DNA of 64,000 bases from Cellulomonas triticagri (lineage in GTDB: Bacteria; Actinomycetota; Actinomycetes; Actinomycetales; Cellulomonadaceae): contig NZ_RFFI01000005.1 in the NCBI RefSeq assembly GCF_003696205.1, positions 1 through 64,000 on the forward strand, read 5' to 3'. Both the position numbers and the translations under genes were made by a program. Position 1 is the first letter of the stretch, and every line of letters begins with the position of its first letter. Under the pieces are notes generated by a model that saw only the letters and a program-made list of their open reading frames with translations, had not been told where the DNA came from and ran no database searches. Shown one piece after another: positions 1 through 64,000 of this stretch.

Positions 1-928
1 CGGCCGCGGGGCAGGGGCGGACGCGGCGGCGTCCTGCCCGCGCCACCAGCGCCCGGGCGAGCGCCGGCGGGTCGACGGCCAGGCGGGCGTCCGGGCCGAC
101 GGGGCGGAGCAGCCCGCACGCGTCGAGCCGGTCCAGCACCCCCGGCTCCGCCCACGCCTCGACCTCCGCCAGGGTGGGGGGCGGGTCCGTGGCGACGACG
201 CGCTCCAGCGTCGCCACCTGGTCGGCTCCGGCCTCGGCCAGCAGCAGGTGCGCCACCGCCCCCAGGGGGACCTCCTCCCACGGCCGCACCCGGGTGCGGA
301 CGCCGTCGCGGACCGCGAGCACCCCGACGGTCCACGCGGCGCGGCCGATCAGCTCGACGACCTGGGCGACGCCCCCGGACCACCGGGCGACGTCCGCGGT
401 GACCTCGGCGTCCACGGGTCCGCCGAGCACGCGCTCGAGCAGCAGGTGCGTGTCCGGCAGGGCCAGCGGGGCGACGCGCACCTCCACCGGGGCGCGCCGG
501 GCGAGCACCGTGCACCACCGGCCGCCGTCGGCCAGGAGGTCCGCGCCGGTGCCGGCGACGACCCGCGCCTCCGCGCGCCGGGCGACCGAGGCGATCAGGC
601 GCAGCGAGTCGAGGTCCACCTCCTGCGGGTCGTCGACGAGCACCAGGCCGTGGGTCGTCCCGACCTCGAACCGCAGCCAGGAGGCCAGGTCGGCCACCGA
701 CGTCGGCCCCGACGCACGGCGTGGCGCCCCGGGATGCGTCCGCAGGGCGGACAGCGGCAGGTCCCCACCGGGTCGGATCAGCACTCCTCCGGTTCCGGGC
801 CAGCGTTGCAGCAGGTCCAGCACGGCAGCGGCGTCCGACGCCACCCGTCCGCGGACGAGCACGTCGCACCCGGACGCCACCCACGTCAGCACCTCCTCGA
901 CAGCGGCTCGCGTCGACTCGCTCTCCAC
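1..928 (-). CDS. Large LuxR/STAND-type regulator, N-terminal part (cut by left edge)
   Basis: An open frame of about 309 codons without a stop runs off the left edge. I translated it directly. The GTG at 928 was chosen because GAGGAGG lies five bases upstream. Near residue 30 is a degenerate P-loop-like stretch (RGRVASDAAAVLDLL), and near residue 100 a Walker-B-like segment (LVLVDDPQEVD), followed by alternating helical and hydrophobic stretches. This resembles the ATPase region of large LuxR-type (LAL) regulators. The C-terminal helix-turn-helix that would prove it lies outside the window. The glycine-rich lysine of a normal Walker A is missing. Assignment is by pattern only; some other ATPase-like protein is possible. 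Confidence 0.55.
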   Translation of the reverse strand, partial: MESESTRAAVEEVLTWVASGCDVLVRGRVASDAAAVLDLLQRWPGTGGVLIRPGGDLPLSALRTHPGAPRRASGPTSVADLASWLRFEVGTTHGLVLVDDPQEVDLDSLRLIASVARRAEARVVAGTGADLLADGGRWCTVLARRAPVEVRVAPLALPDTHLLLERVLGGPVDAEVTADVARWSGGVAQVVELIGRAAWTVGVLAVRDGVRTRVRPWEEVPLGAVAHLLLAEAGADQVATLERVVATDPPPTLAEVEAWAEPGVLDRLDACGLLRPVGPDARLAVDPPALARALVARAGRRRVRPCPAA

Positions 929-1042
929 CTGCGCCTCCTCGTGCCGGCGGCGCCCGCCGCCGCGCCCGATGAGCCTCCGCGCGGCGCGGCCGGGCCGGAC
1001 CCCGCGCTGAGTAGTTCCACCTACGCGGAGCATCGGTTCCCC

Positions 1043-2236
1043 TCAGGGCACGCAGTCACCGGGCAGCGTGTCCTCGGGGCTCGCGGCGGTGCGCAGCGGC
1101 AGGTCGAACCGGAGGACGGAGCCCCGCTCGTCGCCGGTCAGGTGCAGGCCACCCCCGCGCGCCGCCAGCCGGGAGCGGAGCCGCTCCAGCCCACCGAGGA
1201 CCACGTGCCCCGACGGCCCGCGCCCGTCGGCGCGCACGACGCCGACCAACCACAGCGGTGCGTCGCCGGCCACGCACCGCTCGACGTCGAGCCGGACCCG
1301 CACGCGGTGCGCCCGGCCGTGCTTGAGGGCGTTCGTGAGCGCCTCCTCGACGGTGTCCACGACCACGAGCCGGTCGGGCAGCACGATCGGGTCGTCCGTG
1401 CCGTGGTCGACGAGGTCCCGGTACGTGGGGCCGAGGTCGAGCGCCCCCGCCACCGACGGCGGCAGCCGGTCCAGCAGCGTCCGCACCGCCCGGACCACCG
1501 ACACGTCCACCGCGGTCGGGAACAGCTCGTGGCTGAGCGCCCGGACGTCCCGCTCGCTGACCTCCGCGAGCTGGTCCGCGATCCGACGCAGCGCGGCGGC
1601 GTCGTCGGGACGGTCCGGCTCCAGCCGCTCGACCACCTGGTCGATCCCCGCCGCGAGCAGCACGAGCCGGTTCTGCACGGCGCCGTGCAGCCGGTCCGCG
1701 ACCAGCCGCCGGCGCACGCCCTCCTGCGCCTCCAGGCGGGCGACCTGCCGCGCCGAGGCGACCTCGGCGGCCGTCCGCGCCCGCATCTGCGCCTCGTAGG
1801 CGACCACGAGGTCGGCGACCAGCAGGGCGCCGACGAGCGCGACCACGTAGCCGAGGCCCGTCGCGGCCCCGTCGAGGACGTCGTCCACCAGCGTCACCGG
1901 CCGGCCGACGTCACCGAGCGCGGCCACGCGCACCACCGCGACGGCGGCGCTCACCGTGAGAACGGCGCCGAGCCGGTACCGCCAGCGGCGGCCGAGCGGC
2001 CGGGTCAGCACCACGAGGGAGACCGCGGCGAACGCGCACACCAGGTCGACGACCACGACGAACACCGACGTCGCCGTCACCTGCCCCGGCGTCATCCCCG
2101 ACGACTCGAGACCGTCGGGCCCGCCCCACCCCACCCAGTGCGCGAACGCCATCAGCGCGAACAGGACGGCGTTCAGCAGCCCGACCAGCGTCACCACGCC
2201 GGTCGGTGAGGTCGCCGCCGCGAGCCGACGGATCAC
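1043..2236 (-). CDS. NarL-family sensor histidine kinase
   Basis: Membrane histidine kinase of 397 aa. Four hydrophobic segments (about residues 13-32, 52-76, 89-107, 121-146) precede a coiled region. The HisKA_3-type dimerisation helix has phospho-acceptor His184 (DRLHGAVQNR), a second conserved LSHELFP stretch near 235, and an N-box around Asn302 (EEALTNALKHG) in the ATP-binding domain. The GTG start at 2236 overlaps the stop of the response-regulator gene upstream (GTGA), so the two are translationally coupled. It should phosphorylate that partner. No recognisable extracellular sensor domain is present, so the stimulus, possibly membrane-derived, is unknown. Confidence 0.9.
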   Translation of the reverse strand: MIRRLAAATSPTGVVTLVGLLNAVLFALMAFAHWVGWGGPDGLESSGMTPGQVTATSVFVVVVDLVCAFAAVSLVVLTRPLGRRWRYRLGAVLTVSAAVAVVRVAALGDVGRPVTLVDDVLDGAATGLGYVVALVGALLVADLVVAYEAQMRARTAAEVASARQVARLEAQEGVRRRLVADRLHGAVQNRLVLLAAGIDQVVERLEPDRPDDAAALRRIADQLAEVSERDVRALSHELFPTAVDVSVVRAVRTLLDRLPPSVAGALDLGPTYRDLVDHGTDDPIVLPDRLVVVDTVEEALTNALKHGRAHRVRVRLDVERCVAGDAPLWLVGVVRADGRGPSGHVVLGGLERLRSRLAARGGGLHLTGDERGSVLRFDLPLRTAASPEDTLPGDCVP

Positions 2237-2913
2237 GTCGCCGGGTACCGGCTGGTCTGCTGGAGGAACGCCAGGGTGGCGAGCACCCGGCGGTTGTGCC
2301 CGTCCGAGTCGAGACCCAGGATCCGGTAGACCGCGAGCAGGTGGTTCTCCACGGACCGGACCGCGATCCCCAGCTCTCCCGCGATCCAGTCGTTGGTCCG
2401 GCCCTGCGAGACGAGGGCGAGCACCCGGAACTGCGCGGGCGACAACCGGGACACCTGGGTGTCGGACCGGGCCGACGAGCGCTCGACCAGGTAGGGGTCG
2501 ACCACCTGCTCACCCGCGGCGGCCGCCGCGATGGCGCGCGTGAGCGTCGTGATCGCGAAGCTGGACCGCTTGGACAGGTAGCTCCACGGCTTGGTGGCGG
2601 TCTCCTGGGCGAGCAGGAACGCCGGCATCGCGTCGTGGCACGACAGCAGCAGCACCCCGACGTCGGGGTCCGCACGCTGCAGCCGGGCGCCCAGCGCGAC
2701 GCCGTCGCCGTCGCCGAGCTGCACGTCCACGATCGCGACGTCGGTGCTGCCCGGCGTCATCACCAGCCGGGCCTCCTGGAACCCGCCGACGGAGTGCACG
2801 AGCGCCACCCCGGGTCGGCTGTGCAGCAGCTGCTCGAGCATCCGGCGGAGCATCAGCTCGTCCTCGACGAGACTGACCCTGACCGCGGTGCCCATGGTGT
2901 CGACGGTATCCAC
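2233..2913 (-). CDS. LuxR/NarL-family response regulator
   Basis: 226-aa regulator. The receiver domain spans about residues 11-130, with the acidic pair Glu17/Asp18, phospho-acceptor Asp63 (VAIVDVQLGD) and conserved Lys115. A LuxR-type helix-turn-helix covers about 156-201 (SPAQFRVLALVSQGRTNDWIAGELG). GTG at 2913 was preferred over the internal ATG at 2895 because a GGGGAG sequence sits eight to nine bases upstream of the GTG and nothing similar precedes the ATG. It is first in an operon with the coupled histidine kinase. Target genes cannot be read from the sequence. Confidence 0.92.
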   Translation of the reverse strand: MDTVDTMGTAVRVSLVEDELMLRRMLEQLLHSRPGVALVHSVGGFQEARLVMTPGSTDVAIVDVQLGDGDGVALGARLQRADPDVGVLLLSCHDAMPAFLLAQETATKPWSYLSKRSSFAITTLTRAIAAAAAGEQVVDPYLVERSSARSDTQVSRLSPAQFRVLALVSQGRTNDWIAGELGIAVRSVENHLLAVYRILGLDSDGHNRRVLATLAFLQQTSRYPAT

Positions 2914-3122
2914 GTTCCCGCTCCCCTCACGCGCCCGTGGGGGTCCCCCACGCGCTCCTGGGTGGCGGTGTGGGTACCGCCCGGGTCCACCGTCCGTCGG
3001 GGGCGGCGTCCCGCCGGGTCGGCCCAGGGGGTTCCCCGCGCGCGTCGCCCCGGGGTACCCACCTCCCGAGCGCCTGGGTCCGTCAGCGGGTGACCCCGGA
3101 CCGCGCTCGGCCCGGAGACGGC

Positions 3123-3156
3123 GCAGGGCCCCGCACCGTCCGGTGCGGGGCCCTGC
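3123..3156. terminator. Perfect 15-bp stem-loop after trigger factor
   Basis: The arm GCAGGGCCCCGCACC at 3123-3137 pairs perfectly with 3142-3156 around a four-base loop. It lies just downstream of the tig stop on the minus strand and before the two-component operon, so it probably terminates tig transcription. There is no clear U-tract, as is usual in actinobacteria. The rest of 2914-3171 shows no gene. Confidence 0.75.
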
Positions 3157-3171
3157 GGGGAGCGGGGTGGC

Positions 3172-4542
3172 TCAGGCCTTGGCCTCGGTCTCCTCGACCT
3201 CGGTCTCGTCGGCGGCCGCGGTGGCGGCCTCCTCGAGGGCGGCCTGCGCGGCCTCCTCCTCGTCCGTGCCGATGAACTCCGACAGGTCGACGGCCGCACC
3301 GGCGCCGTCGACGACGGCGACGTGGCGCAGGGCCACGGCCAGCGCCTTGGAGCGCGCGACCTCGGCGACCATGGCCGGGATCTGGCCCTGCTGGTCGACG
3401 GTCTGGATGAACGTGTTCGGGTCCATGCCGTACTGGCGCGACGCGCTCACGAGGTAGTCCACGAGCTCGCCCTGGTTGACCTTGACCTCGAGCTTCTCGG
3501 CCAGGGTGTCCAGCAGGATCTGGTTGCGCAGCGCGGTCTGCGCCTGCTCCGTCACCTCGGTGCGGTGGGTGTCGTCGTCCAGGCGGCCCTCGGACTCCAG
3601 GTGGCGGTGCACCTCGGCCTCGACGGCACCCGACGGGACGGGGATCTCGACCTGCTCCAGCAGCTGCTCCAGCAGCAGGTCGCGCGCCTGCACGGCCTGG
3701 TTCTGGCCCTTGACCTTGCCGGCCTGCTCGCGCAGGTCCGCCAGGAGCTCCTCGACGGTGTCGAACTCCGACGCCATCTGCGCGAAGTCGTCGTCGGCCT
3801 CGGGGAGCTCGCGCTCCTTGACCGTCGTCGCGGTGACCGTCACGGCGGCCTCCTCGCCGGCGTGCTCGCCGCCGACCAGGGTGGTCGTGAACGTGGTGGT
3901 CTCGCCGCCGGACAGGCCGGTCAGGGCCTCGTCCAGGCCCTCGAGCATGTTGCCCGAGCCGATCTGGTAGGAGACGCCGGAGACGGTGTCCACCTCCTCG
4001 TCGGCGATCTTCGCGACCAGGTCGATGACGACGAAGTCCTTCTCGGCGGCCGGGCGGTCGACGCCGACCAGGGTGCCGAAGCGCTCGCGCAGCGCGTCCA
4101 GGCGGCCCTGCACGTCCTCGTCGGTCACCTCGGTGCCCTCGACCGTGACGGACAGACCGTCCAGCGCGGGGACCTCGATGTCGGGGCGGACCTCGACCAC
4201 GGCCTCGAAGACGAGCTCGCCGTCGGTGTCGCCGGCCACGAGGCCCGGGACCTTCTGCACGTCGACCTCGGGCTGGCCCAGCGGGCGCAGCTTGTTCTCG
4301 CGCACGGCCTCGGCGTAGAAGCCGGACAGGCCGTCGTTCACGGCGTGCTCCATGACCGCGGGGCGGCCGACACGCTGGTCGATGATGCGCGGCGGGATCT
4401 TGCCCTTGCGGAAGCCGGGCACGTTCACCTGCTCCGCGATGTGCGCGTAGGCGTGGTCGATGCTCGGCTTGAGCTCGTCGTACGACACCTCGACGGTCAG
4501 CTTGACCTTGGTGGGCTCCAGGGTCTCGACGGCGCTCTTCAC
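3172..4542 (-). CDS. tig: Trigger factor, ribosome-bound chaperone
   Basis: 456-aa trigger factor, a prolyl isomerase and chaperone that binds the ribosomal exit tunnel and meets nascent chains. The N-terminal ribosome-binding domain carries the signature GFRKGK at about residues 43-48. An FKBP-type isomerase domain follows (about 160-240), then the helical C-terminal arms and an acidic tail rich in Glu and Ala, common in actinobacteria. The GTG at 4542 gives the family-typical N-terminus (VKSAVETLEPTKVKLTVEV) and has GGAG upstream. A much longer in-frame extension exists but overlaps the next gene and is not real. clpP, a frequent neighbour, is not adjacent here. Confidence 0.97.
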   Translation of the reverse strand: MKSAVETLEPTKVKLTVEVSYDELKPSIDHAYAHIAEQVNVPGFRKGKIPPRIIDQRVGRPAVMEHAVNDGLSGFYAEAVRENKLRPLGQPEVDVQKVPGLVAGDTDGELVFEAVVEVRPDIEVPALDGLSVTVEGTEVTDEDVQGRLDALRERFGTLVGVDRPAAEKDFVVIDLVAKIADEEVDTVSGVSYQIGSGNMLEGLDEALTGLSGGETTTFTTTLVGGEHAGEEAAVTVTATTVKERELPEADDDFAQMASEFDTVEELLADLREQAGKVKGQNQAVQARDLLLEQLLEQVEIPVPSGAVEAEVHRHLESEGRLDDDTHRTEVTEQAQTALRNQILLDTLAEKLEVKVNQGELVDYLVSASRQYGMDPNTFIQTVDQQGQIPAMVAEVARSKALAVALRHVAVVDGAGAAVDLSEFIGTDEEEAAQAALEEAATAAADETEVEETEAKA

Positions 4543-4688
4543 TTCAGTGCTCTCCAACTGCTCGGACGGTGTGCGCCGGGGGTCCGGCGTGGGCGCGCAG
4601 CGCACGGTCTCGGGCTGGGCCCGACGCCCTCGGGGGGCGGCACGCTTCGGCGCGTGCGGGCATGGCTCGCCGCACCGGCCCGTCGATC

Positions 4689-6767
4689 CTACGGCACCGG
4701 CGAGGACCGCCGCCAAAGCACGGTGTCGCCGAAGGTGCGCAGCGGGTGCCCGACGGCCACGGACTCCCGACCGCCGGGGCCGACCGGGGCGGCGAGCGCG
4801 TCGTGGGGGGTGTACGCCCCGAGATCCAGGCCGGTGAGGTCCGCGACCGTCGCCACCGGCACCTGGAACGTCCCGTAGCCGCCGAACGTCGCCTCGTCGG
4901 CCAGCACCCCGGGCAGCCGGTCGGCCTGGCTGAGCACGTACGCCGACACCGCGAGGTCCCCGCCGGGCTCGCGCACCGCCACCAGCTTGTAGAACTGCCG
5001 GGGCAGCAGCACCCCGCGGTACGGCGGGTCGTCCGGCGCGAGCACCGGGCCGCTGAGCACGCTGACCCGCAGCCGGTCGCGGGCGACGACGCCCAGCACG
5101 AAGTCCTCCAGGCCGAGCCACAGCGCCGCCCCCTGGTTGACGTCCTCGTGCTGCGGAGCGGAGTTCGTGTAGTGGAACGTGTCGTCGTTCGCAGCCGCCG
5201 CGAGCGCGCCCCACGCCGGGTCGACCCGGCGGACCAGGTGACCACGGTCCAGGGCGTTGTCCAGGTACACGTCCGGGCCGGTCTGCTGGTCGGCGGGCAG
5301 GCGCGGGTCGAGGATCCACCGGTCGCGCGTGCGCACCGGGGCGGCCAGGGCGGTGCCGTCGATGTTCACCGCCGCCACCAGGGCCAGCCGCCGGGTGCGG
5401 TGCAGGACGACGCTGAAGTGGTGGTACGCCAGCGGGGGCAGCACGTCGGCGGCGTGCGACCCCGGGCCGGGCAGCGGGAGCGGCAGGCCGAGGAAGTCGG
5501 GGTCGTACCCCCGCCGGTTCGTGTAGTCCCGGTCGACGGCCTCCGTGACGAGGACGCCGGGCGGGGTCGGGGGCGTGGCCGGGGGGCTGGTGGCGGTGCC
5601 CAGCGACACGGTGACACGGAGCGGGACCTCCACGACGGTGTCCGGGACGCGCCCGGGCGCCGTCTCCGGCCCGGGGCCGGGCGTCCCGACGGGTACCGCG
5701 ACCCGGGCGGGCGCGGTGCCGAGCTGGTCGAGCAGCGCCCGGCCCGCCGGGTCCACGTCGGCGCGCGCGAGCCGGGCCAGCACGCGGCTGATCCGGATGC
5801 CCTCGTTCACCACCGCGTACGTGCTGCCCGGGTCCGGGCTGGTCACGCTCGCGTGGTGCAGGGCGACCACCTCCCACTGGTCGTTGAACACCGGCGACCC
5901 CGACGACCCCGGCTCGGTGTCGGCCACGTAGTGCAGCACCTGCTCGGCGATGTCCACGAGCTCGTTGGCACGCAGCACCACCTCCTTGGGGCGCCCGGCG
6001 GGGTGCTGGACGATCGTCACCTCCTCGCCGACGACGACCGTGCCCTGCGCGGCGGTGAGCGGCAGCCAGCCGAACCGGGCGAGGTCGGCCACCGGCTCGA
6101 CCGCCACGAGCGCGAAATCCAGCTCGGCGTCCGCGACGAACAGCGTCGCCGGGTCCAGGACCACGGTGGTGACCGCCCGGGGCCGACCGTCGGTGCCCTC
6201 CTGGTACTCGAGCTCTAGCAGCGCGTCGGCCGCCACGGCCGCGTCCGGCAGCACGTGGTGGTTGGTCAGCAGCAGCCGCGGGGAGACCAGGAAGCCCGTC
6301 CCGTACCCGGACACGTGCCCGTCGTCGCGGACCACGACCCGGCCCACCGCGCGCTGCGCGACGACGCCGTCCTCCAGGTAGCGGGCGGGCAGGAAGTCGG
6401 GCTGGTTGACCACGGCCTCCAGCAGCACCGCGGCCTCGGGTCGCGCCGTCGCGGCGAGCCGCTCGGGCACCCGGTCGCCCAGGCGCTGCGCCGCCGCGTG
6501 CACCAGGTCGGCGGGCGTCGCGACAGCCGGGGGCGCCACCGCGCCCGCGCCCGCGCGGTACCGGGTCACGCGGTCCACCCGCAGCGCGGCCCGGTCCGGG
6601 TCGTTCACGTCCAGCAGCGTCCCGTCGCGCAGGCCCGCGCACGCCGCGAGCCGCTGCCCGCTGCGCTCCGCGACCCGGGCGACCGCCCGCTCGTCCTGCC
6701 CCGCGTCCCGCACGTCACCGACCACCGTCCCCGCCCCCTCCGCCCCGCACGCCGTGGTGGGCTCCAC
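4689..6767 (-). CDS. Trypsin-like protease fused to DNA/RNA non-specific endonuclease
   Basis: 692-aa two-enzyme protein. Residues about 130-330 form a trypsin/V8-like serine protease with a visible triad: His171 (TNHHV), Asp217 (ELDFALV) and Ser289 (EPGSSGSPVF). After a Pro-rich linker (about 355-405), residues about 410-680 form a NucA-type endonuclease with the catalytic DRGH motif (His510), TNSAPQ, and the metal-binding Asn544 in NQGAALW. No signal peptide or membrane segment is seen, so it is probably cytoplasmic. The N-terminal 125 residues are helical and unassigned. GTG at 6767 is the likely start, though its GAGG is only three bases away. This architecture suggests a protease-regulated nuclease effector; that role is inference. 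Confidence 0.85.
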   Translation of the reverse strand: MEPTTACGAEGAGTVVGDVRDAGQDERAVARVAERSGQRLAACAGLRDGTLLDVNDPDRAALRVDRVTRYRAGAGAVAPPAVATPADLVHAAAQRLGDRVPERLAATARPEAAVLLEAVVNQPDFLPARYLEDGVVAQRAVGRVVVRDDGHVSGYGTGFLVSPRLLLTNHHVLPDAAVAADALLELEYQEGTDGRPRAVTTVVLDPATLFVADAELDFALVAVEPVADLARFGWLPLTAAQGTVVVGEEVTIVQHPAGRPKEVVLRANELVDIAEQVLHYVADTEPGSSGSPVFNDQWEVVALHHASVTSPDPGSTYAVVNEGIRISRVLARLARADVDPAGRALLDQLGTAPARVAVPVGTPGPGPETAPGRVPDTVVEVPLRVTVSLGTATSPPATPPTPPGVLVTEAVDRDYTNRRGYDPDFLGLPLPLPGPGSHAADVLPPLAYHHFSVVLHRTRRLALVAAVNIDGTALAAPVRTRDRWILDPRLPADQQTGPDVYLDNALDRGHLVRRVDPAWGALAAAANDDTFHYTNSAPQHEDVNQGAALWLGLEDFVLGVVARDRLRVSVLSGPVLAPDDPPYRGVLLPRQFYKLVAVREPGGDLAVSAYVLSQADRLPGVLADEATFGGYGTFQVPVATVADLTGLDLGAYTPHDALAAPVGPGGRESVAVGHPLRTFGDTVLWRRSSPVP

Positions 6768-6823
6768 GATCCTCGTGCGGGACGGGCCGCCGCTACCCCT
6801 CGGAGGTGAACGCGGGGGTCACC

Positions 6824-7267
6824 TCAGCGGGCGTCGCGGCGGCGGCGCCGGTGGTCGCGCCACGCGCCGGTCCCCCACAGCGCCCACGCCACCAGTCCCG
6901 CCTGGAACGGCAGCCGGGCGAGCCGCTTCGCGTCGGTGTCGAGCCCGAAGGCGTCGGTGTGCGTGAGGTACTGCGAGACGTTGCCCGGGAAGATCGCGAC
7001 GAAGAACGCGGCGGCCGTCCAGCCGACCTTCGCCCGGTGCCGCGCCGGGGCGACCGCGAGCGCCGTGCCGAGCGCGATCTCGACGACGCCGGAGCCGAGC
7101 ACCACGAGGTCCTCGTCCAGGGGGATCCACGGCGGCACCTGCGCCTGGAACTCCTCGCGGGCGAACGTCAGGTGGCTGGTGCCCGCGAACGCGAGCACCG
7201 CCCCGAGGCCGATCCGCCCGACCGTGCGGGCGATCTCCCCGCCCCGTCCCGCCTGCTGCTCCGCCAT
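6824..7267 (-). CDS. DoxX-like integral membrane protein
   Basis: 147-aa protein with about four hydrophobic segments in the DoxX arrangement: an N-terminal helix with GRIGLGAVLAFAGTSHL, a PPWIP loop, VVLGSGVVEIALGTAL, then TAAAFFVAIFPGNVSQY and a last helix near the C-terminus. The function of this family is poorly defined; some members associate with oxidoreductases. ATG at 7267 follows GAGGAGG closely. A perfect palindrome lies 12-31 bases upstream of the start, so a dimeric repressor probably controls it. The divergent neighbour is a FetB-type permease. Confidence 0.8.
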   Translation of the reverse strand: MAEQQAGRGGEIARTVGRIGLGAVLAFAGTSHLTFAREEFQAQVPPWIPLDEDLVVLGSGVVEIALGTALAVAPARHRAKVGWTAAAFFVAIFPGNVSQYLTHTDAFGLDTDAKRLARLPFQAGLVAWALWGTGAWRDHRRRRRDAR

Positions 7268-7278
7268 GACGCCTCCTC

Positions 7279-7298
7279 GGTAGACGACCTCGTCTACC
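7279..7298. promoter_or_regulatory. Palindromic operator, TetR-type
   Basis: GGTAGACGA and TCGTCTACC form a perfect inverted repeat (9-bp arms, two-base spacer). It lies in the 93-bp region between the divergent DoxX-type and FetB-type genes, immediately upstream of the DoxX gene's ribosome site. Size and symmetry fit a TetR/AcrR-family operator. No TetR gene is adjacent; the only one in the window starts at 36496. Confidence 0.6.
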
Positions 7299-7360
7299 TA
7301 TCGAAGCACACATCGGCGCCCCGAGTACCCCGAACAGGTCCAGCGGTAGCGTGCACGCCC

Positions 7361-8107
7361 GTGACCACCGCCACCGTCCTGCGCACCGCGCTCGCCGGCG
7401 CGCTGCTGCTCGGGGTGTTCCTCGCCGTGACCGGCGCCGCCCGCGTCCGGGTCCGACGGGACACCGCGGTGGCGGTGCTGCGCGCCGCCGTGCAGCTCGT
7501 CGCGGTGGCCGTCGTCATCGCGTGGGTGTTCCGGCACCCGGGCGCGGCGGCCGCGTACCTCGTGGTCATGGTCGCGGTCGCGGGCTGGACCGCCACCCGC
7601 CGCGTCGGCCTCGGCACCGCGACCGCCGCACCGCTCACGCTCGCGGTGCTCGCCGGGGCCGCGACCGCCGTCCTTCCCGTCGTCGCCAGCGGGGCGCTCG
7701 CCCCCGGGACGCCGACGCTCGTGCCGTTCGCCGCGCAGATGATCGGCGGCGCGATGTCCGCCACCGCCGTCACCGGCCTGCGGCTGCGCGACGACCTGCG
7801 GACCGGCTGGGACGTCGTGGAGGGCTGGCTCGCCCTCGGTGCCACCGGGCGGCAGGCCGTCGCGGAGCACGCGCGCGTCGCCGTCGGGCGGGCCCTGGTC
7901 CCCGGCATCGACCAGACCCGCAGCGCCGGGCTCGTCACCCTGCCGGGGGCGTTCGTCGGGCTGCTGCTCGGCGGCGCCGGACCCGCGCAGGCCGCCCAGG
8001 TGCAGCTGCTCGTCCTCGTCGGGCTGCTCGCCGCGCAGGCGGTCGCGGGCGTGCTCACCACGACCCTGCTCGCCGGGCGCCTCGGCCGGACCCGACCCGG
8101 GTCTTGA
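7361..8107 (+). CDS. FetB/UPF0014-type ABC export permease
   Basis: 248-aa membrane protein with about seven hydrophobic segments. It has the UPF0014 layout, with an internal cytoplasmic stretch rich in Arg and Ala followed by SAGLVTLPGAFVGLLLGG and an AAQVQLLVLVGLL helix, as in E. coli FetB. That family pairs with an ATPase (FetA) and is linked to iron export. No ATPase gene is adjacent, so the partner is elsewhere or absent. GTG at 7361 gives VTTATVLRT, directly before the first membrane segment. Confidence 0.75.
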   Translation: MTTATVLRTALAGALLLGVFLAVTGAARVRVRRDTAVAVLRAAVQLVAVAVVIAWVFRHPGAAAAYLVVMVAVAGWTATRRVGLGTATAAPLTLAVLAGAATAVLPVVASGALAPGTPTLVPFAAQMIGGAMSATAVTGLRLRDDLRTGWDVVEGWLALGATGRQAVAEHARVAVGRALVPGIDQTRSAGLVTLPGAFVGLLLGGAGPAQAAQVQLLVLVGLLAAQAVAGVLTTTLLAGRLGRTRPGS

Positions 8108-8132
8108 CCGCTCCCCCGGTCCCGGGACGACC

Positions 8133-8606
8133 ATGGCGTCCGTGACCGACGCCACCACGCCGCGCCAGCTGCGCCTCATCATCGAGACCGACGACTTCGA
8201 CCAGGCGATCCGGTTCTACCGCGACGTCCTCGGAATGCCCGAGCAGGCGGCCTACGCGACCACCGGGGACGACCGGGTCGCGATCCTGCACGCCGGGACC
8301 GCGACCATCGAGCTCGCCACGCGGGAGCACGCCCGCGCCGTCGACGCCGTCGAGGGCATGCCGCCCGGCACCGGCCCGGCCCTGCGGCTCGCGCTGGAGG
8401 TCACCAGCACCGCCGACGCGGTCGCCGCGGCCGAGGCCGGCGGGGCCGAGGTGCTGGCCCCGCCGACCCGGACGCCGTTCCGCTCGGTCAACGCCCGGGT
8501 CGCCGGGCCCGACGGGTGGCAGGTGACGTTCTTCCAGGAGCTGGAGACGCTGGACGAGCGCCGCGCCCGCGAGGGCTTCACGGTCGACGGGGACCGCGAC
8601 CGCTGA
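8133..8606 (+). CDS. VOC/glyoxalase-family protein
   Basis: 157-aa single vicinal-oxygen-chelate protein: LRLIIETDDFDQAIRFYRDVLGM, then a beta-rich middle (AILHAGTATIELA), and the second half ending with VAGPDGWQVTFFQ. Family members include glyoxalases, dioxygenases and resistance proteins; the substrate cannot be told. ATG at 8133 is used; an in-frame GTG at 8142 is also possible. It starts 25 bases after the FetB-type gene on the same strand. Confidence 0.8.
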   Translation: MASVTDATTPRQLRLIIETDDFDQAIRFYRDVLGMPEQAAYATTGDDRVAILHAGTATIELATREHARAVDAVEGMPPGTGPALRLALEVTSTADAVAAAEAGGAEVLAPPTRTPFRSVNARVAGPDGWQVTFFQELETLDERRAREGFTVDGDRDR

Positions 8607-8608
8607 CG

Positions 8609-9508
8609 TCAGGCCGTCAGGCCGTCCACCCAGTCGCGGTTCCCCTCGATCCACGTCGCGATCCGCTCCTCGTACTCCCCCGACGGGTTGTCCACGAACA
8701 GCGCGGCCTGCAGGCCGGACAGCCGGTCCAGGTCCATCGTGAAGTCGCTCAGCCACCCCTGGACCTCCGGCAGGTCCTCGGCGAGACCGGTGCGCGCCAG
8801 GATCGTGATCTCCTCGGCATCGCCGAAGGCGCCCTCCGGGTCCTCCAGGTTCTTCAGGTCGTACTCGCCGTACGCCCAGTGCGGCTGCCAGAGCGTCACG
8901 GCGATGTCCTCGCCCGAGACCATCGCCCCGTCGAGCTCGGCCAGCATCGCGGCGCTGGACGACGTGATGAACTCCATGCCCTCCAGCCCGTAGGTCGGGA
9001 TGACCTCGTCCTGGGTGAGCCGGGTCAGACCGGCGCCCGCCTCCGTCCCGACGATGCGGTTGCCGAACGCGTCGGCGTGCGCCGCCAGGTCCGCGAGCGA
9101 GTCCACCGGGGCGTCCGCGTTGACCGCGATGACGTTGCGCGCGTCGGAGTTCCACACGCCGACCGTCTCGATGTCGTCGCCGAACTGCGCCAGGTAGTCC
9201 TCGTGCGTCACCGGCAGCCACGAGCCCAGGTACAGGTCGTAGTCGCCCGCGCTCAGCCCGAGGAACGTCGTCGCGATGTCGACGTACTCGATCGTCACGT
9301 CGTATCCCTCGTCCTCCAGCACCGCGTGCCAGAGCTCGGTGACCGCGTTGCCGTCGTCCCAGCCCGGGACGGCGGCGATCGTGATCTCGCGGGACTCCTC
9401 GCCGTCCGCGGCGCCCGCCGCGCTCGAGCAGGCGCCCAGCGCGAGGGCGACGGCGGAGATCCCGGCGGCAGCGGCCAGGCGGCGGGAACGGGGGTGTCGT
9501 GCGGTCAT
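8609..9508 (-). CDS. Glycine betaine-type ABC substrate-binding lipoprotein
   Basis: 299-aa extracytoplasmic solute-binding protein of the OpuAC/ProX type. It has an N-terminal signal with lipobox LGAC, then REITIAAVPGWDDGNAVTELWHAVLEDEGYDVTI, an LGSWLPVTHEDYL segment and the TLWQPHWAYGEYDLKNLEDP aromatic pocket region typical of quaternary-amine binders. AAGGA lies six bases before ATG 9508. There is no permease or ATPase gene next to it, so it either serves a distant importer or is an extra binding protein. The downstream VOC gene is convergent, two bases away. Confidence 0.85.
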   Translation of the reverse strand: MTARHPRSRRLAAAAGISAVALALGACSSAAGAADGEESREITIAAVPGWDDGNAVTELWHAVLEDEGYDVTIEYVDIATTFLGLSAGDYDLYLGSWLPVTHEDYLAQFGDDIETVGVWNSDARNVIAVNADAPVDSLADLAAHADAFGNRIVGTEAGAGLTRLTQDEVIPTYGLEGMEFITSSSAAMLAELDGAMVSGEDIAVTLWQPHWAYGEYDLKNLEDPEGAFGDAEEITILARTGLAEDLPEVQGWLSDFTMDLDRLSGLQAALFVDNPSGEYEERIATWIEGNRDWVDGLTA

Positions 9509-9832
9509 GCGTCGTCCTTGTCCGGCCGCGGGGCGGCCTCGGCATCCGGGTCGGCCCGCCGCGGATCGGCGGGCACCTCCTCTGTCCGGACGGGTGACGG
9601 GCGCGGGGCCCGCCGACCGTACGCGCGCGGGCTCCCGACGCGAGCCGGGACCCGGACTCGCGTCCGTGAGCTGCCGCACCAGGGGCGCGGCTCGGTCGAG
9701 GTTACGTCAAGGCCAGGTCAAGTCGAAGTTCGACAGACGCCCTACGGATGTGGCACGTGCGGGCGTGGGCGCCCGTGTGCGCGCGCCGTCACACTGCCCG
9801 GGACGACAGCCCGCAGGCGGTACGGTCGGCGC
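9509..9832. other. 324-bp intergenic region between divergent genes
   Basis: No gene is seen. It holds the upstream regions of the betaine-binding lipoprotein (minus) and the HNH nuclease (plus). A perfect hairpin (GCCCGCCG at 9554-9561 with 9567-9574, five-base loop) lies about 46 bases upstream of the lipoprotein start, probably in its leader. Around 9700-9730 base composition drops and short TTGAC-like elements appear on the minus strand. Confidence 0.5.
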
Positions 9833-10216
9833 GTGCCCCCGCAGTTCCGCACCTCGCCCGCCGCCCGCGCCCGGTACGCGAAGCGCCGCCAGCGCCGCCT
9901 CGCCCGCGTCGACAACGACCTCACCGCCGAGCAGTGGCAGGACCTCCTCGACGCCTGGGGGTGCTGCGCCTACTGCGGGGCCGTCGGACCCGCGCTGCAG
10001 AAGGACTGCGTGCTGCCCATCTCGCGCGGCGGGCGGTACACGGTCGACAACGTCGTCCCCGCGTGCGCGTCCTGCAACGCCAGCAAGCACAACGCCGAGG
10101 TGTCGGGGTGGCTGCGGCGCAAGCGGCTGGACGAGGGGGCATTCCTGGTGCGGTGGGCGGAGATCCGGGGGCGGGTCGTCATCGTGGCCGAGGGGCCGGC
10201 GGACGAGGTCGGCTGA
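9833..10216 (+). CDS. HNH endonuclease family protein
   Basis: 127-aa small HNH nuclease. The zinc-finger-like CCAYCG and CASCN pairs flank the HNH core (DCVLPISRGGRYTVDNVVPACASCNASKHN). The basic N-terminus (AARARYAKRRQRRLARVDNDL) could contact DNA. Such stand-alone HNH proteins are common in actinobacteria and mostly uncharacterised; some belong to restriction or phage systems, but no partner gene is present. GTG at 9833 starts the conserved region. Confidence 0.8.
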   Translation: MPPQFRTSPAARARYAKRRQRRLARVDNDLTAEQWQDLLDAWGCCAYCGAVGPALQKDCVLPISRGGRYTVDNVVPACASCNASKHNAEVSGWLRRKRLDEGAFLVRWAEIRGRVVIVAEGPADEVG

Positions 10217-10225
10217 TCTGGTGAG

Positions 10226-10253
10226 CGGATCGGTCACCCATCTCGCCGATCCG
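10226..10253 (+). terminator. Short stem-loop after the HNH gene
   Basis: CGGATCGG at 10226-10233 pairs with CCGATCCG at 10246-10253 around a 12-base loop, ten bases past the HNH stop codon. It may act as a weak terminator. The following bases up to 10421 carry no gene. Confidence 0.35.
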
Positions 10254-10421
10254 TGCAGCGGGCTCCAGGAGAGCGTCGCGCCGACCGCACCCCGGGGGCT
10301 TGTGCCGACTGTGGCGCGTCACATCATCACGATTCCAGCTGGAGGTCACCCCGCCCGCACCGTCCGCTGTGCGGAGGAATATGTCGGGCGACCGGTTGCG
10401 CGGCGACGCTACCGTGCACTC

Positions 10422-11018
10422 GTGCCGCCAACGCCTGAGACCGACGCCCAGCATCACCCGGCGGCTGCCGCGTCCTCCCGAGGGACAGGCCCCGTGCTCC
10501 GGCGCTGGCTCCCGGCGGACGTCGGGGACCTCGCGGACGCCCTGCTCGGATCCACGGACCTGGACAGGCAGGTCCCGGCTGCGGCACTCGCGGGCCCGCA
10601 GGGCCGGATCGACGTGGTCGAGACCATGGCGGCGTGGGGACCTGCGGACCACTACCTGGCGGTGGAGCTCGACGGACGGGTGGTCGGGACCGTCGCCGCA
10701 TGCGCGGTCGAGCACAGGCACGGAACCGCGTGGATCTCGTACTGGCTGGCCGAGCCCGCCCGGGGCCAGGGGCTTGCGACGCGTGCTCTCGCGACGATGG
10801 CGGTGGTCGCGTTCGACGAGCTCGGCCTGCATCGCCTCGAGCTCGGGCACCGGGTGGACAATCCCGCGTCCTGCGCGGTGGCGCGACGCGCCGGGTTTCT
10901 GGCGGAAGGCGTGGAACGGGAGAAGCTGCGGTACGGGGACCGGAGGTTCGACGTCGAGACCCACGCCCGACTGCGCGGCGACCCCCTTCCGCTCGTCGAT
11001 CTCCTTCCCGTCCGATGA
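10422..11018 (+). CDS. GNAT N-acetyltransferase, RimJ/RimL type
   Basis: 198-aa acetyltransferase of the ribosomal-protein-type GNAT group. It shows LRRWLPADVGDLADALLG at the N-terminus, WISYWLAEPARGQGLATRAL (acetyl-CoA-binding loop, RGQGLA), and the closing LELGHRVDNPASCAVARRAGFLAEGVERE, the classic motif of this family. The substrate may be a protein N-terminus, an antibiotic or an amino acid and cannot be told. GTG at 10422 is the likely start; a shorter form from a later GTG near the LRRW segment is possible. Confidence 0.85.
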   Translation: MPPTPETDAQHHPAAAASSRGTGPVLRRWLPADVGDLADALLGSTDLDRQVPAAALAGPQGRIDVVETMAAWGPADHYLAVELDGRVVGTVAACAVEHRHGTAWISYWLAEPARGQGLATRALATMAVVAFDELGLHRLELGHRVDNPASCAVARRAGFLAEGVEREKLRYGDRRFDVETHARLRGDPLPLVDLLPVR

Positions 11019-11106
11019 GGGGCGAGCAGTCGAACCGGAACCAGCCGACGTCCCGCCGCCTCACCCCGGCGCCCGGACGGGCGGCTCAACCCCAGCGCGA
11101 CGAGGT

Positions 11107-11133
11107 CTCCTGACCGTCGGTACCGGTCAGGAG
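11107..11133 (-). terminator. Stem-loop downstream of tRNA-Pro
   Basis: CTCCTGACCG (11107-11116) and CGGTCAGGAG (11124-11133) form a perfect 10-bp stem with a seven-base loop, 25 bases past the 3' end of tRNA-Pro on the minus strand. It probably ends the tRNA transcript and may also serve the GNAT gene from the other side. Confidence 0.65.
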
Positions 11134-11158
11134 CCCTCGCGCTGGCTGGCTCGGTCGG

Positions 11159-11232
11159 TCGGGATGGCGGGATTCGAACCCACGACCTTCCGCTCCCAAA
11201 GCGGACGCGCTACCAACCTGCGCCACATCCCG
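11159..11232 (-). tRNA. tRNA-Pro(TGG)
   Basis: The complement folds as a full cloverleaf: 7-bp acceptor stem CGGGATG/CATCCCG, D arm with GGTTGGTA, anticodon stem TCCGC/GCGGA enclosing loop TTTGGGA (anticodon TGG), and T arm GTGGG-TTCGAAT-CCCGC. The discriminator base is A and the 3' CCA is not encoded. Confidence 0.97.
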
Positions 11233-11309
11233 TGCGGCGCCGAGTCTAGTGGCGCGGGTACCCCCGTCGGAGCCGGTACCCTGGTCCGGCGGCCCCACCG
11301 TGGGCCTGC

Positions 11310-11380
11310 GCGGATGTAGCTCAATGGTAGAGCCCCAGTCTTCCAAACTGGCTACGCGGGTTCGATTCCCGTCATCCGCT
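11310..11380 (+). tRNA. tRNA-Gly(TCC)
   Basis: A cloverleaf with acceptor GCGGATG/CATCCGC, D arm GCTC-AATGGTA-GAGC, anticodon arm CCAGT-CTTCCAA-ACTGG (anticodon TCC), and T arm GCGGG-TTCGATT-CCCGT. The discriminator is T and CCA is not encoded. It is divergent to tRNA-Pro, 77 bases apart. The last 29 bases also carry, on the opposite strand, the end of the flavoprotein gene. Confidence 0.97.
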
Positions 11381-12656
11381 CCCCTGCCCGTCCCGGCACC
11401 TCGGGACCCGCCGATGCGGCCCCGGCCACGCCGAGCCGCGCGAGCATCCCCCGCGCCGCGGCCACCCCCGTCGCATAGGACGCCTGCAGCAGGTACCCGC
11501 CGGTCGGAGCCTCCCAGTCGAGCATCTCCCCCGCGACGAAGGTTCCGGGCAGCGCCCGCAGCGCGAGGTCGTCGTCGACCTCGGACCAGCGGATCCCGCC
11601 CGCGCTGGAGATGGCCTTCTCGATCGGCATGGCCTCGGTGACGACGACCGGGACGGCCTTGATCAGCGCGGCGACGGCGGCCGGGTCGTCGGGGACGGCG
11701 TTGCCGGTCGCCTCGCGCAGCAGGCCGACGGCGACGGGGTCGAGGCCGAGGCTGCGCTGCAGCCACGTCGAGCGGGAGTCCTTGGGACGGCGCCGGGCGA
11801 GGCGGTCCGCGAGGCGCGCGGCGTCCTGGTCGGGGCGCAGGTCGAGGAGCAGGACGGCGCGGCCGTCGGCGTCGAGCGCGGCGCGGACGGCGGCGCCCGT
11901 GGCGTAGAGAGGGCCGCCCTCGATGCCGGTGCGGGTGACCATCGCGTCGCCGCGCACGGGCGCCTGGTCCTGCCCGCGCACCGAGACAGCGACGTGCTTG
12001 AGCGGGACACCCTGGAACCGCTCGGCGAATCCGGCGGTCCACGCGACGCGCGCACCGACGTTGGCGGCGCGCAGCGGCGCGGCGGCGACGCCCCGCGCGG
12101 CGAGCAGGTCCACCCAGGATCCGTCGGAGCCGAGCCGGGGCCAGGACGCCCCGCCGAGGGCGAGCAGCACGACGTCGTAGGACGCCTCGGTGCGGGTGCC
12201 GTCGTCGGCGGCGCCGACGCCGGTGAACGTCAGGCCCGCGCCGTCGGCGGTCCAGCCGGTCCAGCGCTGGCGCTTGTGGATCGTCACGCCGAGGGAGTCC
12301 AGGCGGGTCAGCCAGGCGCGGACCAGCGGGGTCGCGCGGAACGAGCGGGGGAACACCCGGCCGCTGGAGCCGACGAACGTCGCCTCCCCCAGGCCCGCGC
12401 ACCACGCGCGCAGGTCGTCGGGGGTGAACGCCTCGATCATCGGCGCGAGCCGCTCGGCGGCGGCACCGTAGCGCGGCAGCATCCGGTCCAGGGGCTCGGA
12501 GTGCGTGATGTTGAGGCCGCCGTGCCCGGCGAGCAGCAGCTTGCGGCTCACCGAGGGCATCCGGTCGTGGACGGTCACCGCCACGCCGGCCCGGGCCAGC
12601 ACCTCCGCGGCGATCAGCCCCGCCGGACCGCCGCCGACCACTCCCGCGGTCTGCAC
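11352..12656 (-). CDS. NAD(P)/FAD-dependent oxidoreductase, HI0933/BaiN-like
   Basis: 434-aa flavoprotein of the HI0933 family (TIGR03862-like). The N-terminal dinucleotide-binding motif is GVVGGGPAGLIAAEVLARAG, followed by KLLLAGHGGLNITHSEP, a conserved stretch of this family. The C-terminal FAD motif includes GTFVAGEMLDWEAPTGGYLLQASYATG. The reaction is unknown. GTG at 12656 directly starts the Rossmann strand. The stop codon at 11352-11354 lies inside tRNA-Gly, so the final nine codons are the antisense of the tRNA; the end residues carry no family signal and probably tolerate this. Confidence 0.9.
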   Translation of the reverse strand: MQTAGVVGGGPAGLIAAEVLARAGVAVTVHDRMPSVSRKLLLAGHGGLNITHSEPLDRMLPRYGAAAERLAPMIEAFTPDDLRAWCAGLGEATFVGSSGRVFPRSFRATPLVRAWLTRLDSLGVTIHKRQRWTGWTADGAGLTFTGVGAADDGTRTEASYDVVLLALGGASWPRLGSDGSWVDLLAARGVAAAPLRAANVGARVAWTAGFAERFQGVPLKHVAVSVRGQDQAPVRGDAMVTRTGIEGGPLYATGAAVRAALDADGRAVLLLDLRPDQDAARLADRLARRRPKDSRSTWLQRSLGLDPVAVGLLREATGNAVPDDPAAVAALIKAVPVVVTEAMPIEKAISSAGGIRWSEVDDDLALRALPGTFVAGEMLDWEAPTGGYLLQASYATGVAAARGMLARLGVAGAASAGPEVPGRAGERMTGIEPA

Positions 12657-12708
12657 CCGGCGACGGTAGCGGACGCGCGCGGCCGGGCGTGACTCCTAGG
12701 CTCGGCGT

Positions 12709-13425
12709 ATGGCTACCGTCCTGCTCGTCCGCCACGGCCGCACCACAGCGAACGCCACCGGGATCCTCGCCGGGCGCAGCCCCGGCGTGCTGCTGGACGA
12801 GGTCGGCCACGACCAGGCCGACCGCACCGGGGAGCGCATCGCCGTCGTCCCGCTGGCCCTGGTGGTGACGAGCCCCATGGAGCGCTGCCGCCAGACCGCC
12901 GCCGCGATCACCACCCGGCACGAGCCGCTGCCGCAGACGCGGGTGGACGAGCGCCTGACGGAGTGCGACTACGGCGCGTGGCAGGGGCGGCCGCTCGCCG
13001 ACCTCGCGCGCGAGCCGCTCTGGTCGACGGTGCAGCGGCAGCCGAGCGCGGCGGTGTTCCCCGGCGGGGAGTCGCTGGCGGCGATGCAGGCCCGCGCGGT
13101 CGCGGCGGTGCGCGAGACGGACGCCGCCGTCACCGCCGAGCACGGGCCCGGCGCGGTGTGGGTCGCCGTGACCCACGGGGACATCGTCAAGGCGGTGCTC
13201 GCGGACGCGCTCGGGATGCACCTCGACCTGTTCCAGCGGATCGGGGCGTCGCCCGCGTCGGTGTCGGTCGTGCGGTACGGGGCGGAGCGGCCGGACGTCG
13301 TCGCGACCAGCACCGAGGCCGGGGACCTGTCCTGGCTGCGCGGGGCGGCACCGGCTGGCGACGCGGCCGTGGGCGGCGGGGCGGGACCGGGCGACCGGTC
13401 GGTGGATGTCGCCGGGCGCTCCTAG
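12709..13425 (+). CDS. Histidine phosphatase, MSMEG_4193 type
   Basis: 238-aa histidine phosphatase. The phosphohistidine motif RHG lies at residues 8-10 (VLLVRHGRTTANATG), the acid base region at ERLTECDYGAWQGRP, and the second histidine in AVTHGDIVKAVLADALG. It belongs to the actinobacterial subgroup that sits with DUF3090 and SCO1664-type genes, as it does here. The substrate is unknown. First gene of a three-gene unit; the next gene starts 10 bases after its stop. Confidence 0.88.
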   Translation: MATVLLVRHGRTTANATGILAGRSPGVLLDEVGHDQADRTGERIAVVPLALVVTSPMERCRQTAAAITTRHEPLPQTRVDERLTECDYGAWQGRPLADLAREPLWSTVQRQPSAAVFPGGESLAAMQARAVAAVRETDAAVTAEHGPGAVWVAVTHGDIVKAVLADALGMHLDLFQRIGASPASVSVVRYGAERPDVVATSTEAGDLSWLRGAAPAGDAAVGGGAGPGDRSVDVAGRS

Positions 13426-13435
13426 CATGGGGGGC

Positions 13436-13996
13436 ATGGCCACACTCGTCCACGAGCACGACTGGCCCGACCGCGTCGTCATCGGCACGGTCGGACGACC
13501 CGGCGCCCGCACGTTCTACCTGCAGGCCCGCACCGGACGCCGCACCACCTCCGTCGCGATGGAGAAGGAGTGGGCGGCGTCCCTCGCGGAGAAGATCGAC
13601 GAGGTCCTCGACGGCCTCATGGTCGAGGACGGCAACCGGTACAGCGTCCCCGAGGCCGCCGTCGCGGAGCTCGTGGACGACGACCCCGTGGAGCAGCCCG
13701 TCGAGGAGGACTTCCGGCTCGGGCAGCTCAGCCTGTCGTTCGACCGCAGCACCGGGCAGGTCGTGGTGCAGGCGTTCCCGCTGATCGAGGTCGAGTCCGA
13801 GGAGGAGGCCGCGCGCCTCGCCGCCGAGGACCCGGAGCCCGAGGAGGCGCTGGTGCTGCGCATGCCCGTCGGCACCGCGCGGGCGTTCGCCGAGCGCGCC
13901 CGCCGGGTCGTCGCCTCGGGGCGCCCCGCGTGCCCGCGCTGCGGCCGACCGGTGGACCCCGACGGGCACGAGTGCCCGGCCCCCGGCACCTGGTGA
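13436..13996 (+). CDS. DUF3090 family protein
   Basis: 186-aa member of the DUF3090 family (TIGR03847), found across actinobacteria. The conserved start VHEHDWPDRVVIGTVGRPGARTFYLQ is present, and a C-terminal zinc-ribbon-like end has the pairs CPRCG and ECPAPG. The function is unknown. ATG at 13436 is preferred over the in-frame ATG at 13427 because the G-rich ribosome site lies just before it. Its stop overlaps the GTG of the next gene, indicating translational coupling. Confidence 0.88.
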   Translation: MATLVHEHDWPDRVVIGTVGRPGARTFYLQARTGRRTTSVAMEKEWAASLAEKIDEVLDGLMVEDGNRYSVPEAAVAELVDDDPVEQPVEEDFRLGQLSLSFDRSTGQVVVQAFPLIEVESEEEAARLAAEDPEPEEALVLRMPVGTARAFAERARRVVASGRPACPRCGRPVDPDGHECPAPGTW

Positions 13997-14781
13997 GCGA
14001 CGACCCCGACGACCTCGACGCGGGGCCGCTGAAGGTCCTCGGACGGATCACGGTCGCGTCGAACGCGACGTTCCTCGGCCGGATCGGGACGACCCGGGTC
14101 GTGTACAAGCCCGTCGCGGGCGAGAAGCCCCTGTGGGACTTCCCCGACGGGACCCTCGCGCGGCGCGAGCGCGCGGCGTACCTCGTGTCCGAGGCGACCG
14201 GGTGGGGTGTCGTGCCCCGCACGTGGCTGCGCGACGGCCCGCTCGGGGAGGGGATGGTGCAGCTCTGGCAGGAGGCACCGGCGGGCGCCGACGGCGCCGC
14301 CCTCGACCCGGTCGACCTCGTCCCCGCCGACGCCGTGCCCGCGACCGGGTGGCGGACCGTCCTCGACGGCGAGGACGGCGACGGGCGCCACGTGACGCTG
14401 GTGCACGAGGACTCCCCCGCGCTGCGCCGCATGGCGGTGCTCGACGTGCTGCTCAACAACGCCGACCGCAAGGGCGGGCACGTGCTGCCGCTGGCGGACG
14501 GGCACCGGGCGGGCGTGGACCACGGGGTGACGTTCCACGTCGAGCCCCGGCTGCGGACCGTGCTGTGGGGGTGGCTCGGGGAGCCGCTGACCGCCGACGA
14601 GCGCGCGGGGGTCGATCGGGTGCGCGACGGGCTCGCCGGCGACCTCGGAACCGCGCTGGGCGCCCTGCTGGACCCGACGGAGGTCGCAGCGCTGGCGGTG
14701 CGCAGCACCCGCCTGCTGGACGCGGGCGTCTTCCCGTCCCCCGAGGGTGAGATGCCCGCGGTCCCCTGGCCGCTCTTCTGA
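13993..14781 (+). CDS. SCO1664 family protein
   Basis: 262-aa protein of the SCO1664 family (TIGR03843), distantly like PI3/PI4-type kinases. Visible conserved blocks are TRVVYKPVAGEKPLWDFPDGTLARRERAAYLVSE, then VLDVLLNNADRKGGHVL (catalytic-loop-like, DxxxxNxDR) and GVDHGVTFH (metal-binding-like). It starts with a GTG overlapping the DUF3090 stop (GTGA). In many actinobacteria this pair is next to mshC, the mycothiol cysteine ligase; that gene does not follow here. The biochemical role is unknown. Confidence 0.88.
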   Translation: MSDDPDDLDAGPLKVLGRITVASNATFLGRIGTTRVVYKPVAGEKPLWDFPDGTLARRERAAYLVSEATGWGVVPRTWLRDGPLGEGMVQLWQEAPAGADGAALDPVDLVPADAVPATGWRTVLDGEDGDGRHVTLVHEDSPALRRMAVLDVLLNNADRKGGHVLPLADGHRAGVDHGVTFHVEPRLRTVLWGWLGEPLTADERAGVDRVRDGLAGDLGTALGALLDPTEVAALAVRSTRLLDAGVFPSPEGEMPAVPWPLF

Positions 14782-15228
14782 CCACGCGCGAGCAGCGGTC
14801 AGGCGCGGTGGGGGGGTCGCGGCTAGCGGTCCTGCTCCCACTCGCGGATCGCCGTCCGAGGTCGGGGACGACGCGGTGCCGCACAGCCGAGAGATTCTGC
14901 TCGACCGGCTGCTCGACGACGCCGTCTGCGAGGCAGGTACGGCGGTGCACCACCTAGACGCGCGCAACTCCCGCGAGGACGCACCCCTCAATCGCACTGT
15001 CGCACCGGGTCCGTAGCACCCAGGGGTTCGGGTCATCACACCTAGGGGTGACGGGTGTCACCAGACTCTTGCCGCCTGAGGGATCGGTCCTCGCACCGGC
15101 GCGCGCCGGCTTGGCGCACGCGTGCGTCGAGGTGGGGGGAGGGCCCGTCGGCGAGCCCACGGCGGTGGCCGGCTCCGCCCGACGCGGGTCGTCGAACCGC
15201 CCTGGACCCTGGAGACGAGAGGTCGTCG
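14782..15228. other. 447-bp region without a convincing gene
   Basis: No recognisable gene. Composition is slightly less GC-biased than its surroundings. A short plus-strand frame (14747-15016) contains a helical-looking stretch ending in AVHHLD but has no family match I know. Near 15030-15065 there are short repeats (AGGGGTGACGGGTGTCACC) that may belong to the promoter of the ABC operon. Confidence 0.4.
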
Positions 15229-15933
15229 ATGATCGAGATCAGCCGGTTGACCAAGAGGTACTCGACGAAGGTCGCCGTCGCCGACGTGACGTTCACGGCG
15301 CCCCCGGGTGCTGTCACCGGTCTCATCGGGCCGAACGGCTCGGGAAAGTCCACGACGATCCGGGCCCTGCTCGGCCTGACCCGACCGACGCACGGGACCG
15401 CGACCGTCGACGGATGCCAGTACGGGGACCTGGGCCCGTACCCGCTGCGCCGGGTCGGGGCACTGCTCGACAACGCGGCGCCCGTGCCGGAGCGACGCGG
15501 TGTCGACCACCTGCGGTGGATCGCCCAGACCAACGGGATCAGTCGACGTCGCGTGGACGAGGTCCTCGAGCAGGTCGACCTCACCGGTGCGGCCCGCTCG
15601 CGGGTCAAGCAGTACTCCCTGGGCATGAAGCAGCGGCTGGGCATCGCGGCAGCGCTCCTCGGTGACCCCGACGTCCTCGTGCTCGACGAGCCGATGAACG
15701 GGCTGGACCCCGAGGGAATCCGCTGGATCCGGGAGCTCCTGCGTCGCCGTACTGCAGAGGGAGCCACGGTGCTCGTCTCCAGCCACTTCATGACCGAGCT
15801 CGAGTCCGTCGCCGAGCGCGTCGTCGTCCTCGCCCGGGGCCAGGTGCGCGCCGAGGGAACCATCACCGAGGTCGCCGGTGGCTTCGAGTCGCTCGAGGCC
15901 GCCTACTTCCACCACACCACGGTCTCCGTATGA
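15229..15933 (+). CDS. ABC exporter ATP-binding protein
   Basis: 234-aa ATPase of an ABC-2-type exporter. Walker A GPNGSGKST (about residues 36-44), signature YSLGMKQRLGIAAALLG in the drug/lantibiotic-immunity style, Walker B VLVLDEPMNGLDPEG, and the H-loop SSHFM. GAGAGG precedes ATG 15229. It is followed by two permease genes with ATGA overlaps at each junction, so the three form one exporter. The subfamily often confers self-immunity or exports lipids, drugs or peptides; no biosynthetic genes are nearby. Confidence 0.92.
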   Translation: MIEISRLTKRYSTKVAVADVTFTAPPGAVTGLIGPNGSGKSTTIRALLGLTRPTHGTATVDGCQYGDLGPYPLRRVGALLDNAAPVPERRGVDHLRWIAQTNGISRRRVDEVLEQVDLTGAARSRVKQYSLGMKQRLGIAAALLGDPDVLVLDEPMNGLDPEGIRWIRELLRRRTAEGATVLVSSHFMTELESVAERVVVLARGQVRAEGTITEVAGGFESLEAAYFHHTTVSV

Positions 15934-16772
15934 CGGCGCCGACCGCGCCGCACCGGCCGAACCCTGGCCGTGCGGGCCCGACCCGCGCCGCGCTCCGGGC
16001 CGAGCTCACCAAAGCCCTGACCTTGCGGAGCCTCTGGATCGGGGCGGGCGTGATCCTCGCGCTCAACGTGTACTTCGCCCAGATGAACGTCTCGCTCCTG
16101 GCCGACCTCGCGCAGACGCTCGAGGATGGCCGCTTCGTCGCCTACGACGGCACCGTCGCCTCGTTCGAGACGGCGGTGCGGGACAGCATCCTCTCCTCGC
16201 CCTACCAGAGCGCGGCCCTGTTCGTCCCACTCCTCATCGCGGTCGTCTGCGGCCAGGAGTACCGGACGGGCCAGATCCGCACGACCGCGGCAGCAGTTCC
16301 GAACCGGTGGCGGCTGGCGACGGTGCAGATCATCGTCTCCGTGGTGCTGGGTGTCGTCGTCACCATCCTGGCGTTCGTGATGTCGGACGTCGTCCTGCTG
16401 CTCGCCCTGCCCGCAGAGGGACGCGACGTCGTCCTCTCGGCCGCGGGGATGCTGGTGGGCGCGAAGGTGCTGACCTACTCCGCCGTGATGTCCGTGGTTG
16501 CCGGCGTGTTGACGACCGTCCTGCGCAGCACCATGCCTGCCCTCGTGGCCATCGTGGCGGTGCTCGTCCTGGCGCTGTCGGGGGTCCTGCTCCCGCTCTC
16601 GCCGCTCGTCCACGGACTGCTGCCGATGATCGCGGCGAAGACCTTCTTGTTCGGGTACGCCCCGGACGCCACCGACCCGTCGGTGGCGGCAGGCCTGGTC
16701 ATCCTGCTGGGATGGTTGACGGCGGGAGCGGCCACGTGGTTCGGCGCGTTGCGGTACCGGGAGATCGGATGA
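15930..16772 (+). CDS. ABC-2-type transporter permease
   Basis: 280-aa membrane protein. A cytoplasmic N-terminus with AALRAELTKALTLRSLWIG leads into about six membrane segments. The motif CGQEYRTGQIRTTAAAVPNRWRLATVQ is the cytoplasmic loop typical of permeases paired with such ATPases. ATG overlaps the ATPase stop (ATGA). It should form the membrane channel with the following gene product. Confidence 0.88.
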   Translation: MTAPTAPHRPNPGRAGPTRAALRAELTKALTLRSLWIGAGVILALNVYFAQMNVSLLADLAQTLEDGRFVAYDGTVASFETAVRDSILSSPYQSAALFVPLLIAVVCGQEYRTGQIRTTAAAVPNRWRLATVQIIVSVVLGVVVTILAFVMSDVVLLLALPAEGRDVVLSAAGMLVGAKVLTYSAVMSVVAGVLTTVLRSTMPALVAIVAVLVLALSGVLLPLSPLVHGLLPMIAAKTFLFGYAPDATDPSVAAGLVILLGWLTAGAATWFGALRYREIG

Positions 16773-17515
16773 ACCGGGCGATGGCCGCGGCCCTGGCACC
16801 GTCCGTGGCGGCGGCACGCGCCGAAACCACCCGGTGCCTGACGCTCACCGGCGTCCGCGTCCTCCTCGCCCTGGTGGCGATGCTGGCCGTCACGCCTGCC
16901 GCGCTCGCGACGGCTCGGGTGTCCTCGGACGGTCGAGAGCCCGGCACGCTCCCGGACACGCTGGCGTTCTCGGTCTGCCTGCTCGTGTTCGCAGCGATCG
17001 CGTCGGTCTGCGCAGGCGCGGACCACCGGTCCGGGGAGCTCGTCGTGGGCTTGACGGCCGTTCCGTCCCGGACCCGCCTCGCTCTGGCCCGGTTGCTCGC
17101 GCTGTCGCTGGTCAACGGCTCGTGCGCGTTGCTGGTCTTCGGGATCGACCGCGGCATCCGGCTCCAGACCGACCCCGGCGCCGGTCGCGGCGGTCTGCCG
17201 GAGCACCGCGTGGCCCTCGGGTTCCTGTGCGCGACGATCACGGTGACGGTGCTGGCGGCCGCTCTGACGACGTTGCTGCGCCACGCGATGCTCAGCATGG
17301 CGGTCGTGCTGCTCGCGCCGATCCTCGTCGTCCCGTTCCTGGACCGCGTGCTCCCGAGCGTCGCGGCGGCGCTGCCGTTCAACGCGAGCAGCGTCGCCGT
17401 CACAGGTTCGGGAAGCACGCCCATGCCCTGGCTCGTCGGCGTCGCGCTGCTCGCCGGCTGGGGGGTCGCGGCGGTGGTGACCTCGGTCCTGCACCTGCGA
17501 CGTCGCGACCTGTGA
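16769..17515 (+). CDS. ABC-2-type transporter permease, second subunit
   Basis: 248-aa membrane protein with about six hydrophobic segments. It carries the equivalent loop CAGADHRSGELVVGLTAVPSRTRLALARLLA. ATG at 16769 overlaps the previous stop (ATGA). It is shorter and more divergent than the first permease and probably pairs with it as a heterodimer. The central segment (about 140-160) is charged and unusually polar for this family. Confidence 0.82.
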   Translation: MNRAMAAALAPSVAAARAETTRCLTLTGVRVLLALVAMLAVTPAALATARVSSDGREPGTLPDTLAFSVCLLVFAAIASVCAGADHRSGELVVGLTAVPSRTRLALARLLALSLVNGSCALLVFGIDRGIRLQTDPGAGRGGLPEHRVALGFLCATITVTVLAAALTTLLRHAMLSMAVVLLAPILVVPFLDRVLPSVAAALPFNASSVAVTGSGSTPMPWLVGVALLAGWGVAAVVTSVLHLRRRDL

Positions 17516-17599
17516 GTACTGCCGCCGCACGTGGCTCGGTGGGACGCCGAGCGCCCGACCTCGCCGCCCACCGGCGCTCCCGGGGGAAGGGCGCGCGGC

Positions 17600-18568
17600 T
17601 CAGGCTCGGGCGAGCGTCTGCGTGAGCCAGTCCCCCACCGCCGTCAGGTAGCGGGAGCGCGCCGGCGCGGGCGACAGGGCGAGGTCGTGCGCCCCGCCGG
17701 GGACCTCCTCGAACGTGACGTGCCGCCCGAGCCGGGGTGCGAGTCGCCGCATGTCGGCGACGTCGAGCACGGAGTCCGTGGTCAGCAGCGCGTCGTGCCA
17801 CCGGTCGTCGGGCCCGGTGGCGTCGGAGGCGAGGACGAGCACGGGCACGTCGATGTCGAGACCCCGGGCGACGTCGGCCTGCCCGCGGCGGACGGCCCGC
17901 ACGAACCCGGCGCGGACGGGGAACCCCTCGGCGGGCTTCCACGCGAGGTCGTAGCTCCACTCGCCACCGGTGTCGGCGTGCAGCGCGCGGCCGTAGTGCT
18001 CGCCGAGGTGCGACACGACGAGCCCCGGGGCGACGCGCCCGACGACGTGGACGAGCAGCCAGGTCAGCACGGTGCGTTCGAGCCAGGTCCCGCGCAGGTC
18101 GAGCCACGGGGAGTTCAGCACGACGGCGTCGACCAGGCCGCGCCCGCGGCGGTGGTGCGCCCACAGCGCGGCGACGAGCCCGCCGGTCGAGTGGCCCAGC
18201 AGCACGACGCGCTCGTGCCGTTCCCGGACGACGCGGACGGCGGCGTCGATCTCCTCGGCGTACACGGCGAGGTCGGTGGTGTCGTTGGGCGGGCGCCCGG
18301 GGCGGATCGAGCGCCCGTAGTCGCGCAGGTCGAGGGCGTAGAGGTCGTACCCGCGGGCGTCGAGGGCGTCGGCGACGTGGTCGTGGAAGAAGTAGTCGAC
18401 AAACCCGTGCACGTACAGCACCGCCGGGCGCGCGGGGTCGGTCCCGGCACCGCGCCGGTGCACGAGCGTGGCCACCGGCAGCCCGCGGGCGTCCGGTCGC
18501 AGGGGCAGGGTGCGTCGCACCCAGTCGCCGCCCAGCACGTCCACCGCGTCGTCGCGCACGTCGTCCAT
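17600..18568 (-). CDS. Alpha/beta hydrolase
   Basis: 322-aa alpha/beta-fold hydrolase of the lysophospholipase type. The oxyanion region LYVHGFVDYFFHDHVADALDARGYDLYALDLRDYGRS is followed by the nucleophile elbow GHSTGG, an acidic residue in VLVLASDATGPDD, and the final His in VPGGAHDLALS. No signal peptide is visible. The substrate is unknown. ATG 18568 begins MDDVRDDAVDVLGG. It is divergent to the cysK leader region. Confidence 0.85.
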   Translation of the reverse strand: MDDVRDDAVDVLGGDWVRRTLPLRPDARGLPVATLVHRRGAGTDPARPAVLYVHGFVDYFFHDHVADALDARGYDLYALDLRDYGRSIRPGRPPNDTTDLAVYAEEIDAAVRVVRERHERVVLLGHSTGGLVAALWAHHRRGRGLVDAVVLNSPWLDLRGTWLERTVLTWLLVHVVGRVAPGLVVSHLGEHYGRALHADTGGEWSYDLAWKPAEGFPVRAGFVRAVRRGQADVARGLDIDVPVLVLASDATGPDDRWHDALLTTDSVLDVADMRRLAPRLGRHVTFEEVPGGAHDLALSPAPARSRYLTAVGDWLTQTLARA

Positions 18569-18609
18569 CCCGGCATCGTGCCACCTGGGCCGACGGGGTC
18601 CGGGCATCT

Positions 18610-18639
18610 TTGTCGCCCCTCGCGCGTTACCGCTACTGT
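18610..18639 (+). promoter_or_regulatory. Likely sigma-70-type promoter of the cysK leader
   Basis: TTGTCG (18610-18615) and TACTGT (18634-18639) are spaced by 18 bases, about 45 bases upstream of the leader ORF. The -10 box lies within ACCGCTACTGTCGG (18629-18642), repeated exactly upstream of the sulfonate operon (26330-26343). Confidence 0.5.
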
Positions 18640-18685
18640 CGGGCCCATCGGCCTCGACGCCGACCACGACGGGAAGGAGCCGGGC

Positions 18686-18763
18686 ATGCGCCGCACGCCG
18701 CTCCTCGCGCACGCCGCCGGGCGCCCCGCCCCGCGTGCGCCCCGCACCTGTCGCTGTCTGTAG
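18686..18763 (+). CDS. Cysteine-containing leader peptide upstream of cysK
   Basis: 25-codon ORF starting at ATG 18686 with a strong GGAAGGAG ribosome site. The product is Arg/Pro/Ala-rich and ends in TCRCL, with Cys codons at positions 22 and 24 just before the TAG stop. Placed 147 bases before cysK, this fits a leader peptide whose translation senses charged tRNA-Cys and sets the fold of the RNA downstream. Such leader peptides are known in front of actinobacterial cys genes. Function here is inferred from position and Cys placement. Confidence 0.55.
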   Translation: MRRTPLLAHAAGRPAPRAPRTCRCL

Positions 18764-18797
18764 AGCGCTGGCCGCTCCGTGGTGCTGCGGCGCCACG

Positions 18798-18818
18798 TCG
18801 GGGACCCGTGCGGGCCCC
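18798..18818 (+). terminator. Candidate attenuator hairpin between leader ORF and cysK
   Basis: CGGGGACCCG (18798-18807) pairs with CGGGCCCCG (18810-18818), with one mismatch and a tiny loop, inside the cysK 5' leader. Further G/C-rich stretches downstream (around 18820-18860) could compete for pairing. This matches the layout of a leader-peptide attenuator. Confidence 0.4.
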
Positions 18819-18910
18819 GGCCTCCAGCGCTCGCCCCCGACCCGCGGCCGGGTACGCCCACGCCGCGCGCACCGCACCGACCCCGTAGGAACGACACAAG
18901 GACGGCTCCC

Positions 18911-19846
18911 ATGGCACGGATCTACGACGACGCGACGCAGCTCATCGGCAACACCCCGCTGGTGCGGATCAACAAGCTCACCGAGGGCGTCGACGCCACC
19001 GTGGTCGGCAAGCTCGAGTTCTACAACCCCGCCTCGTCGGTGAAGGACCGCATCGGTGTCGCGATCGTGGACGCCGCGGAGGCGTCCGGCGAGCTGAAGC
19101 CGGGCGGCACCATCGTCGAGGCCACGTCCGGGAACACCGGCATCGCGCTGGCGTTCGTGGGCGCGGCGCGCGGCTACGACGTCGTGCTGACGATGCCGGA
19201 GTCGATGTCGAAGGAGCGCCGCGCGCTGCTGCGGGCCTACGGCGCGGAGCTGATCCTCACGCCCGCGTCCGAGGGCATGAAGGGCGCCGTGAACCGCGCG
19301 AACGAGGTCGTCGCCGAGCGTCCGGGTGCGATTCTGGCCCGGCAGTTCGCGAACGAGGCGAACCCGGCGATCCACCGCCGCACCACCGCCGAGGAGATCT
19401 GGGCGGACACCGACGGCGAGGTCGACATCCTCGTCGCGGGCATCGGCACGGGCGGCACGATCACCGGCGTCGGACAGGTGCTCAAGGAGCGCAAGCCGGG
19501 CGTGCAGATCGTGGGCGTCGAGCCCGCCGAGTCGCCGATCCTCAACGGCGGCCAGCCCGGCCCGCACAAGATCCAGGGCATCGGGGCGAACTTCGTCCCC
19601 GAGATCCTCGACACGGGCATCTACGACGAGATCATCGACGTGGACGCCGAGACGGCCGTCGCCGTCGCCCGCCGAGCCGCGACCGAGGAGGGGCTGCTGG
19701 TCGGCATCTCCTCGGGTGCCGCGCTGCACGCCGCGATCGAGCTGGGCAAGCGCCCCGAGAACGCCGGGAAGCTGATCGTCGTGATCATCCCGTCGTTCGG
19801 CGAGCGCTACCTGTCCTCCATCCTGTACGCCGACCTCCTGGACTGA
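18911..19846 (+). CDS. cysK: Cysteine synthase A (O-acetylserine sulfhydrylase)
   Basis: 311-aa PLP enzyme that makes cysteine and acetate from O-acetylserine and sulfide. Visible are the PLP lysine in [11 protein letters not shown], the substrate loop [13 protein letters not shown], the phosphate-binding [12 protein letters not shown] and the C-terminal [11 protein letters not shown]. Length is typical of CysK. AAGGA lies eight bases before ATG 18911. cysE follows after 13 bases, so serine acetylation and sulfhydrylation are co-expressed, under likely leader-peptide control. Confidence 0.97.
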
Positions 19847-19859
19847 CGGGACCCCCACC

Positions 19860-20534
19860 ATGACCTCGACCACCCGGCTGCCCGCGACGGGCGACCGCGT
19901 GCCCCACCCGGCGCGCGGCCCCCGCCCGACACCGGACGCCGTCGCGCACTGGCGACGCGTCCGGCGGTTCGCGCGGACCCTGCGCGAGGACCTGGACGCC
20001 GCCCGGCGCCGGGACCCCGCCGCGCGGTCGGGCGTCGAGGTCGCGCTGGCCTACCCCGGTCTGCACGCCGTGTGGGTGCACCGGGTCGCGCACCGCATGT
20101 GGCGCGAGCCCGCGCTGCGGCTGCCCGCCCGGCTGCTGTCCCAGGTGTCCCGCGCGGTCACGGGCGTGGAGATCCACCCGGGCGCGACGATCGGGCGCCG
20201 GTTGTTCATCGACCACGGCATGGGTGTCGTCATCGGCGAGACCGCGGTGGTCGGAGACGACGTGGTGCTGTTCCACGGTGCCACGTTGGGCGGCAAGACG
20301 ATGAAGCGCGGCAAGCGGCACCCCACGGTCGGCGACCGGGTGGTGGTCGGCGCGGGCGCGAAGGTGCTCGGGCCGGTGTGGATCGGCGACGACGCCCAGG
20401 TGGGTGCGAACGCCGTCGTGCTGAAGGACGTCCCGCCGGGCTCCGTCGCCGTGGGCGTCCCCGCGAAGATCCGGCAGAAGCCGTCGACCGCTCCCCCGGA
20501 GCCCGAGGTCGACGACCCCGCGATCTACATCTGA
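19860..20534 (+). CDS. cysE: Serine O-acetyltransferase
   Basis: 224-aa hexapeptide-repeat acetyltransferase giving O-acetylserine for CysK. The N-terminal part contains [36 protein letters not shown], the conserved start of CysE. The left-handed helix region contains [34 protein letters not shown] and the catalytic His in LFIDHG. An extra 35-40 residues at the N-terminus are Pro/Arg-rich and not conserved. The C-terminal tail ends in Ile (PAIYI), as CysE tails that dock into CysK do. Confidence 0.96.
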
Positions 20535-20541
20535 GACGACC

Positions 20542-20581
20542 GACGCCCCGGACCGGGCCCCGCTGCCCGGTCCGGGGCGTC
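20542..20581. terminator. Perfect 17-bp stem between cysE and mgsA
   Basis: GACGCCCCGGACCGGGC (20542-20558) pairs perfectly with 20565-20581 around a six-base loop. It lies seven bases after the cysE stop and 16 bases from the mgsA stop on the other strand, so it can terminate both. Confidence 0.85.
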
Positions 20582-20597
20582 GTCGTGCGTGCCCGCG

Positions 20598-21044
20598 TCA
20601 GGCGGAGGGGGCGCTGCCGTCCCAGGTGCGCGCGCCGATCTCCGGGCGGCTGGTCCACGCCTCCGCCAGCATCGGCGACGAGATGAGCATGTCCGCGGTG
20701 GCGGCGTTGGCCGCCATGGGGACGTTCCACACCGCGGCGATCCGCAGCAGCGCCTTCACGTCGGGGTCGTGCGGCTGCGGCTCCAGCGGGTCCCAGAAGA
20801 ACACCAGCATGTCGATGGTGCCCTCGGCGATCTTCGCGCCGATCTGCTGGTCGCCGCCGACCGGGCCGGACAGCAGCCGGGTCACCGGCAGGCCGAGCTC
20901 GTACTCGAGCATGGTGCCCGTGGTGCCGGTCGCGTAGAGGTGGTGCCGCGAGAGCGTGCCCTTGTTGAACTCCGCCCAGCGGAGCAGGTCCACCTTCTTG
21001 TTGTCGTGGGCCACGAGGGCGATGTGGTGAACGGCGCCGGGCAT
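20598..21044 (-). CDS. mgsA: Methylglyoxal synthase
   Basis: 148-aa enzyme converting dihydroxyacetone phosphate to methylglyoxal and phosphate. The family start [20 protein letters not shown], the phosphate-binding TGTTGTML, the [17 protein letters not shown] block with catalytic Asp65, and [22 protein letters not shown] are all present. Length is typical. It relieves sugar-phosphate stress in many bacteria. Convergent with cysE. Confidence 0.96.
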
Positions 21045-21181
21045 GGCGGGGTCCTTCCGTGGTGCGGGGTCGCGCGCGGGGGTGCACGCCTGCGCACACG
21101 ATAGAGCGCCCGGCGGCCGCGATCTGCGTAGGTGATCCCGTGGCGGGACTGGGTGGTGGCGAGGCCGCCTACCGTCTGCGG

Positions 21182-21934
21182 ATGCCCTCGACCCGACGCC
21201 ATGCCCGCCGCCGCCCCGGCTCCGCCGGTGCCGTCGTCGCCGGTGTGCTCGGCGAGGTGCTGCTCACGCTCGGCGTCGTCCTGGCCCTCTTCGTCGTCTG
21301 GCAGCTGTGGTGGACGTCGGTCGTCGCCGGCCGGGAGGCGGACGCGGTCGTGGACGCCTTCCGGCAGGCGGTTCCCGCGGCTGCCGCCGCGGAGACGCCG
21401 CTCCGGACCGACGACCCGCCGGTGGCCGAGCCCGTCGCACACGGCGGCACCATCGGCGTGCTGACCGTCCCCCGCTGGGAGGGCCTGACCAACAACGCCA
21501 TGCCCGTCGTGGAGGGCACCTCCCAGGACCTGCTGGACCGCGCGCTCGCCGGGCGGTACTCCAGCACGCAGCAGCTCGGCGAGGTCGGCAACACGGTGCT
21601 CGCCGGGCACCGGCGCTCCTACGGCGACTCGTTCCGGTACGTGAACCGGCTGGAGCCCGGGGACCCGATCATCGTGGAGACCGCGACCACCTGGTACGTC
21701 TACGAGGTCACCGGGGACGAGATCGTCACCCCCGACACCACCGACGTGCTGCTGCCCGTGCCCCGCCAGCCCGGCGTCGAGCCCACCGAGCGGACGCTCA
21801 CGCTCACCACCTGCCACTCGCTGACCCTCGGTGAGTACGGCAACGACCACCGCTGGATCACCTACGCACGGTTCGTCGGCTGGCTGGACCGTGCCGACGG
21901 CACGCCGCCGCAGCTCCGGGAGGGGACCGCCTGA
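21182..21934 (+). CDS. srtE: Class E sortase
   Basis: 250-aa sortase anchored by an N-terminal membrane segment (about residues 20-45). Catalytic residues are visible: His143 (LAGHRRSYG), Cys211 (LTLTTCHSL) and Arg230 ([10 protein letters not shown]). The pattern fits class E, which in high-GC actinobacteria links LAXTG-type proteins to the cell wall. No substrate gene with such a motif was seen in the window. The stop overlaps the start of the next small gene (TGATG). Confidence 0.92.
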
Positions 21935-22095
21935 TGTACGCCTGGGTCTTCCGGCACCTGCCCGGACCGCTGCCGGTGCGAGTGCTCCTCGCGCTCGTGC
22001 TGCTCGCCGGGGCGGTCGCCGCGCTGTTCACGTGGGTGTTCCCCGCGGTCGCCCCGTACCTGGAGGTCCTCGGCGGCGACCCGGCGCTCGACTAG
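21934..22095 (+). CDS. Small membrane protein coupled to the sortase
   Basis: 53-aa protein starting at the ATG that overlaps the sortase stop by one base. It has a short basic head ([16 protein letters not shown]), one membrane helix (VLLALVLLAGAVAALFTWVF) and a Pro-containing tail with acidic residues at the end. Tight coupling suggests a role with the sortase, perhaps placement or stability. Small membrane proteins after class E sortases are common in actinobacteria as I recall; the function is unknown. Confidence 0.7.
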   Translation: MYAWVFRHLPGPLPVRVLLALVLLAGAVAALFTWVFPAVAPYLEVLGGDPALD

Positions 22096-22332
22096 GGCGC
22101 ACTGACGCAGTGGTTCGGTTCATCTCCGCGGACGTCGAGCACGGCCGCACCGGCGACCTGGAGCCGCGCCGTGTGCAGCGGGGGCCCGCCGCCCCCTCCG
22201 GAGAGGCGAGCACCCGGGACAGTTCGCCGAGGCAACGGACGTAGGTCCTCCTGCTGCCCGATCCACCCTCATATCGTTCCGTCGAGGAGTTCAGCCGCCC
22301 CAGGCTCCCCGCCTTGAGGGAAGGTTCTCGTC

Positions 22333-22413
22333 ATGAGCGACATGCTCACGGCCCTGGAGTCCAGCGACACCGTCGTCGATCTCGCCGACCAGGGCGGCCT
22401 GGACCCGAGGTGA
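22333..22413 (+). CDS. 26-aa ORF translationally coupled to an ABC ATPase
   Basis: The ORF begins at ATG 22333 with AAGG eight bases upstream, and its TGA overlaps the GTG of the next gene (GTGA). The product is acidic and hydrophilic (begins MSDMLTALESSDTVVDLADQ) with no Cys. It may be a real small peptide, a coupling leader for the ABC gene, or the remnant of a larger upstream gene such as a GntR regulator that often precedes such transporters. The 237 bp before it hold no other gene. Confidence 0.45.
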   Translation: MSDMLTALESSDTVVDLADQGGLDPR

Positions 22414-23111
22414 CCCCCGTGCCCGACCTCGGACTCCTCGAGATCTCCGACCTGCGTGTGCGCCTCGGGCGACGCCAGGTCCTGCGCGGCGTCGACCTCA
22501 CCATCCCCGCCCGGGGCCAGATCGTCGGCCTGTTCGGCCCCAACGGGGCTGGCAAGACCACGCTGATGCGCTGCCTGGTCGGCCTGCTCGAGCGCTACCA
22601 GGGCCGCATCGACCTCCCCGGCGGCGGTGTGTCGTACATGCCCGACTACCCCTACCTCTACCCGTTCCTGACCATCGAGCAGTGCGAGGCGCTGTTCCGG
22701 TCCCGGTACGAGGACTTCAGCCCCGAGGTCGCCCGCGAGCTGTTCGACACGCTGGGGCTCGACCGCTCGCGGCGGGTCGGCGAGCTCTCCAAGGGGATGT
22801 CCGAGCAGGCCCACGTCGCCCTGACGTTCGCGCGGCGCGTCCCGTTGTACGTGCTGGACGAGCCGCTGGCTGCCGTCGACCCCTACACCCGGGGGCTGCT
22901 GGTGGACCTCGTACGCCGGCTCCGTCCCCCCGACTCGGTGACGATCATCAGCACGCACATCATCCAGGAGGTCGGCGAGCTCTTCGACGAGGTCGCGATG
23001 CTGCTCGACGGGCAGGTGCTGCGGCACGACCAGGTCGCGGACCTGCCCGCGGGCACCGAGCTCGAGGACGTCTACAAGCAGGAGGTGGCGGCGCGATGGG
23101 CGACGACCTGA
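22410..23111 (+). CDS. ABC transporter ATP-binding protein, YtrB/SkfE-like
   Basis: 233-aa ATPase. Walker A GPNGAGKTT, a YMPDYPYLYPFLTIEQCEALF stretch typical of bacitracin/lantibiotic-type exporters, a signature region with ELSKGMSEQAHVALTFARR in place of the usual LSGGQ, Walker B LYVLDEPLAAVDPY, and STHII. GTG at 22410 overlaps the 26-aa ORF. Its end overlaps the permease gene by 16 bases. Probably exports an amphipathic compound or peptide. Confidence 0.88.
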   Translation: MTPVPDLGLLEISDLRVRLGRRQVLRGVDLTIPARGQIVGLFGPNGAGKTTLMRCLVGLLERYQGRIDLPGGGVSYMPDYPYLYPFLTIEQCEALFRSRYEDFSPEVARELFDTLGLDRSRRVGELSKGMSEQAHVALTFARRVPLYVLDEPLAAVDPYTRGLLVDLVRRLRPPDSVTIISTHIIQEVGELFDEVAMLLDGQVLRHDQVADLPAGTELEDVYKQEVAARWATT

Positions 23112-23857
23112 GGATCCAGCTGCTGAGGTACCGCGGCACCTACGGCGGACTCACCGCGGCGCTGCTCGCGTGCGGTGTCGCGACCGCTGTCTGGCACGAC
23201 CAGGAGGCCGTGCTGATCACCGGGTCGCTGCTGACGATGGTGCTGTGGTGCTTCGCCTGCGCGTACGCCGCCTACGAGGTGTTCCGTGTCCTGCACGCGG
23301 CCGACGACTACCTCCTGCTCTCCGTCCCGGGAGGGGGGCGGGCGGCGGTCCTGGTCCGTGGGCTCGCGCTGCTGATCTGGCTCGCCGTCCTCGCCGTCGT
23401 GGAGGTCGGGTGCTGGGCGGCGGCCTGGGTCGTCCGGGACGCCGGGCCGAGCGCCGCGCAGATCGCCTACGCCGCCGGCACCCGGGTCGTGTCACTGACC
23501 GCGTTCCTCGCCCTCGCCGTCCTGCTGGCGCTCGCGACGAAGCCGCTGCGCGCCCGCACGTGGGCGCTGATCTCCACGATCGGGGCGCTCGCCGTCCTGA
23601 TCATCGCGATCGGCGCGCTCCAGCTGGCGCTCGTCCGGCTCCAGCACCCGGACTACGTCTGGACCATGGGCATCGACACGGAGTACTTCGGCATCAGCCA
23701 GTACGCCACCGCGTTGCCCCTCGCCATGCGACCGCGAGACCTGACCTCGGTCGCGCAGACGGTGCTCCCCGTCACCGCGGCGGTGAACCTCGCCGCCATC
23801 GGTCTCGCAGCCGCGATCTGGTGGCCGCTCCGACGCCAACGACTCAACCTCCCCTGA
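23096..23857 (+). CDS. ABC transporter membrane subunit (no named family)
   Basis: 253-aa protein with about six hydrophobic segments separated by short loops and a basic C-terminus. I do not recognise a named family. ATG 23096 lies inside the end of the ATPase gene, with AGGAGG upstream in that gene, so the pair is co-translated and this is almost certainly the permease of the exporter. The DTEYFGISQYATALPLAM loop near residues 200-220 is the only long extracellular or cytoplasmic stretch. Confidence 0.75.
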   Translation: MGDDLRIQLLRYRGTYGGLTAALLACGVATAVWHDQEAVLITGSLLTMVLWCFACAYAAYEVFRVLHAADDYLLLSVPGGGRAAVLVRGLALLIWLAVLAVVEVGCWAAAWVVRDAGPSAAQIAYAAGTRVVSLTAFLALAVLLALATKPLRARTWALISTIGALAVLIIAIGALQLALVRLQHPDYVWTMGIDTEYFGISQYATALPLAMRPRDLTSVAQTVLPVTAAVNLAAIGLAAAIWWPLRRQRLNLP

Positions 23858-23978
23858 TCCGCCCGGGTGCACGCAGCACCGACGGACGCCCGGATCACCG
23901 CGCTCTGGCCGGACCCGTCCGCGCACGGCACGATGGCCTCGACGCGCTCACCGGCGAGCGCGCAGGGCAGGAGGCGGC

Positions 23979-25025
23979 ATGCGGCTGGGCTACCACACGG
24001 GCTACTGGTCGGCGGGTCCCCCACCGGGTGCGGCCGAGGCGGTGCTCGACGCCGACCGGCTCGGCCTGGACTCGGTGTGGACCGCCGAGGCGTACGGCTC
24101 GGACGCGTTCACCCCGCTGGCCTGGTGGGGCGCGCGGACGTCCCGGGTCCGGCTCGGCACCGCGGTCGCGCAGGTCGCCGCGCGCACCCCGACCGCGACC
24201 GCGATGGCGGCGCTCACGCTGGACCACCTGTCCGGCGGACGGTTCACGCTCGGGCTCGGGGTGTCGGGGCCGCAGGTCGTCGAGGGCTGGTACGGCCTGC
24301 CGTACCCGCGCCCGCTCGCCCGCACCCGGGAGTTCGTGGCGATCGTCCGGGACGTGCTGCGCCGGGAGGCGCCCGTGCGGACGGACGGCGCGTTCTACCG
24401 GCTGCCGCTGCCCGCCGACGAGGGCTCCGGGCTCGGCAAGGCGCTGCGGTCCACGGTGCACCCGCTGCGGGCCGACCTGCCGATCCACCTGGCCGCCGAG
24501 GGCCCGAAGAACATCGCGCTCGCCGCCGAGATCGCCGACGGCTGGCTGCCGCTGTTCTCCGCGCCCCGGCTGGACGACGAGGTCCGCACGCTGCTCGCCG
24601 ACGGGTTCGCCGCCCGCCGCGACCGTCCCGCGGACGCCGAGGCGCAGGCCGGGTTCGAGGTGACCGCGACGGTGCCGGTCGTGCTCGGCGAGGACGTCGA
24701 GTCCGCGGCCGACGCCGTCCGCCCGTTCGTCGCGCTGTACGCCGGGGGCATGGGCACGAAGGGCGCGAACTTCCACGCGAACGCGCTCGCCCGGCTCGGG
24801 TACGCCGACGCCTGCACCGAGATCCAGGCGCACTGGGCTGCCGGGGACCGCGCCCGCGCCGCCGCCGCGGTGCCCACGGAGCTGGTGCGGGACGTCGCGC
24901 TGGTCGGCACCGAGGCCGACGTGCGGGAACAGGCCGAGGCGTGGCGCGGCACCGTCGTCACGACGCTGCTGATCCAGGCCGCCCCGGACCAGCTCGAGCG
25001 GATCGTGCGCGCCCTGACCCCCTGA
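23979..25025 (+). CDS. LLM-class flavin/F420-dependent oxidoreductase
   Basis: 348-aa luciferase-like (beta/alpha)8 oxidoreductase. It begins MRLGYHTGYWSAGPP, then ADRLGLDSVWTAEAYGSDAFTPLAWWGARTSRVRLGTAVAQVAARTP, LDHLSGGRFTLGLGVSGPQVVEGWYG and PIHLAAEGPKNIALAAEIADGWLP, all marks of the F420-dependent group. GCAGGAGG precedes ATG 23979. The substrate is unknown. F420 biosynthesis genes are not in the window. Confidence 0.88.
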   Translation: MRLGYHTGYWSAGPPPGAAEAVLDADRLGLDSVWTAEAYGSDAFTPLAWWGARTSRVRLGTAVAQVAARTPTATAMAALTLDHLSGGRFTLGLGVSGPQVVEGWYGLPYPRPLARTREFVAIVRDVLRREAPVRTDGAFYRLPLPADEGSGLGKALRSTVHPLRADLPIHLAAEGPKNIALAAEIADGWLPLFSAPRLDDEVRTLLADGFAARRDRPADAEAQAGFEVTATVPVVLGEDVESAADAVRPFVALYAGGMGTKGANFHANALARLGYADACTEIQAHWAAGDRARAAAAVPTELVRDVALVGTEADVREQAEAWRGTVVTTLLIQAAPDQLERIVRALTP

Positions 25026-25079
25026 TGAACGGGCGGACGGGCAACGCCGCCGACACACGGCTCGGCTACCGTCCGGCGG

Positions 25080-26273
25080 ATGACGACCCCGACCGCCGGC
25101 CCCGCCGCCGCGACGCCGCCTGACCGCGGGACGCACGTCGCCGCCGGTGTGGTCACCGCGCTGGTCGGGTTCACCTCGGCGTTCGCGGTCGTGCTGGGCG
25201 GGCTCCGCGCCGTCGGGGCGACGCCCACGCAGGCGGCGTCGGGCCTGCTCGCCGTGACGGTCGCGATGGGCGCCGCGACCGTGCTGCTCGCGTGGCGCAC
25301 CCGGCTGCCGATCACCGTCGCCTGGTCCACCCCGGGCGCGGCCCTGCTCGCGACCACCGGCACCGCCGCGGGCGGGTGGCCCGAGGCCGTGGGTGGGTTC
25401 CTGGTCTGCGGGCTGCTGCTCGCGGCCGTCGGGCTGTGGCGGCGGCTCGAGCGGTGGGTGCGGCTCATCCCCGTCCCGATCGCGAGCGCGATGCTCGCCG
25501 GGGTGCTCGTGGACCTGTGCCTGCAACCCGTGCTCGCGGTGGTCGACCGGCCGCTGCTGGTCGGCCCCGTGGTGCTGGTCTGGCTGGTGCTGCTGCGGCT
25601 CGCGCCGCGCTGGGCGACGCCCGCCGCGATCGGCCTGGCCGTGGCGCTGGCACTCGCCTCGCCGGGGGTGCGCGACCTCGCGGCCGCCGACCTGCTGCCG
25701 AGCCCGACCTGGACCACCCCCGCGCTGACCTGGGGCTCCGTGGTGTCGGTGGCCGTCCCGCTGTTCGTGGTGACGATGGCGTCGCAGAACATCCCCGGCG
25801 TGGCCGTGCTCGCCGGGTTCGGGTTCGCGGCGCCGCTGCGGCCCGTGATGCTGGTGACCGGCATCGGCACGGTGCTCGCGACACCGTTCGGCGGGCACGC
25901 GATCAACCTCGCCGCGATCAGCGCCGCGCTGGCCGCCGGGCCCGAGGGCGGGCCGGACCCGCGCCGCCGGTGGCGCGCCGCCGTCGTCGCGGGGCTCGGC
26001 TACCTGGTGCTCGGCGCGGGGTCCGCCGCCGTCGCCGCGGTGGCGCTCGCCGCACCGGCCGGGCTGATCGCCGCCGCCGCCGGGCTCGCGCTGGTGGGGA
26101 CGCTGGCGTCCTCGCTCGCCGGGGCGTTCGCGCCCACCACGCACCGCGAGGCCGCCGCCGTGACCCTGCTGGTGACGGTCTCCGGGGTGAGCGTCGGCGG
26201 GGTGTCGGCGGCGTTCTGGGGGCTGCTCGCGGGCGTCCTCACCCACGTGACCCTCCGCGTCACCCGCCCCTGA
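25080..26273 (+). CDS. BenE-family benzoate/proton symporter-like carrier
   Basis: 397-aa membrane protein with about 11-12 hydrophobic segments. BenE landmarks are present: GVVTALVGFTSAFAVVLGGL near the start, ITVAWSTPGAALLATTG, VPIASAMLAGVL, and VTMASQNIPGVAVLAGFG followed by GTVLATPFGGHAINLAAISAAL. Family members import benzoate or related aromatics, or act as broader carriers; no aromatic degradation genes are nearby, so the substrate is open. Confidence 0.88.
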   Translation: MTTPTAGPAAATPPDRGTHVAAGVVTALVGFTSAFAVVLGGLRAVGATPTQAASGLLAVTVAMGAATVLLAWRTRLPITVAWSTPGAALLATTGTAAGGWPEAVGGFLVCGLLLAAVGLWRRLERWVRLIPVPIASAMLAGVLVDLCLQPVLAVVDRPLLVGPVVLVWLVLLRLAPRWATPAAIGLAVALALASPGVRDLAAADLLPSPTWTTPALTWGSVVSVAVPLFVVTMASQNIPGVAVLAGFGFAAPLRPVMLVTGIGTVLATPFGGHAINLAAISAALAAGPEGGPDPRRRWRAAVVAGLGYLVLGAGSAAVAAVALAAPAGLIAAAAGLALVGTLASSLAGAFAPTTHREAAAVTLLVTVSGVSVGGVSAAFWGLLAGVLTHVTLRVTRP

Positions 26274-26311
26274 CCTGCTCCCGACCGGCCGCCCACCCCG
26301 CGGACGCGGGC

Positions 26312-26343
26312 TTGTGAGCAGGGGTCGCGACCGCTACTGTCGG
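26312..26343 (+). promoter_or_regulatory. Likely promoter of the sulfonate/metY operon
   Basis: TTGTGA (26312-26317) and TACTGT (26335-26340) are 17 bases apart. The -10 region is embedded in ACCGCTACTGTCGG (26330-26343), identical to the sequence upstream of the cysK leader (18629-18642). The transcript would begin about 70 bases before the leader ORF. Confidence 0.5.
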
Positions 26344-26417
26344 AGCGATCCCGAGGCGTGAGCAGTCGCGTCTCATCATGTGGGACTTTGAGTCGAGGCA
26401 TCGAGAGGAGACGGCCC

Positions 26418-26528
26418 GTGGCCCGGTCGACGCACCCGCGCACCCCCCGCCCGGGCCTCCTGATGCCCGCCGGACGCCGCTGTTGTCGCCCCATGGCGAG
26501 CTGTCCGCGCTCCCACCGCGCCGCCTGA
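26418..26528 (+). CDS. Cysteine-rich leader peptide upstream of the sulfonate operon
   Basis: 36-codon ORF from GTG 26418 with GAGGAG upstream. The peptide is basic and Pro-rich, with two adjacent Cys codons (MPAGRRCCRPM) and a third shortly after (ASCPRS), before the TGA at 26526. An internal ATG at 26463 could give a 21-residue form. About 250 bases of GC-rich leader separate it from the ATPase gene, room for alternative RNA hairpins. Together with the similar ORF before cysK this suggests cysteine-sensing attenuation; inference from sequence only. Confidence 0.55.
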   Translation: MARSTHPRTPRPGLLMPAGRRCCRPMASCPRSHRAA

Positions 26529-26775
26529 CCCGCGCTGGCACCACGCCCGGGTCGCGCCGCACCGAGCCACCGGACCTCCCGGCCGCAGGCCACCGCCGAT
26601 CCGCCCCGCGGACCGCCGGACGAGCCCGCCCCTGACGCCGTCCGGTCGCGCGCAGCACCGGCCGCCAGCGTCGCCCGCACCCCACGCACCCCACGCACCG
26701 CGCGGCGCAGCACGCGCCCGCACCGCCTCGCCGCACAGCGCCACCCCCCGGTGGCCAGACGACACGGGAACCCCC
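26529..26775 (+). promoter_or_regulatory. Long untranslated leader of the sulfonate operon
   Basis: Between the leader ORF and the ATPase gene there is no further credible gene. The segment contains several G/C-rich inverted repeats, for example CCGGAC (near 26613) with GTCCGG (near 26640), that could form alternative hairpins. I could not fold it, so which structure terminates transcription is not established. Confidence 0.35.
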
Positions 26776-27651
26776 ATGACCCGCACCCCCAGCAGCACCG
26801 CCATCACCAGCACGGCGACCGACCCCGCCCCGGCCGCCGTCGGCGACGCCCGCCCCGTCGCGCTGCGCGGCGTCGCCCGGACGTTCGCCACCCCGTCCGG
26901 CCCGCGCCCCGTGCTGGCCGGGCTGGACCTGGAGATCGCCGCGGGCGAGGTCGTCGCGGTGATCGGCCCGTCGGGCTGCGGCAAGTCGACGCTGCTGCGG
27001 CAGGTCGCCGGGCTGGACGCCCCGGACGCGGGCGAGGTGCTGCTCGGCGGGACCCCGGTGGCGCCGTACGACGCGCGGACCGCGGTGGCGTTCCAGGAGC
27101 CGCGGCTGCTGCCCTGGCGGACGCTGGCGCACAACGTCGCGCTGGGGCTGCCGCGCGGCACCCCGCGCACCCAGGCCCGCGAGCAGGTGGCCCGGCTGCT
27201 GGACCTCGTGGGCCTGTCGGGCTCGGCCGGGCTGCGACCCCGGCAGGTGTCGGGCGGCATGGCGCAGCGGGCGTCGCTGGCCCGGGCGCTGGCCCGCCGC
27301 CCGGGGGTGCTGCTGCTCGACGAGCCCTTCGGGGCGCTCGACGCGCTCACGCGGCTGCGGATGCAGGACCTGCTGCTCGAGGTCCACGCCTCCCGGCCCA
27401 CGACCGTGCTGCTGGTGACGCACGACGTGGAAGAGGCCCTGTACCTGGCCGACCGCGTGGTGCTGCTCGCCGCGCTCGACCCGGCCGCCCCGGGTGCCGC
27501 GTCGGTCCGGTCGGTGATCACCGTGCCCGGTGACCGGCCGCGGGACCGTGCCGACGCCCGGCTCTCCGAGCTGCGCGCCGAGCTGCTGGACGGCCTCGGC
27601 GTCCCGACGCACCACCACGTGCACGACCCCGACCTGCACCACTCCATCTGA
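26776..27651 (+). CDS. ssuB: Sulfonate/nitrate-type ABC importer ATP-binding protein
   Basis: 291-aa ATPase of the SsuB/TauB group. Walker A GPSGCGKST, Q-loop in AVAFQEPRLLPWRTLAHNVALGL (the LLPW feature is typical of this group), signature VSGGMAQRASLARAL, Walker B VLLLDEPFGALDALTR, and LVTHDVEEAL. The C-terminal tail is His-rich (THHHVHDPDLHHSI), unusual and possibly metal-binding. First gene of the operon with binding protein, permease, acs and metY. Substrate inferred from the sulfur context. Confidence 0.88.
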   Translation: MTRTPSSTAITSTATDPAPAAVGDARPVALRGVARTFATPSGPRPVLAGLDLEIAAGEVVAVIGPSGCGKSTLLRQVAGLDAPDAGEVLLGGTPVAPYDARTAVAFQEPRLLPWRTLAHNVALGLPRGTPRTQAREQVARLLDLVGLSGSAGLRPRQVSGGMAQRASLARALARRPGVLLLDEPFGALDALTRLRMQDLLLEVHASRPTTVLLVTHDVEEALYLADRVVLLAALDPAAPGAASVRSVITVPGDRPRDRADARLSELRAELLDGLGVPTHHHVHDPDLHHSI

Positions 27652-27683
27652 TCCCTCCCCCACCCCCACCCCTGGAGACCGCC

Positions 27684-28748
27684 ATGACCGCCCGCACCAC
27701 CGCACGCCGCCTCGCGCGCCGCCCGATCGCCCTCGGCGCGAGCGCCGTCGCCGCGACCCTGCTGCTCGCCGGCTGCGTCGCCGGCGAGGGCGAGGCGCAG
27801 GCCGCCCCCGAGGACGGGACCACCGCCGAGGGGTGGAGCGCCGACACGCTGACGCTCGACTTCGCGACGTACAACCCGCTGAGCCTGGTGATCAAGGACC
27901 AGGGCTGGATCGAGTCGACGCTCGGCGACGACGTGACGGTCGAGTGGGTGCAGTCGGCGGGGTCGAACAAGGCGAACGAGGCGCTGCGCGCCGGGGCGGT
28001 CGACGTGGGCTCGACGGCTGGCTCGGCGGCGCTGCTGGCGCGGTCGAACGGCTCGCCGATCCGCACGATCGACGTGTACTCGCAGCCCGAGTGGGCCGCG
28101 CTGGTCGTCCCCGAGGGCTCGGACATCACGGACGTCGCCGACCTGGCGGGCCGGTCCGTGGCCGCGACCAAGGGCACCGACCCGTACTTCTTCCTGCTGC
28201 AGGCGCTGGACGAGGCGGGCGTGGACCCGGCGGACGTCGAGGTGCAGAACCTGCAGCACGCGGACGGCAAGGCGGCGCTGGAGAACGGCTCCGTCGACGC
28301 GTGGTCCGGCCTGGACCCGCTGATGGCCGCGAGCGAGGCCGAGGCGGGCTCGACGCTGCTGTACCGGAACGTCGACTTCAACACCTACGGGTTCCTCAAC
28401 GCGACGCAGGACTTCCTCGACGCCAGCCCGGACCTGGCGCAGGTCGTCGTGGACGCGTACGAGAAGGCGCGCGCCTGGGCGCAGGAGAACCCGGACGAGG
28501 TCGTGAGCATCCTCGCGGAGGTCGCGGGCATCGACCCGGCCGTCGCGGAGACGGTGATCACCGAGCGCACGACGCTGGACATCGACCCGGTCCCGGGCGA
28601 CGCGCAGCGCGCGGTGCTCGAGGTCGTCGGGCCGATCTTCGTGGAGTCCGGCGACGTCGCGAGCCAGGACCTCGTGGACGCGGCGCTTGACGAGCTGTTC
28701 GAGCCGACGTACGCCGAGGCCGCCGACCCGAGCACCATCGCCGGCTGA
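27684..28748 (+). CDS. ssuA: Aliphatic sulfonate-type ABC substrate-binding lipoprotein
   Basis: 354-aa lipoprotein with signal sequence and lipobox LAGC. The mature part has the NMT1/SsuA pattern: LDFATYNPLSLVIKDQGWIE, GSNKANEALRAGAVDVGSTAGSAALLARSNG, VYSQPEWAALVVPEG and a FNTYGFLNATQDFLDASPDLAQ region. GGAG precedes ATG 27684. It delivers substrate to the SsuC-type permease, whose gene begins inside its stop codon. Sulfonate is the best guess given metY in the same operon; nitrate or taurine are alternatives. Confidence 0.85.
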   Translation: MTARTTARRLARRPIALGASAVAATLLLAGCVAGEGEAQAAPEDGTTAEGWSADTLTLDFATYNPLSLVIKDQGWIESTLGDDVTVEWVQSAGSNKANEALRAGAVDVGSTAGSAALLARSNGSPIRTIDVYSQPEWAALVVPEGSDITDVADLAGRSVAATKGTDPYFFLLQALDEAGVDPADVEVQNLQHADGKAALENGSVDAWSGLDPLMAASEAEAGSTLLYRNVDFNTYGFLNATQDFLDASPDLAQVVVDAYEKARAWAQENPDEVVSILAEVAGIDPAVAETVITERTTLDIDPVPGDAQRAVLEVVGPIFVESGDVASQDLVDAALDELFEPTYAEAADPSTIAG

Positions 28749-29617
28749 TGAGCGTCACCGTCACCGGCACCAGCGCGCCGGTCACCGACACCCGCGGCCG
28801 GGCCGTGCCCGGGCTGAACCCGTTCAGCCCCGGGCACGCCGCCCGCCCGGGTGCGGGCCCGCTGTCCCGCCGCCCCGTGCGGCTGGCGCTGGGCCTGGCC
28901 CTGCCCGCCGTCCTGCTGGTGACCTGGCAGGTGGTGACGTCGACCGGGCTGGTCGCGCCGTACCAGCTGCCGAGCCCGGCGTCGGTCTGGACAGCGGCGG
29001 TCGACCTCGTCGAGCGCGGGCTGCTCGGGCAGTACGTCGCGATCTCGACGCAGCGCGTCGTGCTGGGCTTCCTGATCGGGGCGGCGCTCGGCCTGGCGGT
29101 CGGCTCGCTGGTGGGGCTGTCCCGGCTGGCCGGGTCGCTGCTCGAGACGACGCTCGGCGCGGTGCGCGCCGTGCCGTCGCTCGCGTGGGTGCCGCTGCTC
29201 ATCCTCTGGATGGGGATCGGTGAGGACTCCAAGCTGACGCTCATCGCGATCGGGGCGTTCTTCCCCGTGTACACGACCGTCGTCGCCGCGCTGCGGCACG
29301 TCGACCCGCACCTGGTCGAGGCCGGGCGTGCGTACGGGCTGCGCGGGGCGCGGCTGCTGGGGGCCGTGCAGCTGCCCGCGGCCGTGCCGTCCGTGGTGGC
29401 GGGGCTGCGGCTCGCCCTGGCGCAGTCCTGGCTGTTCCTGGTGGCCGCCGAGCTCATCGCCTCGTCGATGGGTGTCGGGTTCCTCCTGATGGACAGCGGG
29501 CAGAACGGCCGCGTCGACCGGGCGATCCTCGCGATCCTCCTGCTGGCGCTGCTGGGCAAGACGACCGACGCGCTGATCGGCCTCGCCGAGAAGTCGCTGC
29601 TGAAGAGGTGGGCATGA
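28748..29617 (+). CDS. ssuC: Sulfonate-type ABC importer permease
   Basis: 289-aa BPD-type permease with about six membrane segments. The EAA-type loop is visible as HLVEAGRAYGLRGARLLGAVQLPAAVPSVVAGLRLALAQSW, which contacts the ATPase. Start overlaps the binding-protein stop by one base (TGATG) and the end overlaps acs (ATGA), so the operon is tightly coupled. Confidence 0.88.
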   Translation: MSVTVTGTSAPVTDTRGRAVPGLNPFSPGHAARPGAGPLSRRPVRLALGLALPAVLLVTWQVVTSTGLVAPYQLPSPASVWTAAVDLVERGLLGQYVAISTQRVVLGFLIGAALGLAVGSLVGLSRLAGSLLETTLGAVRAVPSLAWVPLLILWMGIGEDSKLTLIAIGAFFPVYTTVVAALRHVDPHLVEAGRAYGLRGARLLGAVQLPAAVPSVVAGLRLALAQSWLFLVAAELIASSMGVGFLLMDSGQNGRVDRAILAILLLALLGKTTDALIGLAEKSLLKRWA

Positions 29618-31674
29618 CGTTCGACGCGTTGCAGACCGAGTCCCGGACCTTCCCCGCACCCGCGGGCGACTGGAACATCGACCCCGAGGAGCACGCCCGC
29701 CTGCTGGCGCTGGCCGAGGCGGACCCGGTCGGGTTCTGGGAGGACGCGGCGCGCCGCCTGGAGTGGGCGGAGCCGTGGCACACCGCGCACACTTGGTCCC
29801 CCGCGGTGCCCGTCGAGGGCGGGGCCGAGGGCGACCTCACGGTCCCCGAGGCGCAGTGGTTCGTCGGCGGCCGGCTGAACGCCGCCGTCAACTGCGTCGA
29901 CCGGCACGTCGCGGCCGGGCGCGGGGACAAGGTCGCGATCCACGCCGAGGGCGAGCGGGGCGACCGGCGGTCGATCACGTACGCCGACCTGCAGCGCGAG
30001 GTGTCCCGCGCGGCGAACGCCCTGACGGACCTGGGCGTCGGCCCCGGCGACCGGGTCGTGGTGTACCTGCCCGTCATCGCCGAGACGGTGGTCGTCACCC
30101 TCGCCATCGCCCGCATCGGCGCGGTGCACTCCCTGGTGTTCGGCGGGTTCTCCGCGGAGGCCGTGCGGTTCCGGGTGCAGGACACCGGCGCGAAGGTGCT
30201 GGTCACCAGCGACGGGCAGTTCCGCCGGGGCCAGGCCGTCGAGGTGAAGTCGGCCGCCGACGAGGCCGTCGCGGGCCTGGACCACGTGGAGCACGTGCTC
30301 GTGGTCCGTCGCACCGGCCAGGACGTCGCCTGGACGCCCGGCCGCGACGTCTGGTGGCACGAGGTCGTGGACGCCGCGTCCGACCAGCACGAGGCGCAGG
30401 CGTTCGACGCCGAGCACCCGCTGTTCATCATCTACACCTCGGGCACCACGGGGAAGCCGAAGGGCCTGGTGCACACCACCGGCGGCTACCTCACGCACGC
30501 GTCCTGGTCGCACTGGGCGGTGTTCGACGCCCGCGACGACGACGTGCACTGGTGCACCGCGGACCTCGCGTGGGTCACCGCGCACACCTACGAGATCTAC
30601 GGGCCGCTCAGCAACGGGCTGACCCAGGTCATCTACGAGGGCACCCCCGACACCCCGCACCGCGAGCGCCACCTCGAGGTCATCGAGCGCTACGGCGTCA
30701 CGGTCTACTACACCGCCCCGACCCTGATCCGGACCTTCATGACCTGGTTCCCCGACGGGCTGCCCGCCGGGCACGACCTGTCGAGCATCCGGCTGCTCGG
30801 GACCGTCGGCGAGGCCATCAACCCCGAGGCGTGGGTGTGGTTCCGGACCCAGTTCGGCGCGGACCGCGCACCCGTCGTGGACACCTGGTGGCAGTCCGAG
30901 ACCGGTGCCGCCGTGATCGCCCCGCTGCCCGGCGTCACGACGCTGAAGCCCGGGTCCGCCACCCGCGCACTGCCCGGGCTGTCCGCCAAGGTCGTGGACG
31001 AGGCCGGCGCCGAGGTGCCGCGCGGCTCCGGCGGGTACCTGGTGATCGACCGCCCGTGGCCCGGCATGGCCCGCACCGTGTGGGGCGACGCGCAGCGCTA
31101 CCTCGACTCGTACTGGCGGCCGTTCGCCGCGCACGGCTACTTCCTCGCCGGGGACGGCGCGTCCTGGGACGCCGACGGCGACGTCTGGCTGCTCGGGCGC
31201 GTGGACGACGTCGTCAACGTCGCGGGGCACCGCCTGTCGACCATCGAGATCGAGTCCGCCCTCGTCGCGCACCCCGCCGTGGGTGAGGCCGGGGTCGCGG
31301 GGGTCGCGGACGCCGTCGGCGGGCAGGCCGTCGCCGCGTTCGTCGTGCCGTCCGTGCCGCCGGGCCCGGTGGCGGACGTCGCCGCCTGGCGGGCCGCCGC
31401 GGCCGCGCTGCGCGAGGACCTGCGAGCCCAGGTCGCCCGCGAGATCGGCCCGGTCGCCAAGCCGAAGCACCTCGTCCTCGTGCCGGAGGTCCCCAAGACC
31501 CGCTCCGGCAAGATCCTGCGCCGCCTGCTCGCCGACCTGCACGACGGCCGTCCGCTCGGCGACGTCACGTCCCTGCAGAACCCGTGGGCGGTGGACCAGG
31601 TCGCCGCCCTGCTGCGGGACGGGACTACCCTCGCCCCCACCACCGCCCCGGACCAGGAGGCAACCCGAGCATGA
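29614..31674 (+). CDS. acs: Acetyl-CoA synthetase (AMP-forming)
   Basis: 686-aa adenylate-forming ligase producing acetyl-CoA from acetate, ATP and CoA. The P-loop-like YTSGTTGKPKG is at about residues 274-284; the DTWWQSETG motif near 423-431 has the Trp that restricts the pocket to acetate; the C-terminal PKTRSGKILRR carries the Lys regulated by acetylation in other Acs enzymes. Slightly longer than E. coli Acs (about 650). Its position between sulfonate importer and metY is unusual and suggests re-activation of acetate released during sulfhydrylation. ATG 29614 overlaps the permease stop. Confidence 0.94.
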   Translation: MTFDALQTESRTFPAPAGDWNIDPEEHARLLALAEADPVGFWEDAARRLEWAEPWHTAHTWSPAVPVEGGAEGDLTVPEAQWFVGGRLNAAVNCVDRHVAAGRGDKVAIHAEGERGDRRSITYADLQREVSRAANALTDLGVGPGDRVVVYLPVIAETVVVTLAIARIGAVHSLVFGGFSAEAVRFRVQDTGAKVLVTSDGQFRRGQAVEVKSAADEAVAGLDHVEHVLVVRRTGQDVAWTPGRDVWWHEVVDAASDQHEAQAFDAEHPLFIIYTSGTTGKPKGLVHTTGGYLTHASWSHWAVFDARDDDVHWCTADLAWVTAHTYEIYGPLSNGLTQVIYEGTPDTPHRERHLEVIERYGVTVYYTAPTLIRTFMTWFPDGLPAGHDLSSIRLLGTVGEAINPEAWVWFRTQFGADRAPVVDTWWQSETGAAVIAPLPGVTTLKPGSATRALPGLSAKVVDEAGAEVPRGSGGYLVIDRPWPGMARTVWGDAQRYLDSYWRPFAAHGYFLAGDGASWDADGDVWLLGRVDDVVNVAGHRLSTIEIESALVAHPAVGEAGVAGVADAVGGQAVAAFVVPSVPPGPVADVAAWRAAAAALREDLRAQVAREIGPVAKPKHLVLVPEVPKTRSGKILRRLLADLHDGRPLGDVTSLQNPWAVDQVAALLRDGTTLAPTTAPDQEATRA

Positions 31675-33110
31675 CCAGCGAGCACCGCTTCGGCTTCCGC
31701 ACCCGCGCCCTGCACGCCGGGGCCATCCCCGACGCCGCGACCGGCGCGCGCGCCGTGCCGATCTACCAGACGACGTCCTTCGTGTTCAACGACACCACGG
31801 ACGCCGCGAACCTGTTCGCCCTGCAGAAGTACGGGAACATCTACTCCCGGCTCGGCAACCCCACGGTCGCGGCGTTCGAGGAGCGCATCGCGTCCCTGGA
31901 GGGCGGCATCGGCGCCGTCGCCACCGCCTCCGGCATGGCCGCGGAGTTCATCACGTTCGCCGCGCTGGTCGGGGCGGGCGACCACGTCGTCGCCTCCGCG
32001 CAGCTCTACGGCGGCACCGTGACGCAGCTCGACGTCACGCTGCGCCGGTTCGGCGTCGAGACGACGTTCGTCGCGGGCACCGACCCCGCCGACTACGCCG
32101 CCGCGATCCGCCCCGAGACCAAGGTCGTCTACACCGAGGTCGTCGCGAACCCCTCCGGCGAGGTCGCCGACCTGGCCGGGCTCGCCGAGGTCGCGCACGC
32201 CGCCGGGGTCCCGCTGGTCGTGGACGCCACGCTCTCGACCCCGTACCTGGTGCGGCCCATCGAGCACGGCGCCGACATCGTCATCCACTCCGCCACGAAG
32301 TTCCTCGGCGGGCACGGCACCACGCTCGGAGGCGTCGTCGTGGAGTCCGGGCGGTTCGACTGGGGCAACGGCAAGTTCCCGCAGATGACCGAGCCCGTGC
32401 CGTCGTACAACAACGTGAAGTGGTGGGAGAACTTCGGGGAGTACGGGTTCCTCACCAAGCTGCGCTCCGAGCAGCTGCGGGACATCGGCCCGTCGCTGTC
32501 CGCGCAGTCCGCGTTCCAGCTGCTCCAGGGCGTCGAGACGCTCCCGCAGCGGCTCGACGCGCACCTCGCCAACGCGCGGACCGTCGCCGAGTGGCTCGAC
32601 GCCGACCCGCGCGTCACCACCGTGCACTGGGCCGGTCTGCCCTCGCACCCGCACCACGAGCGCGCCGCGCACTACCTGCCGCTCGGCCCCGGCTCGGTGT
32701 TCGCGTTCCGGCTCGCCGCCACCCCCGACCGCGACGGGCGGGAGGTCGGCCGCCGGTTCATCGAGCACCTGCAGCTCGCCAGCCACCTCGCCAACGTCGG
32801 CGACGCCCGCACCCTCGTCATCCACCCGGCGTCCACGACGCACCAGCAGCTGTCCGCCGACCAGCTCGCCGCCGCGGGCGTGCCGGAGGACCTGGTGCGG
32901 ATCAGCGTCGGACTGGAGGACCCCGAGGACATCCTCTGGGACCTCGACCAGGCGCTCACGGCCGCGACCGCCCCGGTCGAGGCACCCGCGTCGTCCGACG
33001 GCGCCGCCGCGGCCGCCGCCCGGCCGACCGTCCCCGTCGCCCCCGTCGTCGGCGGTGCCGTGACCGGCATCGCCGGCGGCGCGGCCTGCTCCGTCCCGGA
33101 GGCGAACTGA
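31671..33110 (+). CDS. metY: O-acetylhomoserine aminocarboxypropyltransferase/sulfhydrylase
   Basis: 479-aa Cys/Met-metabolism PLP enzyme making homocysteine and acetate from O-acetylhomoserine and sulfide. The family start TRALHAGAIPDAATGARAVPIYQTTSFVF, SRLGNPTVAAFEERIASLEGG, and the PLP lysine in HSATKFLGGHGT are clear. The C-terminus has about 40 extra Ala/Pro-rich residues after the fold ends. GGAGG lies nine bases before the ATG, which overlaps the acs stop (ATGA). Homoserine acetyltransferase (metX), its usual partner, is not in the window. Confidence 0.95.
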   Translation: MTSEHRFGFRTRALHAGAIPDAATGARAVPIYQTTSFVFNDTTDAANLFALQKYGNIYSRLGNPTVAAFEERIASLEGGIGAVATASGMAAEFITFAALVGAGDHVVASAQLYGGTVTQLDVTLRRFGVETTFVAGTDPADYAAAIRPETKVVYTEVVANPSGEVADLAGLAEVAHAAGVPLVVDATLSTPYLVRPIEHGADIVIHSATKFLGGHGTTLGGVVVESGRFDWGNGKFPQMTEPVPSYNNVKWWENFGEYGFLTKLRSEQLRDIGPSLSAQSAFQLLQGVETLPQRLDAHLANARTVAEWLDADPRVTTVHWAGLPSHPHHERAAHYLPLGPGSVFAFRLAATPDRDGREVGRRFIEHLQLASHLANVGDARTLVIHPASTTHQQLSADQLAAAGVPEDLVRISVGLEDPEDILWDLDQALTAATAPVEAPASSDGAAAAAARPTVPVAPVVGGAVTGIAGGAACSVPEAN

Positions 33111-33601
33111 TGAGCACGCCCACCCGCACCTGGCAGGGCCCGAGCGCACCCGACCGGCTCGCGCTGCTGCGCCGCACCCGGTCCATCGCGATCGTCGGCG
33201 CGTCCAACAACCCGGCGCGCGCGTCGTACTTCGTCACGACGTACCTGCTGTCGTCGTCGCCGTACGACGTCTACCTCGTCAACCCGCGTGAGACCGAGAT
33301 CCTCGGGCAGCCCGTCTACCCGTCGCTCGACGCCCTGCCCGTCGTCCCGGACCTGGTGGACGTCTTCCGGCGGCACGACGACCTGCCGACCGTGCTGGAC
33401 GAGACCCTCGCCGTCGGGGCACCGGCCCTGTGGCTGCAGCTCGGGTCCTGGCACGAGGACGTCGCGCGGCGCGGCGAGGCGGCCGGGCTGACGGTCGTCA
33501 TGGACCGGTGCGTGAAGATCGAGCACGCCCGGTTCCACGGCGGCCTGCACCTCGCGGGCTTCGACACGGGCGTGATCTCCTCCCGCCGCGAGCTCACGTA
33601 G
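33110..33601 (+). CDS. CoA-binding domain protein
   Basis: 163-aa Rossmann-type CoA-binding protein (COG1832). It shows SIAIVGASNNPARASYFVTTYLLSS, then VYLVNPRETEILGQPVYPSLDALP, DLVDVFRRHDDLP, LWLQLGSWHEDVARRGEAAGLTVVMDRCVKIEH. The role is unknown; genes of this type often accompany metY in actinobacteria. The start overlaps the metY stop by one base, so it belongs to the sulfur operon, which ends here with a strong terminator. Confidence 0.88.
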   Translation: MSTPTRTWQGPSAPDRLALLRRTRSIAIVGASNNPARASYFVTTYLLSSSPYDVYLVNPRETEILGQPVYPSLDALPVVPDLVDVFRRHDDLPTVLDETLAVGAPALWLQLGSWHEDVARRGEAAGLTVVMDRCVKIEHARFHGGLHLAGFDTGVISSRRELT

Positions 33602-33623
33602 CGCCAGCAGGCGCCGACGGTAC

Positions 33624-33665
33624 GGAGTCGGCCTGTGCGCGGGCCCCGCGCGACAGGCCGACTCC
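33624..33665 (+). terminator. Strong hairpin ending the sulfur operon
   Basis: GGAGTCGGCCTGT (33624-33636) pairs perfectly with 33653-33665, and the enclosed GCGCGGG/CCCGCGC extends the stem. It lies 22 bases past the last stop codon of the operon. Confidence 0.8.
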
Positions 33666-33703
33666 GTCCTCTCGGCGCCCGAGGGCGCGTGCTTGACTGC
33701 GGT

Positions 33704-34240
33704 ATGGACCCGACGCCGCCCGTCCCCCACGACCTGTCGCCGCCAAGAGACGTCCCGCTCCGGCTGCGCCCGCCCCGGCACCGCGTCGACCCGCGGGCGC
33801 GCCGGTGGTGGCTGCTGCGGGCGCTGGCCTCGGCCGGCGCCGTGACCGTCGTCATCGGCGTCGTCTGGTGGCTCTGGGAGCCCGCCCGGCCCTGGCTCAC
33901 GGCCCCGCTCGTGCTCGCCGCGCTGTGGACCGCGGCCCGCGCGGTGGTCGAACCCCGGGTGCGGTACGCCGTGCACCGGTGGGAGGCGACCGACCTGGCC
34001 GTCTACGGGCTCACCGGCTGGCTCGTCCGGGAGTGGCGCGTCGCCCCGCTGTCGCGGGTGCAGACGGTCGACGCCGTGCGCGGGCCCCTGGAGCAGGCGC
34101 TCGGGCTCGCCACCCTGCGGGTCACCACCGCGTCGTCCAGCGGCGCCATCAGCATCCGCGGCCTCGACGCCGACCTCGCCGCGGAGCTCGCGGAACGTCT
34201 GACGGCCGTCACCGAGCAGACCCCCGGGGACGCGACGTGA
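33704..34240 (+). CDS. PH domain (YdbS-like) membrane protein
   Basis: 178-aa protein with two membrane segments (about residues 38-58 and 66-82) followed by a bacterial PH domain (bPH_2): VRYAVHRWEATDLAVYGLTGWLVREWRVAPLSRVQTVDAVRGPLEQALGLATLRVTTAS. This is the YdbS pattern; in Bacillus the YdbS/YdbT pair protects against secreted bacteriocins. Its stop overlaps the GTG of the YdbT-like gene (GTGA), so the pair is coupled. Confidence 0.85.
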   Translation: MDPTPPVPHDLSPPRDVPLRLRPPRHRVDPRARRWWLLRALASAGAVTVVIGVVWWLWEPARPWLTAPLVLAALWTAARAVVEPRVRYAVHRWEATDLAVYGLTGWLVREWRVAPLSRVQTVDAVRGPLEQALGLATLRVTTASSSGAISIRGLDADLAAELAERLTAVTEQTPGDAT

Positions 34241-35898
34241 CCGGGGAGCCCGACGCCGGGCCCGTCGGGGCAGTGAGGACGGCGCTCCCGGCCGAGGCGC
34301 CCGCCGACGCGGTCGACGGCGTCGTCGAGGCGGACCACCCCGTCGCCGACGACGGCACGCCCTGGTCCCGGCTCGCCCCGCGGATGATCGCCGTCGACCT
34401 CGCCCGGACCCTGCTGTCGCTGTCCCCCACCGCCGTCGCCGTCGGGGTGTTCGGCGTCGAGGCGTCCTGGTCCTCGCTGTGGCCCCTGCTCGCGCTCGGG
34501 GCGTTCGGGGTCGTCGGCGCCGTCCTCGACGCGGTGCGCTGGGCGGTCACCCGCTACCGCGTCACCGACGAGTACGTCGAGCGCCGGTCCGGACTGCTGG
34601 TGCGCCGGTACCGCTCGGTGCGCCGCGACCGGATCCGCAGCGTCGACACCACGGCCCGGCTGCGGCACCGGCTGTCCGGGCTGCGCGTCGTGCTGGTCGG
34701 CGCCGGGCAGCAGGTCGCCGCGGGCGAGTCGGCGCTGACGCTGGACGCGGTGTCGCGGCGCGACGCCGAGCGGCTGCGGGCGGTGCTGCTGGACCGGGTC
34801 GCGGACTCCCCGTCCGCCGCGGACGACGGCGTGCGGGTGCTCGCGCGGTTCCGGCCCTGGTGGGTCGTCTACAACATGGTGAGCATCTGGTCGTTCGTCA
34901 CGGCCGCCGGGCTGCTCTGGGGCGCGTACTGGCTGCTCACCGGGTTCGGGCTGGACCCGGTGGGCTGGGTCGAGGCGATGCTGCCCTGGGACCGCCTCGG
35001 TCGGGTCGGCACGGTCCTCGTCGGGCTCCTGCTCGTGCTCGTCGTCGGGGCCGTCGGCATGGCGGCGAGCTACCTGGCGACGTCCTGGGGCCTGGAGCTC
35101 GCGCGCGTCCCCGGCGAGGCCGGCACGCACCTGCGCACCCGGCAGGGTCTGCTCACCACCCGCGAGGTGAACCGGGACGACCGGCGGCTGCGCGGGGTGA
35201 CCGTGTCCGAGCCGGTGCTGTGGCGGTGGATGGGCATGGCGGACACCTCGGTGATCACCACGGGCCTGTCCGTCTGGGCGTCCTCGCAGCCCGCCGCCGT
35301 GCTGCCGCGCGGTCCGGCGTCGGTGGCGTGGCCGGTCGCGCGGGCCGTGCTCGACGCGGACCCCGACCCGGTCGGCGCGCCCCTGGTCCGGCACGCGCGC
35401 GGCGCCCTGCGCCGGCGGCTGTGGTGGGCGACCGCGACCAGCCTCGCCGTGACGGCCGTGCTGGCCTGGCTCGCGTCGACCGAGGTGCTGCCCGCGTGGG
35501 CCCCGTGGGGCGGCGCCGTGCTGTGGCCGGTGGCGCTGCTCGCCGCGGTCGTCGCGTACCGCGCCCTCGGGCACGCCGTCGTCGGCGACTACGTCGTGCT
35601 GCGTTCCGGGTTGGCCGCGCGGGCCACCACCGCGCTGCGCCGGGACGCCGTGAGCACGATCGCGCTGCGGGAGTCGCTGCTGCAGCGTCGGCTCGGGCTG
35701 CGGAGCGTCGCCGCGATGACCTCGGCCGGGTGGGGCCGGTACGACGCGCCGGACATCGCTGCCGACGAGGCGCTGCGGTTCGCCGTCGCCGCGGCACCGG
35801 GGCTGCTGGAGCCGTTCCTGGTGGGCGCGCCGGAGGGGCCGGGCGTCAGCGGGCCTCGGGGAGCAGCGCCGGGCGACCCGTCGCCAGGGGCTCGATGA
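34237..35898 (+). CDS. PH domain (YdbT-like) membrane protein
   Basis: 553-aa membrane protein with several hydrophobic segments and repeated bPH_2 domains (RYRVTDEYVERRSGLLVRRYRSVRRDRIRSVDTTA; then a middle copy with WGLELARVPGEAGTHLRTRQGLLTTREVNRDDRRLRGVTVSEP; and a C-terminal GDYVVLRSGLAARATTALRRDAVSTIALRESLLQRRLGL). Length and order match YdbT. Its last 53 bases overlap the end of the convergent TetR gene. It probably works with the preceding protein in the membrane; the exact role is unknown. Confidence 0.85.
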   Translation: MTGEPDAGPVGAVRTALPAEAPADAVDGVVEADHPVADDGTPWSRLAPRMIAVDLARTLLSLSPTAVAVGVFGVEASWSSLWPLLALGAFGVVGAVLDAVRWAVTRYRVTDEYVERRSGLLVRRYRSVRRDRIRSVDTTARLRHRLSGLRVVLVGAGQQVAAGESALTLDAVSRRDAERLRAVLLDRVADSPSAADDGVRVLARFRPWWVVYNMVSIWSFVTAAGLLWGAYWLLTGFGLDPVGWVEAMLPWDRLGRVGTVLVGLLLVLVVGAVGMAASYLATSWGLELARVPGEAGTHLRTRQGLLTTREVNRDDRRLRGVTVSEPVLWRWMGMADTSVITTGLSVWASSQPAAVLPRGPASVAWPVARAVLDADPDPVGAPLVRHARGALRRRLWWATATSLAVTAVLAWLASTEVLPAWAPWGGAVLWPVALLAAVVAYRALGHAVVGDYVVLRSGLAARATTALRRDAVSTIALRESLLQRRLGLRSVAAMTSAGWGRYDAPDIAADEALRFAVAAAPGLLEPFLVGAPEGPGVSGPRGAAPGDPSPGAR

Positions 35899-36496
35899 CG
35901 GTGTCCACCAGGCGCTCCGCGAAGGCGGCGTCCATCGGCTGGTGCGTGACGACCTTGTGGTAGTGCACCATCGCGGGCCCGACGGCCGCGAGCATGTCGA
36001 GGTCCACGCCGGGGGCGGTGTCCCCGCGCTGGTGCGCGCGCTCCAGCACCTGCCGGGCGAGCCGGACCCGCCCGGCCACGAACGCCTCGTGGAACACCGA
36101 GCGCACCTCGGGCTCGTCGCGGATCGCGGTGAGCAGCCCGGTCATGAGCTCGTCGTTCTTCATCCGGCTGGCCATGGTGAAGATGCTCAGCAGGTCCTCG
36201 CGGAGCGAGCCGGTGTCGGGGACCTCGTCGATGGTGACCTGCTTGCTGCACAGCACGCTGTCGACGGTGAGGTCGGTCTTGGACGGCCAGCGGCGGTAGA
36301 CGGTGGCCTTGCCCGCCCCGGCGCGCTCGGCGACGGCGTCCATGGTCATCCCGGCGTAGCCGCGCTCCATCAGCAGCTCGCGGGCGGCCTGGAGGATCAG
36401 CTCGTCCTTGGACTCGTCGCGCCGTCGTCCCGGTCGCCTGGCCGGTGCCGGCGCCGGGTCCGACGCCCCGGGCGTCGCGTCGTCGCGCGCTGACAT
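35846..36496 (-). CDS. TetR-family transcriptional regulator
   Basis: 216-aa repressor. The helix-turn-helix lies at about residues 30-75 (DELILQAARELLMERGYAGMTMDAVAERAGAGKATVYRRWPSKTDLTVDS). The C-terminal ligand-binding half is of the TetR_C_16-like type common in actinobacteria. ATG 36496 has GGAG upstream. It is divergent to a DHA2-type MFS exporter across 136 bp containing inverted repeats, so it most likely controls that exporter and itself. Confidence 0.92.
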   Translation of the reverse strand: MSARDDATPGASDPAPAPARRPGRRRDESKDELILQAARELLMERGYAGMTMDAVAERAGAGKATVYRRWPSKTDLTVDSVLCSKQVTIDEVPDTGSLREDLLSIFTMASRMKNDELMTGLLTAIRDEPEVRSVFHEAFVAGRVRLARQVLERAHQRGDTAPGVDLDMLAAVGPAMVHYHKVVTHQPMDAAFAERLVDTVIEPLATGRPALLPEAR

Positions 36497-36541
36497 GTCC
36501 GGCTCCTCTCGTCGTGCGCCATTGTGCCCATGCTCACGTCC

Positions 36542-36594
36542 GGAACCAAATCGAGACCGGGGGGTTTCGGAACTCACCGGTCTTGGTTTATGGT
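36542..36594. promoter_or_regulatory. Operator/promoter region between tetR and the MFS gene
   Basis: GACCGG (36555-36560) and CCGGTC (36577-36582) form an inverted repeat, flanked by AACCAAA (36544-36550) and TGGTTT (36584-36589) in inverted order. TTCGGA-17-TATGGT (36566-36571, 36589-36594) is a plausible promoter for the MFS gene. A TetR dimer bound here would block it. Confidence 0.45.
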
Positions 36595-36632
36595 CGCTGC
36601 ACCCCCACACCGACGTCTCCCGGAGCACCGCC

Positions 36633-38153
36633 ATGTCCGCACCCGCCACCCCCACGGCGACCACCCCCGCCGCCCACGGCCGGCGCTGGCTCGTCCTCGC
36701 CACCGTGGCCCTCGCCCAGCTGATGGTCGTGCTCGACGCCACCATCGTGAACATCGCGATGCCCTCGGCCCAGGCCGAGCTCGGCTTCAGCGACAACGAC
36801 CGGCAGTGGATCGTCACCGCCTACGCCCTCGCGTTCGGCAGCCTGCTGCTGCTCGGCGGCCGCCTGTCCGACATGTTCGGGCGCCGCCGCATGTTCCTTA
36901 TCGGCCTCGTCGGGTTCGCCGTCGCGTCCGCGCTCGGCGGCGCCGCCGGGACCTTCGGGCTGCTCGTCGCCGCCCGCGCCCTGCAGGGCGTCTTCGGCGC
37001 CGTGCTCGCCCCCGCCGCGCTGTCCGTGCTGACCACGACCTTCACCGACCCCAAGGAGCGCGGCCGCGCGTTCGGCATCTTCGGCGCCATCGCGGGCATG
37101 GGCGGCGCCATCGGCCTGCTGCTCGGCGGCTACCTCACCGAGAACTTCGACTGGCGCTGGAACCTCTACGTCAACGTCGTCATCGCCGCCGTCGCGTTCG
37201 TCGCCGGGCTCGCCCTGCTCCCCCGCCTCGTCGGCACCGCGGGCCACCGCCTCGACCTGCCCGGCGTGCTGCTCGGCTCGACCGGCCTGTTCGCCCTCGT
37301 CCTCGGCTTCTCGCAGGCCGAGCCCCAGGGCTGGGACTCCGTGGCCACCTGGGGGCCGCTCGCCGCGAGCGTGCTGCTGCTGATCGGCTTCGTGCTGCGC
37401 CAGCGCACCGCCCCGCACGCCGTCCTGCCCCTCGGCGTGATCCTCGACCGGGACCGCGGCGCCTCCTACGTCGCGATCCTCGTCGCCGGGTCCGGCATGT
37501 TCGGCGTCTTCCTGTTCCTCACGTACTACCTGCAGTCGACGCTCGGCTACTCCCCGATGCGCACCGGCGTCGCGTTCCTGCCGATGGTGCTGTCCATCAT
37601 CGTGACGGCGCAGATCCAGTCGAACCTGCTCATCCCCCGGTTCGGCCCGAAGGTCCTCGTGCCCATCGGCATGCTGCTCGCCGCGGGCGCGATGCTGACC
37701 TTCACCACGCTCGGCGCCGACACCGCCTACGCCAGCCACGTGCTGCCCGGCCTCGTGCTCATGGGCGTCGGGATGGCGTCGATCATGCCCGCGTCGTTCC
37801 AGCTCGCCACCCTCGGCGTCGAGCAGCGGCTCGCCGGGGCCGCGTCGGCCCTGGTGTCCACCAGCCAGCAGGTCGGCGGCGCCATCGGCACCGCCCTGCT
37901 GAACACCCTCGCGGCCACCGCCGCGGCGGCGTACGTCACCGACCACACCACGGGCGGGGCCCCGAGCCCGCAGGTGCTCGCCGAGGCGGCGCTGCACTCG
38001 TTCGACACCGCCTACGCGTGGTCGGCGGGCATCTTCGCGGGCGGCGCGGTGCTCGCGGCCGTGCTGTTCCGGACCCGCGCCGACCGCGCCGCGCGCGTGG
38101 CGGCGGCCCCGGTGGCCGCGGGTGCCTCGGCGGAGCCGGTCACGGCGCACTGA
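36633..38153 (+). CDS. DHA2-family MFS drug exporter (EmrB/QacA type)
   Basis: 506-aa exporter with 14 predicted membrane segments. Motif A-like GGRLSDMFGRRRMFLIG follows the first pair of helices; VVLDATIVNIAMPSAQAELGFSDNDRQWIVTAYALAFG is the DHA2 signature at the start; ALQGVFGAVLAPAALSVLTTTFTDPKERGRAFGIFGAIAGMGGAIGLLLGGYLT carries motif C. Divergent from a TetR gene. Substrate could be a drug or toxic metabolite and cannot be told. Confidence 0.93.
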   Translation: MSAPATPTATTPAAHGRRWLVLATVALAQLMVVLDATIVNIAMPSAQAELGFSDNDRQWIVTAYALAFGSLLLLGGRLSDMFGRRRMFLIGLVGFAVASALGGAAGTFGLLVAARALQGVFGAVLAPAALSVLTTTFTDPKERGRAFGIFGAIAGMGGAIGLLLGGYLTENFDWRWNLYVNVVIAAVAFVAGLALLPRLVGTAGHRLDLPGVLLGSTGLFALVLGFSQAEPQGWDSVATWGPLAASVLLLIGFVLRQRTAPHAVLPLGVILDRDRGASYVAILVAGSGMFGVFLFLTYYLQSTLGYSPMRTGVAFLPMVLSIIVTAQIQSNLLIPRFGPKVLVPIGMLLAAGAMLTFTTLGADTAYASHVLPGLVLMGVGMASIMPASFQLATLGVEQRLAGAASALVSTSQQVGGAIGTALLNTLAATAAAAYVTDHTTGGAPSPQVLAEAALHSFDTAYAWSAGIFAGGAVLAAVLFRTRADRAARVAAAPVAAGASAEPVTAH

Positions 38154-38181
38154 CGCCGATCAGCACGGAGCCAGCGCCCGG

Positions 38182-38216
38182 CGACAGGGCGTGCACGTCA
38201 CGTGCACGCCCTGTCG
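38182..38216 (+). terminator. Perfect stem-loop after the MFS gene
   Basis: Bases 38182-38197 pair perfectly with 38201-38216 (16-bp stem, three-base loop TCA; core GGGCGTGCACG). It lies 29 bases after the MFS stop and is a probable terminator. Confidence 0.8.
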
Positions 38217-38346
38217 TCGTTCCGTCGGGCACGCACCAGACGCCACCGCGTAGGTGCTGTGGGTAGCGCCACGGTGGTCGTGGGGCTGCGAGTCTCGTCG
38301 TCTGACGTCCGGAGCCCGAGCCGGACCAGACTCGGAGGAGACCGGG

Positions 38347-39027
38347 ATGCGGAGCGCGTCGGCCACGGCACTCGTCACTCTGTCCGCTCTGGCCCCGGTC
38401 GCCCTGGCCGGGTGCACCCAGGTCGGCGGGCCCGACGACGTGGACGCTCCGCCCACGTCCTCCGCCCGCGAGGCACCCGCCGCGCCGAGCGCGCCCCTCA
38501 CGGAGGCCGACCTCGAGATGCTGATGATGGTGGACGCGACGCCGGAGGGGATGACCTGGCTCGCCAGCCCACCGGCGACCTGGACCGCACTCCCGTCGTC
38601 GACCGGGACATCATCCTGGCAGGTCGCAGACTCGCGCTGCCAGGTGAGCCTCACCCGCCTCCAGGGGTACGGGAGCAAGGAGACCCCGACCGCGTCCGAG
38701 GTCGTGCACGACATCGTTCGGCGGGGTGCTGCCGCGCTCGGGACCGAGGTCGACTTCGCACCGGCTGGCCTGCTGGGCGTCCCGGCGGTCCTGGCACACA
38801 CGCCTGAGGGCGTCATCTTCGAGATGGGCTTCGCCCGCACCCGCTTCGCCGACGCCAGCGGTCTCCTGCAGGGTGATGCCATCGGTTTCCGCGACGGCGG
38901 TGACCTCGCCCTGACTGCCCATGTCATGTGCGGCGACGGTGAGTACGAGGAGCACCGCGACGAGCTGCTGCGGTTCCTCACGACCCAGGTCAGGATCGAG
39001 CTGAGGTTCGCCGGCCCGGGTGGCTGA
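38347..39027 (+). CDS. Lipoprotein of unknown function
   Basis: 226-aa putative lipoprotein. The N-terminal signal ends in lipobox LAGC (residues 20-23), followed by a Pro/Ala/Ser-rich linker. The rest has a mixed alpha/beta look with Cys residues in SRCQVSL and HVMCGDGEY that could form a disulfide outside the membrane. No family recognised. GGAGGAG precedes ATG 38347. Composition is slightly less GC-biased than neighbours. No operon partners. Confidence 0.75.
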   Translation: MRSASATALVTLSALAPVALAGCTQVGGPDDVDAPPTSSAREAPAAPSAPLTEADLEMLMMVDATPEGMTWLASPPATWTALPSSTGTSSWQVADSRCQVSLTRLQGYGSKETPTASEVVHDIVRRGAAALGTEVDFAPAGLLGVPAVLAHTPEGVIFEMGFARTRFADASGLLQGDAIGFRDGGDLALTAHVMCGDGEYEEHRDELLRFLTTQVRIELRFAGPGG

Positions 39028-39039
39028 CGGCTCCGACGG

Positions 39040-39369
39040 TCAGTCGTCCGGGAACCAGATCGCGCGGCGCAGGGCCACGCGCGTGCCGTCGGCGCTGAGC
39101 GGCGTCGCCTCGGCGCGCAGGTGCTCCAGCGCGGCGCGGGCGTGGTGCGCCGGGGGTGAGCCCGCGGCGTTGACCACCCGCCACCACGGCACCCCGGACC
39201 CGCCGCGCGCCATGACCTGCCCCACCTGACGGGGCCCGCCCCGCGCGGGCAGCCCGGCGGCGACGAACCGGTCCGCGACGACCTCGGCGATCGTCCCGTA
39301 GGTCATCGCACGACCCGACGGGATCGCCTCGACCACGTCGAGGACGGCCTCCAGGTAGTCGTCGTCCAC
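39040..39369 (-). CDS. Alkyltransferase-like protein (ATL)
   Basis: 109-aa protein of the O6-alkylguanine-DNA alkyltransferase fold (DVVEAIPSGRAMTYGTIAEVVADRF, then GGPRQVGQVMARGGSGVPWWRVVNAAG). The active-site Cys of the alkyltransferase PCHRV motif is replaced: PWWRV at 61-65, with Trp62 in the Cys position. Such ATL proteins bind alkylated bases and pass them to nucleotide excision repair rather than removing the alkyl group. GTG at 39369 has GGAGGAGG upstream. Confidence 0.9.
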   Translation of the reverse strand: MDDDYLEAVLDVVEAIPSGRAMTYGTIAEVVADRFVAAGLPARGGPRQVGQVMARGGSGVPWWRVVNAAGSPPAHHARAALEHLRAEATPLSADGTRVALRRAIWFPDD

Positions 39370-39462
39370 TCGGCCTCCTCCGCGCGCGTCGCCCCGAGGG
39401 TAGCCGGGACCGACCTGCGAAAACACGTGACCACCGCCGCCGAGTGCGCGCACGATGAGGGC

Positions 39463-40737
39463 ATGCGCCCCGTGCCCGCCGGCTACCGGCTGACCGTCGT
39501 CCCCGCCGAGCGCGTCGACGAGTTCCGCGACGTCGACAGCATCGCCTTCGCGATGCCGCCGCGCGACCCGGCGAACGACGCGGCCGTGCCGTTCCCGATC
39601 CCGGCGGACCGCACGGTCGGCGTCGAGGACGGGTCCGGTGCGCTGGTCGCCGCGCACGGGTCGTACGCGTTCACGCTGCCGACCCCGGGCGGGTCGGTGC
39701 CGTGCGCCGGGCTCACGTGGGTGGGCGTGCGTCCCGACCACCGGCGGCGCGGGCTGCTGTCGGCGATGATCGGCGCGCACCTCGACCGGTCGCTGGCGCG
39801 GGGCGAGGTCGTCTCGGCGCTGTTCGCGATGGAGGCGGGCATCTACGGGCGGTTCGGGTACGGGTCGGCGGCGGACAACGTCGGCGTGACGGTGCCCCGG
39901 GGCTCGGCGCTGCGCGACGTGCCCGGCGCGGCCGATCTGACGGTGCGGTTCGCGACGCTCGACGCCGACGCGCACCTCGACCTCGTGGACCGGGTGCACG
40001 TCGCCGCCGGCGCGGGACGTCCCGGGTGGATCGCCCGCGGGAGCGACGCGCGGCGCCGCATCGCGGTCGCGGACCCGCCGCCGTGGCGCGAGGGCGGCGA
40101 GGCCGCGCGGCTGCTGACCGTGCACGACACCGCCGGTGAGCCGCGTGGGTACGCGATCCTGCGCCGCAAGGCTGCCTGGACGGACGGCAATCCGGCGTAC
40201 ACGGTGCAGGTGCGGGAGGCCGTGGCGCTGGACGCCGCCGCGACGCACCGGCTCTGGTCGGCGCTGCTGGACCTCGACCTGACGGTGAGCGTCGAGGCCC
40301 GGCTGCTCCCGGTGGACGACCTGCTGCTGCACCTGCTGGTGGAGCCGCGCCGCGCCGCCGCCAAGGTGGACGACAACATCTGGCTCCGGCTCCTCGACGT
40401 GCCCGCGGCGCTCGCCGGGCGCCGGTACGCCGCGCCGGTCGACGCCGTCCTCGATGTCACGGACGCGCTGCTGCCCGCGAACGCGGGCCGGTGGCGGCTG
40501 GTCACCGGGGACGCGGGCCCGGACGGCACCTACCCGGCGACGGTGCAGCCCGCCGGTGACGCCGCCCCGGACCTGACCCTGGACGTGCGGGAGCTCGGCG
40601 CGGCCTACCTCGGCGGCCGGACGCTCACCGCGCTGGCCGGGGCCGGCCTGGTCACGGGCCGCGACGCGGCCACGCTGCACCGCGCGTCCACGGCGTTCAC
40701 CAGCCCGCTCGCCCCGGTCTGCACCTGGGTCTTCTGA
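39463..40737 (+). CDS. Eis-like GNAT acetyltransferase
   Basis: 424-aa protein of the Eis type: an N-terminal GNAT domain (WVGVRPDHRRRGLLSAMIGAHL acetyl-CoA loop; FAMEAGIYGRFGYG), a second degenerate GNAT domain, and a C-terminal sterol-carrier-like domain ending with the conserved carboxyl Phe (APVCTWVF), which serves as base in Eis enzymes. ATG 39463 with GAGGG upstream is preferred over the GTG at 39427. Eis proteins acetylate amines including aminoglycosides; the substrate here is unknown. Confidence 0.88.
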   Translation: MRPVPAGYRLTVVPAERVDEFRDVDSIAFAMPPRDPANDAAVPFPIPADRTVGVEDGSGALVAAHGSYAFTLPTPGGSVPCAGLTWVGVRPDHRRRGLLSAMIGAHLDRSLARGEVVSALFAMEAGIYGRFGYGSAADNVGVTVPRGSALRDVPGAADLTVRFATLDADAHLDLVDRVHVAAGAGRPGWIARGSDARRRIAVADPPPWREGGEAARLLTVHDTAGEPRGYAILRRKAAWTDGNPAYTVQVREAVALDAAATHRLWSALLDLDLTVSVEARLLPVDDLLLHLLVEPRRAAAKVDDNIWLRLLDVPAALAGRRYAAPVDAVLDVTDALLPANAGRWRLVTGDAGPDGTYPATVQPAGDAAPDLTLDVRELGAAYLGGRTLTALAGAGLVTGRDAATLHRASTAFTSPLAPVCTWVF

Positions 40738-40794
40738 CCCCGGTCCACCCCGCCGTCGCGCGCGACTCGGGCGCAGCGCCCAGCGCGTCGGCCG

Positions 40795-41247
40795 TCAGCC
40801 GCGGGCGGACTCGTACGCGGCGAGCTGGTCGATGCGGCGCTGGTGGCGGGGGTCGCCGCTGAACGGCTCGTCCACGAACGCCTGCACCAGCGCCAGCGCC
40901 TCGTCCACAGAGTGCTGCCGGGCGCCGATCGCGACGACGTTCGCGTCGTTGTGCTGGCGGCCGAGGCGCGCGGTGTCGTCGTTCCACGCGAGGGCAGCAC
41001 GCACGCCGGGGACCTTGTTCGCGGCGATCTGCTCGCCGTTGCCCGACCCGCCGATGACGACGCCGAGGCTGCCCGGGTCCGCGACGACGGCCTCGCCCGC
41101 GGCGAAGCAGACGGACGGGTAGTCGTCCTGGGGGTCGTACTCGTGGGCGCCGTGGTCGACGACGTCGTGGCCGGCGGCCTGCAGGTGCTCGACGATCGCG
41201 ACCTTGAGCTCGAACCCGGCGTGGTCGGCGGCGACATGGATACGCAT
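40795..41247 (-). CDS. rpiB: Ribose-5-phosphate isomerase B
   Basis: 150-aa isomerase of the pentose phosphate pathway interconverting ribose 5-phosphate and ribulose 5-phosphate. The start MRIHVAADHAGFELK, GGSGNGEQIAANK and the HNDANVVAIGARQHS block are typical. The catalytic base position has Glu72 (as in the mycobacterial enzyme) rather than Cys. ATG 41247 gives the conserved N-terminus; the longer frame upstream has no support. Located near pepN and the nitroreductase relative, as in mycobacteria. Confidence 0.97.
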   Translation of the reverse strand: MRIHVAADHAGFELKVAIVEHLQAAGHDVVDHGAHEYDPQDDYPSVCFAAGEAVVADPGSLGVVIGGSGNGEQIAANKVPGVRAALAWNDDTARLGRQHNDANVVAIGARQHSVDEALALVQAFVDEPFSGDPRHQRRIDQLAAYESARG

Positions 41248-41377
41248 GGGGCCATCCTGCCCCACCGCGGCGGTCCCGGCGCCGCCGCGTCCACCGGCAC
41301 CCGCCCCGGGGGCGTCCTAGGCTGGTCGGCGGTGCGAGTCCTCGCACCGGCCCGGACCGAAGGGACCCCTGACACCC

Positions 41378-43354
41378 ATGACCCGCAGCGGCATCGACAC
41401 CTCGGCCCTCGACCCGGCCGTGCGCCCGCAGGACGACCTGTACGCCCACGTCAACGGCCGCTGGGTCGCGCAGCACGTCATCCCGGCGGACCGCGCGATG
41501 GACGGCTCGTTCCGCGCCCTGCACGACCAGGCCGAGGAGCAGGTCCGCGACATCATCACCGAGGCCGCGGAGCAGGCGGACGGCGGTGGCGTGCAGGCGC
41601 AGATCGGTGCGCTGTACGCGAGCTTCATGGACACCGACGCGGTCGAGGCGGCAGGCACCGACCCGCTGCGCGCGGACCTCGCGCCGGTCGCGGCGGCGAC
41701 CACCCGCCAGGACCTCACCGACGTGCTCGGCACGCTCCAGCGCACGGGCGCGGGTGGTGCGGCCGGGTTCTGGGTGGACAACGACGCGAAGGACCCCGAG
41801 CGGTACGTCGTCTACCTCACGCAGTCCGGCCTGGGCCTGCCCGACGAGTCGTACTACCGCGACGAGCAGTACGCCGAGGTGCTGGGCGCGTACCGCCCGC
41901 ACGTCGCGCGGATGCTGCTCCTCGGCGGCTGGGCCGCGGACCAGGATGCCGCGGACGAGGGCGCGGGCCGGGTGCTGGAGCTCGAGACGAAGATCGCCGC
42001 CGGGCACTGGGACGTCGTGAAGGACCGCGACGCGGACCTCACGTACAACCCGACGACGCTGGCGGAGCTCGCCACGTCGGCGCCCGGCTTCGACTGGGAG
42101 GCGTGGGCGCGCGCGCTCGGCGCCCCGCAGGCGGCACTGGACGACCTGGTGGTGCGCGAGCCGTCGTTCGCGACCGCGTTCGCGGCGCTGTGGGCGTCGG
42201 AGCCGGTCGCCGACTGGCAGGCGTGGCTGGCGTACCACGCGATCACCGCGCGGGCCCCGTACCTGTCGTCCGCGCTGGTGGAGGCGAACTTCGACTTCCA
42301 CGGCCGCACCCTGACCGGTGCGCAGGAGCTCCGGGACCGCTGGAAGCGCGGCGTCTCGCTGGTCCAGGGCGTGCTCGGCGAGGCCGTCGGCGAGGTCTAC
42401 GTCGCCCGGCACTTCCCGCCGGCGCACAAGGAGCGCATGGAGGTGCTGGTCGGCCACCTGGTGGAGGCGTACCGCGAGTCCATCACCGCGCTCGACTGGA
42501 TGGGCGAGGAGACGAAGGCCAAGGCCCTCGCCAAGCTCGACGCGTTCACCCCGAAGATCGGCTACCCGGTGAAGTGGCGCGACTACGCGGGCCTGGACCT
42601 GCGCGCCGACGACCTGGTCGGCAACGTGCGCCGCGCCTCGGCGTTCGAGCAGGACTACGAGCTCGCCAAGATCGGGAAGCCGATCGACCGCGACGAGTGG
42701 TTCATGACCCCGCAGACCGTCAACGCGTACTACAACCCCGGCATGAACGAGATCGTGTTCCCGGCCGCGATCCTGCAGCCGCCGTTCTTCGACGCCGACG
42801 CGGACGACGCCGTGAACTACGGGGGCATCGGCGCGGTCATCGGGCACGAGATCGGCCACGGCTTCGACGACCAGGGCTCGAAGTACGACGGCCAGGGCCG
42901 CCTCGAGGACTGGTGGACCGAGTCCGACCGCGCGGAGTTCGAGAAGCGCACGTCGGCGCTGGTCGCGCAGTACGACGCGTTCTCGCCGAAGCAGCTCGAC
43001 GGGTCGCACCACGTCAACGGCGCGCTCACCATCGGCGAGAACATCGGCGACCTCGGCGGGCTGTCCATCGCCCTCAAGGCGTACCGCATCGCGCTCGGCA
43101 CGTCGCTGGACGAGGCGCCCGAGGTCGACGGGTTCACCGGCACGCAGCGGGTCCTGCTCGGCTGGGCGCAGGTCTGGCAGGCCAAGGGCCGCGACGAGGA
43201 GGTGATCCGCCGCCTCGCGGTGGACCCGCACTCCCCCGACGAGGTCCGCTGCAACGCGGTCGTGCGCAACGTGGACGAGTACTACACGGCGTTCGACGTG
43301 CAGCCGGGCGACGGGCTGTACCTCGCCCCGGAGGACCGCGTCCGCATCTGGTGA
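41378..43354 (+). CDS. M13-family metallopeptidase (PepO/neprilysin type)
   Basis: 658-aa zinc endopeptidase. The zinc site is HEIGH with His490/His494 (GAVIGHEIGHGFDDQGSKYDG), and the third ligand lies in GENIGDLGG. The N-terminal NGRWVAQHVIPADRAMDGSF and NAYYNPGMNEIVFPAAILQPPFFD are typical M13 blocks. No signal peptide is seen, as in cytoplasmic PepO. It probably degrades oligopeptides. Confidence 0.95.
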   Translation: MTRSGIDTSALDPAVRPQDDLYAHVNGRWVAQHVIPADRAMDGSFRALHDQAEEQVRDIITEAAEQADGGGVQAQIGALYASFMDTDAVEAAGTDPLRADLAPVAAATTRQDLTDVLGTLQRTGAGGAAGFWVDNDAKDPERYVVYLTQSGLGLPDESYYRDEQYAEVLGAYRPHVARMLLLGGWAADQDAADEGAGRVLELETKIAAGHWDVVKDRDADLTYNPTTLAELATSAPGFDWEAWARALGAPQAALDDLVVREPSFATAFAALWASEPVADWQAWLAYHAITARAPYLSSALVEANFDFHGRTLTGAQELRDRWKRGVSLVQGVLGEAVGEVYVARHFPPAHKERMEVLVGHLVEAYRESITALDWMGEETKAKALAKLDAFTPKIGYPVKWRDYAGLDLRADDLVGNVRRASAFEQDYELAKIGKPIDRDEWFMTPQTVNAYYNPGMNEIVFPAAILQPPFFDADADDAVNYGGIGAVIGHEIGHGFDDQGSKYDGQGRLEDWWTESDRAEFEKRTSALVAQYDAFSPKQLDGSHHVNGALTIGENIGDLGGLSIALKAYRIALGTSLDEAPEVDGFTGTQRVLLGWAQVWQAKGRDEEVIRRLAVDPHSPDEVRCNAVVRNVDEYYTAFDVQPGDGLYLAPEDRVRIW

Positions 43355-43358
43355 TGGC

Positions 43359-43397
43359 ACGGGCCGCGACCACCCCGCTCGGGTGGTCGCGGCCCGT
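43359..43397. terminator. Perfect 17-bp stem between the M13 protease and a convergent gene
   Basis: Bases 43359-43375 pair with 43381-43397 around a five-base loop (arm core GGGCCGCGACCACCC). It starts four bases after the protease stop and 19 bases from the end of the convergent gene, so it may work in both directions. Confidence 0.85.
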
Positions 43398-43415
43398 CGT
43401 CGTGCCGAGGGTGCC

Positions 43416-43994
43416 TCAGGGCAGGTTCGTCAGCGCCGCCGTCGCGACCCGGAACCCGACGCCGGAGTCCGCGACCACGCAGGCCATGCCGTCCGTCCCG
43501 GACGTGCACGTGTACCCGGCGACCTGCTGCGAGCGCCCGTAGTCCAGCACCGGGGTGTCCGCGGACGCGGCCACCGGCGCGGGGCCTTCGACGCACGGCG
43601 TCGTGACCCCGTCGGCCTCGCTGAGCACGATGGTGTGCCCGGTGGTGCCGGTGCAGCCCTCGGCGGGCGGGACGTCGAACTGCTTGTTCGCGATCTGGCA
43701 GGTGACGCCGTCGGGCGACATCGTGCAGGAGATGTTGCCGGACGGGGACGCGAACGTGGTCGCCTCGTCGGACGTCTCGACCGAGGTCGGCTCGTCGCCG
43801 CTGCTCGGGCCGTCCGACCCCTCGTCGGTCGCTGCGGGCGCGGCGGACGTGCTCGGCGCGGTGGCGGCGGGGTCGCCGTCGTCCGGGCCGCCGCCGAGCA
43901 CCACGATCGCGGCGACGACGAGGACCAGCACGAGGACGACGTCCACGGCGAGGAAGATCTTCACGCCGCGGCTCAGGCTCGCGAACGCTCCCAT
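43416..43994 (-). CDS. Membrane-anchored secreted protein, unknown function
   Basis: 192-aa protein with one N-terminal membrane helix (about residues 13-34), a long Ser/Thr/Asp/Pro-rich linker (to about 80), and a small Cys-containing outer domain (FASPSGNISCTMSPDGVTCQIANKQF, then CTGTTGHTIVLSEADGVTTPC, YTCTSGTDGMACVVADSGVGFRV). Six Cys residues could form three disulfides. It resembles the DUF6636-type surface proteins of actinobacteria. Function is unknown. The nitroreductase-like gene lies upstream on the same strand. Confidence 0.75.
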   Translation of the reverse strand: MGAFASLSRGVKIFLAVDVVLVLVLVVAAIVVLGGGPDDGDPAATAPSTSAAPAATDEGSDGPSSGDEPTSVETSDEATTFASPSGNISCTMSPDGVTCQIANKQFDVPPAEGCTGTTGHTIVLSEADGVTTPCVEGPAPVAASADTPVLDYGRSQQVAGYTCTSGTDGMACVVADSGVGFRVATAALTNLP

Positions 43995-44046
43995 GGTGAC
44001 CTCCGGGCGGGGGACTGGTGGGCGGTGTCGTGCAGGTCGTGCGGGC

Positions 44047-44673
44047 TCAGTCGAAGACGGGGCCCTTGGTGCGGGTGCGCTTGAGCTCGTAGAAGCCGGG
44101 GACGCCCGTGACGAGCACGAACCCGTCCCAGAGCCGGCCGGCGTCCTCGCCCTTCGGCGCCGGGGTCATCACGGGGCCGAAGAACGCCGTGCCGTTCACC
44201 GCGACCACCGGGGTGCCGACCTCGTCGCCGACCAGCGCGATCGCCTCGGCGTGCGAGGCCCGCAGCTGCTCGTCGAACTCGTCGGTGTCGCCGTACGCCC
44301 GCAGCGACTGGGGCAGCCCGACCTCGTCCAGCGCCTCGCGGATGATGCCCCAGGTGTCGGTGCGCCCGCCCGGGTGCCGCCGGGTGCCCAGCGCGTCGTA
44401 CAGGGGCTTGAGGTGCTCGCGCCCGTAGAGCTCCTGCGCCGCGACCAGCACCCGCACCGCCGCCCAGGACTCGTCCATGAGGGTCCGGTACTCCTCGGGC
44501 AGGTCCCGGCCCTCGTTCAGCACCGACAGGCTCATGACGTGCCACCGGACGTCGACGTCCCGGACCCGGGTGACCTCGTCCATCCAGCGCGACGTCATCC
44601 ACGCCCAGGGGCACGCGGGGTCGAACCAGAAGTCGGCGGTGTCACGCGTCGCGGGCGGCTGCGTCTCGGTCAC
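44047..44673 (-). CDS. DsbA-fold mycothiol-dependent nitroreductase relative (Rv2466c family)
   Basis: 208-aa thioredoxin-fold protein of the Rv2466c family: ADFWFDPACPWAWMTSRWMDEV, VRWHVMSLSVLNEGRDLP, GTPVVAVNGTAFFGPVMTPAPKGEDAGRLWDG. The active site reads CPWA instead of CPWC, so only Cys21 remains. Rv2466c reduces with mycothiol and can activate nitro-prodrugs. GTG at 44673 has GAGGAG upstream. Divergent to pepN, with rpiB nearby, the same neighbourhood as Rv2465c-Rv2467 in M. tuberculosis. Confidence 0.88.
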   Translation of the reverse strand: MTETQPPATRDTADFWFDPACPWAWMTSRWMDEVTRVRDVDVRWHVMSLSVLNEGRDLPEEYRTLMDESWAAVRVLVAAQELYGREHLKPLYDALGTRRHPGGRTDTWGIIREALDEVGLPQSLRAYGDTDEFDEQLRASHAEAIALVGDEVGTPVVAVNGTAFFGPVMTPAPKGEDAGRLWDGFVLVTGVPGFYELKRTRTKGPVFD

Positions 44674-44734
44674 GGGTCGGGCTCCTCACGGGTGCGGCGC
44701 CGGCGGCGCTGCGGTCGTTCCGGGCGGGTCGGGT

Positions 44735-44757
44735 CGGCCCGGTCGTCGACCGGGCCG
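44735..44757. repeat. Perfect inverted repeat upstream of the nitroreductase-like gene
   Basis: CGGCCCGGTCG and CGACCGGGCCG are inverted around a single T. It lies 62 bases upstream of the start of the minus-strand gene and about 165 upstream of pepN, in a 249-bp intergenic region. It may be an operator or a hairpin in the leader; nothing else in this interval looks like a gene. Confidence 0.4.
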
Positions 44758-44922
44758 TCCGCCATCATGCCCCCCACCCCCCGCCCCGTGTCACGCCGGA
44801 CGGGTCCGTGCGCTGCACGGAGGCGCCGTCACCGACCTGCGCCCGAAGTGCGGATGTTGGCCTGATCGGTGGAATGATGCCTCGGCACGGCCGCTGACCC
44901 GACCCTACGAGGAGACACCCGC

Positions 44923-47562
<2,640 letters not shown>

Positions 47563-47576
47563 GCGACCTTCGCCCC

Positions 47577-47610
47577 GAGCCCCCGGCCGCCTCGTCGCGG
47601 CCGGGGGCTC
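47577..47610. terminator. Perfect 14-bp stem between pepN and the kinase gene
   Basis: GAGCCCCCGGCCGC (47577-47590) pairs perfectly with 47597-47610 around a six-base loop, between two convergent genes. Probably bidirectional. Confidence 0.82.
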
Positions 47611-47619
47611 GGTCGTTCC

Positions 47620-48168
47620 TCAGCCCGGCAGCGCCGCGAGCCAGCGGCGGGCGGCACCCGGGGTGCGCAGCCGCACCACGGGCACGTCGCCCCGCGCGGC
47701 GTCGGCGGTGAGCTGGTCCCGGTTCGGGCCGTGGCTGGTCCACGCCCACAGCACGATGTTCTCCTCCGGGTCCCGGCGCAGCAGGTTGCGCAGGTCCTCC
47801 CGGTTGCGGTGCCAGAGCTCCCGCCGCAGCAGCCCGCGCGCCAGCGTGCGGCGCACGACACGTGGCATCACGACCCGGCGCGGGTAGTCGAGCCACACCA
47901 CCACGTCGGCGTCGTCCGCCAGCCCGTCGCGCCGCGACCGCCAGTTGCCGTCGAGCACCCAGCCGTCGGGCGACGCCGCCAGGAACTCGCGCAGCAGGGC
48001 GCGGCCGTCCTCCGGCTCCTTCAGCGTCCAGCCCGGCCCCCAGAACACCGCGTCGAGCTCCCCGAACGGCACGCCCAGGCGCGAGGCGAGCGCCCGCCCG
48101 AAGGTCGTCTTGCCCGACCCGCTGGTCCCGACGACGCGCACGCGCCGCGGCGGCCAGGAGGGGGACAT
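47620..48168 (-). CDS. P-loop nucleotide kinase-like (topology modulation type)
   Basis: 182-aa P-loop protein: VRVVGTSGSGKTTFGRALASRLGVPFGELDAVFWGPGWT with Walker A GTSGSGKTT, then WVLDGNWRSRRDGLADDADVVVWLDYPRRVVMPRVVRRTLAR and a C-terminal HGPNRDQL. This resembles adenylate-kinase-like proteins annotated as topology modulators (FlaR type). Phosphate acceptor unknown. ATG 48168 is used; an in-frame GTG at 48177 is possible. Confidence 0.82.
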   Translation of the reverse strand: MSPSWPPRRVRVVGTSGSGKTTFGRALASRLGVPFGELDAVFWGPGWTLKEPEDGRALLREFLAASPDGWVLDGNWRSRRDGLADDADVVVWLDYPRRVVMPRVVRRTLARGLLRRELWHRNREDLRNLLRRDPEENIVLWAWTSHGPNRDQLTADAARGDVPVVRLRTPGAARRWLAALPG

Positions 48169-48329
48169 GCGCGCCACCCGAGCGAGCCGCGGCTCGACGA
48201 GCGGGCGGGGGTCAGACCCGGGGTGGACGGCAGACCCCGGGTCTGGGTCGAACGGTCAGGACGCGGACCGGGCACGGACCTCCCCCGGGGCGACGACCGC
48301 GGCCCCGTCCGGGCGGTTCGCTGGGCAGC

Positions 48330-48968
48330 ATGACGACACCCCGACCCGCACCCCGGCGCCGCACCCCCAGGTCCCGGCGCGTGCCCGTGCTCCTGCTGCT
48401 GCTCGCCCTGGCCGTGCTCGCGGCCGGCGGCGGGTGGCTCGTCACCCGGGGCCCGGCGGCGCTCACCCAGGTCGTCGGCCCGACGGACCGGCCGCTCGCC
48501 GTCGACGGCGCCCCAGCCGCCCCACCCGGCGGCGCCACCCCCGAGGAGTCCCCCGGCACCGGCGACGACCCCCCGGCGACCCGCGAGGTCAGCGGGCTGG
48601 ACCCGGAGCTGCTCGCCCGGTTCGAGGCGGCCCAGGCCCTCGCGGCGGCGGACGGCGTCGAGCTGCGGATCACCTCCGGGTGGCGGTCCGCCGACGAGCA
48701 GCAGGCGCTCGTCGACCAGGCCGTCGCCCGGTACGGCAGCGAGGCCGAGGCGCACCGCTGGGTGCTGCCCCCGGACGTGTCCGCGCACGTCCAGGGCCTC
48801 GCGATCGACGTCGGCCCGACCGAGGGCGTGCTGTGGCTGGGCGACCGGCAGCAGGAGACGGGCCTGTGCCGGACGTACGCGAACGAGTCGTGGCACTTCG
48901 AGCTGACCGGGCCGCTCGGCGACCCGTGCCCGGAGCCGTGGCCGGACGCCTCTCACGGCTGGCGCTGA
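48330..48968 (+). CDS. M15-family D-alanyl-D-alanine carboxypeptidase-like protein
   Basis: 212-aa protein with a basic head and an N-terminal membrane helix (about residues 18-38), a Pro/Gly-rich linker, and an M15B (VanY-type) peptidase domain. Zinc-binding motifs: SAHVQGLAIDVGP (SxHxxGxAxD) and ESWHFELTG. ITSGWRSADEQQALVDQAVARYG precedes them. It probably trims peptidoglycan stem peptides outside the membrane. Confidence 0.9.
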   Translation: MTTPRPAPRRRTPRSRRVPVLLLLLALAVLAAGGGWLVTRGPAALTQVVGPTDRPLAVDGAPAAPPGGATPEESPGTGDDPPATREVSGLDPELLARFEAAQALAAADGVELRITSGWRSADEQQALVDQAVARYGSEAEAHRWVLPPDVSAHVQGLAIDVGPTEGVLWLGDRQQETGLCRTYANESWHFELTGPLGDPCPEPWPDASHGWR

Positions 48969-48975
48969 CGGGCGC

Positions 48976-51135
48976 TCAGCCCTCCGCGAGCGCCGCCGCC
49001 AGCGACCGGAACCGCGCGGAGCCGAACAGGTCGTCCAGCAGCACCAGCCGGCCGGCGCCGTCGGCCAGGGGCACCCGCCAGTTCGGGTACTCGTTGTCGG
49101 TGCCGGGCTGGTTCTGGGCACGTCGCTCCCCGACCGCGTCGGCGAGCGACACCCCGACGAGCGCGCTCGGGGTGCGCCGGATCCACCGGTGCAGGGCCTC
49201 GACGACCTCGCGCTCGGTGGGGTCGTCGCCCAGCAGGCCGCGCTCCCGCAGGGCGGTCAGCATCGCCTCCCGCTCGGTGCGGGCGGCCCGCCGGACGTCG
49301 GCGACGGGCTCGGTCAGCAGACCGAGGCGCTCGCGCAGCGCGACGTGCTCCTCCGCCAGGTACCCGGCGGTGGGCGGCAGGTCGTGGGTGGTGACGGACG
49401 ACAGCGCGAGCCGCCGGTAGTCCTCGGGCGGCAGCGGGCGGCCCTCGGCGTCCTTCTCGAACCACAGGATCGACGTGCCCAGCACGCCCCGGTCGGACAG
49501 GTAGTCACGCACCCACGGCTCGACGTTGCCGAGGTCCTCCCCGATGACGACGGCCCCGGCGCGGTGCGCCTCCAGCGCGAGGATGCCGATCATCGCGTCG
49601 TGGTCGTAGCGCACGTAGGTGCCGTCGGCGGCGCTGTTGCCGCGCGGGATCCACCACAGCCGGAACAGCCCGATGATGTGGTCGATCCGCACCGCGCCCG
49701 CGTGCCGCAGAACGGTGCGCAGCAGGTCCCGGTACGGCCGGTACGCGACGCGCTCCAGCTCGGCGGGGTGCCACGGCGGCTGCGACCAGTCCTGGCCCTG
49801 CTGGTTGTACATGTCCGGCGGGGCACCGACCGACGCGCCCCGCGCGAGCACCGGCCCGAGCGCCCACACGTCCGCACCGGACGGGTGCACGCCGACGGCC
49901 AGGTCGTGCATGACGCCCACGGACATCCCGGCCTCGTGGGCGGTGCGCTGGGCGGTGGCGAGCTGCTCGTCCGCGAGCCACTGCAACCAGCAGTAGAACT
50001 CCACCCGGTCCGCGAGGTCGGCCCGGGCCCGCAGCGCCCCGGGGGCGGCGGGGTCGCGCAGGTCGGCGGGCCACGGCGGCGGGCCGTCCCGCTCCACCAG
50101 CGCGCACCACAGCGCGAAGTCCTCCAGCCCGCGACCCTCCCGGCGGCGGAACTCCGCGAACGCCGACTGCCGGGCCGCCGACCGCGGGACCGCGAACACC
50201 ACGTCCAGCGCGGCCTTCTTCGCCGTCCACACCACGTCCCGGTCGATGGGGCCGTCGTCGGTGTCCAGCGCGAGCGCCTGCTCCGCCGACCAGTCCACCA
50301 GCGCCCGGTCCGCCGAACCGAGGTACCCGGCCTCGTGCACGTCCTCGACCCGCAGGTACAGCGGGTTCACGAACCGGCGGGTCGTCGGCAAGTACGGCGA
50401 CGGCGTCATCGGCGCGACCGGCTCGGCCGCGTGCAGCGGGTTGACCAGCACGAACTGCGCGCCCGCCTCGCGCCCGGACAGCCACGCGAGGTCAGCGAGG
50501 TCCCGCAGGTCCCCCGCGCCCCACGACGCCCGCGAGCGCACCGAGTACAGCTGGACCATCAGGCCCCACACGCTGCGGTCCGCGAGCGCCGCGGGCAGGT
50601 CGAGGCGGTCCGGGGTGACGGCGAGCGGCGCCGTCCCCTCGCCGGACGGCCCGCTGGTGCGCAGCAGGTGCCAGCCGAGCGGCAGGTCGGCGGGCACGAC
50701 GAACGTCGCCCGGCCGACCTCGCGCCCGTCCACGGTGCGGGGCTCGACGACGACGTCGGCCTGCTCCAGGTCCACGCGACCGGCGTCGCCCTTCGCGGCG
50801 CGGCGGCCGCGCCCCTCGACGCCGTCCACCTCGATCCAGGCGCGCACCGCGTCCCCGTGCGTGACGTGCACCGGGACCTGCGCGCCCTGCGAGCGCCGCA
50901 CCACCACGACGGGGGGCAGCACGCGGCGCCACGGGGCGTCCTCGGCGTCGCGCAGCGCGACCTCGACCCGCTCCGGGGTGCTGGCGTCGACGCCCAGCGC
51001 GCCGAGCACGCCGACGAGGGTCGCGGCGGACACCTGCTTCGGGCCGCCGTTGAACTCCTGGAACTCCGGGGCGACACCGTGCGCCCTCGCGAGGCGCACG
51101 AGGGACTCGGTCGGCGGCGGTGCGGGGTCGGCCAC
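48976..51135 (-). CDS. malQ: 4-alpha-glucanotransferase (amylomaltase)
   Basis: 719-aa GH77 enzyme transferring alpha-1,4-glucan segments. An actinobacterial N-terminal extension (about 160 residues) precedes the barrel. Visible blocks: LYSVRSRASWGAGDLRDLADLAWLSGREAGAQFVLVNPLHA, VRIDHIIGLFRLWWIPRG (nucleophile Asp region), VVIGEDLGNVEPWVRDYL (acid/base Glu) and VTTHDLPPTAGYL. GTG at 51135 has AGGA upstream. It probably works in maltodextrin or glycogen turnover. Confidence 0.95.
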   Translation of the reverse strand: MADPAPPPTESLVRLARAHGVAPEFQEFNGGPKQVSAATLVGVLGALGVDASTPERVEVALRDAEDAPWRRVLPPVVVVRRSQGAQVPVHVTHGDAVRAWIEVDGVEGRGRRAAKGDAGRVDLEQADVVVEPRTVDGREVGRATFVVPADLPLGWHLLRTSGPSGEGTAPLAVTPDRLDLPAALADRSVWGLMVQLYSVRSRASWGAGDLRDLADLAWLSGREAGAQFVLVNPLHAAEPVAPMTPSPYLPTTRRFVNPLYLRVEDVHEAGYLGSADRALVDWSAEQALALDTDDGPIDRDVVWTAKKAALDVVFAVPRSAARQSAFAEFRRREGRGLEDFALWCALVERDGPPPWPADLRDPAAPGALRARADLADRVEFYCWLQWLADEQLATAQRTAHEAGMSVGVMHDLAVGVHPSGADVWALGPVLARGASVGAPPDMYNQQGQDWSQPPWHPAELERVAYRPYRDLLRTVLRHAGAVRIDHIIGLFRLWWIPRGNSAADGTYVRYDHDAMIGILALEAHRAGAVVIGEDLGNVEPWVRDYLSDRGVLGTSILWFEKDAEGRPLPPEDYRRLALSSVTTHDLPPTAGYLAEEHVALRERLGLLTEPVADVRRAARTEREAMLTALRERGLLGDDPTEREVVEALHRWIRRTPSALVGVSLADAVGERRAQNQPGTDNEYPNWRVPLADGAGRLVLLDDLFGSARFRSLAAALAEG

Positions 51136-51319
51136 GTCGCCGATCCTGCCAGAGCCCGGCGCCCCCTGCCGGGCACCGCGCCGCGCACACGCTACCGACG
51201 TGGGGTTTCCCGCCTCCGGGTGCGGACGGCGGGCCGTCACGTCGAGCGCCCCTCGGCAGCCGCCGCGCTCCGCGCGGCCCCCTCGGGGCACGCGCGGGGT
51301 GCGCCGTAGGGTGGCGCGC

Positions 51320-53551
51320 ATGACCGTCGACCCCGCCGCCCCCACCTCCGCCGTGCCCGGCGCCCCGTCCGCGTACCCCGCCGCCCGGCGCCTCGACCTG
51401 GTCGAGGACCTGCACGGACGGGCCGTCGCCGACCCGTACCGGTGGCTGGAGGACGCCGACGCCGACGAGACCGAGGCGTGGTCGACCGCGCAGGACGACC
51501 TGTACGCCGCCTACCGGGCGCGCGCCGCGGCGGGCGACCTCGCGGACGGCCCGCTGAGCACCGGTCCGCTGACCGCGCGGCTGGCCGCGCTGCTCGGCGC
51601 CGGGTTCGTCGGGACGCCCGCGTGGCGCGGGGACCGCCGGTTCTTCGCGCGCCGCACCGGGGAGCAGGAGCACGCGGTGGTCGTCGTCGCCGAGCCCGAC
51701 CCGGACGCCCCGGGCGGCGAGCGCGAGCGGGTGCTGGTCGACCCGGTCGTGATCGACCCGGCGGGCACCACGACGCTCGACGCGTGGCAGCCGAGCAAGG
51801 AGGGCGACCTGCTCGCCTACCAGGTGTCGCACGGCGGCACCGAGGAGAGCGTCCTGCACGTCCTCGACGTCACCACGGGTGCGCTGGTGGACGGCCCCGT
51901 CGACCGGGCGCGCTACTCCCCCGTGGCGTGGGAGCCGGGCGGCGCCGCGTTCTTCTACGTGCGGCGCCTCGCGCCCGACCTGCTGCCCGAGGGCGAGAAG
52001 CAGTACCACCGCCGGGTGTGGCGCCACGTCGTCGGCACGGACGCCGCGCAGGACGTCGAGGTGTTCGGCGACGGCCTCGACATGACCAACTACTACGGCG
52101 TCTCGGTGTCCCGGGACGGCCGCTGGCTGATCGTCTCCGCCTCGGCGGGCACGGCCCCGCGCACGGACGTCTGGATCGCCGACCTGTCGGCGGTGGCCCC
52201 GGGCGCGGTGCCGGAGTTCCGCGAGGTCGCCGTCGGCTACGACGCCGAGGTCGGCGCGTGGGTCGGGCGGGACGGTCGGCTGTACGTGCACACCACGCTC
52301 GACGCCGACCGGGGGCGGCTCGCCGTCGCGGACCCGCAGGACCCGGCGGTGCCGCGGTGGCGGACGCTGCTGGCCGAGGACCCGGAGGCGGTGCTCGAGG
52401 ACGTCGCGGTCGTGGACGGCGGCGGGGACGACACCACGCCCGTCCGGCTGCTGGCGGCCTGGCGGCGGCACGCCGTCAGCGAGATCACCGCGCACGACCC
52501 GGTCACCGGCGCCCGCCTGGCCGGCGACGCCGGGAGGGTCGCGCTGCCCGGCCTCGGCTCCACCGGCGGTCTCGTCACCCGCCCGGACGGCGGCCCGGAC
52601 GTGTGGTTCACGTACACCGACCACACCACCGTCACCGAGGTGCACCGCTACGACGCCACCACCGGCACCACGTCGCTGTGGGCGTCCCCGCCCGGCGCCC
52701 TCGCGGACCTGCCGGACGTCCGGGTGCAGCAGGTCGTCGTGCCCAGCGCCGACGGCACGCCGGTGCGCGCGTTCGTCGTCGCCCGGGCGGATGCCCTGGA
52801 CGCCGACGGGCGGCCCCTCGCGCCCGCGCCGACGATCCTCTACGGGTACGGCGGCTTCCAGATCTCCCTGGACCCCGCCTACTCCGCGACCACGCTCGCG
52901 TGGGTCGAGGCGGGCGGCGTCTACGTCGTCGCGAACCTGCGCGGCGGCGGCGAGGAGGGCGAGGCGTGGCACCGCGACGGGCGCCGCGCGCACAAGCAGC
53001 ACGTCTTCGAGGACTTCCAGGCGGTCGCCCGGCACCTCGTGGACGGCGGCTGGACCACCACGGACCGGCTCGCCTGCTGGGGCGGGTCCAACGGCGGCCT
53101 GCTCGTCGGCGCGGCGCTCACCCGGCACCCGGAGACGTTCGCGGCGGTCGTGTGCTCCGCCCCGCTGCTCGACATGGTCCGGTACCAGAAGTTCGGCCTC
53201 GGGGTGACCTGGACCGACGAGTACGGCGACGCCGACACCCCGGAGGAGCTCGACTGGCTGCTCGGGTACTCGCCGTACCACCGCGTCGTCGACGGCACCG
53301 CCTACCCGGCCACCCTGTTCACCATCTTCGACGGCGACACCCGCGTCGACCCGCTGCACGCCCGCAAGCTCGGCGCCGCGCTCCAGGCCGCCACGTCCGC
53401 GGACCCGGCTGTCGCGCCCGTGCTGGTGCGGCGGGAGAAGGGCGTCGGGCACGGCGGGCGGGCCCTGTCCCGCACCATCGCGCTGACCGTCGAGCAGCTG
53501 CAGTTCGTGGCGGACCGCACCGGTCTGGCCGCGGTCCTCGCCCGGGGCTGA
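51320..53551 (+). CDS. Prolyl oligopeptidase family serine peptidase (S9A)
   Basis: 743-aa S9A peptidase. The N-terminal DPYRWLEDADADETEAWSTAQ is characteristic, followed by a beta-propeller. The catalytic domain has ILYGYGGFQISLDPAYSA, GGEEGEAWHRDGRRAHKQHVFEDF, the nucleophile Ser590 in GGSNGG, the Asp in FDGDTRVDPLHARK and the His in GVGHGGR. No signal peptide, so cytoplasmic. Cleaves after Pro in short peptides. Confidence 0.96.
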   Translation: MTVDPAAPTSAVPGAPSAYPAARRLDLVEDLHGRAVADPYRWLEDADADETEAWSTAQDDLYAAYRARAAAGDLADGPLSTGPLTARLAALLGAGFVGTPAWRGDRRFFARRTGEQEHAVVVVAEPDPDAPGGERERVLVDPVVIDPAGTTTLDAWQPSKEGDLLAYQVSHGGTEESVLHVLDVTTGALVDGPVDRARYSPVAWEPGGAAFFYVRRLAPDLLPEGEKQYHRRVWRHVVGTDAAQDVEVFGDGLDMTNYYGVSVSRDGRWLIVSASAGTAPRTDVWIADLSAVAPGAVPEFREVAVGYDAEVGAWVGRDGRLYVHTTLDADRGRLAVADPQDPAVPRWRTLLAEDPEAVLEDVAVVDGGGDDTTPVRLLAAWRRHAVSEITAHDPVTGARLAGDAGRVALPGLGSTGGLVTRPDGGPDVWFTYTDHTTVTEVHRYDATTGTTSLWASPPGALADLPDVRVQQVVVPSADGTPVRAFVVARADALDADGRPLAPAPTILYGYGGFQISLDPAYSATTLAWVEAGGVYVVANLRGGGEEGEAWHRDGRRAHKQHVFEDFQAVARHLVDGGWTTTDRLACWGGSNGGLLVGAALTRHPETFAAVVCSAPLLDMVRYQKFGLGVTWTDEYGDADTPEELDWLLGYSPYHRVVDGTAYPATLFTIFDGDTRVDPLHARKLGAALQAATSADPAVAPVLVRREKGVGHGGRALSRTIALTVEQLQFVADRTGLAAVLARG

Positions 53552-53571
53552 CGGGCGCTCAAGAGAGCGCG

Positions 53572-53615
53572 GGGCGGACGTGCACGCGGTGTGCGGGACG
53601 CGTGCACGTCCGCCC
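53572..53615. terminator. Perfect 17-bp stem after the oligopeptidase gene
   Basis: GGGCGGACGTGCACGCG (53572-53588) pairs perfectly with 53599-53615 with a ten-base loop, 20 bases past the stop codon. Confidence 0.82.
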
Positions 53616-53669
53616 GGCGGCCCCCAGCACGGGCGGCGTGCCGTCGGGGGCTGCCGTTAGCGTGTCGGG

Positions 53670-54659
53670 GTGATCCCCTCCCTCCTCCCCGCGCTGCCCA
53701 CGGCGGCACCCGACGCCGGCGACCAGGTCGCCGACGGCGCCAACGCGTTCCTCGACTGGCTGCTCGGCCCCGGCCTGCGCATCGCGATCATCGTGGTCGC
53801 GGCGGGCATCGTCCTGCTGCTGGTCCGCCGCCTCATCAAGACCGTCTCCGAGCACATCGCCGACGGCACCTCGCTGCTGCAGCGGGGCATCGGCAAGCCG
53901 CTCGGCGGGACCGAGGTCGCCGCCGCGCTGCGCAAGGTCACCCCCGTCGCGAACGCCCGCCGCGCCCAGCGAGCCCGCACCATCGGGTCGGTGCTGCGCT
54001 CGACGGCGGCCATCGTCGTCGGCTCCATCGCGGTGCTGCTCGTCCTCGACCAGCTCGGGGTGAACATCGCCCCGTTCATCGCGTCCGCCGGGATCATCGG
54101 CGTCGCGTTCGGCTTCGGCGCGCAGTCCCTGGTCAAGGACTTCCTGTCCGGGCTGTTCATGCTGCTGGAGGACCAGTACGGCGTCGGCGACGTCGTGGAC
54201 GTCGGCCCCGCGCAGGGCACCGTCGAGTCCGTGGGGCTGCGCGTGACGAAGATCCGCGACGGCGACGGCACCCTCTGGTACGTCCCGAACGGCTCGATGC
54301 TGCGCGTCGGCAACAAGACCCAGGGCTGGGCGAACGCCGTGGTCGAGGTCAAGGTCGACTACTTCGCGGACCTCGACCGGGTGCAGGACCTGCTGATCCA
54401 GGCGGCGGCGACCCTCGCCGACATCCCGGAGATCGGCGCCGCCATCGAGGGCGCCGCGACCGTCACCACCGCGGAGGACCTGACGTTCGACGCCGTCAGC
54501 CTCAAGGTCATCCAGCGCACCGCCCCGGCCCGGCAGTGGGCCGTCGCCCGCGCGCTGCGGACCGCGGTGCGCGAGGCGCTGGAGGCGGCGGACATCCCGC
54601 TCGCCGGGCAGCGCGAGGCCCTGGAGGCCCACCGCGAGCGCACGTCGCCGGAGGGCTGA
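53670..54659 (+). CDS. Mechanosensitive ion channel (MscS family)
   Basis: 329-aa small-conductance mechanosensitive channel. Three hydrophobic segments (about residues 35-55, 110-130, 135-160); the pore helix and beta domain are visible as FIASAGIIGVAFGFGAQSLVKDFLSGLFMLLEDQYGVGDVVDVG, the MscS signature, then TLWYVPNGSMLRVGNKTQGW. GTG 53670 starts the protein. It releases solutes on osmotic downshock. Confidence 0.93.
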   Translation: MIPSLLPALPTAAPDAGDQVADGANAFLDWLLGPGLRIAIIVVAAGIVLLLVRRLIKTVSEHIADGTSLLQRGIGKPLGGTEVAAALRKVTPVANARRAQRARTIGSVLRSTAAIVVGSIAVLLVLDQLGVNIAPFIASAGIIGVAFGFGAQSLVKDFLSGLFMLLEDQYGVGDVVDVGPAQGTVESVGLRVTKIRDGDGTLWYVPNGSMLRVGNKTQGWANAVVEVKVDYFADLDRVQDLLIQAAATLADIPEIGAAIEGAATVTTAEDLTFDAVSLKVIQRTAPARQWAVARALRTAVREALEAADIPLAGQREALEAHRERTSPEG

Positions 54660-54683
54660 GCACCCCGGGGTGCGGGCACGACG

Positions 54684-54714
54684 CGGCCCCCGGTCACCAG
54701 GTGACCGGGGGCCG
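54684..54714. terminator. Perfect 14-bp stem between the MscS and EIIB genes
   Basis: CGGCCCCCGGTCAC (54684-54697) pairs with 54701-54714 around loop CAG, between convergent genes. Confidence 0.8.
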
Positions 54715-54726
54715 TCGTGCGTGCGC

Positions 54727-54957
54727 TCAGCGCAGGCCGTCGAGCTCCGCCGCGAGGCTGTCCGCCTCGGGACCGACGATGACCTGCACGATGCGGCCGG
54801 ACCGGACGACGCCGAACGCGCCGGTCGCCTTGAGGCCCGCCTCGTCCACCTGGGCGGGGTCGGTCACCTCGACCCGCAGCCGGGTGATGCAGGGCTCCAG
54901 GTCCACGACGTTGCCGCCGCCACCCAGGGCCACCAGGATCTGCTCTGCCTTGCTCAT
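54727..54957 (-). CDS. Stand-alone PTS EIIB domain, glucose/GlcNAc type
   Basis: 76-aa protein consisting only of an EIIB domain of the glucose superfamily. It starts MSKAEQILVALGGGGNVVDLEPCITRLRVEVTD, with phosphorylation site Cys23 in EPCITRLR. In actinobacteria the EIIB may be encoded separately from EIIC. Here no EIIC or EIIA gene is adjacent, so its partners are elsewhere. The long upstream in-frame extension on this strand is not coding. Confidence 0.9.
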   Translation of the reverse strand: MSKAEQILVALGGGGNVVDLEPCITRLRVEVTDPAQVDEAGLKATGAFGVVRSGRIVQVIVGPEADSLAAELDGLR

Positions 54958-55113
54958 CGAACCCCCGTCGTGCCGTGTGCCGGATCTGGCCCCCGCGGGC
55001 CGCCGTGGGACGGGCGGCCTCCTGGACCCCCAGCCTAGTCGCCGTCCGGGGCACCGCCGCCGGGCGCGGGCCACGCACCCGGGTCGGGGTGCGCGCGGTG
55101 CGAGACTGGCGGC

Positions 55114-55587
55114 ATGACCACCCCGGAGCCCGCCCGCACGCCGCTGCCGCTGAGCGCCGCCTCCCCCGCGCCCGCGTCCGCACCGGACGACGCCGAGGCC
55201 CGGCGGCGGCAGTCGTTCTACGAGGCGATCGGCGGGCACGCGACGTTCGAGCGGCTGGTGGACGTGTTCTACGAGGGCGTCGCCACCGACCCGGTGCTCG
55301 CCCCGATGTACCCGGAGGCCGACCTCGGCCCGGCCCGGCGCCGGCTCACGATGTTCCTCGAGCAGTACTGGGGCGGCCCCACCACGTACTCCGAGGAGCG
55401 CGGGCACCCGCGCCTGCGGATGCGGCACATGCCGTTCGCCGTGGACCCCGACGCCCGCGACCGCTGGCTGCGGCACATGCGCGCGGGCGTGGACGCCCTC
55501 GACCTGCCGCCCCTGCACGAGGCGACGCTCTGGGACTACCTGGAGCGCGCCGCGCACTCGCTGGTCAACACCGCCGGGCGGCCCTGA
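55114..55587 (+). CDS. glbO: Group II truncated haemoglobin
   Basis: 157-aa protein with a 30-residue Pro/Ala-rich extension and a trHbO globin domain: SFYEAIGGHATFERLVDVFYEGVATDPVLAPMYPEADLGPARRRLTMFLEQYWGGPTTYSEERGHPRLRMRHMPFAV. The proximal His is in RMRHMPF, and the YWGGP motif is diagnostic of group II. It binds oxygen or handles peroxide and NO. Confidence 0.95.
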   Translation: MTTPEPARTPLPLSAASPAPASAPDDAEARRRQSFYEAIGGHATFERLVDVFYEGVATDPVLAPMYPEADLGPARRRLTMFLEQYWGGPTTYSEERGHPRLRMRHMPFAVDPDARDRWLRHMRAGVDALDLPPLHEATLWDYLERAAHSLVNTAGRP

Positions 55588-55641
55588 GCCGCCGCCCGGA
55601 TGGCGCGGGGCGGTGCCCGGGCGCGTGAGACGCTGGTCCGC

Positions 55642-56535
55642 GTGACCGACGCCCGCACCGCGCCCGACCCGACCTCCGCCCCCGACCCGATCGCCGCGCT
55701 GCTCGCGGTCCTCGACGTCGCCCCCGGGACCACCCCCGGCACGTTCACCGCGACGAACCTGCCGAAGCCCGGCGGCCGGGTGTTCGGCGGGCAGGTCATC
55801 GCGCAGGCGCTCGTCGCCGCAGGCCGCACCGTCCCCGGCGGGCGGCTCCCGCACTCCCTGCACGGCTACTTCCTGCGCGCGGGCGACGTCGCGACGCCCG
55901 TCGACCTCGCCGTGGAGGAGCTGCGGGACGGCCGGTCGTTCTCCGCGCGCCGCACGCACGCCGCCCAGGACGGCGAGCCGATCCTGTCGATGATCGCCTC
56001 GTTCCAGGAGGAGCAGGACGGCGTCGACCACACCGAGCCCGCGCCCGACGTCCCGGAGCCCGAGGACGTCGAGTCCGCCATGGACCGCATGGGGCACCTG
56101 GACCACCCCGTCGCCCGGTTCTGGACCCACCAGAGCGCGTTCGACGTCCGGCACGTCGGCGGCTCCCTGTACCTCGGCCCCGCGCCGTCGCCCGAGGGCC
56201 GCCAGCGGGTGTGGATGCGCGCCAAGGGCCCGCTGCCCGCCGACCAGCTGCTGCACCGCGCGGTGCTGGCGTTCGCGTGCGACCAGATCATGCTGGAGCC
56301 GGTGCTGCGCCGCGCCGGGCTGTCCTGGCTGACGCCGGGTCTGTCCGTCGCGAGCCTCGACCACGCGATGTGGTGGCACCGGGACGTGCGGGTGGACGAC
56401 TGGCTGCTGTTCGACCAGTCCAGCCCGTCCGCGCAGGGCGGCCGGGGTCTCGGCGCCGCCCGGGTGTTCGACCGCAGCGGCACGCTGGTCGCGTCCATCG
56501 CGCAGGAGGGCATGGTCCGGATCCCGACCGCCTGA
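55642..56535 (+). CDS. tesB: Acyl-CoA thioesterase II
   Basis: 297-aa double hot-dog thioesterase. Visible blocks: RVFGGQVIAQALVAAGRTVPGGRLPHSLHGYFLRAGD, RDGRSFSARRTHAAQDGEPILSMIASFQ, and in the second half SLDHAMWWHRDVRVDDWLLFDQSSPSAQGGRGLGAARVFDRSGTLVASIAQEGMVR, the TesB signature. GTG 55642 gives typical length; an ATG at 55600 would add 14 residues. It releases free fatty acids from acyl-CoA. Confidence 0.93.
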   Translation: MTDARTAPDPTSAPDPIAALLAVLDVAPGTTPGTFTATNLPKPGGRVFGGQVIAQALVAAGRTVPGGRLPHSLHGYFLRAGDVATPVDLAVEELRDGRSFSARRTHAAQDGEPILSMIASFQEEQDGVDHTEPAPDVPEPEDVESAMDRMGHLDHPVARFWTHQSAFDVRHVGGSLYLGPAPSPEGRQRVWMRAKGPLPADQLLHRAVLAFACDQIMLEPVLRRAGLSWLTPGLSVASLDHAMWWHRDVRVDDWLLFDQSSPSAQGGRGLGAARVFDRSGTLVASIAQEGMVRIPTA

Positions 56536-56577
56536 CTGGCGGCCTGACTGGCGGGAGCCCGCGCGGCGGGTGACAGT

Positions 56578-57561
56578 GTGCCGGTGGTGCGACTGCGACG
56601 GGTCCGGATCGACTCCCCCGGCTGGACCCGGCGGCGTGCCGGCTCCGGCTTCTGGTACCTGGACCTCGACCGCGAGCGCATCGCGGACCCCGAGCACCTC
56701 GACCGCATCGGCGCCCTCGCGATCCCGCCCGCGTGGCAGGACGTGTGGATCAGCCCATGGGCCAACGGCCACATCCAGGCCGCCGGGCTGGACGACGCGC
56801 GGCGCCGGCAGTACCTCTACCACGAGCAGTGGCGGCTGCGGCGGGCGCGGCGCAAGCACGACCACGTCCTCGACGTCGCCCGCAGGCTGCCCGCCGCGCG
56901 CCGGTCGGTGCGCCGGGACCTCGCGCTCGACGGGCTGCCCCGCGCGACCGCGCTCGCGCTCGCGTTCCGGCTGCTGGACCTCGCGTACTTCCGGGCGGGC
57001 GGCGAGGGCTACGCGCAGCGCAACGGCTCGTACGGCCTCGCGACGCTGCGCCGCGAGCACGTCGAGGTGGTCGGCGACGGGGCCGTGCGCTTCCACTACC
57101 CCGCCAAGTCCGGGCAGGTCCGGGACGTCGTCGTCGAGGACGACCGGGTCGCCGAGCTCGTCGGGACGCTGCTGCGGCGGCGCGGCGGCGGGCCCGAGCT
57201 GCTGGCCTGGCGGGACGACGACGGCTGGCACGACGTCACCAGCGCGGAGGTCGGCGCCGACGTGAAGCGGCGGCTCGGGGACGACGCGTCACCCAAGGAC
57301 TTCCGGACGTGGCACGCCACCGTCCTCGCGGCGCGCGGCCTCGCCGCCGCGGGCGCCCCGCCGACGTCCGACCGAGCGCGCCGGAAGGTCGTCGCGGGCG
57401 TCGTCGCCGACGTGTCCGAGGAGCTCGGCAACACCCCGGCCGTCTGCCGCGCGTCCTACATCGACCCCCGGGTCGTGGACCTGTGGGCGCACGGCACCAC
57501 CATCGCGCCGACCCGCTCGCAGGCGGTCGCCGAGAAGCGGACCCTCGACCTGCTGTCCTGA
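56578..57561 (+). CDS. DNA topoisomerase IB (poxvirus-like)
   Basis: 327-aa type IB topoisomerase. The N-terminal domain has GSGFWYLDLDRERIADPEHLDRIGALAIPPAWQDVWISPWANGHIQAAGLDDARRRQYLYHEQW. The catalytic part has SPKDFRTWHATVLAA and the nucleophile Tyr294 in CRASYIDPRVVDLW. It relaxes supercoils by transient 3'-phosphotyrosine linkage. GTG 56578 is the likely start. Confidence 0.95.
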   Translation: MPVVRLRRVRIDSPGWTRRRAGSGFWYLDLDRERIADPEHLDRIGALAIPPAWQDVWISPWANGHIQAAGLDDARRRQYLYHEQWRLRRARRKHDHVLDVARRLPAARRSVRRDLALDGLPRATALALAFRLLDLAYFRAGGEGYAQRNGSYGLATLRREHVEVVGDGAVRFHYPAKSGQVRDVVVEDDRVAELVGTLLRRRGGGPELLAWRDDDGWHDVTSAEVGADVKRRLGDDASPKDFRTWHATVLAARGLAAAGAPPTSDRARRKVVAGVVADVSEELGNTPAVCRASYIDPRVVDLWAHGTTIAPTRSQAVAEKRTLDLLS

Positions 57562-57564
57562 CGC

Positions 57565-58239
57565 TCAGTCCCGGACGAGCGCCAGCGCGAACCCGTCCCA
57601 GCCCTTCGCGCCCACGGTCTGCAGCGCCGTCGCGTCCAGCCGGGGGTGCGTCCCGAGCAGGTGCAGCACCGCCCGCGAGCCCTGCACCCGCTCGTCGGTC
57701 GAGTCCGCGTCGGCGACGCCCCCGGCCCGGACGACGTTGTCCACCACGATCACCGTGCCCGGGTGGGACAGGGCGAGGGCCGCCTCGACGTAAGTGCTGT
57801 TGCTCGGCTTGTCCGCGTCCACGAAGACCAGGTCGAACGGCTCCTCCCCCGCGTCGACCAGGGCCTGGGCCGACCCGGCCGCCGGTCCCTCGACCAGCCG
57901 CACCCGGTCCGCGACCCCGGCGCGGGCGAAGTTCTGCCGGGCGACCTCGGCGTGCCGCGGGTCGATCTCCAGCGTCGTCACGTGCCCGTCCGGCCCCACC
58001 GCGTCCGCGAACCACAGCGTGCTGTATCCCGCGAGCGTGCCGAACTCCAGCACCCGGCGCGCGCCCACCATGCGGCACAGCAGCGCCAGCAGCCGGCCCT
58101 GGTTCGGCGCCACCTCGATCGCGGGCAGGCCCGCGGCTCGCCCCGCCTCGCGCGCGGCGAGCAGGGTCGCGTCCTCCGCGACCAGCTCGGTGACCAGGTA
58201 CTCGTCCACCCTCGTCCAGTCCCGCCGCAGGTCCGCCAT
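57565..58239 (-). CDS. O-methyltransferase, class I SAM-dependent
   Basis: 224-aa methyltransferase of the catechol/caffeoyl-CoA type. SAM-binding motif I LEFGTLAGYSTLWFADAVGPDGHVTTLEIDPRHAEVA, motif FDLVFVDADKPSNSTYVEAAL with metal-binding Asp, and IVVDNVVRAGGVAD. ATG 58239 starts MADLRRDWTRVDEYL; an in-frame GTG at 58245 has better spacing (six bases) from GGAGG. Substrate unknown. Confidence 0.92.
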   Translation of the reverse strand: MADLRRDWTRVDEYLVTELVAEDATLLAAREAGRAAGLPAIEVAPNQGRLLALLCRMVGARRVLEFGTLAGYSTLWFADAVGPDGHVTTLEIDPRHAEVARQNFARAGVADRVRLVEGPAAGSAQALVDAGEEPFDLVFVDADKPSNSTYVEAALALSHPGTVIVVDNVVRAGGVADADSTDERVQGSRAVLHLLGTHPRLDATALQTVGAKGWDGFALALVRD

Positions 58240-58318
58240 GGGCACGATCATCCTCCGGGGCGCTCGCCGCCGCACCTGCCCAGATGCGGCGTCGGCACCC
58301 CCGACGCAGACTGCGACG

Positions 58319-60013
58319 GTGCCCGACTCCGCCCGCCCGTCTGACGGCGTCCCCGCCGTGAGCACCCCGGCCCCCGACGCCCCGCCCGCCTCCGACCTGC
58401 TGCCCGAACCCGTCGCCCGTACCCTGCCCGACGTGCCCGGCGTCGGCCCGGACGGCCGCCCCCGGCCCGACGCGCCGCTCGTCGCGGTCACCGGCGTCAC
58501 CGGGTACGTCGGCGGTCGCCTCGTGCCCGAGCTGCTCGCCGCCGGGTACCGGGTGCGTGCCCTCGCCCGGCGCCCCGAGCGGCTGCGCGGCCGTCCCTGG
58601 TACGACGCCGTCGAGGTCGTCCAGGCCGACGCCTCCGACGCCGAGCAGATCCGTGCGGCCCTCGACGGCGTGGACGTCGCCTACTACCTGATCCACTCCC
58701 TCGGCACCGGCCGCACCTTCGAGCAGCGCGACCGGTCCACCGCCCTGACCTTCGGAGCCGCCGCCCGCAAGGCCGGGGTCGGGCGGGTCGTCTACCTCGG
58801 CGGGCTCGCGCCCGAGGGCGAGGAGCTGTCCCCGCACCTCGCGTCCCGCACCGAGGTCGGGGAGATCCTGCTCGCCTCCGGCGTCCCCACCACCGTGCTG
58901 CGCGCCGCCGTCATCCTCGGGTCCGGGTCCGCGTCGTTCGAGATGATGCGGTACCTCACCGAGCGGCTGCCCGCCATGACCGTGCCCCGCTGGGTGCTCA
59001 ACCGCATCCAGCCGATCGCCGTCCGCGACGTCCTGCGGTACCTCGTCGGGTCCGCGACCATGCCGCCCGAGGTCAACCGGGCGTTCGACATCGGCGGGCC
59101 GGACGTCCTCACCTACCGCGACATGATGCAGGGCTACGCGCGCGCCGCCGGGCTGCCGCAGCGGATCATCGTGCCGGTGCCGGTGCTCACCCCGAAGCTG
59201 TCGAGCCTGTGGGTCGGCCTCGTCACCCCGGTGCCGTCCGGCATCGCCCGGCCGCTCGTGGAGTCCCTGGTGCACGAGGTCGTCTGCACCGAGCACGACA
59301 TCGCCGAGCACGTCCCCGACCCGCCCGGCGGGCTGATCGGCTTCGACCGGGCCGTCCGGCTCGCGCTCGCCCGGATCCGCGAGGCCGACGTCACCACCCG
59401 CTGGTCCTCGGCGGGCGTCCCCGGCGTCCCCAGCGAGCCGCTGCCGTCCGACCCCGACTGGGCGGGCGGGTCCCTTTACGTGGACGAGCGGCAGATCGTC
59501 GTCGACGCCTCCCCCGCCGCGCTCTGGCGGGTGCTGGAGGCCGTCGGCGGCGAGCGCGGGTGGTACTCGTGGTCGCTGGCCTGGCGGGTGCGCGGGCTCG
59601 CCGACCGCGTCGTGGGCGGACCCGGGCTGCGGCGCGGACGCCGCGACCCCCGGCGGCTGGTCGTGGACGACGCCGTGGACTTCTGGCGGGTCGAGGAGGT
59701 CGACCCCGGGCGGCTGCTGCGGCTGCGGGCGGAGATGCGGGTGCCCGGGCTCGCGTGGCTGGAGCTGCGCGTCGAGCCGGACCAGGACGCGGGTGCCGAC
59801 GGGGCTGACGCCGACGCCGTGTGGCGGACGCCGCCGACGACGTTCGCCCAGCGCGCCGTGTTCCACCCGCACGGGCTCGCCGGGCAGCTGTACTGGTGGG
59901 CGGTGTACCCGTTCCACGGGGTCGTGTTCGGGGGCATGCAGCGCAACATCGCCCGCGCGGCGGAGACGGCGGAGCGCGCCCGCCGCGACGTGGAGGCCCG
60001 CCGGGAGGCCTGA
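58319..60013 (+). CDS. SDR-type NAD(P)-binding protein with C-terminal DUF2867
   Basis: 564-aa two-domain protein. Residues about 55-370 are an extended SDR/NmrA-type domain: VAVTGVTGYVGGRLVPELLAAGYRVRALARRPERL with glycine motif GVTGYVGG, and YYLIHSLGTG. Residues about 390-560 form a DUF2867-type SRPBCC domain (WRVLEAVGGERGWYSWSLAWRVRGLADRVVGGPGLRRGRRDP; QRAVFHPHGLAGQLYWWAVYPFHGVVFGGM). This fusion is common in actinobacteria; the reaction is unknown. The start is uncertain, with GTG codons at 58319 and about 40 bases later. Confidence 0.85.
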   Translation: MPDSARPSDGVPAVSTPAPDAPPASDLLPEPVARTLPDVPGVGPDGRPRPDAPLVAVTGVTGYVGGRLVPELLAAGYRVRALARRPERLRGRPWYDAVEVVQADASDAEQIRAALDGVDVAYYLIHSLGTGRTFEQRDRSTALTFGAAARKAGVGRVVYLGGLAPEGEELSPHLASRTEVGEILLASGVPTTVLRAAVILGSGSASFEMMRYLTERLPAMTVPRWVLNRIQPIAVRDVLRYLVGSATMPPEVNRAFDIGGPDVLTYRDMMQGYARAAGLPQRIIVPVPVLTPKLSSLWVGLVTPVPSGIARPLVESLVHEVVCTEHDIAEHVPDPPGGLIGFDRAVRLALARIREADVTTRWSSAGVPGVPSEPLPSDPDWAGGSLYVDERQIVVDASPAALWRVLEAVGGERGWYSWSLAWRVRGLADRVVGGPGLRRGRRDPRRLVVDDAVDFWRVEEVDPGRLLRLRAEMRVPGLAWLELRVEPDQDAGADGADADAVWRTPPTTFAQRAVFHPHGLAGQLYWWAVYPFHGVVFGGMQRNIARAAETAERARRDVEARREA

Positions 60014-60048
60014 CCCCCGGCCGGGCGTGCTCGCCAGCGGCCGGAGGT

Positions 60049-60117
60049 CGAGGTCGGGGGAACGTGACGAGGTCGGGGGAACGGATCTCCCGACCTCGTC
60101 ACGTTCTCCCGACCTCG
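60049..60117. repeat. 69-bp palindromic repeat, copy 1
   Basis: 31-bp arms (60049-60079 and 60087-60117) are inverted around the loop AACGGAT, with two mismatches. Each arm is itself a near-tandem of the unit CGAGGTCGGGGGAACG. It follows the SDR fusion gene by 35 bases and probably also terminates transcription. A second copy is at 61870-61938. Confidence 0.85.
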
Positions 60118-60215
60118 CACCCGGAACGGCGCCCGCACGACCGCCCCGGCGAGGACGATGGACGGGCGGGCGCGCCCGCGCCCAACACTTCGCCGACCTC
60201 ACGACTTGACGGGGC

Positions 60216-60725
60216 ATGAGACCGCAGGGGCCCGACATACCACCACCCGAGTTCGCCGCCTGGTACGCGGCCGAGCTGCCGCGCACCCACCGGGCGCTGA
60301 CGCTGGCCGTCGGCGACGCCGGGATCGCCGAGGAGGCGGCCGCCGAGGCGTTCGCCCGGGCGCTGGCCCGCTGGGACCGCGTCGCCCGCATGGAGCGCCC
60401 CGCGGCCTGGGTGTACACCGTGGCGCTGAACGAGGTGCGGCGGTCCTGGCGACGCGCCCAGCTGGAGCGTCGCTGGGTGCAGCGGCAGCGCGAGCAGCAG
60501 GCGCCCGCACCGGCCGACCCCGAGGACGCGCTCTGGCGCGCCGTCGCGGACCTGCCGCCGCGGTCCCGCACCGCCGTGGCGCTCCGCTACGTCGCCGACC
60601 TCACCGAGGCGCAGGTCGCGGACGTCATGAACGTCTCCCGCGGCACGGTCGCCTCCACCCTGTCCACCGCCCGCGCCCGGCTCGCCGCCGCGCTGGGTCC
60701 CACCCGTGAGGACGCCCTGAGATGA
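60216..60725 (+). CDS. ECF-type RNA polymerase sigma factor
   Basis: 169-aa small sigma-70 factor. Region 2 covers HRALTLAVGDAGIAEEAAAEAFARALARWDRVARMERPAAWVYTVALNEVRRSWRR, and region 4 WRAVADLPPRSRTAVALRYVADLTEAQVADVMNVSRGTVASTLSTARARLA. ATG 60216 follows a GACGGGGC sequence. Its last codon overlaps the start of the membrane-anchored gene (ATGA), the usual place of an anti-sigma factor, so that protein probably controls it. Confidence 0.9.
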   Translation: MRPQGPDIPPPEFAAWYAAELPRTHRALTLAVGDAGIAEEAAAEAFARALARWDRVARMERPAAWVYTVALNEVRRSWRRAQLERRWVQRQREQQAPAPADPEDALWRAVADLPPRSRTAVALRYVADLTEAQVADVMNVSRGTVASTLSTARARLAAALGPTREDALR

Positions 60726-61831
60726 GCACCGACTTCCTGACCCGCCTCGCCGACGTCGACACCCCGGCTCCCACCCCCGACCTGGCTCGCGTGCAGCGGC
60801 GCGCCCGTGCGCTCCGCCGGAACCGCCGTGCCCGCACCGTGGGCGCGTCCGTCGGCCTGGCGGCCGTGCTGACCGTCGGCGGTGTCGTCCTGCCACAGGT
60901 CGGCGGCGGCGCCCCGACGCCGCAGGCCGGCGCGTTCCCGCTGTCCCTCGGCGTCGCACCCGCGGTCGCCGGGGAGGGGACGACCGAGTGCCAGACGGGG
61001 TGGAGCGAGTGGGTCGCCCCCGACGCGTGGCCCGCCGACCCACGGATCACCGGCGCCGCCGCCGTGCTCGCCGACGCGCCCTGGGCGGCGACCAGCGCCG
61101 GTGTGCACCTGACCCGGATGGACTGCACCAGCGCCCTGCCCGTCGCGGTGCTCGTGTCCGAGGAGCCCGTCCGCGGCGTGACGGTGTGGCGGGACGTCGC
61201 GGACCCGTTCCCGGAGGGGACCGACGGCGTGGCCGACGTACCGGTGCGCGGCGCCGCCGGGCGGCTGCGCGACCTCGGCACCAGCGCATACGTCTCCTGG
61301 TCCGAGGACGGCGCCCGGTGGATGGCCAGCGGGAGCGGCCTCGGCACCACCGACCTGCTGGACGTGCTCGACGCGCTGCGGTTCGACGGCGACGCCCTCG
61401 ACCCCGGGTCCGTGCCGTCTGGCCTCGATGCCGCCGCGACCGGCGCCACCCGCACGGAGCGCGAGACGCTGCGGTGGACGGTGACCTACGGTGACACCGC
61501 GCCGGTCGAGGGGGCGGACGGCGTCCACCGGACCCCGGAGGGCACCGGGGTCACGCTGGAGGCCATGGCCGGCCCGCAGGAGCCGCCGGAGGTCGTCGCC
61601 AGCTACGACGCCGCGGGGGTCCGGCTCGTGGACGTCGCCGGTCACCGGGCGTCGTTCGCGCCGTGGGGCGACCAGTCCACCGACGTCGGGGGCTGGCTGC
61701 GGTGGCAGGCGGAAGGTGTCACCTACGTGCTGTCGGGCGGCCTGCCGGTCGAGGACCTGGCCGCGCTGGCCGCGACGGTCACGCCCGCCGCGGTCGACGA
61801 CCCGAGCCTGACGGGCCTGCCGCAGTACTGA
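60722..61831 (+). CDS. Membrane-anchored probable anti-sigma/sensor protein
   Basis: 369-aa protein with a short cytoplasmic head (residues 1-40, with an Arg-rich RRARALRRNRRAR), one membrane helix (about 41-60), and a large outer domain with Cys residues in GTTECQTGWSEW and RMDCTSALP. The coupled start (ATGA) and single-pass topology fit an anti-sigma factor, although no zinc-binding ZAS motif (HxxxCxxC) is visible in the head. No family recognised. Confidence 0.7.
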   Translation: MSTDFLTRLADVDTPAPTPDLARVQRRARALRRNRRARTVGASVGLAAVLTVGGVVLPQVGGGAPTPQAGAFPLSLGVAPAVAGEGTTECQTGWSEWVAPDAWPADPRITGAAAVLADAPWAATSAGVHLTRMDCTSALPVAVLVSEEPVRGVTVWRDVADPFPEGTDGVADVPVRGAAGRLRDLGTSAYVSWSEDGARWMASGSGLGTTDLLDVLDALRFDGDALDPGSVPSGLDAAATGATRTERETLRWTVTYGDTAPVEGADGVHRTPEGTGVTLEAMAGPQEPPEVVASYDAAGVRLVDVAGHRASFAPWGDQSTDVGGWLRWQAEGVTYVLSGGLPVEDLAALAATVTPAAVDDPSLTGLPQY

Positions 61832-61869
61832 GCAGTACTGACGGAGCGCGCGGGGGGCACCGCGTCCGG

Positions 61870-61938
61870 CGAGGTCGGCGGAACGGGACGAGGTCGGGGG
61901 AACGGATCCCCCGACCTCGTCGCGTTCTCCCGACCTCG
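61870..61938. repeat. 69-bp palindromic repeat, copy 2
   Basis: 31-bp arms (61870-61900 and 61908-61938), the same loop AACGGAT, and the same internal unit CGAGGTCGGGGGAACG as copy 1, with a few point differences (for example a GGCGG in the left arm). It lies between the convergent anti-sigma and thioesterase genes and can act as a bidirectional terminator. Confidence 0.85.
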
Positions 61939-61952
61939 TGGCCGACGCAGGA

Positions 61953-62462
61953 TCAGCGGGCGCGGCGGCGGAACGCCGGGGGCTCCTCGACGTAGGGCAG
62001 CCACGCGGCCCGCTCCGCCTCGCCGATCCGGCGCGGCGAGCCGCTGGCCGCGTCGACCAGCACGAGCGTCGTCACGGCCCGGGCGTACGGGTCGCCCGCT
62101 GCCGGGGTGGCGTCGCGCACCTCGTAGCAGACGTCGATGCTGGCCCCGCCGAGGTGGCCGATCCACATGTCCACGACCACGGGCGTGCGGCGGTACCCCA
62201 GCGGACGCAGGTACTCGATCTCCTGCCGGGCGACCAGCGTCGCCGTCTGCGCACCGGGGCCCGCGTCGAGCACGGCCGTGGGGAACGCGGGCCGGTCCGC
62301 CGGGACCTCCCCGGGGCCGAGCGGGTCGGCGGCGGCGGGGTGCGCCCAGAACGCCTCGATCCGCGACTCCTCCAGCAGCCGCAGCATCTCGACGTTGTTC
62401 ACGTGCCCGTACGCGTCCATGTCGGACCACCGCAGCTGGACCGGCACCTGCAGCCTGGCCAT
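61953..62462 (-). CDS. 4HBT-type acyl-CoA thioesterase
   Basis: 169-aa hot-dog fold thioesterase. VQLRWSDMDAYGHVNNVEMLRLLEESRIEAFW is the 4-hydroxybenzoyl-CoA thioesterase motif with Asp/His residues; EIEYLRPLGYRRTPVVVDMWIGHLGGASIDVCYEVRD and AVTTLVLVDAASGSPRRI follow. GGGAGG precedes ATG 62462. Substrate unknown. Confidence 0.92.
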   Translation of the reverse strand: MARLQVPVQLRWSDMDAYGHVNNVEMLRLLEESRIEAFWAHPAAADPLGPGEVPADRPAFPTAVLDAGPGAQTATLVARQEIEYLRPLGYRRTPVVVDMWIGHLGGASIDVCYEVRDATPAAGDPYARAVTTLVLVDAASGSPRRIGEAERAAWLPYVEEPPAFRRRAR

Positions 62463-63137
62463 GCACGCCTCCCTCTCGTGAGGCCCCGACCTCCCGGGAC
62501 CCCGAGCCATCCTCCCCCTTTCCACCGGAGTACCTCGTCACTGGGTGCCCGTCCACCACCGCGCGGGTCGTCCCGACGCCTCCTGTCCACGCGCCGTGTC
62601 GAGGCGGAGCCGGGTGGGGCACGAGGAGCGTGCGCGCTCCGAGGAAGACCACGAGGGTGCCCTTGCCCCGAGCAGGCATTCCCACCACTCGTCGCGGGAG
62701 GTTTGGCCACTTGCCTGACAGCCTGAAGTGGCGTCGCCACCTGGGGTCCTGGCGGATCGACGGCACCCCGCTGACCTCGTGCCGCAACCCCAAGACCCCA
62801 GCACCCTCGTCGGCACCTCCCAGCGGACCCGCAGGTCAGAGACTCCGCACGGGCGGGAGCGTCGGTCGCCGGTGACGTCCGCCTACGCCGACGCTCATCC
62901 ACCACCTCCGACGTACCGCGGGAGAGCAGCGGCCGCGTGGGAGCGATTGCGCCCTGCCACGGGAGGTTGTTGGTTGCCTCCGGCATCACTAGCGTCCAGC
63001 GGGTCATCACCCGTGGTGGTCCATTCCCCGCGAGAGCGAGCACGATTCGACGGGTCGCACGCCCGTGAGCTCGGCTGCTGGATGCGGGGCGGGCGCTCGC
63101 CGCCTCTCGCACCAGGGCCGCGGCAATCAGGAAGGTC
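62463..63137. other. 675-bp region without a recognised gene
   Basis: No reading frame here matches a family I know. Base composition is more even than in the flanking genes. Two short similar elements are seen: GGGAGGTT with TTGCCT seven bases on (62696-62716), and GGGAGGTT with TTGCCT five bases on (62961-62979). A GTGGCG-T-CGCCAC palindrome lies at 62728-62740. It may hold a decayed gene plus the promoter of the SdpI-like gene. Confidence 0.45.
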
Positions 63138-63509
63138 GTGTACCTCATGTCCGTGTGCGTGCTCGCCATCGCCTTGTCCGTCTTGGTGATCGCCATGACC
63201 TGGGCCGGAGCGAGTGGACTGCTACCGGCGAACGGGTTCGTGGGAATCCGCACCCCGGCGATCTTGCGCTCGGAGCGCGCATGGCAAGCCGCGCACCGTG
63301 CAGCGCTGCCAGTCATCGCCCCGGCGTGCACGCTCGTCATCATCGCGGCCGGAGCGTCCATCATCGCCGCGCCCGCGCGCCGTCTGACCGCGGTCGGACT
63401 GGCGCTGCTCGGCACGATCGCCGTGATCGGGCTCACCAGCCTGATTCCGGCACAGAAGGCCGCGCACTCCGTCAACCGCGCGCCCGACGACACCCCGACG
63501 AGCCTCTGA
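63138..63509 (+). CDS. SdpI-like membrane protein
   Basis: 123-aa protein with three hydrophobic segments (about residues 4-28, 57-78, 85-104). Between the first and second lies NGFVGIRTPAILRSERAWQAAHRAA (Asn32, Gly36, Arg38, Thr39, Trp49), matching the SdpI signature N-x-x-G-x-RT-P...W. SdpI gives immunity to the SdpC toxin in Bacillus. AGGA lies five bases before GTG 63138; ATG 63147 is an alternative start. The next gene may encode an SdpC-like precursor. Confidence 0.7.
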   Translation: MYLMSVCVLAIALSVLVIAMTWAGASGLLPANGFVGIRTPAILRSERAWQAAHRAALPVIAPACTLVIIAAGASIIAAPARRLTAVGLALLGTIAVIGLTSLIPAQKAAHSVNRAPDDTPTSL

Positions 63510-63817
63510 AATCACCCGCCCGCGCGTCGAGCGCGAACTCATCGGTTCTCGCGCGGCAGTTCGCGAGATCCGGCACCCATGGATAAGCAACGGCGCAGCG
63601 GGGATATCGCACGAACTGCCACGGTTCCCCGGGCGTCGCATTTCGACTCCCGACGTGAATATTTCACGCACGCGGTGGGCAACCCCTCAACGCGGGGCCG
63701 CTTATCCCATCGCAACCACATCGATGTTGACGACATACCAGTGGCCTCAATACGGTCGCAATCTAGGACCCGGACCGCAGGTGCGTGGTCGTCCTCCTGC
63801 TGGATTGGAGTGGTGTC
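63510..63817. other. 308-bp lower-GC intergenic region
   Basis: Between the SdpI-like gene and the secreted-protein gene there is no convincing gene, and base composition is clearly lower in GC than the rest of the window. A plausible promoter, TTGACG (63727-63732) with TACGGT (63751-63756), 18-base spacer, would drive the downstream gene with an untranslated leader of about 55 bases. Confidence 0.5.
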
Positions 63818-64000
63818 GTGCGTGGGATTGTTCGTTCGGTTATCGGTGTGACGGTCGCTGCGGCGGTGGCGGTGGTTCCGGTGGGCGGTGCGGTCGCGGA
63901 TGCCGGGAAAGGAATGGGCGCGGCGCCGGTGGGTGCGAGCGGGCAGGAGTGGTCGCGGTTCTCGGACCGGGATGTCGTGTCGTTCTTCTTGCTCGCCACG
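63818..64000 (+). CDS. Secreted protein, possible SdpC-like toxin precursor (cut by right edge)
   Basis: 61 codons from GTG 63818 to the edge, no stop. GGAG lies eight bases upstream. The product starts with a signal peptide (basic MRGIVR, hydrophobic core VIGVTVAAAVAVVPVGG, cleavage near AVAD) and continues with QEWSRFSDRDVVSFFLLAT. That segment resembles the mature start of SdpC precursors (FSGEDYFRGLLFGQG in B. subtilis). The position after an SdpI-like gene supports a toxin/immunity pair, but the diagnostic C-terminal hydrophobic toxin region is outside the window. Confidence 0.5.
   Translation, partial: MRGIVRSVIGVTVAAAVAVVPVGGAVADAGKGMGAAPVGASGQEWSRFSDRDVVSFFLLAT

Follow-up and report, generated by a model that had tools for sequence, protein, structure and literature searches.

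Two near-identical palindromes that bracket a sigma factor operon of Cellulomonas triticagri belong to a family of dispersed non-coding palindromes, whose cognate enzyme is probably (we put this at roughly 0.6) a low-copy nuclease that joins an AbiEi-like part to a part resembling Vsr and the homing endonuclease I-Bth0305I. The two would form a system that is similar to REPtrons and built on an unrelated nuclease. The elements have a four-box layout, occur in many copies and are spelled in genome-specific box letters (hereafter dialects). They bracket nuclease genes with a single dialect, which matches the kinship of the nucleases, and are present in some and absent from other related species. 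In Cellulomonas and some relatives, the genes of an enzyme that likely cuts DNA are often bracketed by such repeats, each gene by its own spelling; this suggests a type of small selfish DNA that has not been reported so far. The linked nuclease family could not be seen by the first-pass annotation, which was made from sequence only.

The palindromes were found in the window, i.e., the whole stretch of DNA that was analysed (the first 64,000 nucleotides of contig NZ_RFFI01000005.1). They lie, as had been annotated, at 60049-60117 and 61870-61938 and are 94% identical over 69 bp. The annotation had divided each into 31-bp arms and a 7-nt loop; the long arms are indeed present, but we measured 32-nt arms (94% and 91% complementary) around a centre of 5 nt, as the earlier division had counted one inner pair as loop. 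Folded as RNA together with their flanks, the two elements reached -79.5 and -71.8 kcal/mol, corresponding to z values of -11.0 and -7.1 against dinucleotide shuffles. A four-box pattern search located the forward boxes of the first copy, which read CGAGGTCG, at 60049-60056 and 60068-60075 on the plus strand, and the inverted ones at 60091-60098 and 60110-60117 on the minus strand. The corresponding boxes of the second copy are at 61870-61877 and 61889-61896 (plus) and at 61912-61919 and 61931-61938 (minus), and all 32 box bases are exact in both copies. The 15-nt internal unit gave six window matches at 0-1 mismatches, every one within the two elements; at up to three mismatches, it gave 10 window matches against 9.2 by chance. 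Thus, it is the arrangement, not the unit, that is distinctive. Consistent with the claim that the elements are absent elsewhere in the window, the layout detector found no further CGAGGTCG-type element there.

Each element contains an 11-mer four times, twice in forward and twice in inverted orientation, at intervals of 8 bp (9 bp in the middle of the window form). The element starts with CGAG, and the first eight letters of the 11-mer, CGAGGTCG, are nearly invariant. In the DNA examined, we collected 151 distinct four-box elements, a set that allows up to three box mismatches and likely includes a few chance matches; the spacers were 11-14-11 in 117 of them and 11-15-11 in 20. Because the boxes of an element also agree in the three letters that follow each 8-mer, the structure is most regularly read as four 11-mers with 8 bp between them, i.e., a 19-bp step. 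Among 17 elements of other genera, these three letters agreed at 0.92 between boxes 1 and 2 and at 0.98 between boxes 1 and 4, and at about 0.35 between different elements. As pairing does not require boxes 1 and 2 to agree, the boxes are constrained as letters. In one element, at a junction of G058 (L340; G, C, and L numbers are our handles for genomes, contigs, and loci) that is orthologous to C. triticagri L010, the boxes read by eye as A-B-A'-B' and not A-A-A'-A', so that pairing would be between boxes 1 and 3 and between boxes 2 and 4.

Three dialects were distinguished in C. triticagri. In dialect A, the window form, CGAGGTCG is followed by mostly G-rich letters, and in dialect B, the sister form, the 8-mer is followed mostly by TCA. 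Dialect C, CGAGGTCGAGG, has one degenerate inner box and only the 8-letter core in common with dialect A; it was found at seven places in 416 kb of sampled DNA, two of which adjoin a nuclease gene. The same layout with other box letters is present in G028, G009, and G015.

A search of the C. triticagri genome with a pattern of four boxes of eight letters (CGAGGTCG in two forward and two inverted copies, spacers 11, 15, and 11) detected 20 copies of the window form with up to three mismatches, 15 of which had all 32 box letters exact, while a control with the reversed pattern gave no matches. The sister form was found in at least 10 copies, mostly of 68 bp, with a centre of 14 nt in nine and 12 nt in one (up to three box mismatches). 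Thus, the possibility that the element is confined to the two window sites fails. Among congeneric genomes, a three-box CGAGGTCG pattern was present in 18 of 81 Cellulomonas, with at most 35 matches on a strand, and was absent from the remaining 63. The 49-bp core length was seen, among the matches listed, in Sanguibacter, Actinotalea, Promicromonospora, Flavimobilis, Pseudactinotalea, and Arthrobacter pascens; those from distant groups mostly differ in length and are probably due to chance. Across Cellulomonas and related genera, the layout is found again, also with other box letters. On four contigs of G001 (C89, C158, C223, and C328), elements lie 26-63 bp from the contig start; assemblies may therefore be interrupted by the elements, and draft genomes may understate their number. 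No Rfam family reached its gathering score; the top matches were miRNA models far below cut-off, such as any long hairpin may give.

The link to an enzyme emerged from the genes enclosed by elements. Six pairs of elements in the DNA examined enclose genes, and four of them enclose homologous nuclease genes, in C. hominis (L260), Isoptericola (L235), Sanguibacter (L196), and G095 (L241). The remaining two pairs enclose the window operon and a Promicromonospora gene that, by eye, looks like a GNAT acetyltransferase. When 81 genomes were searched with a profile, nuclease homologs at E <=1e-10 were identified in 74. C. triticagri has three, all with palindromes on both sides: one (C204:33195-34118) is flanked by CGAGGTCGAGG, and the other two (on C209 and C215) are bracketed by hairpins of a different build, CGAGCGGTCAGCAG... 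and GGTGCACGAGACACGTC... (L408 1144-1201 and 2263-2328; L407 1414-1494 and 2478-2546). A further copy of the GGTGCACGAGACACGTC hairpin is present at L069 9556-9616. Members in G017, G095, and G088 are flanked by CGAGGTCGTCA or TCC. Several members of the type that goes with CGAGGTCG elements (L260 and L241, with fragments elsewhere) adjoin one and the same gene, which we take to be nagB-like.

We read 56 nuclease loci, including two repeats (L051 = L359 and L241 = L361), with a letter-free layout detector that gave 25 matches against 2 in shuffled sequence per 352 kb. An element was present within 500 bp on at least one side in 48 of the 56 loci and on both sides in 31; at 88 control loci of three other genes, the corresponding counts were 9 and 0. 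The same was seen for the 49 loci that had not been found via elements, where 41 nuclease genes had an element within 500 bp and 25 had one on both sides, as compared to 64 and 3 of 481 other genes called by our own script in the sampled stretches. These 49 comprised 28 chosen by search (23 with an element, 17 on both sides), 20 picked by place from the match list (17 and 8), and one from a sampled stretch. For bracketing on both sides, the Fisher p was 4e-26, a nominal value because related species do not contribute independent nuclease loci. Eight of the 49 loci had no element by this detector, two of which have palindromes on both sides by another one.

The dialects on the two sides of a nuclease gene proved to be alike. 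At 29 two-sided loci, four of them found through elements, on average 9.97 of 11 letters were the same, against 6.92 when sides were shuffled among loci (0 of 5000 shuffles), and at 25 loci at least 10 letters were common to both consensus 11-mers. Furthermore, across 46 loci, the dialect follows nuclease kinship, with a Mantel r of 0.47 for the AbiEi-like N part and 0.40 for the nuclease C part (0 of 2000 permutations each), and mean dialect identity climbs from 0.50 to 0.91 with protein identity. A first comparison of flanks by local alignment was uninformative because the scoring was saturated in both groups. On the genome level, CGAGGTCG elements were found in 10 of the 12 genomes whose best homolog scored above 370 bits versus 8 of the 69 others; an exception is G001, with 17 CGAGGTCG matches and only distant homologs in its draft (best E 4.9e-21). 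A weak test of dispersed dialects against a genome's own nucleases gave 8.17 for the best of 24 assignments and 8.06 for the next. Among the loci read, no nuclease gene flanked by dialect A was found (the C. triticagri assembly has 280 contigs), and thus the window copies are linked to the enzyme by the shared core letters and the layout. These data establish the association of elements with the nuclease family and the match of dialects. No published account tying an AbiEi/DUF559/Vsr-like nuclease to palindromic repeats was found in our searches of the open-access literature.

The domain composition of the nuclease was assessed by profiles and by a structural model. The N part is AbiEi-like: PADLOC AbiEi profiles matched all four members scanned (best E 1e-7 to 1e-13), and among 10 members AbiEi_4 was above its cut-off in L086 and below it or unmatched in the other nine. 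The C part weakly matched the MTES_1575 REase profile, below cut-off in nine of the 10 members, and was unmatched in the tenth. An AlphaFold2 model computed from five members (mean pLDDT 73, pTM 0.72) was compared with known structures by Foldseek, which gave no E under 0.001 (0.16 for I-Bth0305I). The following Z values are VIA-align realignments of these Foldseek matches and not an independent search. Residues 190-298 of the model aligned to I-Bth0305I with Z 11.5 (rmsd 2.5 over 95 residues), residues 188-298 to Vsr with Z 10.0, and residues 51-184 to an AbiEi antitoxin with Z 7.8, which is at or under the level where chance arrangements are common. Thus, the family is likely to consist of an AbiEi-like DNA-binding part fused to a part similar to Vsr and homing endonucleases, and the predicted enzyme is likely to cut DNA.

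Next, we compared element sites between genomes. Most elements are located in intergenic gaps. Several sites are common to more than one species. At the four shared by dialect A of C. triticagri and G015, the spacer identity was 0.28, 0.31, 0.53, and 0.70 (the last over 10 letters only), against means of 0.38 for all dialect A-G015 pairs and 0.61 within dialect A. As the lower values are near the mean of all pairs, two of these four sites keep no letter trace of common descent. At one of them, the L009 site, which carries dialect A in C. triticagri, G015 and G073 have a common TCA-type element; their spacers are 0.94 identical to each other, while each is 0.31 and 0.38 identical, respectively, to that of C. 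triticagri. Judging from the four sites, rewriting is not general. In a region where G009 and G028 have flanks 86-99% alike, seven element sites are common and four are specific (one to G009, within a larger block that differs from G028, and three to G028), a count that leaves out detector matches with non-CGAG boxes (G009 offsets 44894, 90991, and 96731) and palindromes of other build. Among the genomes compared, no site was cleanly empty with exact borders; closest to one is G028 offset 188384, where G009 retains 16 bp ending in one box.

From these observations, we infer binding, cutting, repair, and spread by the nuclease as follows. The AbiEi-like half would bind the 11-bp boxes of double-stranded DNA; we take it to do so because AbiEi proteins bind tandem inverted repeats, as described in an excerpt of PMC7319586. 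The nuclease half would then cut at or near an element or at sites resembling one, and repair from another copy would spread and rewrite the elements. Such spreading by cut and repair would account for their dispersal, for the joint change of box letters, and for the missing target duplications. The elements would survive best downstream of genes, above all in convergent gaps. In its full form, this amounts to a new class of selfish DNA, in which a Vsr-type homing endonuclease with an AbiEi half spreads and rewrites four-box palindromes by cut-and-repair gene conversion, giving rise to lineage-specific dialects: a nuclease-driven, double-stranded counterpart of REPtrons that would be common in Cellulomonas and occur in other Micrococcales. 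We propose this fuller version tentatively, at slightly less than even odds.

The elements could instead be bidirectional terminators or protectors of mRNA 3' ends that lack a U tract and are both spread and homogenised by ordinary recombination, and the nuclease genes would carry them merely as terminators. We consider this unlikely, although the hairpins are strong, the distance from stop codon to element is often 10-60 bp, and convergent gaps are the richest in elements (20 of 106, as compared to 17 of 185 co-directional and 4 of 94 divergent gaps). Compensatory changes in the stem also speak for it, with 157 cells across genera against 59.5 in shuffles and a moderate 38 against 24.4 within dialect A of C. 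triticagri. However, all four boxes change together across genera, and much of the covariation between genera therefore need not reflect pairing. In G015 and G017 (C. pakistanensis and C. hominis), the stem outside the boxes had 51 such cells against 51.3 shuffled, and four of five measures were not beyond shuffling; in the fifth, pairs changed on both sides numbered 14 against 10.9, above all shuffles. The absence of stem covariation in these two species would argue against recognition of one long hairpin, and the pure RNA-hairpin reading was rejected on this uneven record. Moreover, no terminator-like site with a T run was found in 59900-62600, and pairing does not call for the agreement of boxes 1 and 2. 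Facing genes also do without an element: at site 1, read in 20 genomes, G000 and G015 carry a CGAGGTCG element, whereas seven relatives (G059, G028, G009, G087, G088, G001, and G091) have none, with only about 5-15 bp between their facing stop codons; some other genomes have a longer gap or other palindromes, and the gap of G095 consists of unread bases. Finally, termination leaves unexplained that a single gene family has elements of a gene-specific dialect on both flanks.

Even less probable, in our view, is that the elements are operators of the AbiEi-like domain, by which the nuclease regulates itself through the flanking copies, and that the copies elsewhere in the genome serve as a regulon or as decoys and take no part in copying. 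An excerpt of PMC7319586 describes AbiEi antitoxins as binding inverted repeats in promoters, with Rv2827c binding four repeats. This fits the AbiEi-like N part of the nuclease and the elements 5' of 39 of the 56 nuclease loci, but elements on the 3' side are as frequent (40 of 56), and dispersed copies lie mainly at 3' ends and are rare in divergent gaps. Operators alone would also not explain rewriting or elements that occur in one of two close species. The first-pass annotation had suggested that the flanking copies could mobilise or insulate the operon. They do lie on both sides of the ECF sigma factor gene (60216-60725, plus strand; Sigma70_r4_2, E 8.8e-14) and of the gene downstream of it (60722-61831, plus strand), which has no Pfam match at 1e-3 and looks anti-sigma-like by eye; we judged both to be bystanders. 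The outer genes are an SDR-like one upstream (57794-60013, plus strand, start uncertain) and a thioesterase-like one convergent to it (61953-62525, minus strand), both named by eye. In 25 of 29 relatives' loci, they are adjacent with no room for the operon, the distance being 14-243 bp at 21 loci and 539-919 bp at four; in the remaining four of the 29, the upstream gene was outside the DNA examined. The sigma/anti-sigma-like operon is thus not at the junction in any of the 25 loci in which both outer genes were seen. In G028, G009, and G059, the junction gap without the operon already carries elements of other dialects. Therefore, the operon arrived in, or was kept by, the C. triticagri lineage at an old element site. 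Its absence from the junction in relatives, and the two near-identical copies around it in C. triticagri, might point to a mobile cassette or an insulated unit. Against this, a C. triticagri copy elsewhere in the genome (L003, 93%) is nearly as close as the window pair, and target duplications are not in excess. Anti-sigma-like homologs with 55% identity are located elsewhere in G017 and G001, with no CGAGGTCG element beside the operon homologs within the flanks examined, and in the genomes examined the operon and its bracket were not seen at another place. The suggestion thus found no support, and we regard a mobile cassette or an insulated unit as highly improbable. That elements bracket the sigma operon is probably incidental: the operon would have come to lie between two copies by chance or by insertion beside an old element site, and the elements would not be its vehicle.

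How the nuclease-linked elements relate to known systems depends largely on the enzyme. The window copies had been viewed as a REP- or MITE-type element rather than an ordinary terminator. Their dispersed, REP-like nature was borne out by the many copies in C. triticagri and its relatives, but no REP-associated transposase was detected, and target duplications such as MITEs would leave were no commoner than chance. PF01797 (Y1_Tnp, HUH) was missing from all 10 genomes searched (C. triticagri and nine congeners), with five of 14 control genomes positive, and direct flank repeats around 70 elements numbered 8 against 9.2 expected for at least three letters and 2 against 2.7 for at least four. 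The best-studied account of palindrome dispersal in bacteria rests on HUH transposases, and for some REP classes we know of no enzyme. Going by an excerpt of PMC8266576, the present system resembles REPtrons (REP/REPIN repeats with RAYT/TnpA-REP) in its many short extragenic palindromes, its low-copy enzyme gene next to cognate repeats, the coevolution of repeats and enzyme, and the lack of any sign that the gene of the enzyme moves. Unlike in REPtrons, the elements occur without a Y1 enzyme in the 10 genomes, have four boxes at 19-bp steps, and go with an AbiEi- and Vsr-like enzyme. They also lack the GTAG tag of REPs, and their six flanking bases on each side are G+C-rich, with the strongest single letter at 47 of 70. 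The enzyme gene bracketed by cognate repeats is here that of the AbiEi/Vsr-like nuclease and not a RAYT, and we do not file the system as a REPtron because the search for the HUH enzyme that defines REPtrons gave no match.

I-Bth0305I is a Vsr-like homing endonuclease of the EDxHD family, and the predicted nuclease resembles it in the fold of the catalytic domain; it differs in its other DNA-binding half, in having its gene between dispersed palindromes, and in that no invaded target gene was seen. The N part matches the AbiEi antitoxins of type IV toxin-antitoxin systems by profile and, less firmly, by fold (Z 7.8). In an excerpt of PMC7319586, these antitoxins bind tandem inverted repeats; they differ from the present enzyme, which would be a nuclease fusion with matching repeats that flank its gene on either side and are scattered over the genome. 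CGTC-tagged palindromic repeats are, according to an excerpt of PMC3733652, likewise dispersed without RAYT, and differ in layout and letters. With intrinsic terminators, the elements share the GC hairpin and the position downstream of genes, but not the U run. Integron attC sites have R boxes with the consensus RYYYAAC/GTTRRRY and were ruled out by the box letters (CGAGGTCG). If our reading of the nuclease is correct, a second, unrelated enzyme family is tied to palindromes by gene-specific dialects, and pairs of enzyme and repeat arose more than once. AbiEi-type binding domains would then gain a role outside toxin-antitoxin systems, and the many naturally varied pairs of enzyme and site could be used to study how DNA recognition evolves.

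Some further repeats were noted in the same genomes. A separate hairpin family, CGCCGAGATGGCAACTCTCGGCTG...CAGCCGAGAGTTGCCATCTCGGCG, is present in G009 and G028 at orthologous sites (L108 4811-4876 and 12230-12295; L080 828-913 and 8393-8468). On C. triticagri contig C248 (L056 14233-14565), the detector gave matches spaced at 78 bp that have GGTCGACC-type letters and are suggestive of a tandem repeat. Last, at L292 (G015) and L266 (G017), an element lies 3' of a tRNA-like sequence that, as read by eye, has its own terminator-like hairpin and T run.
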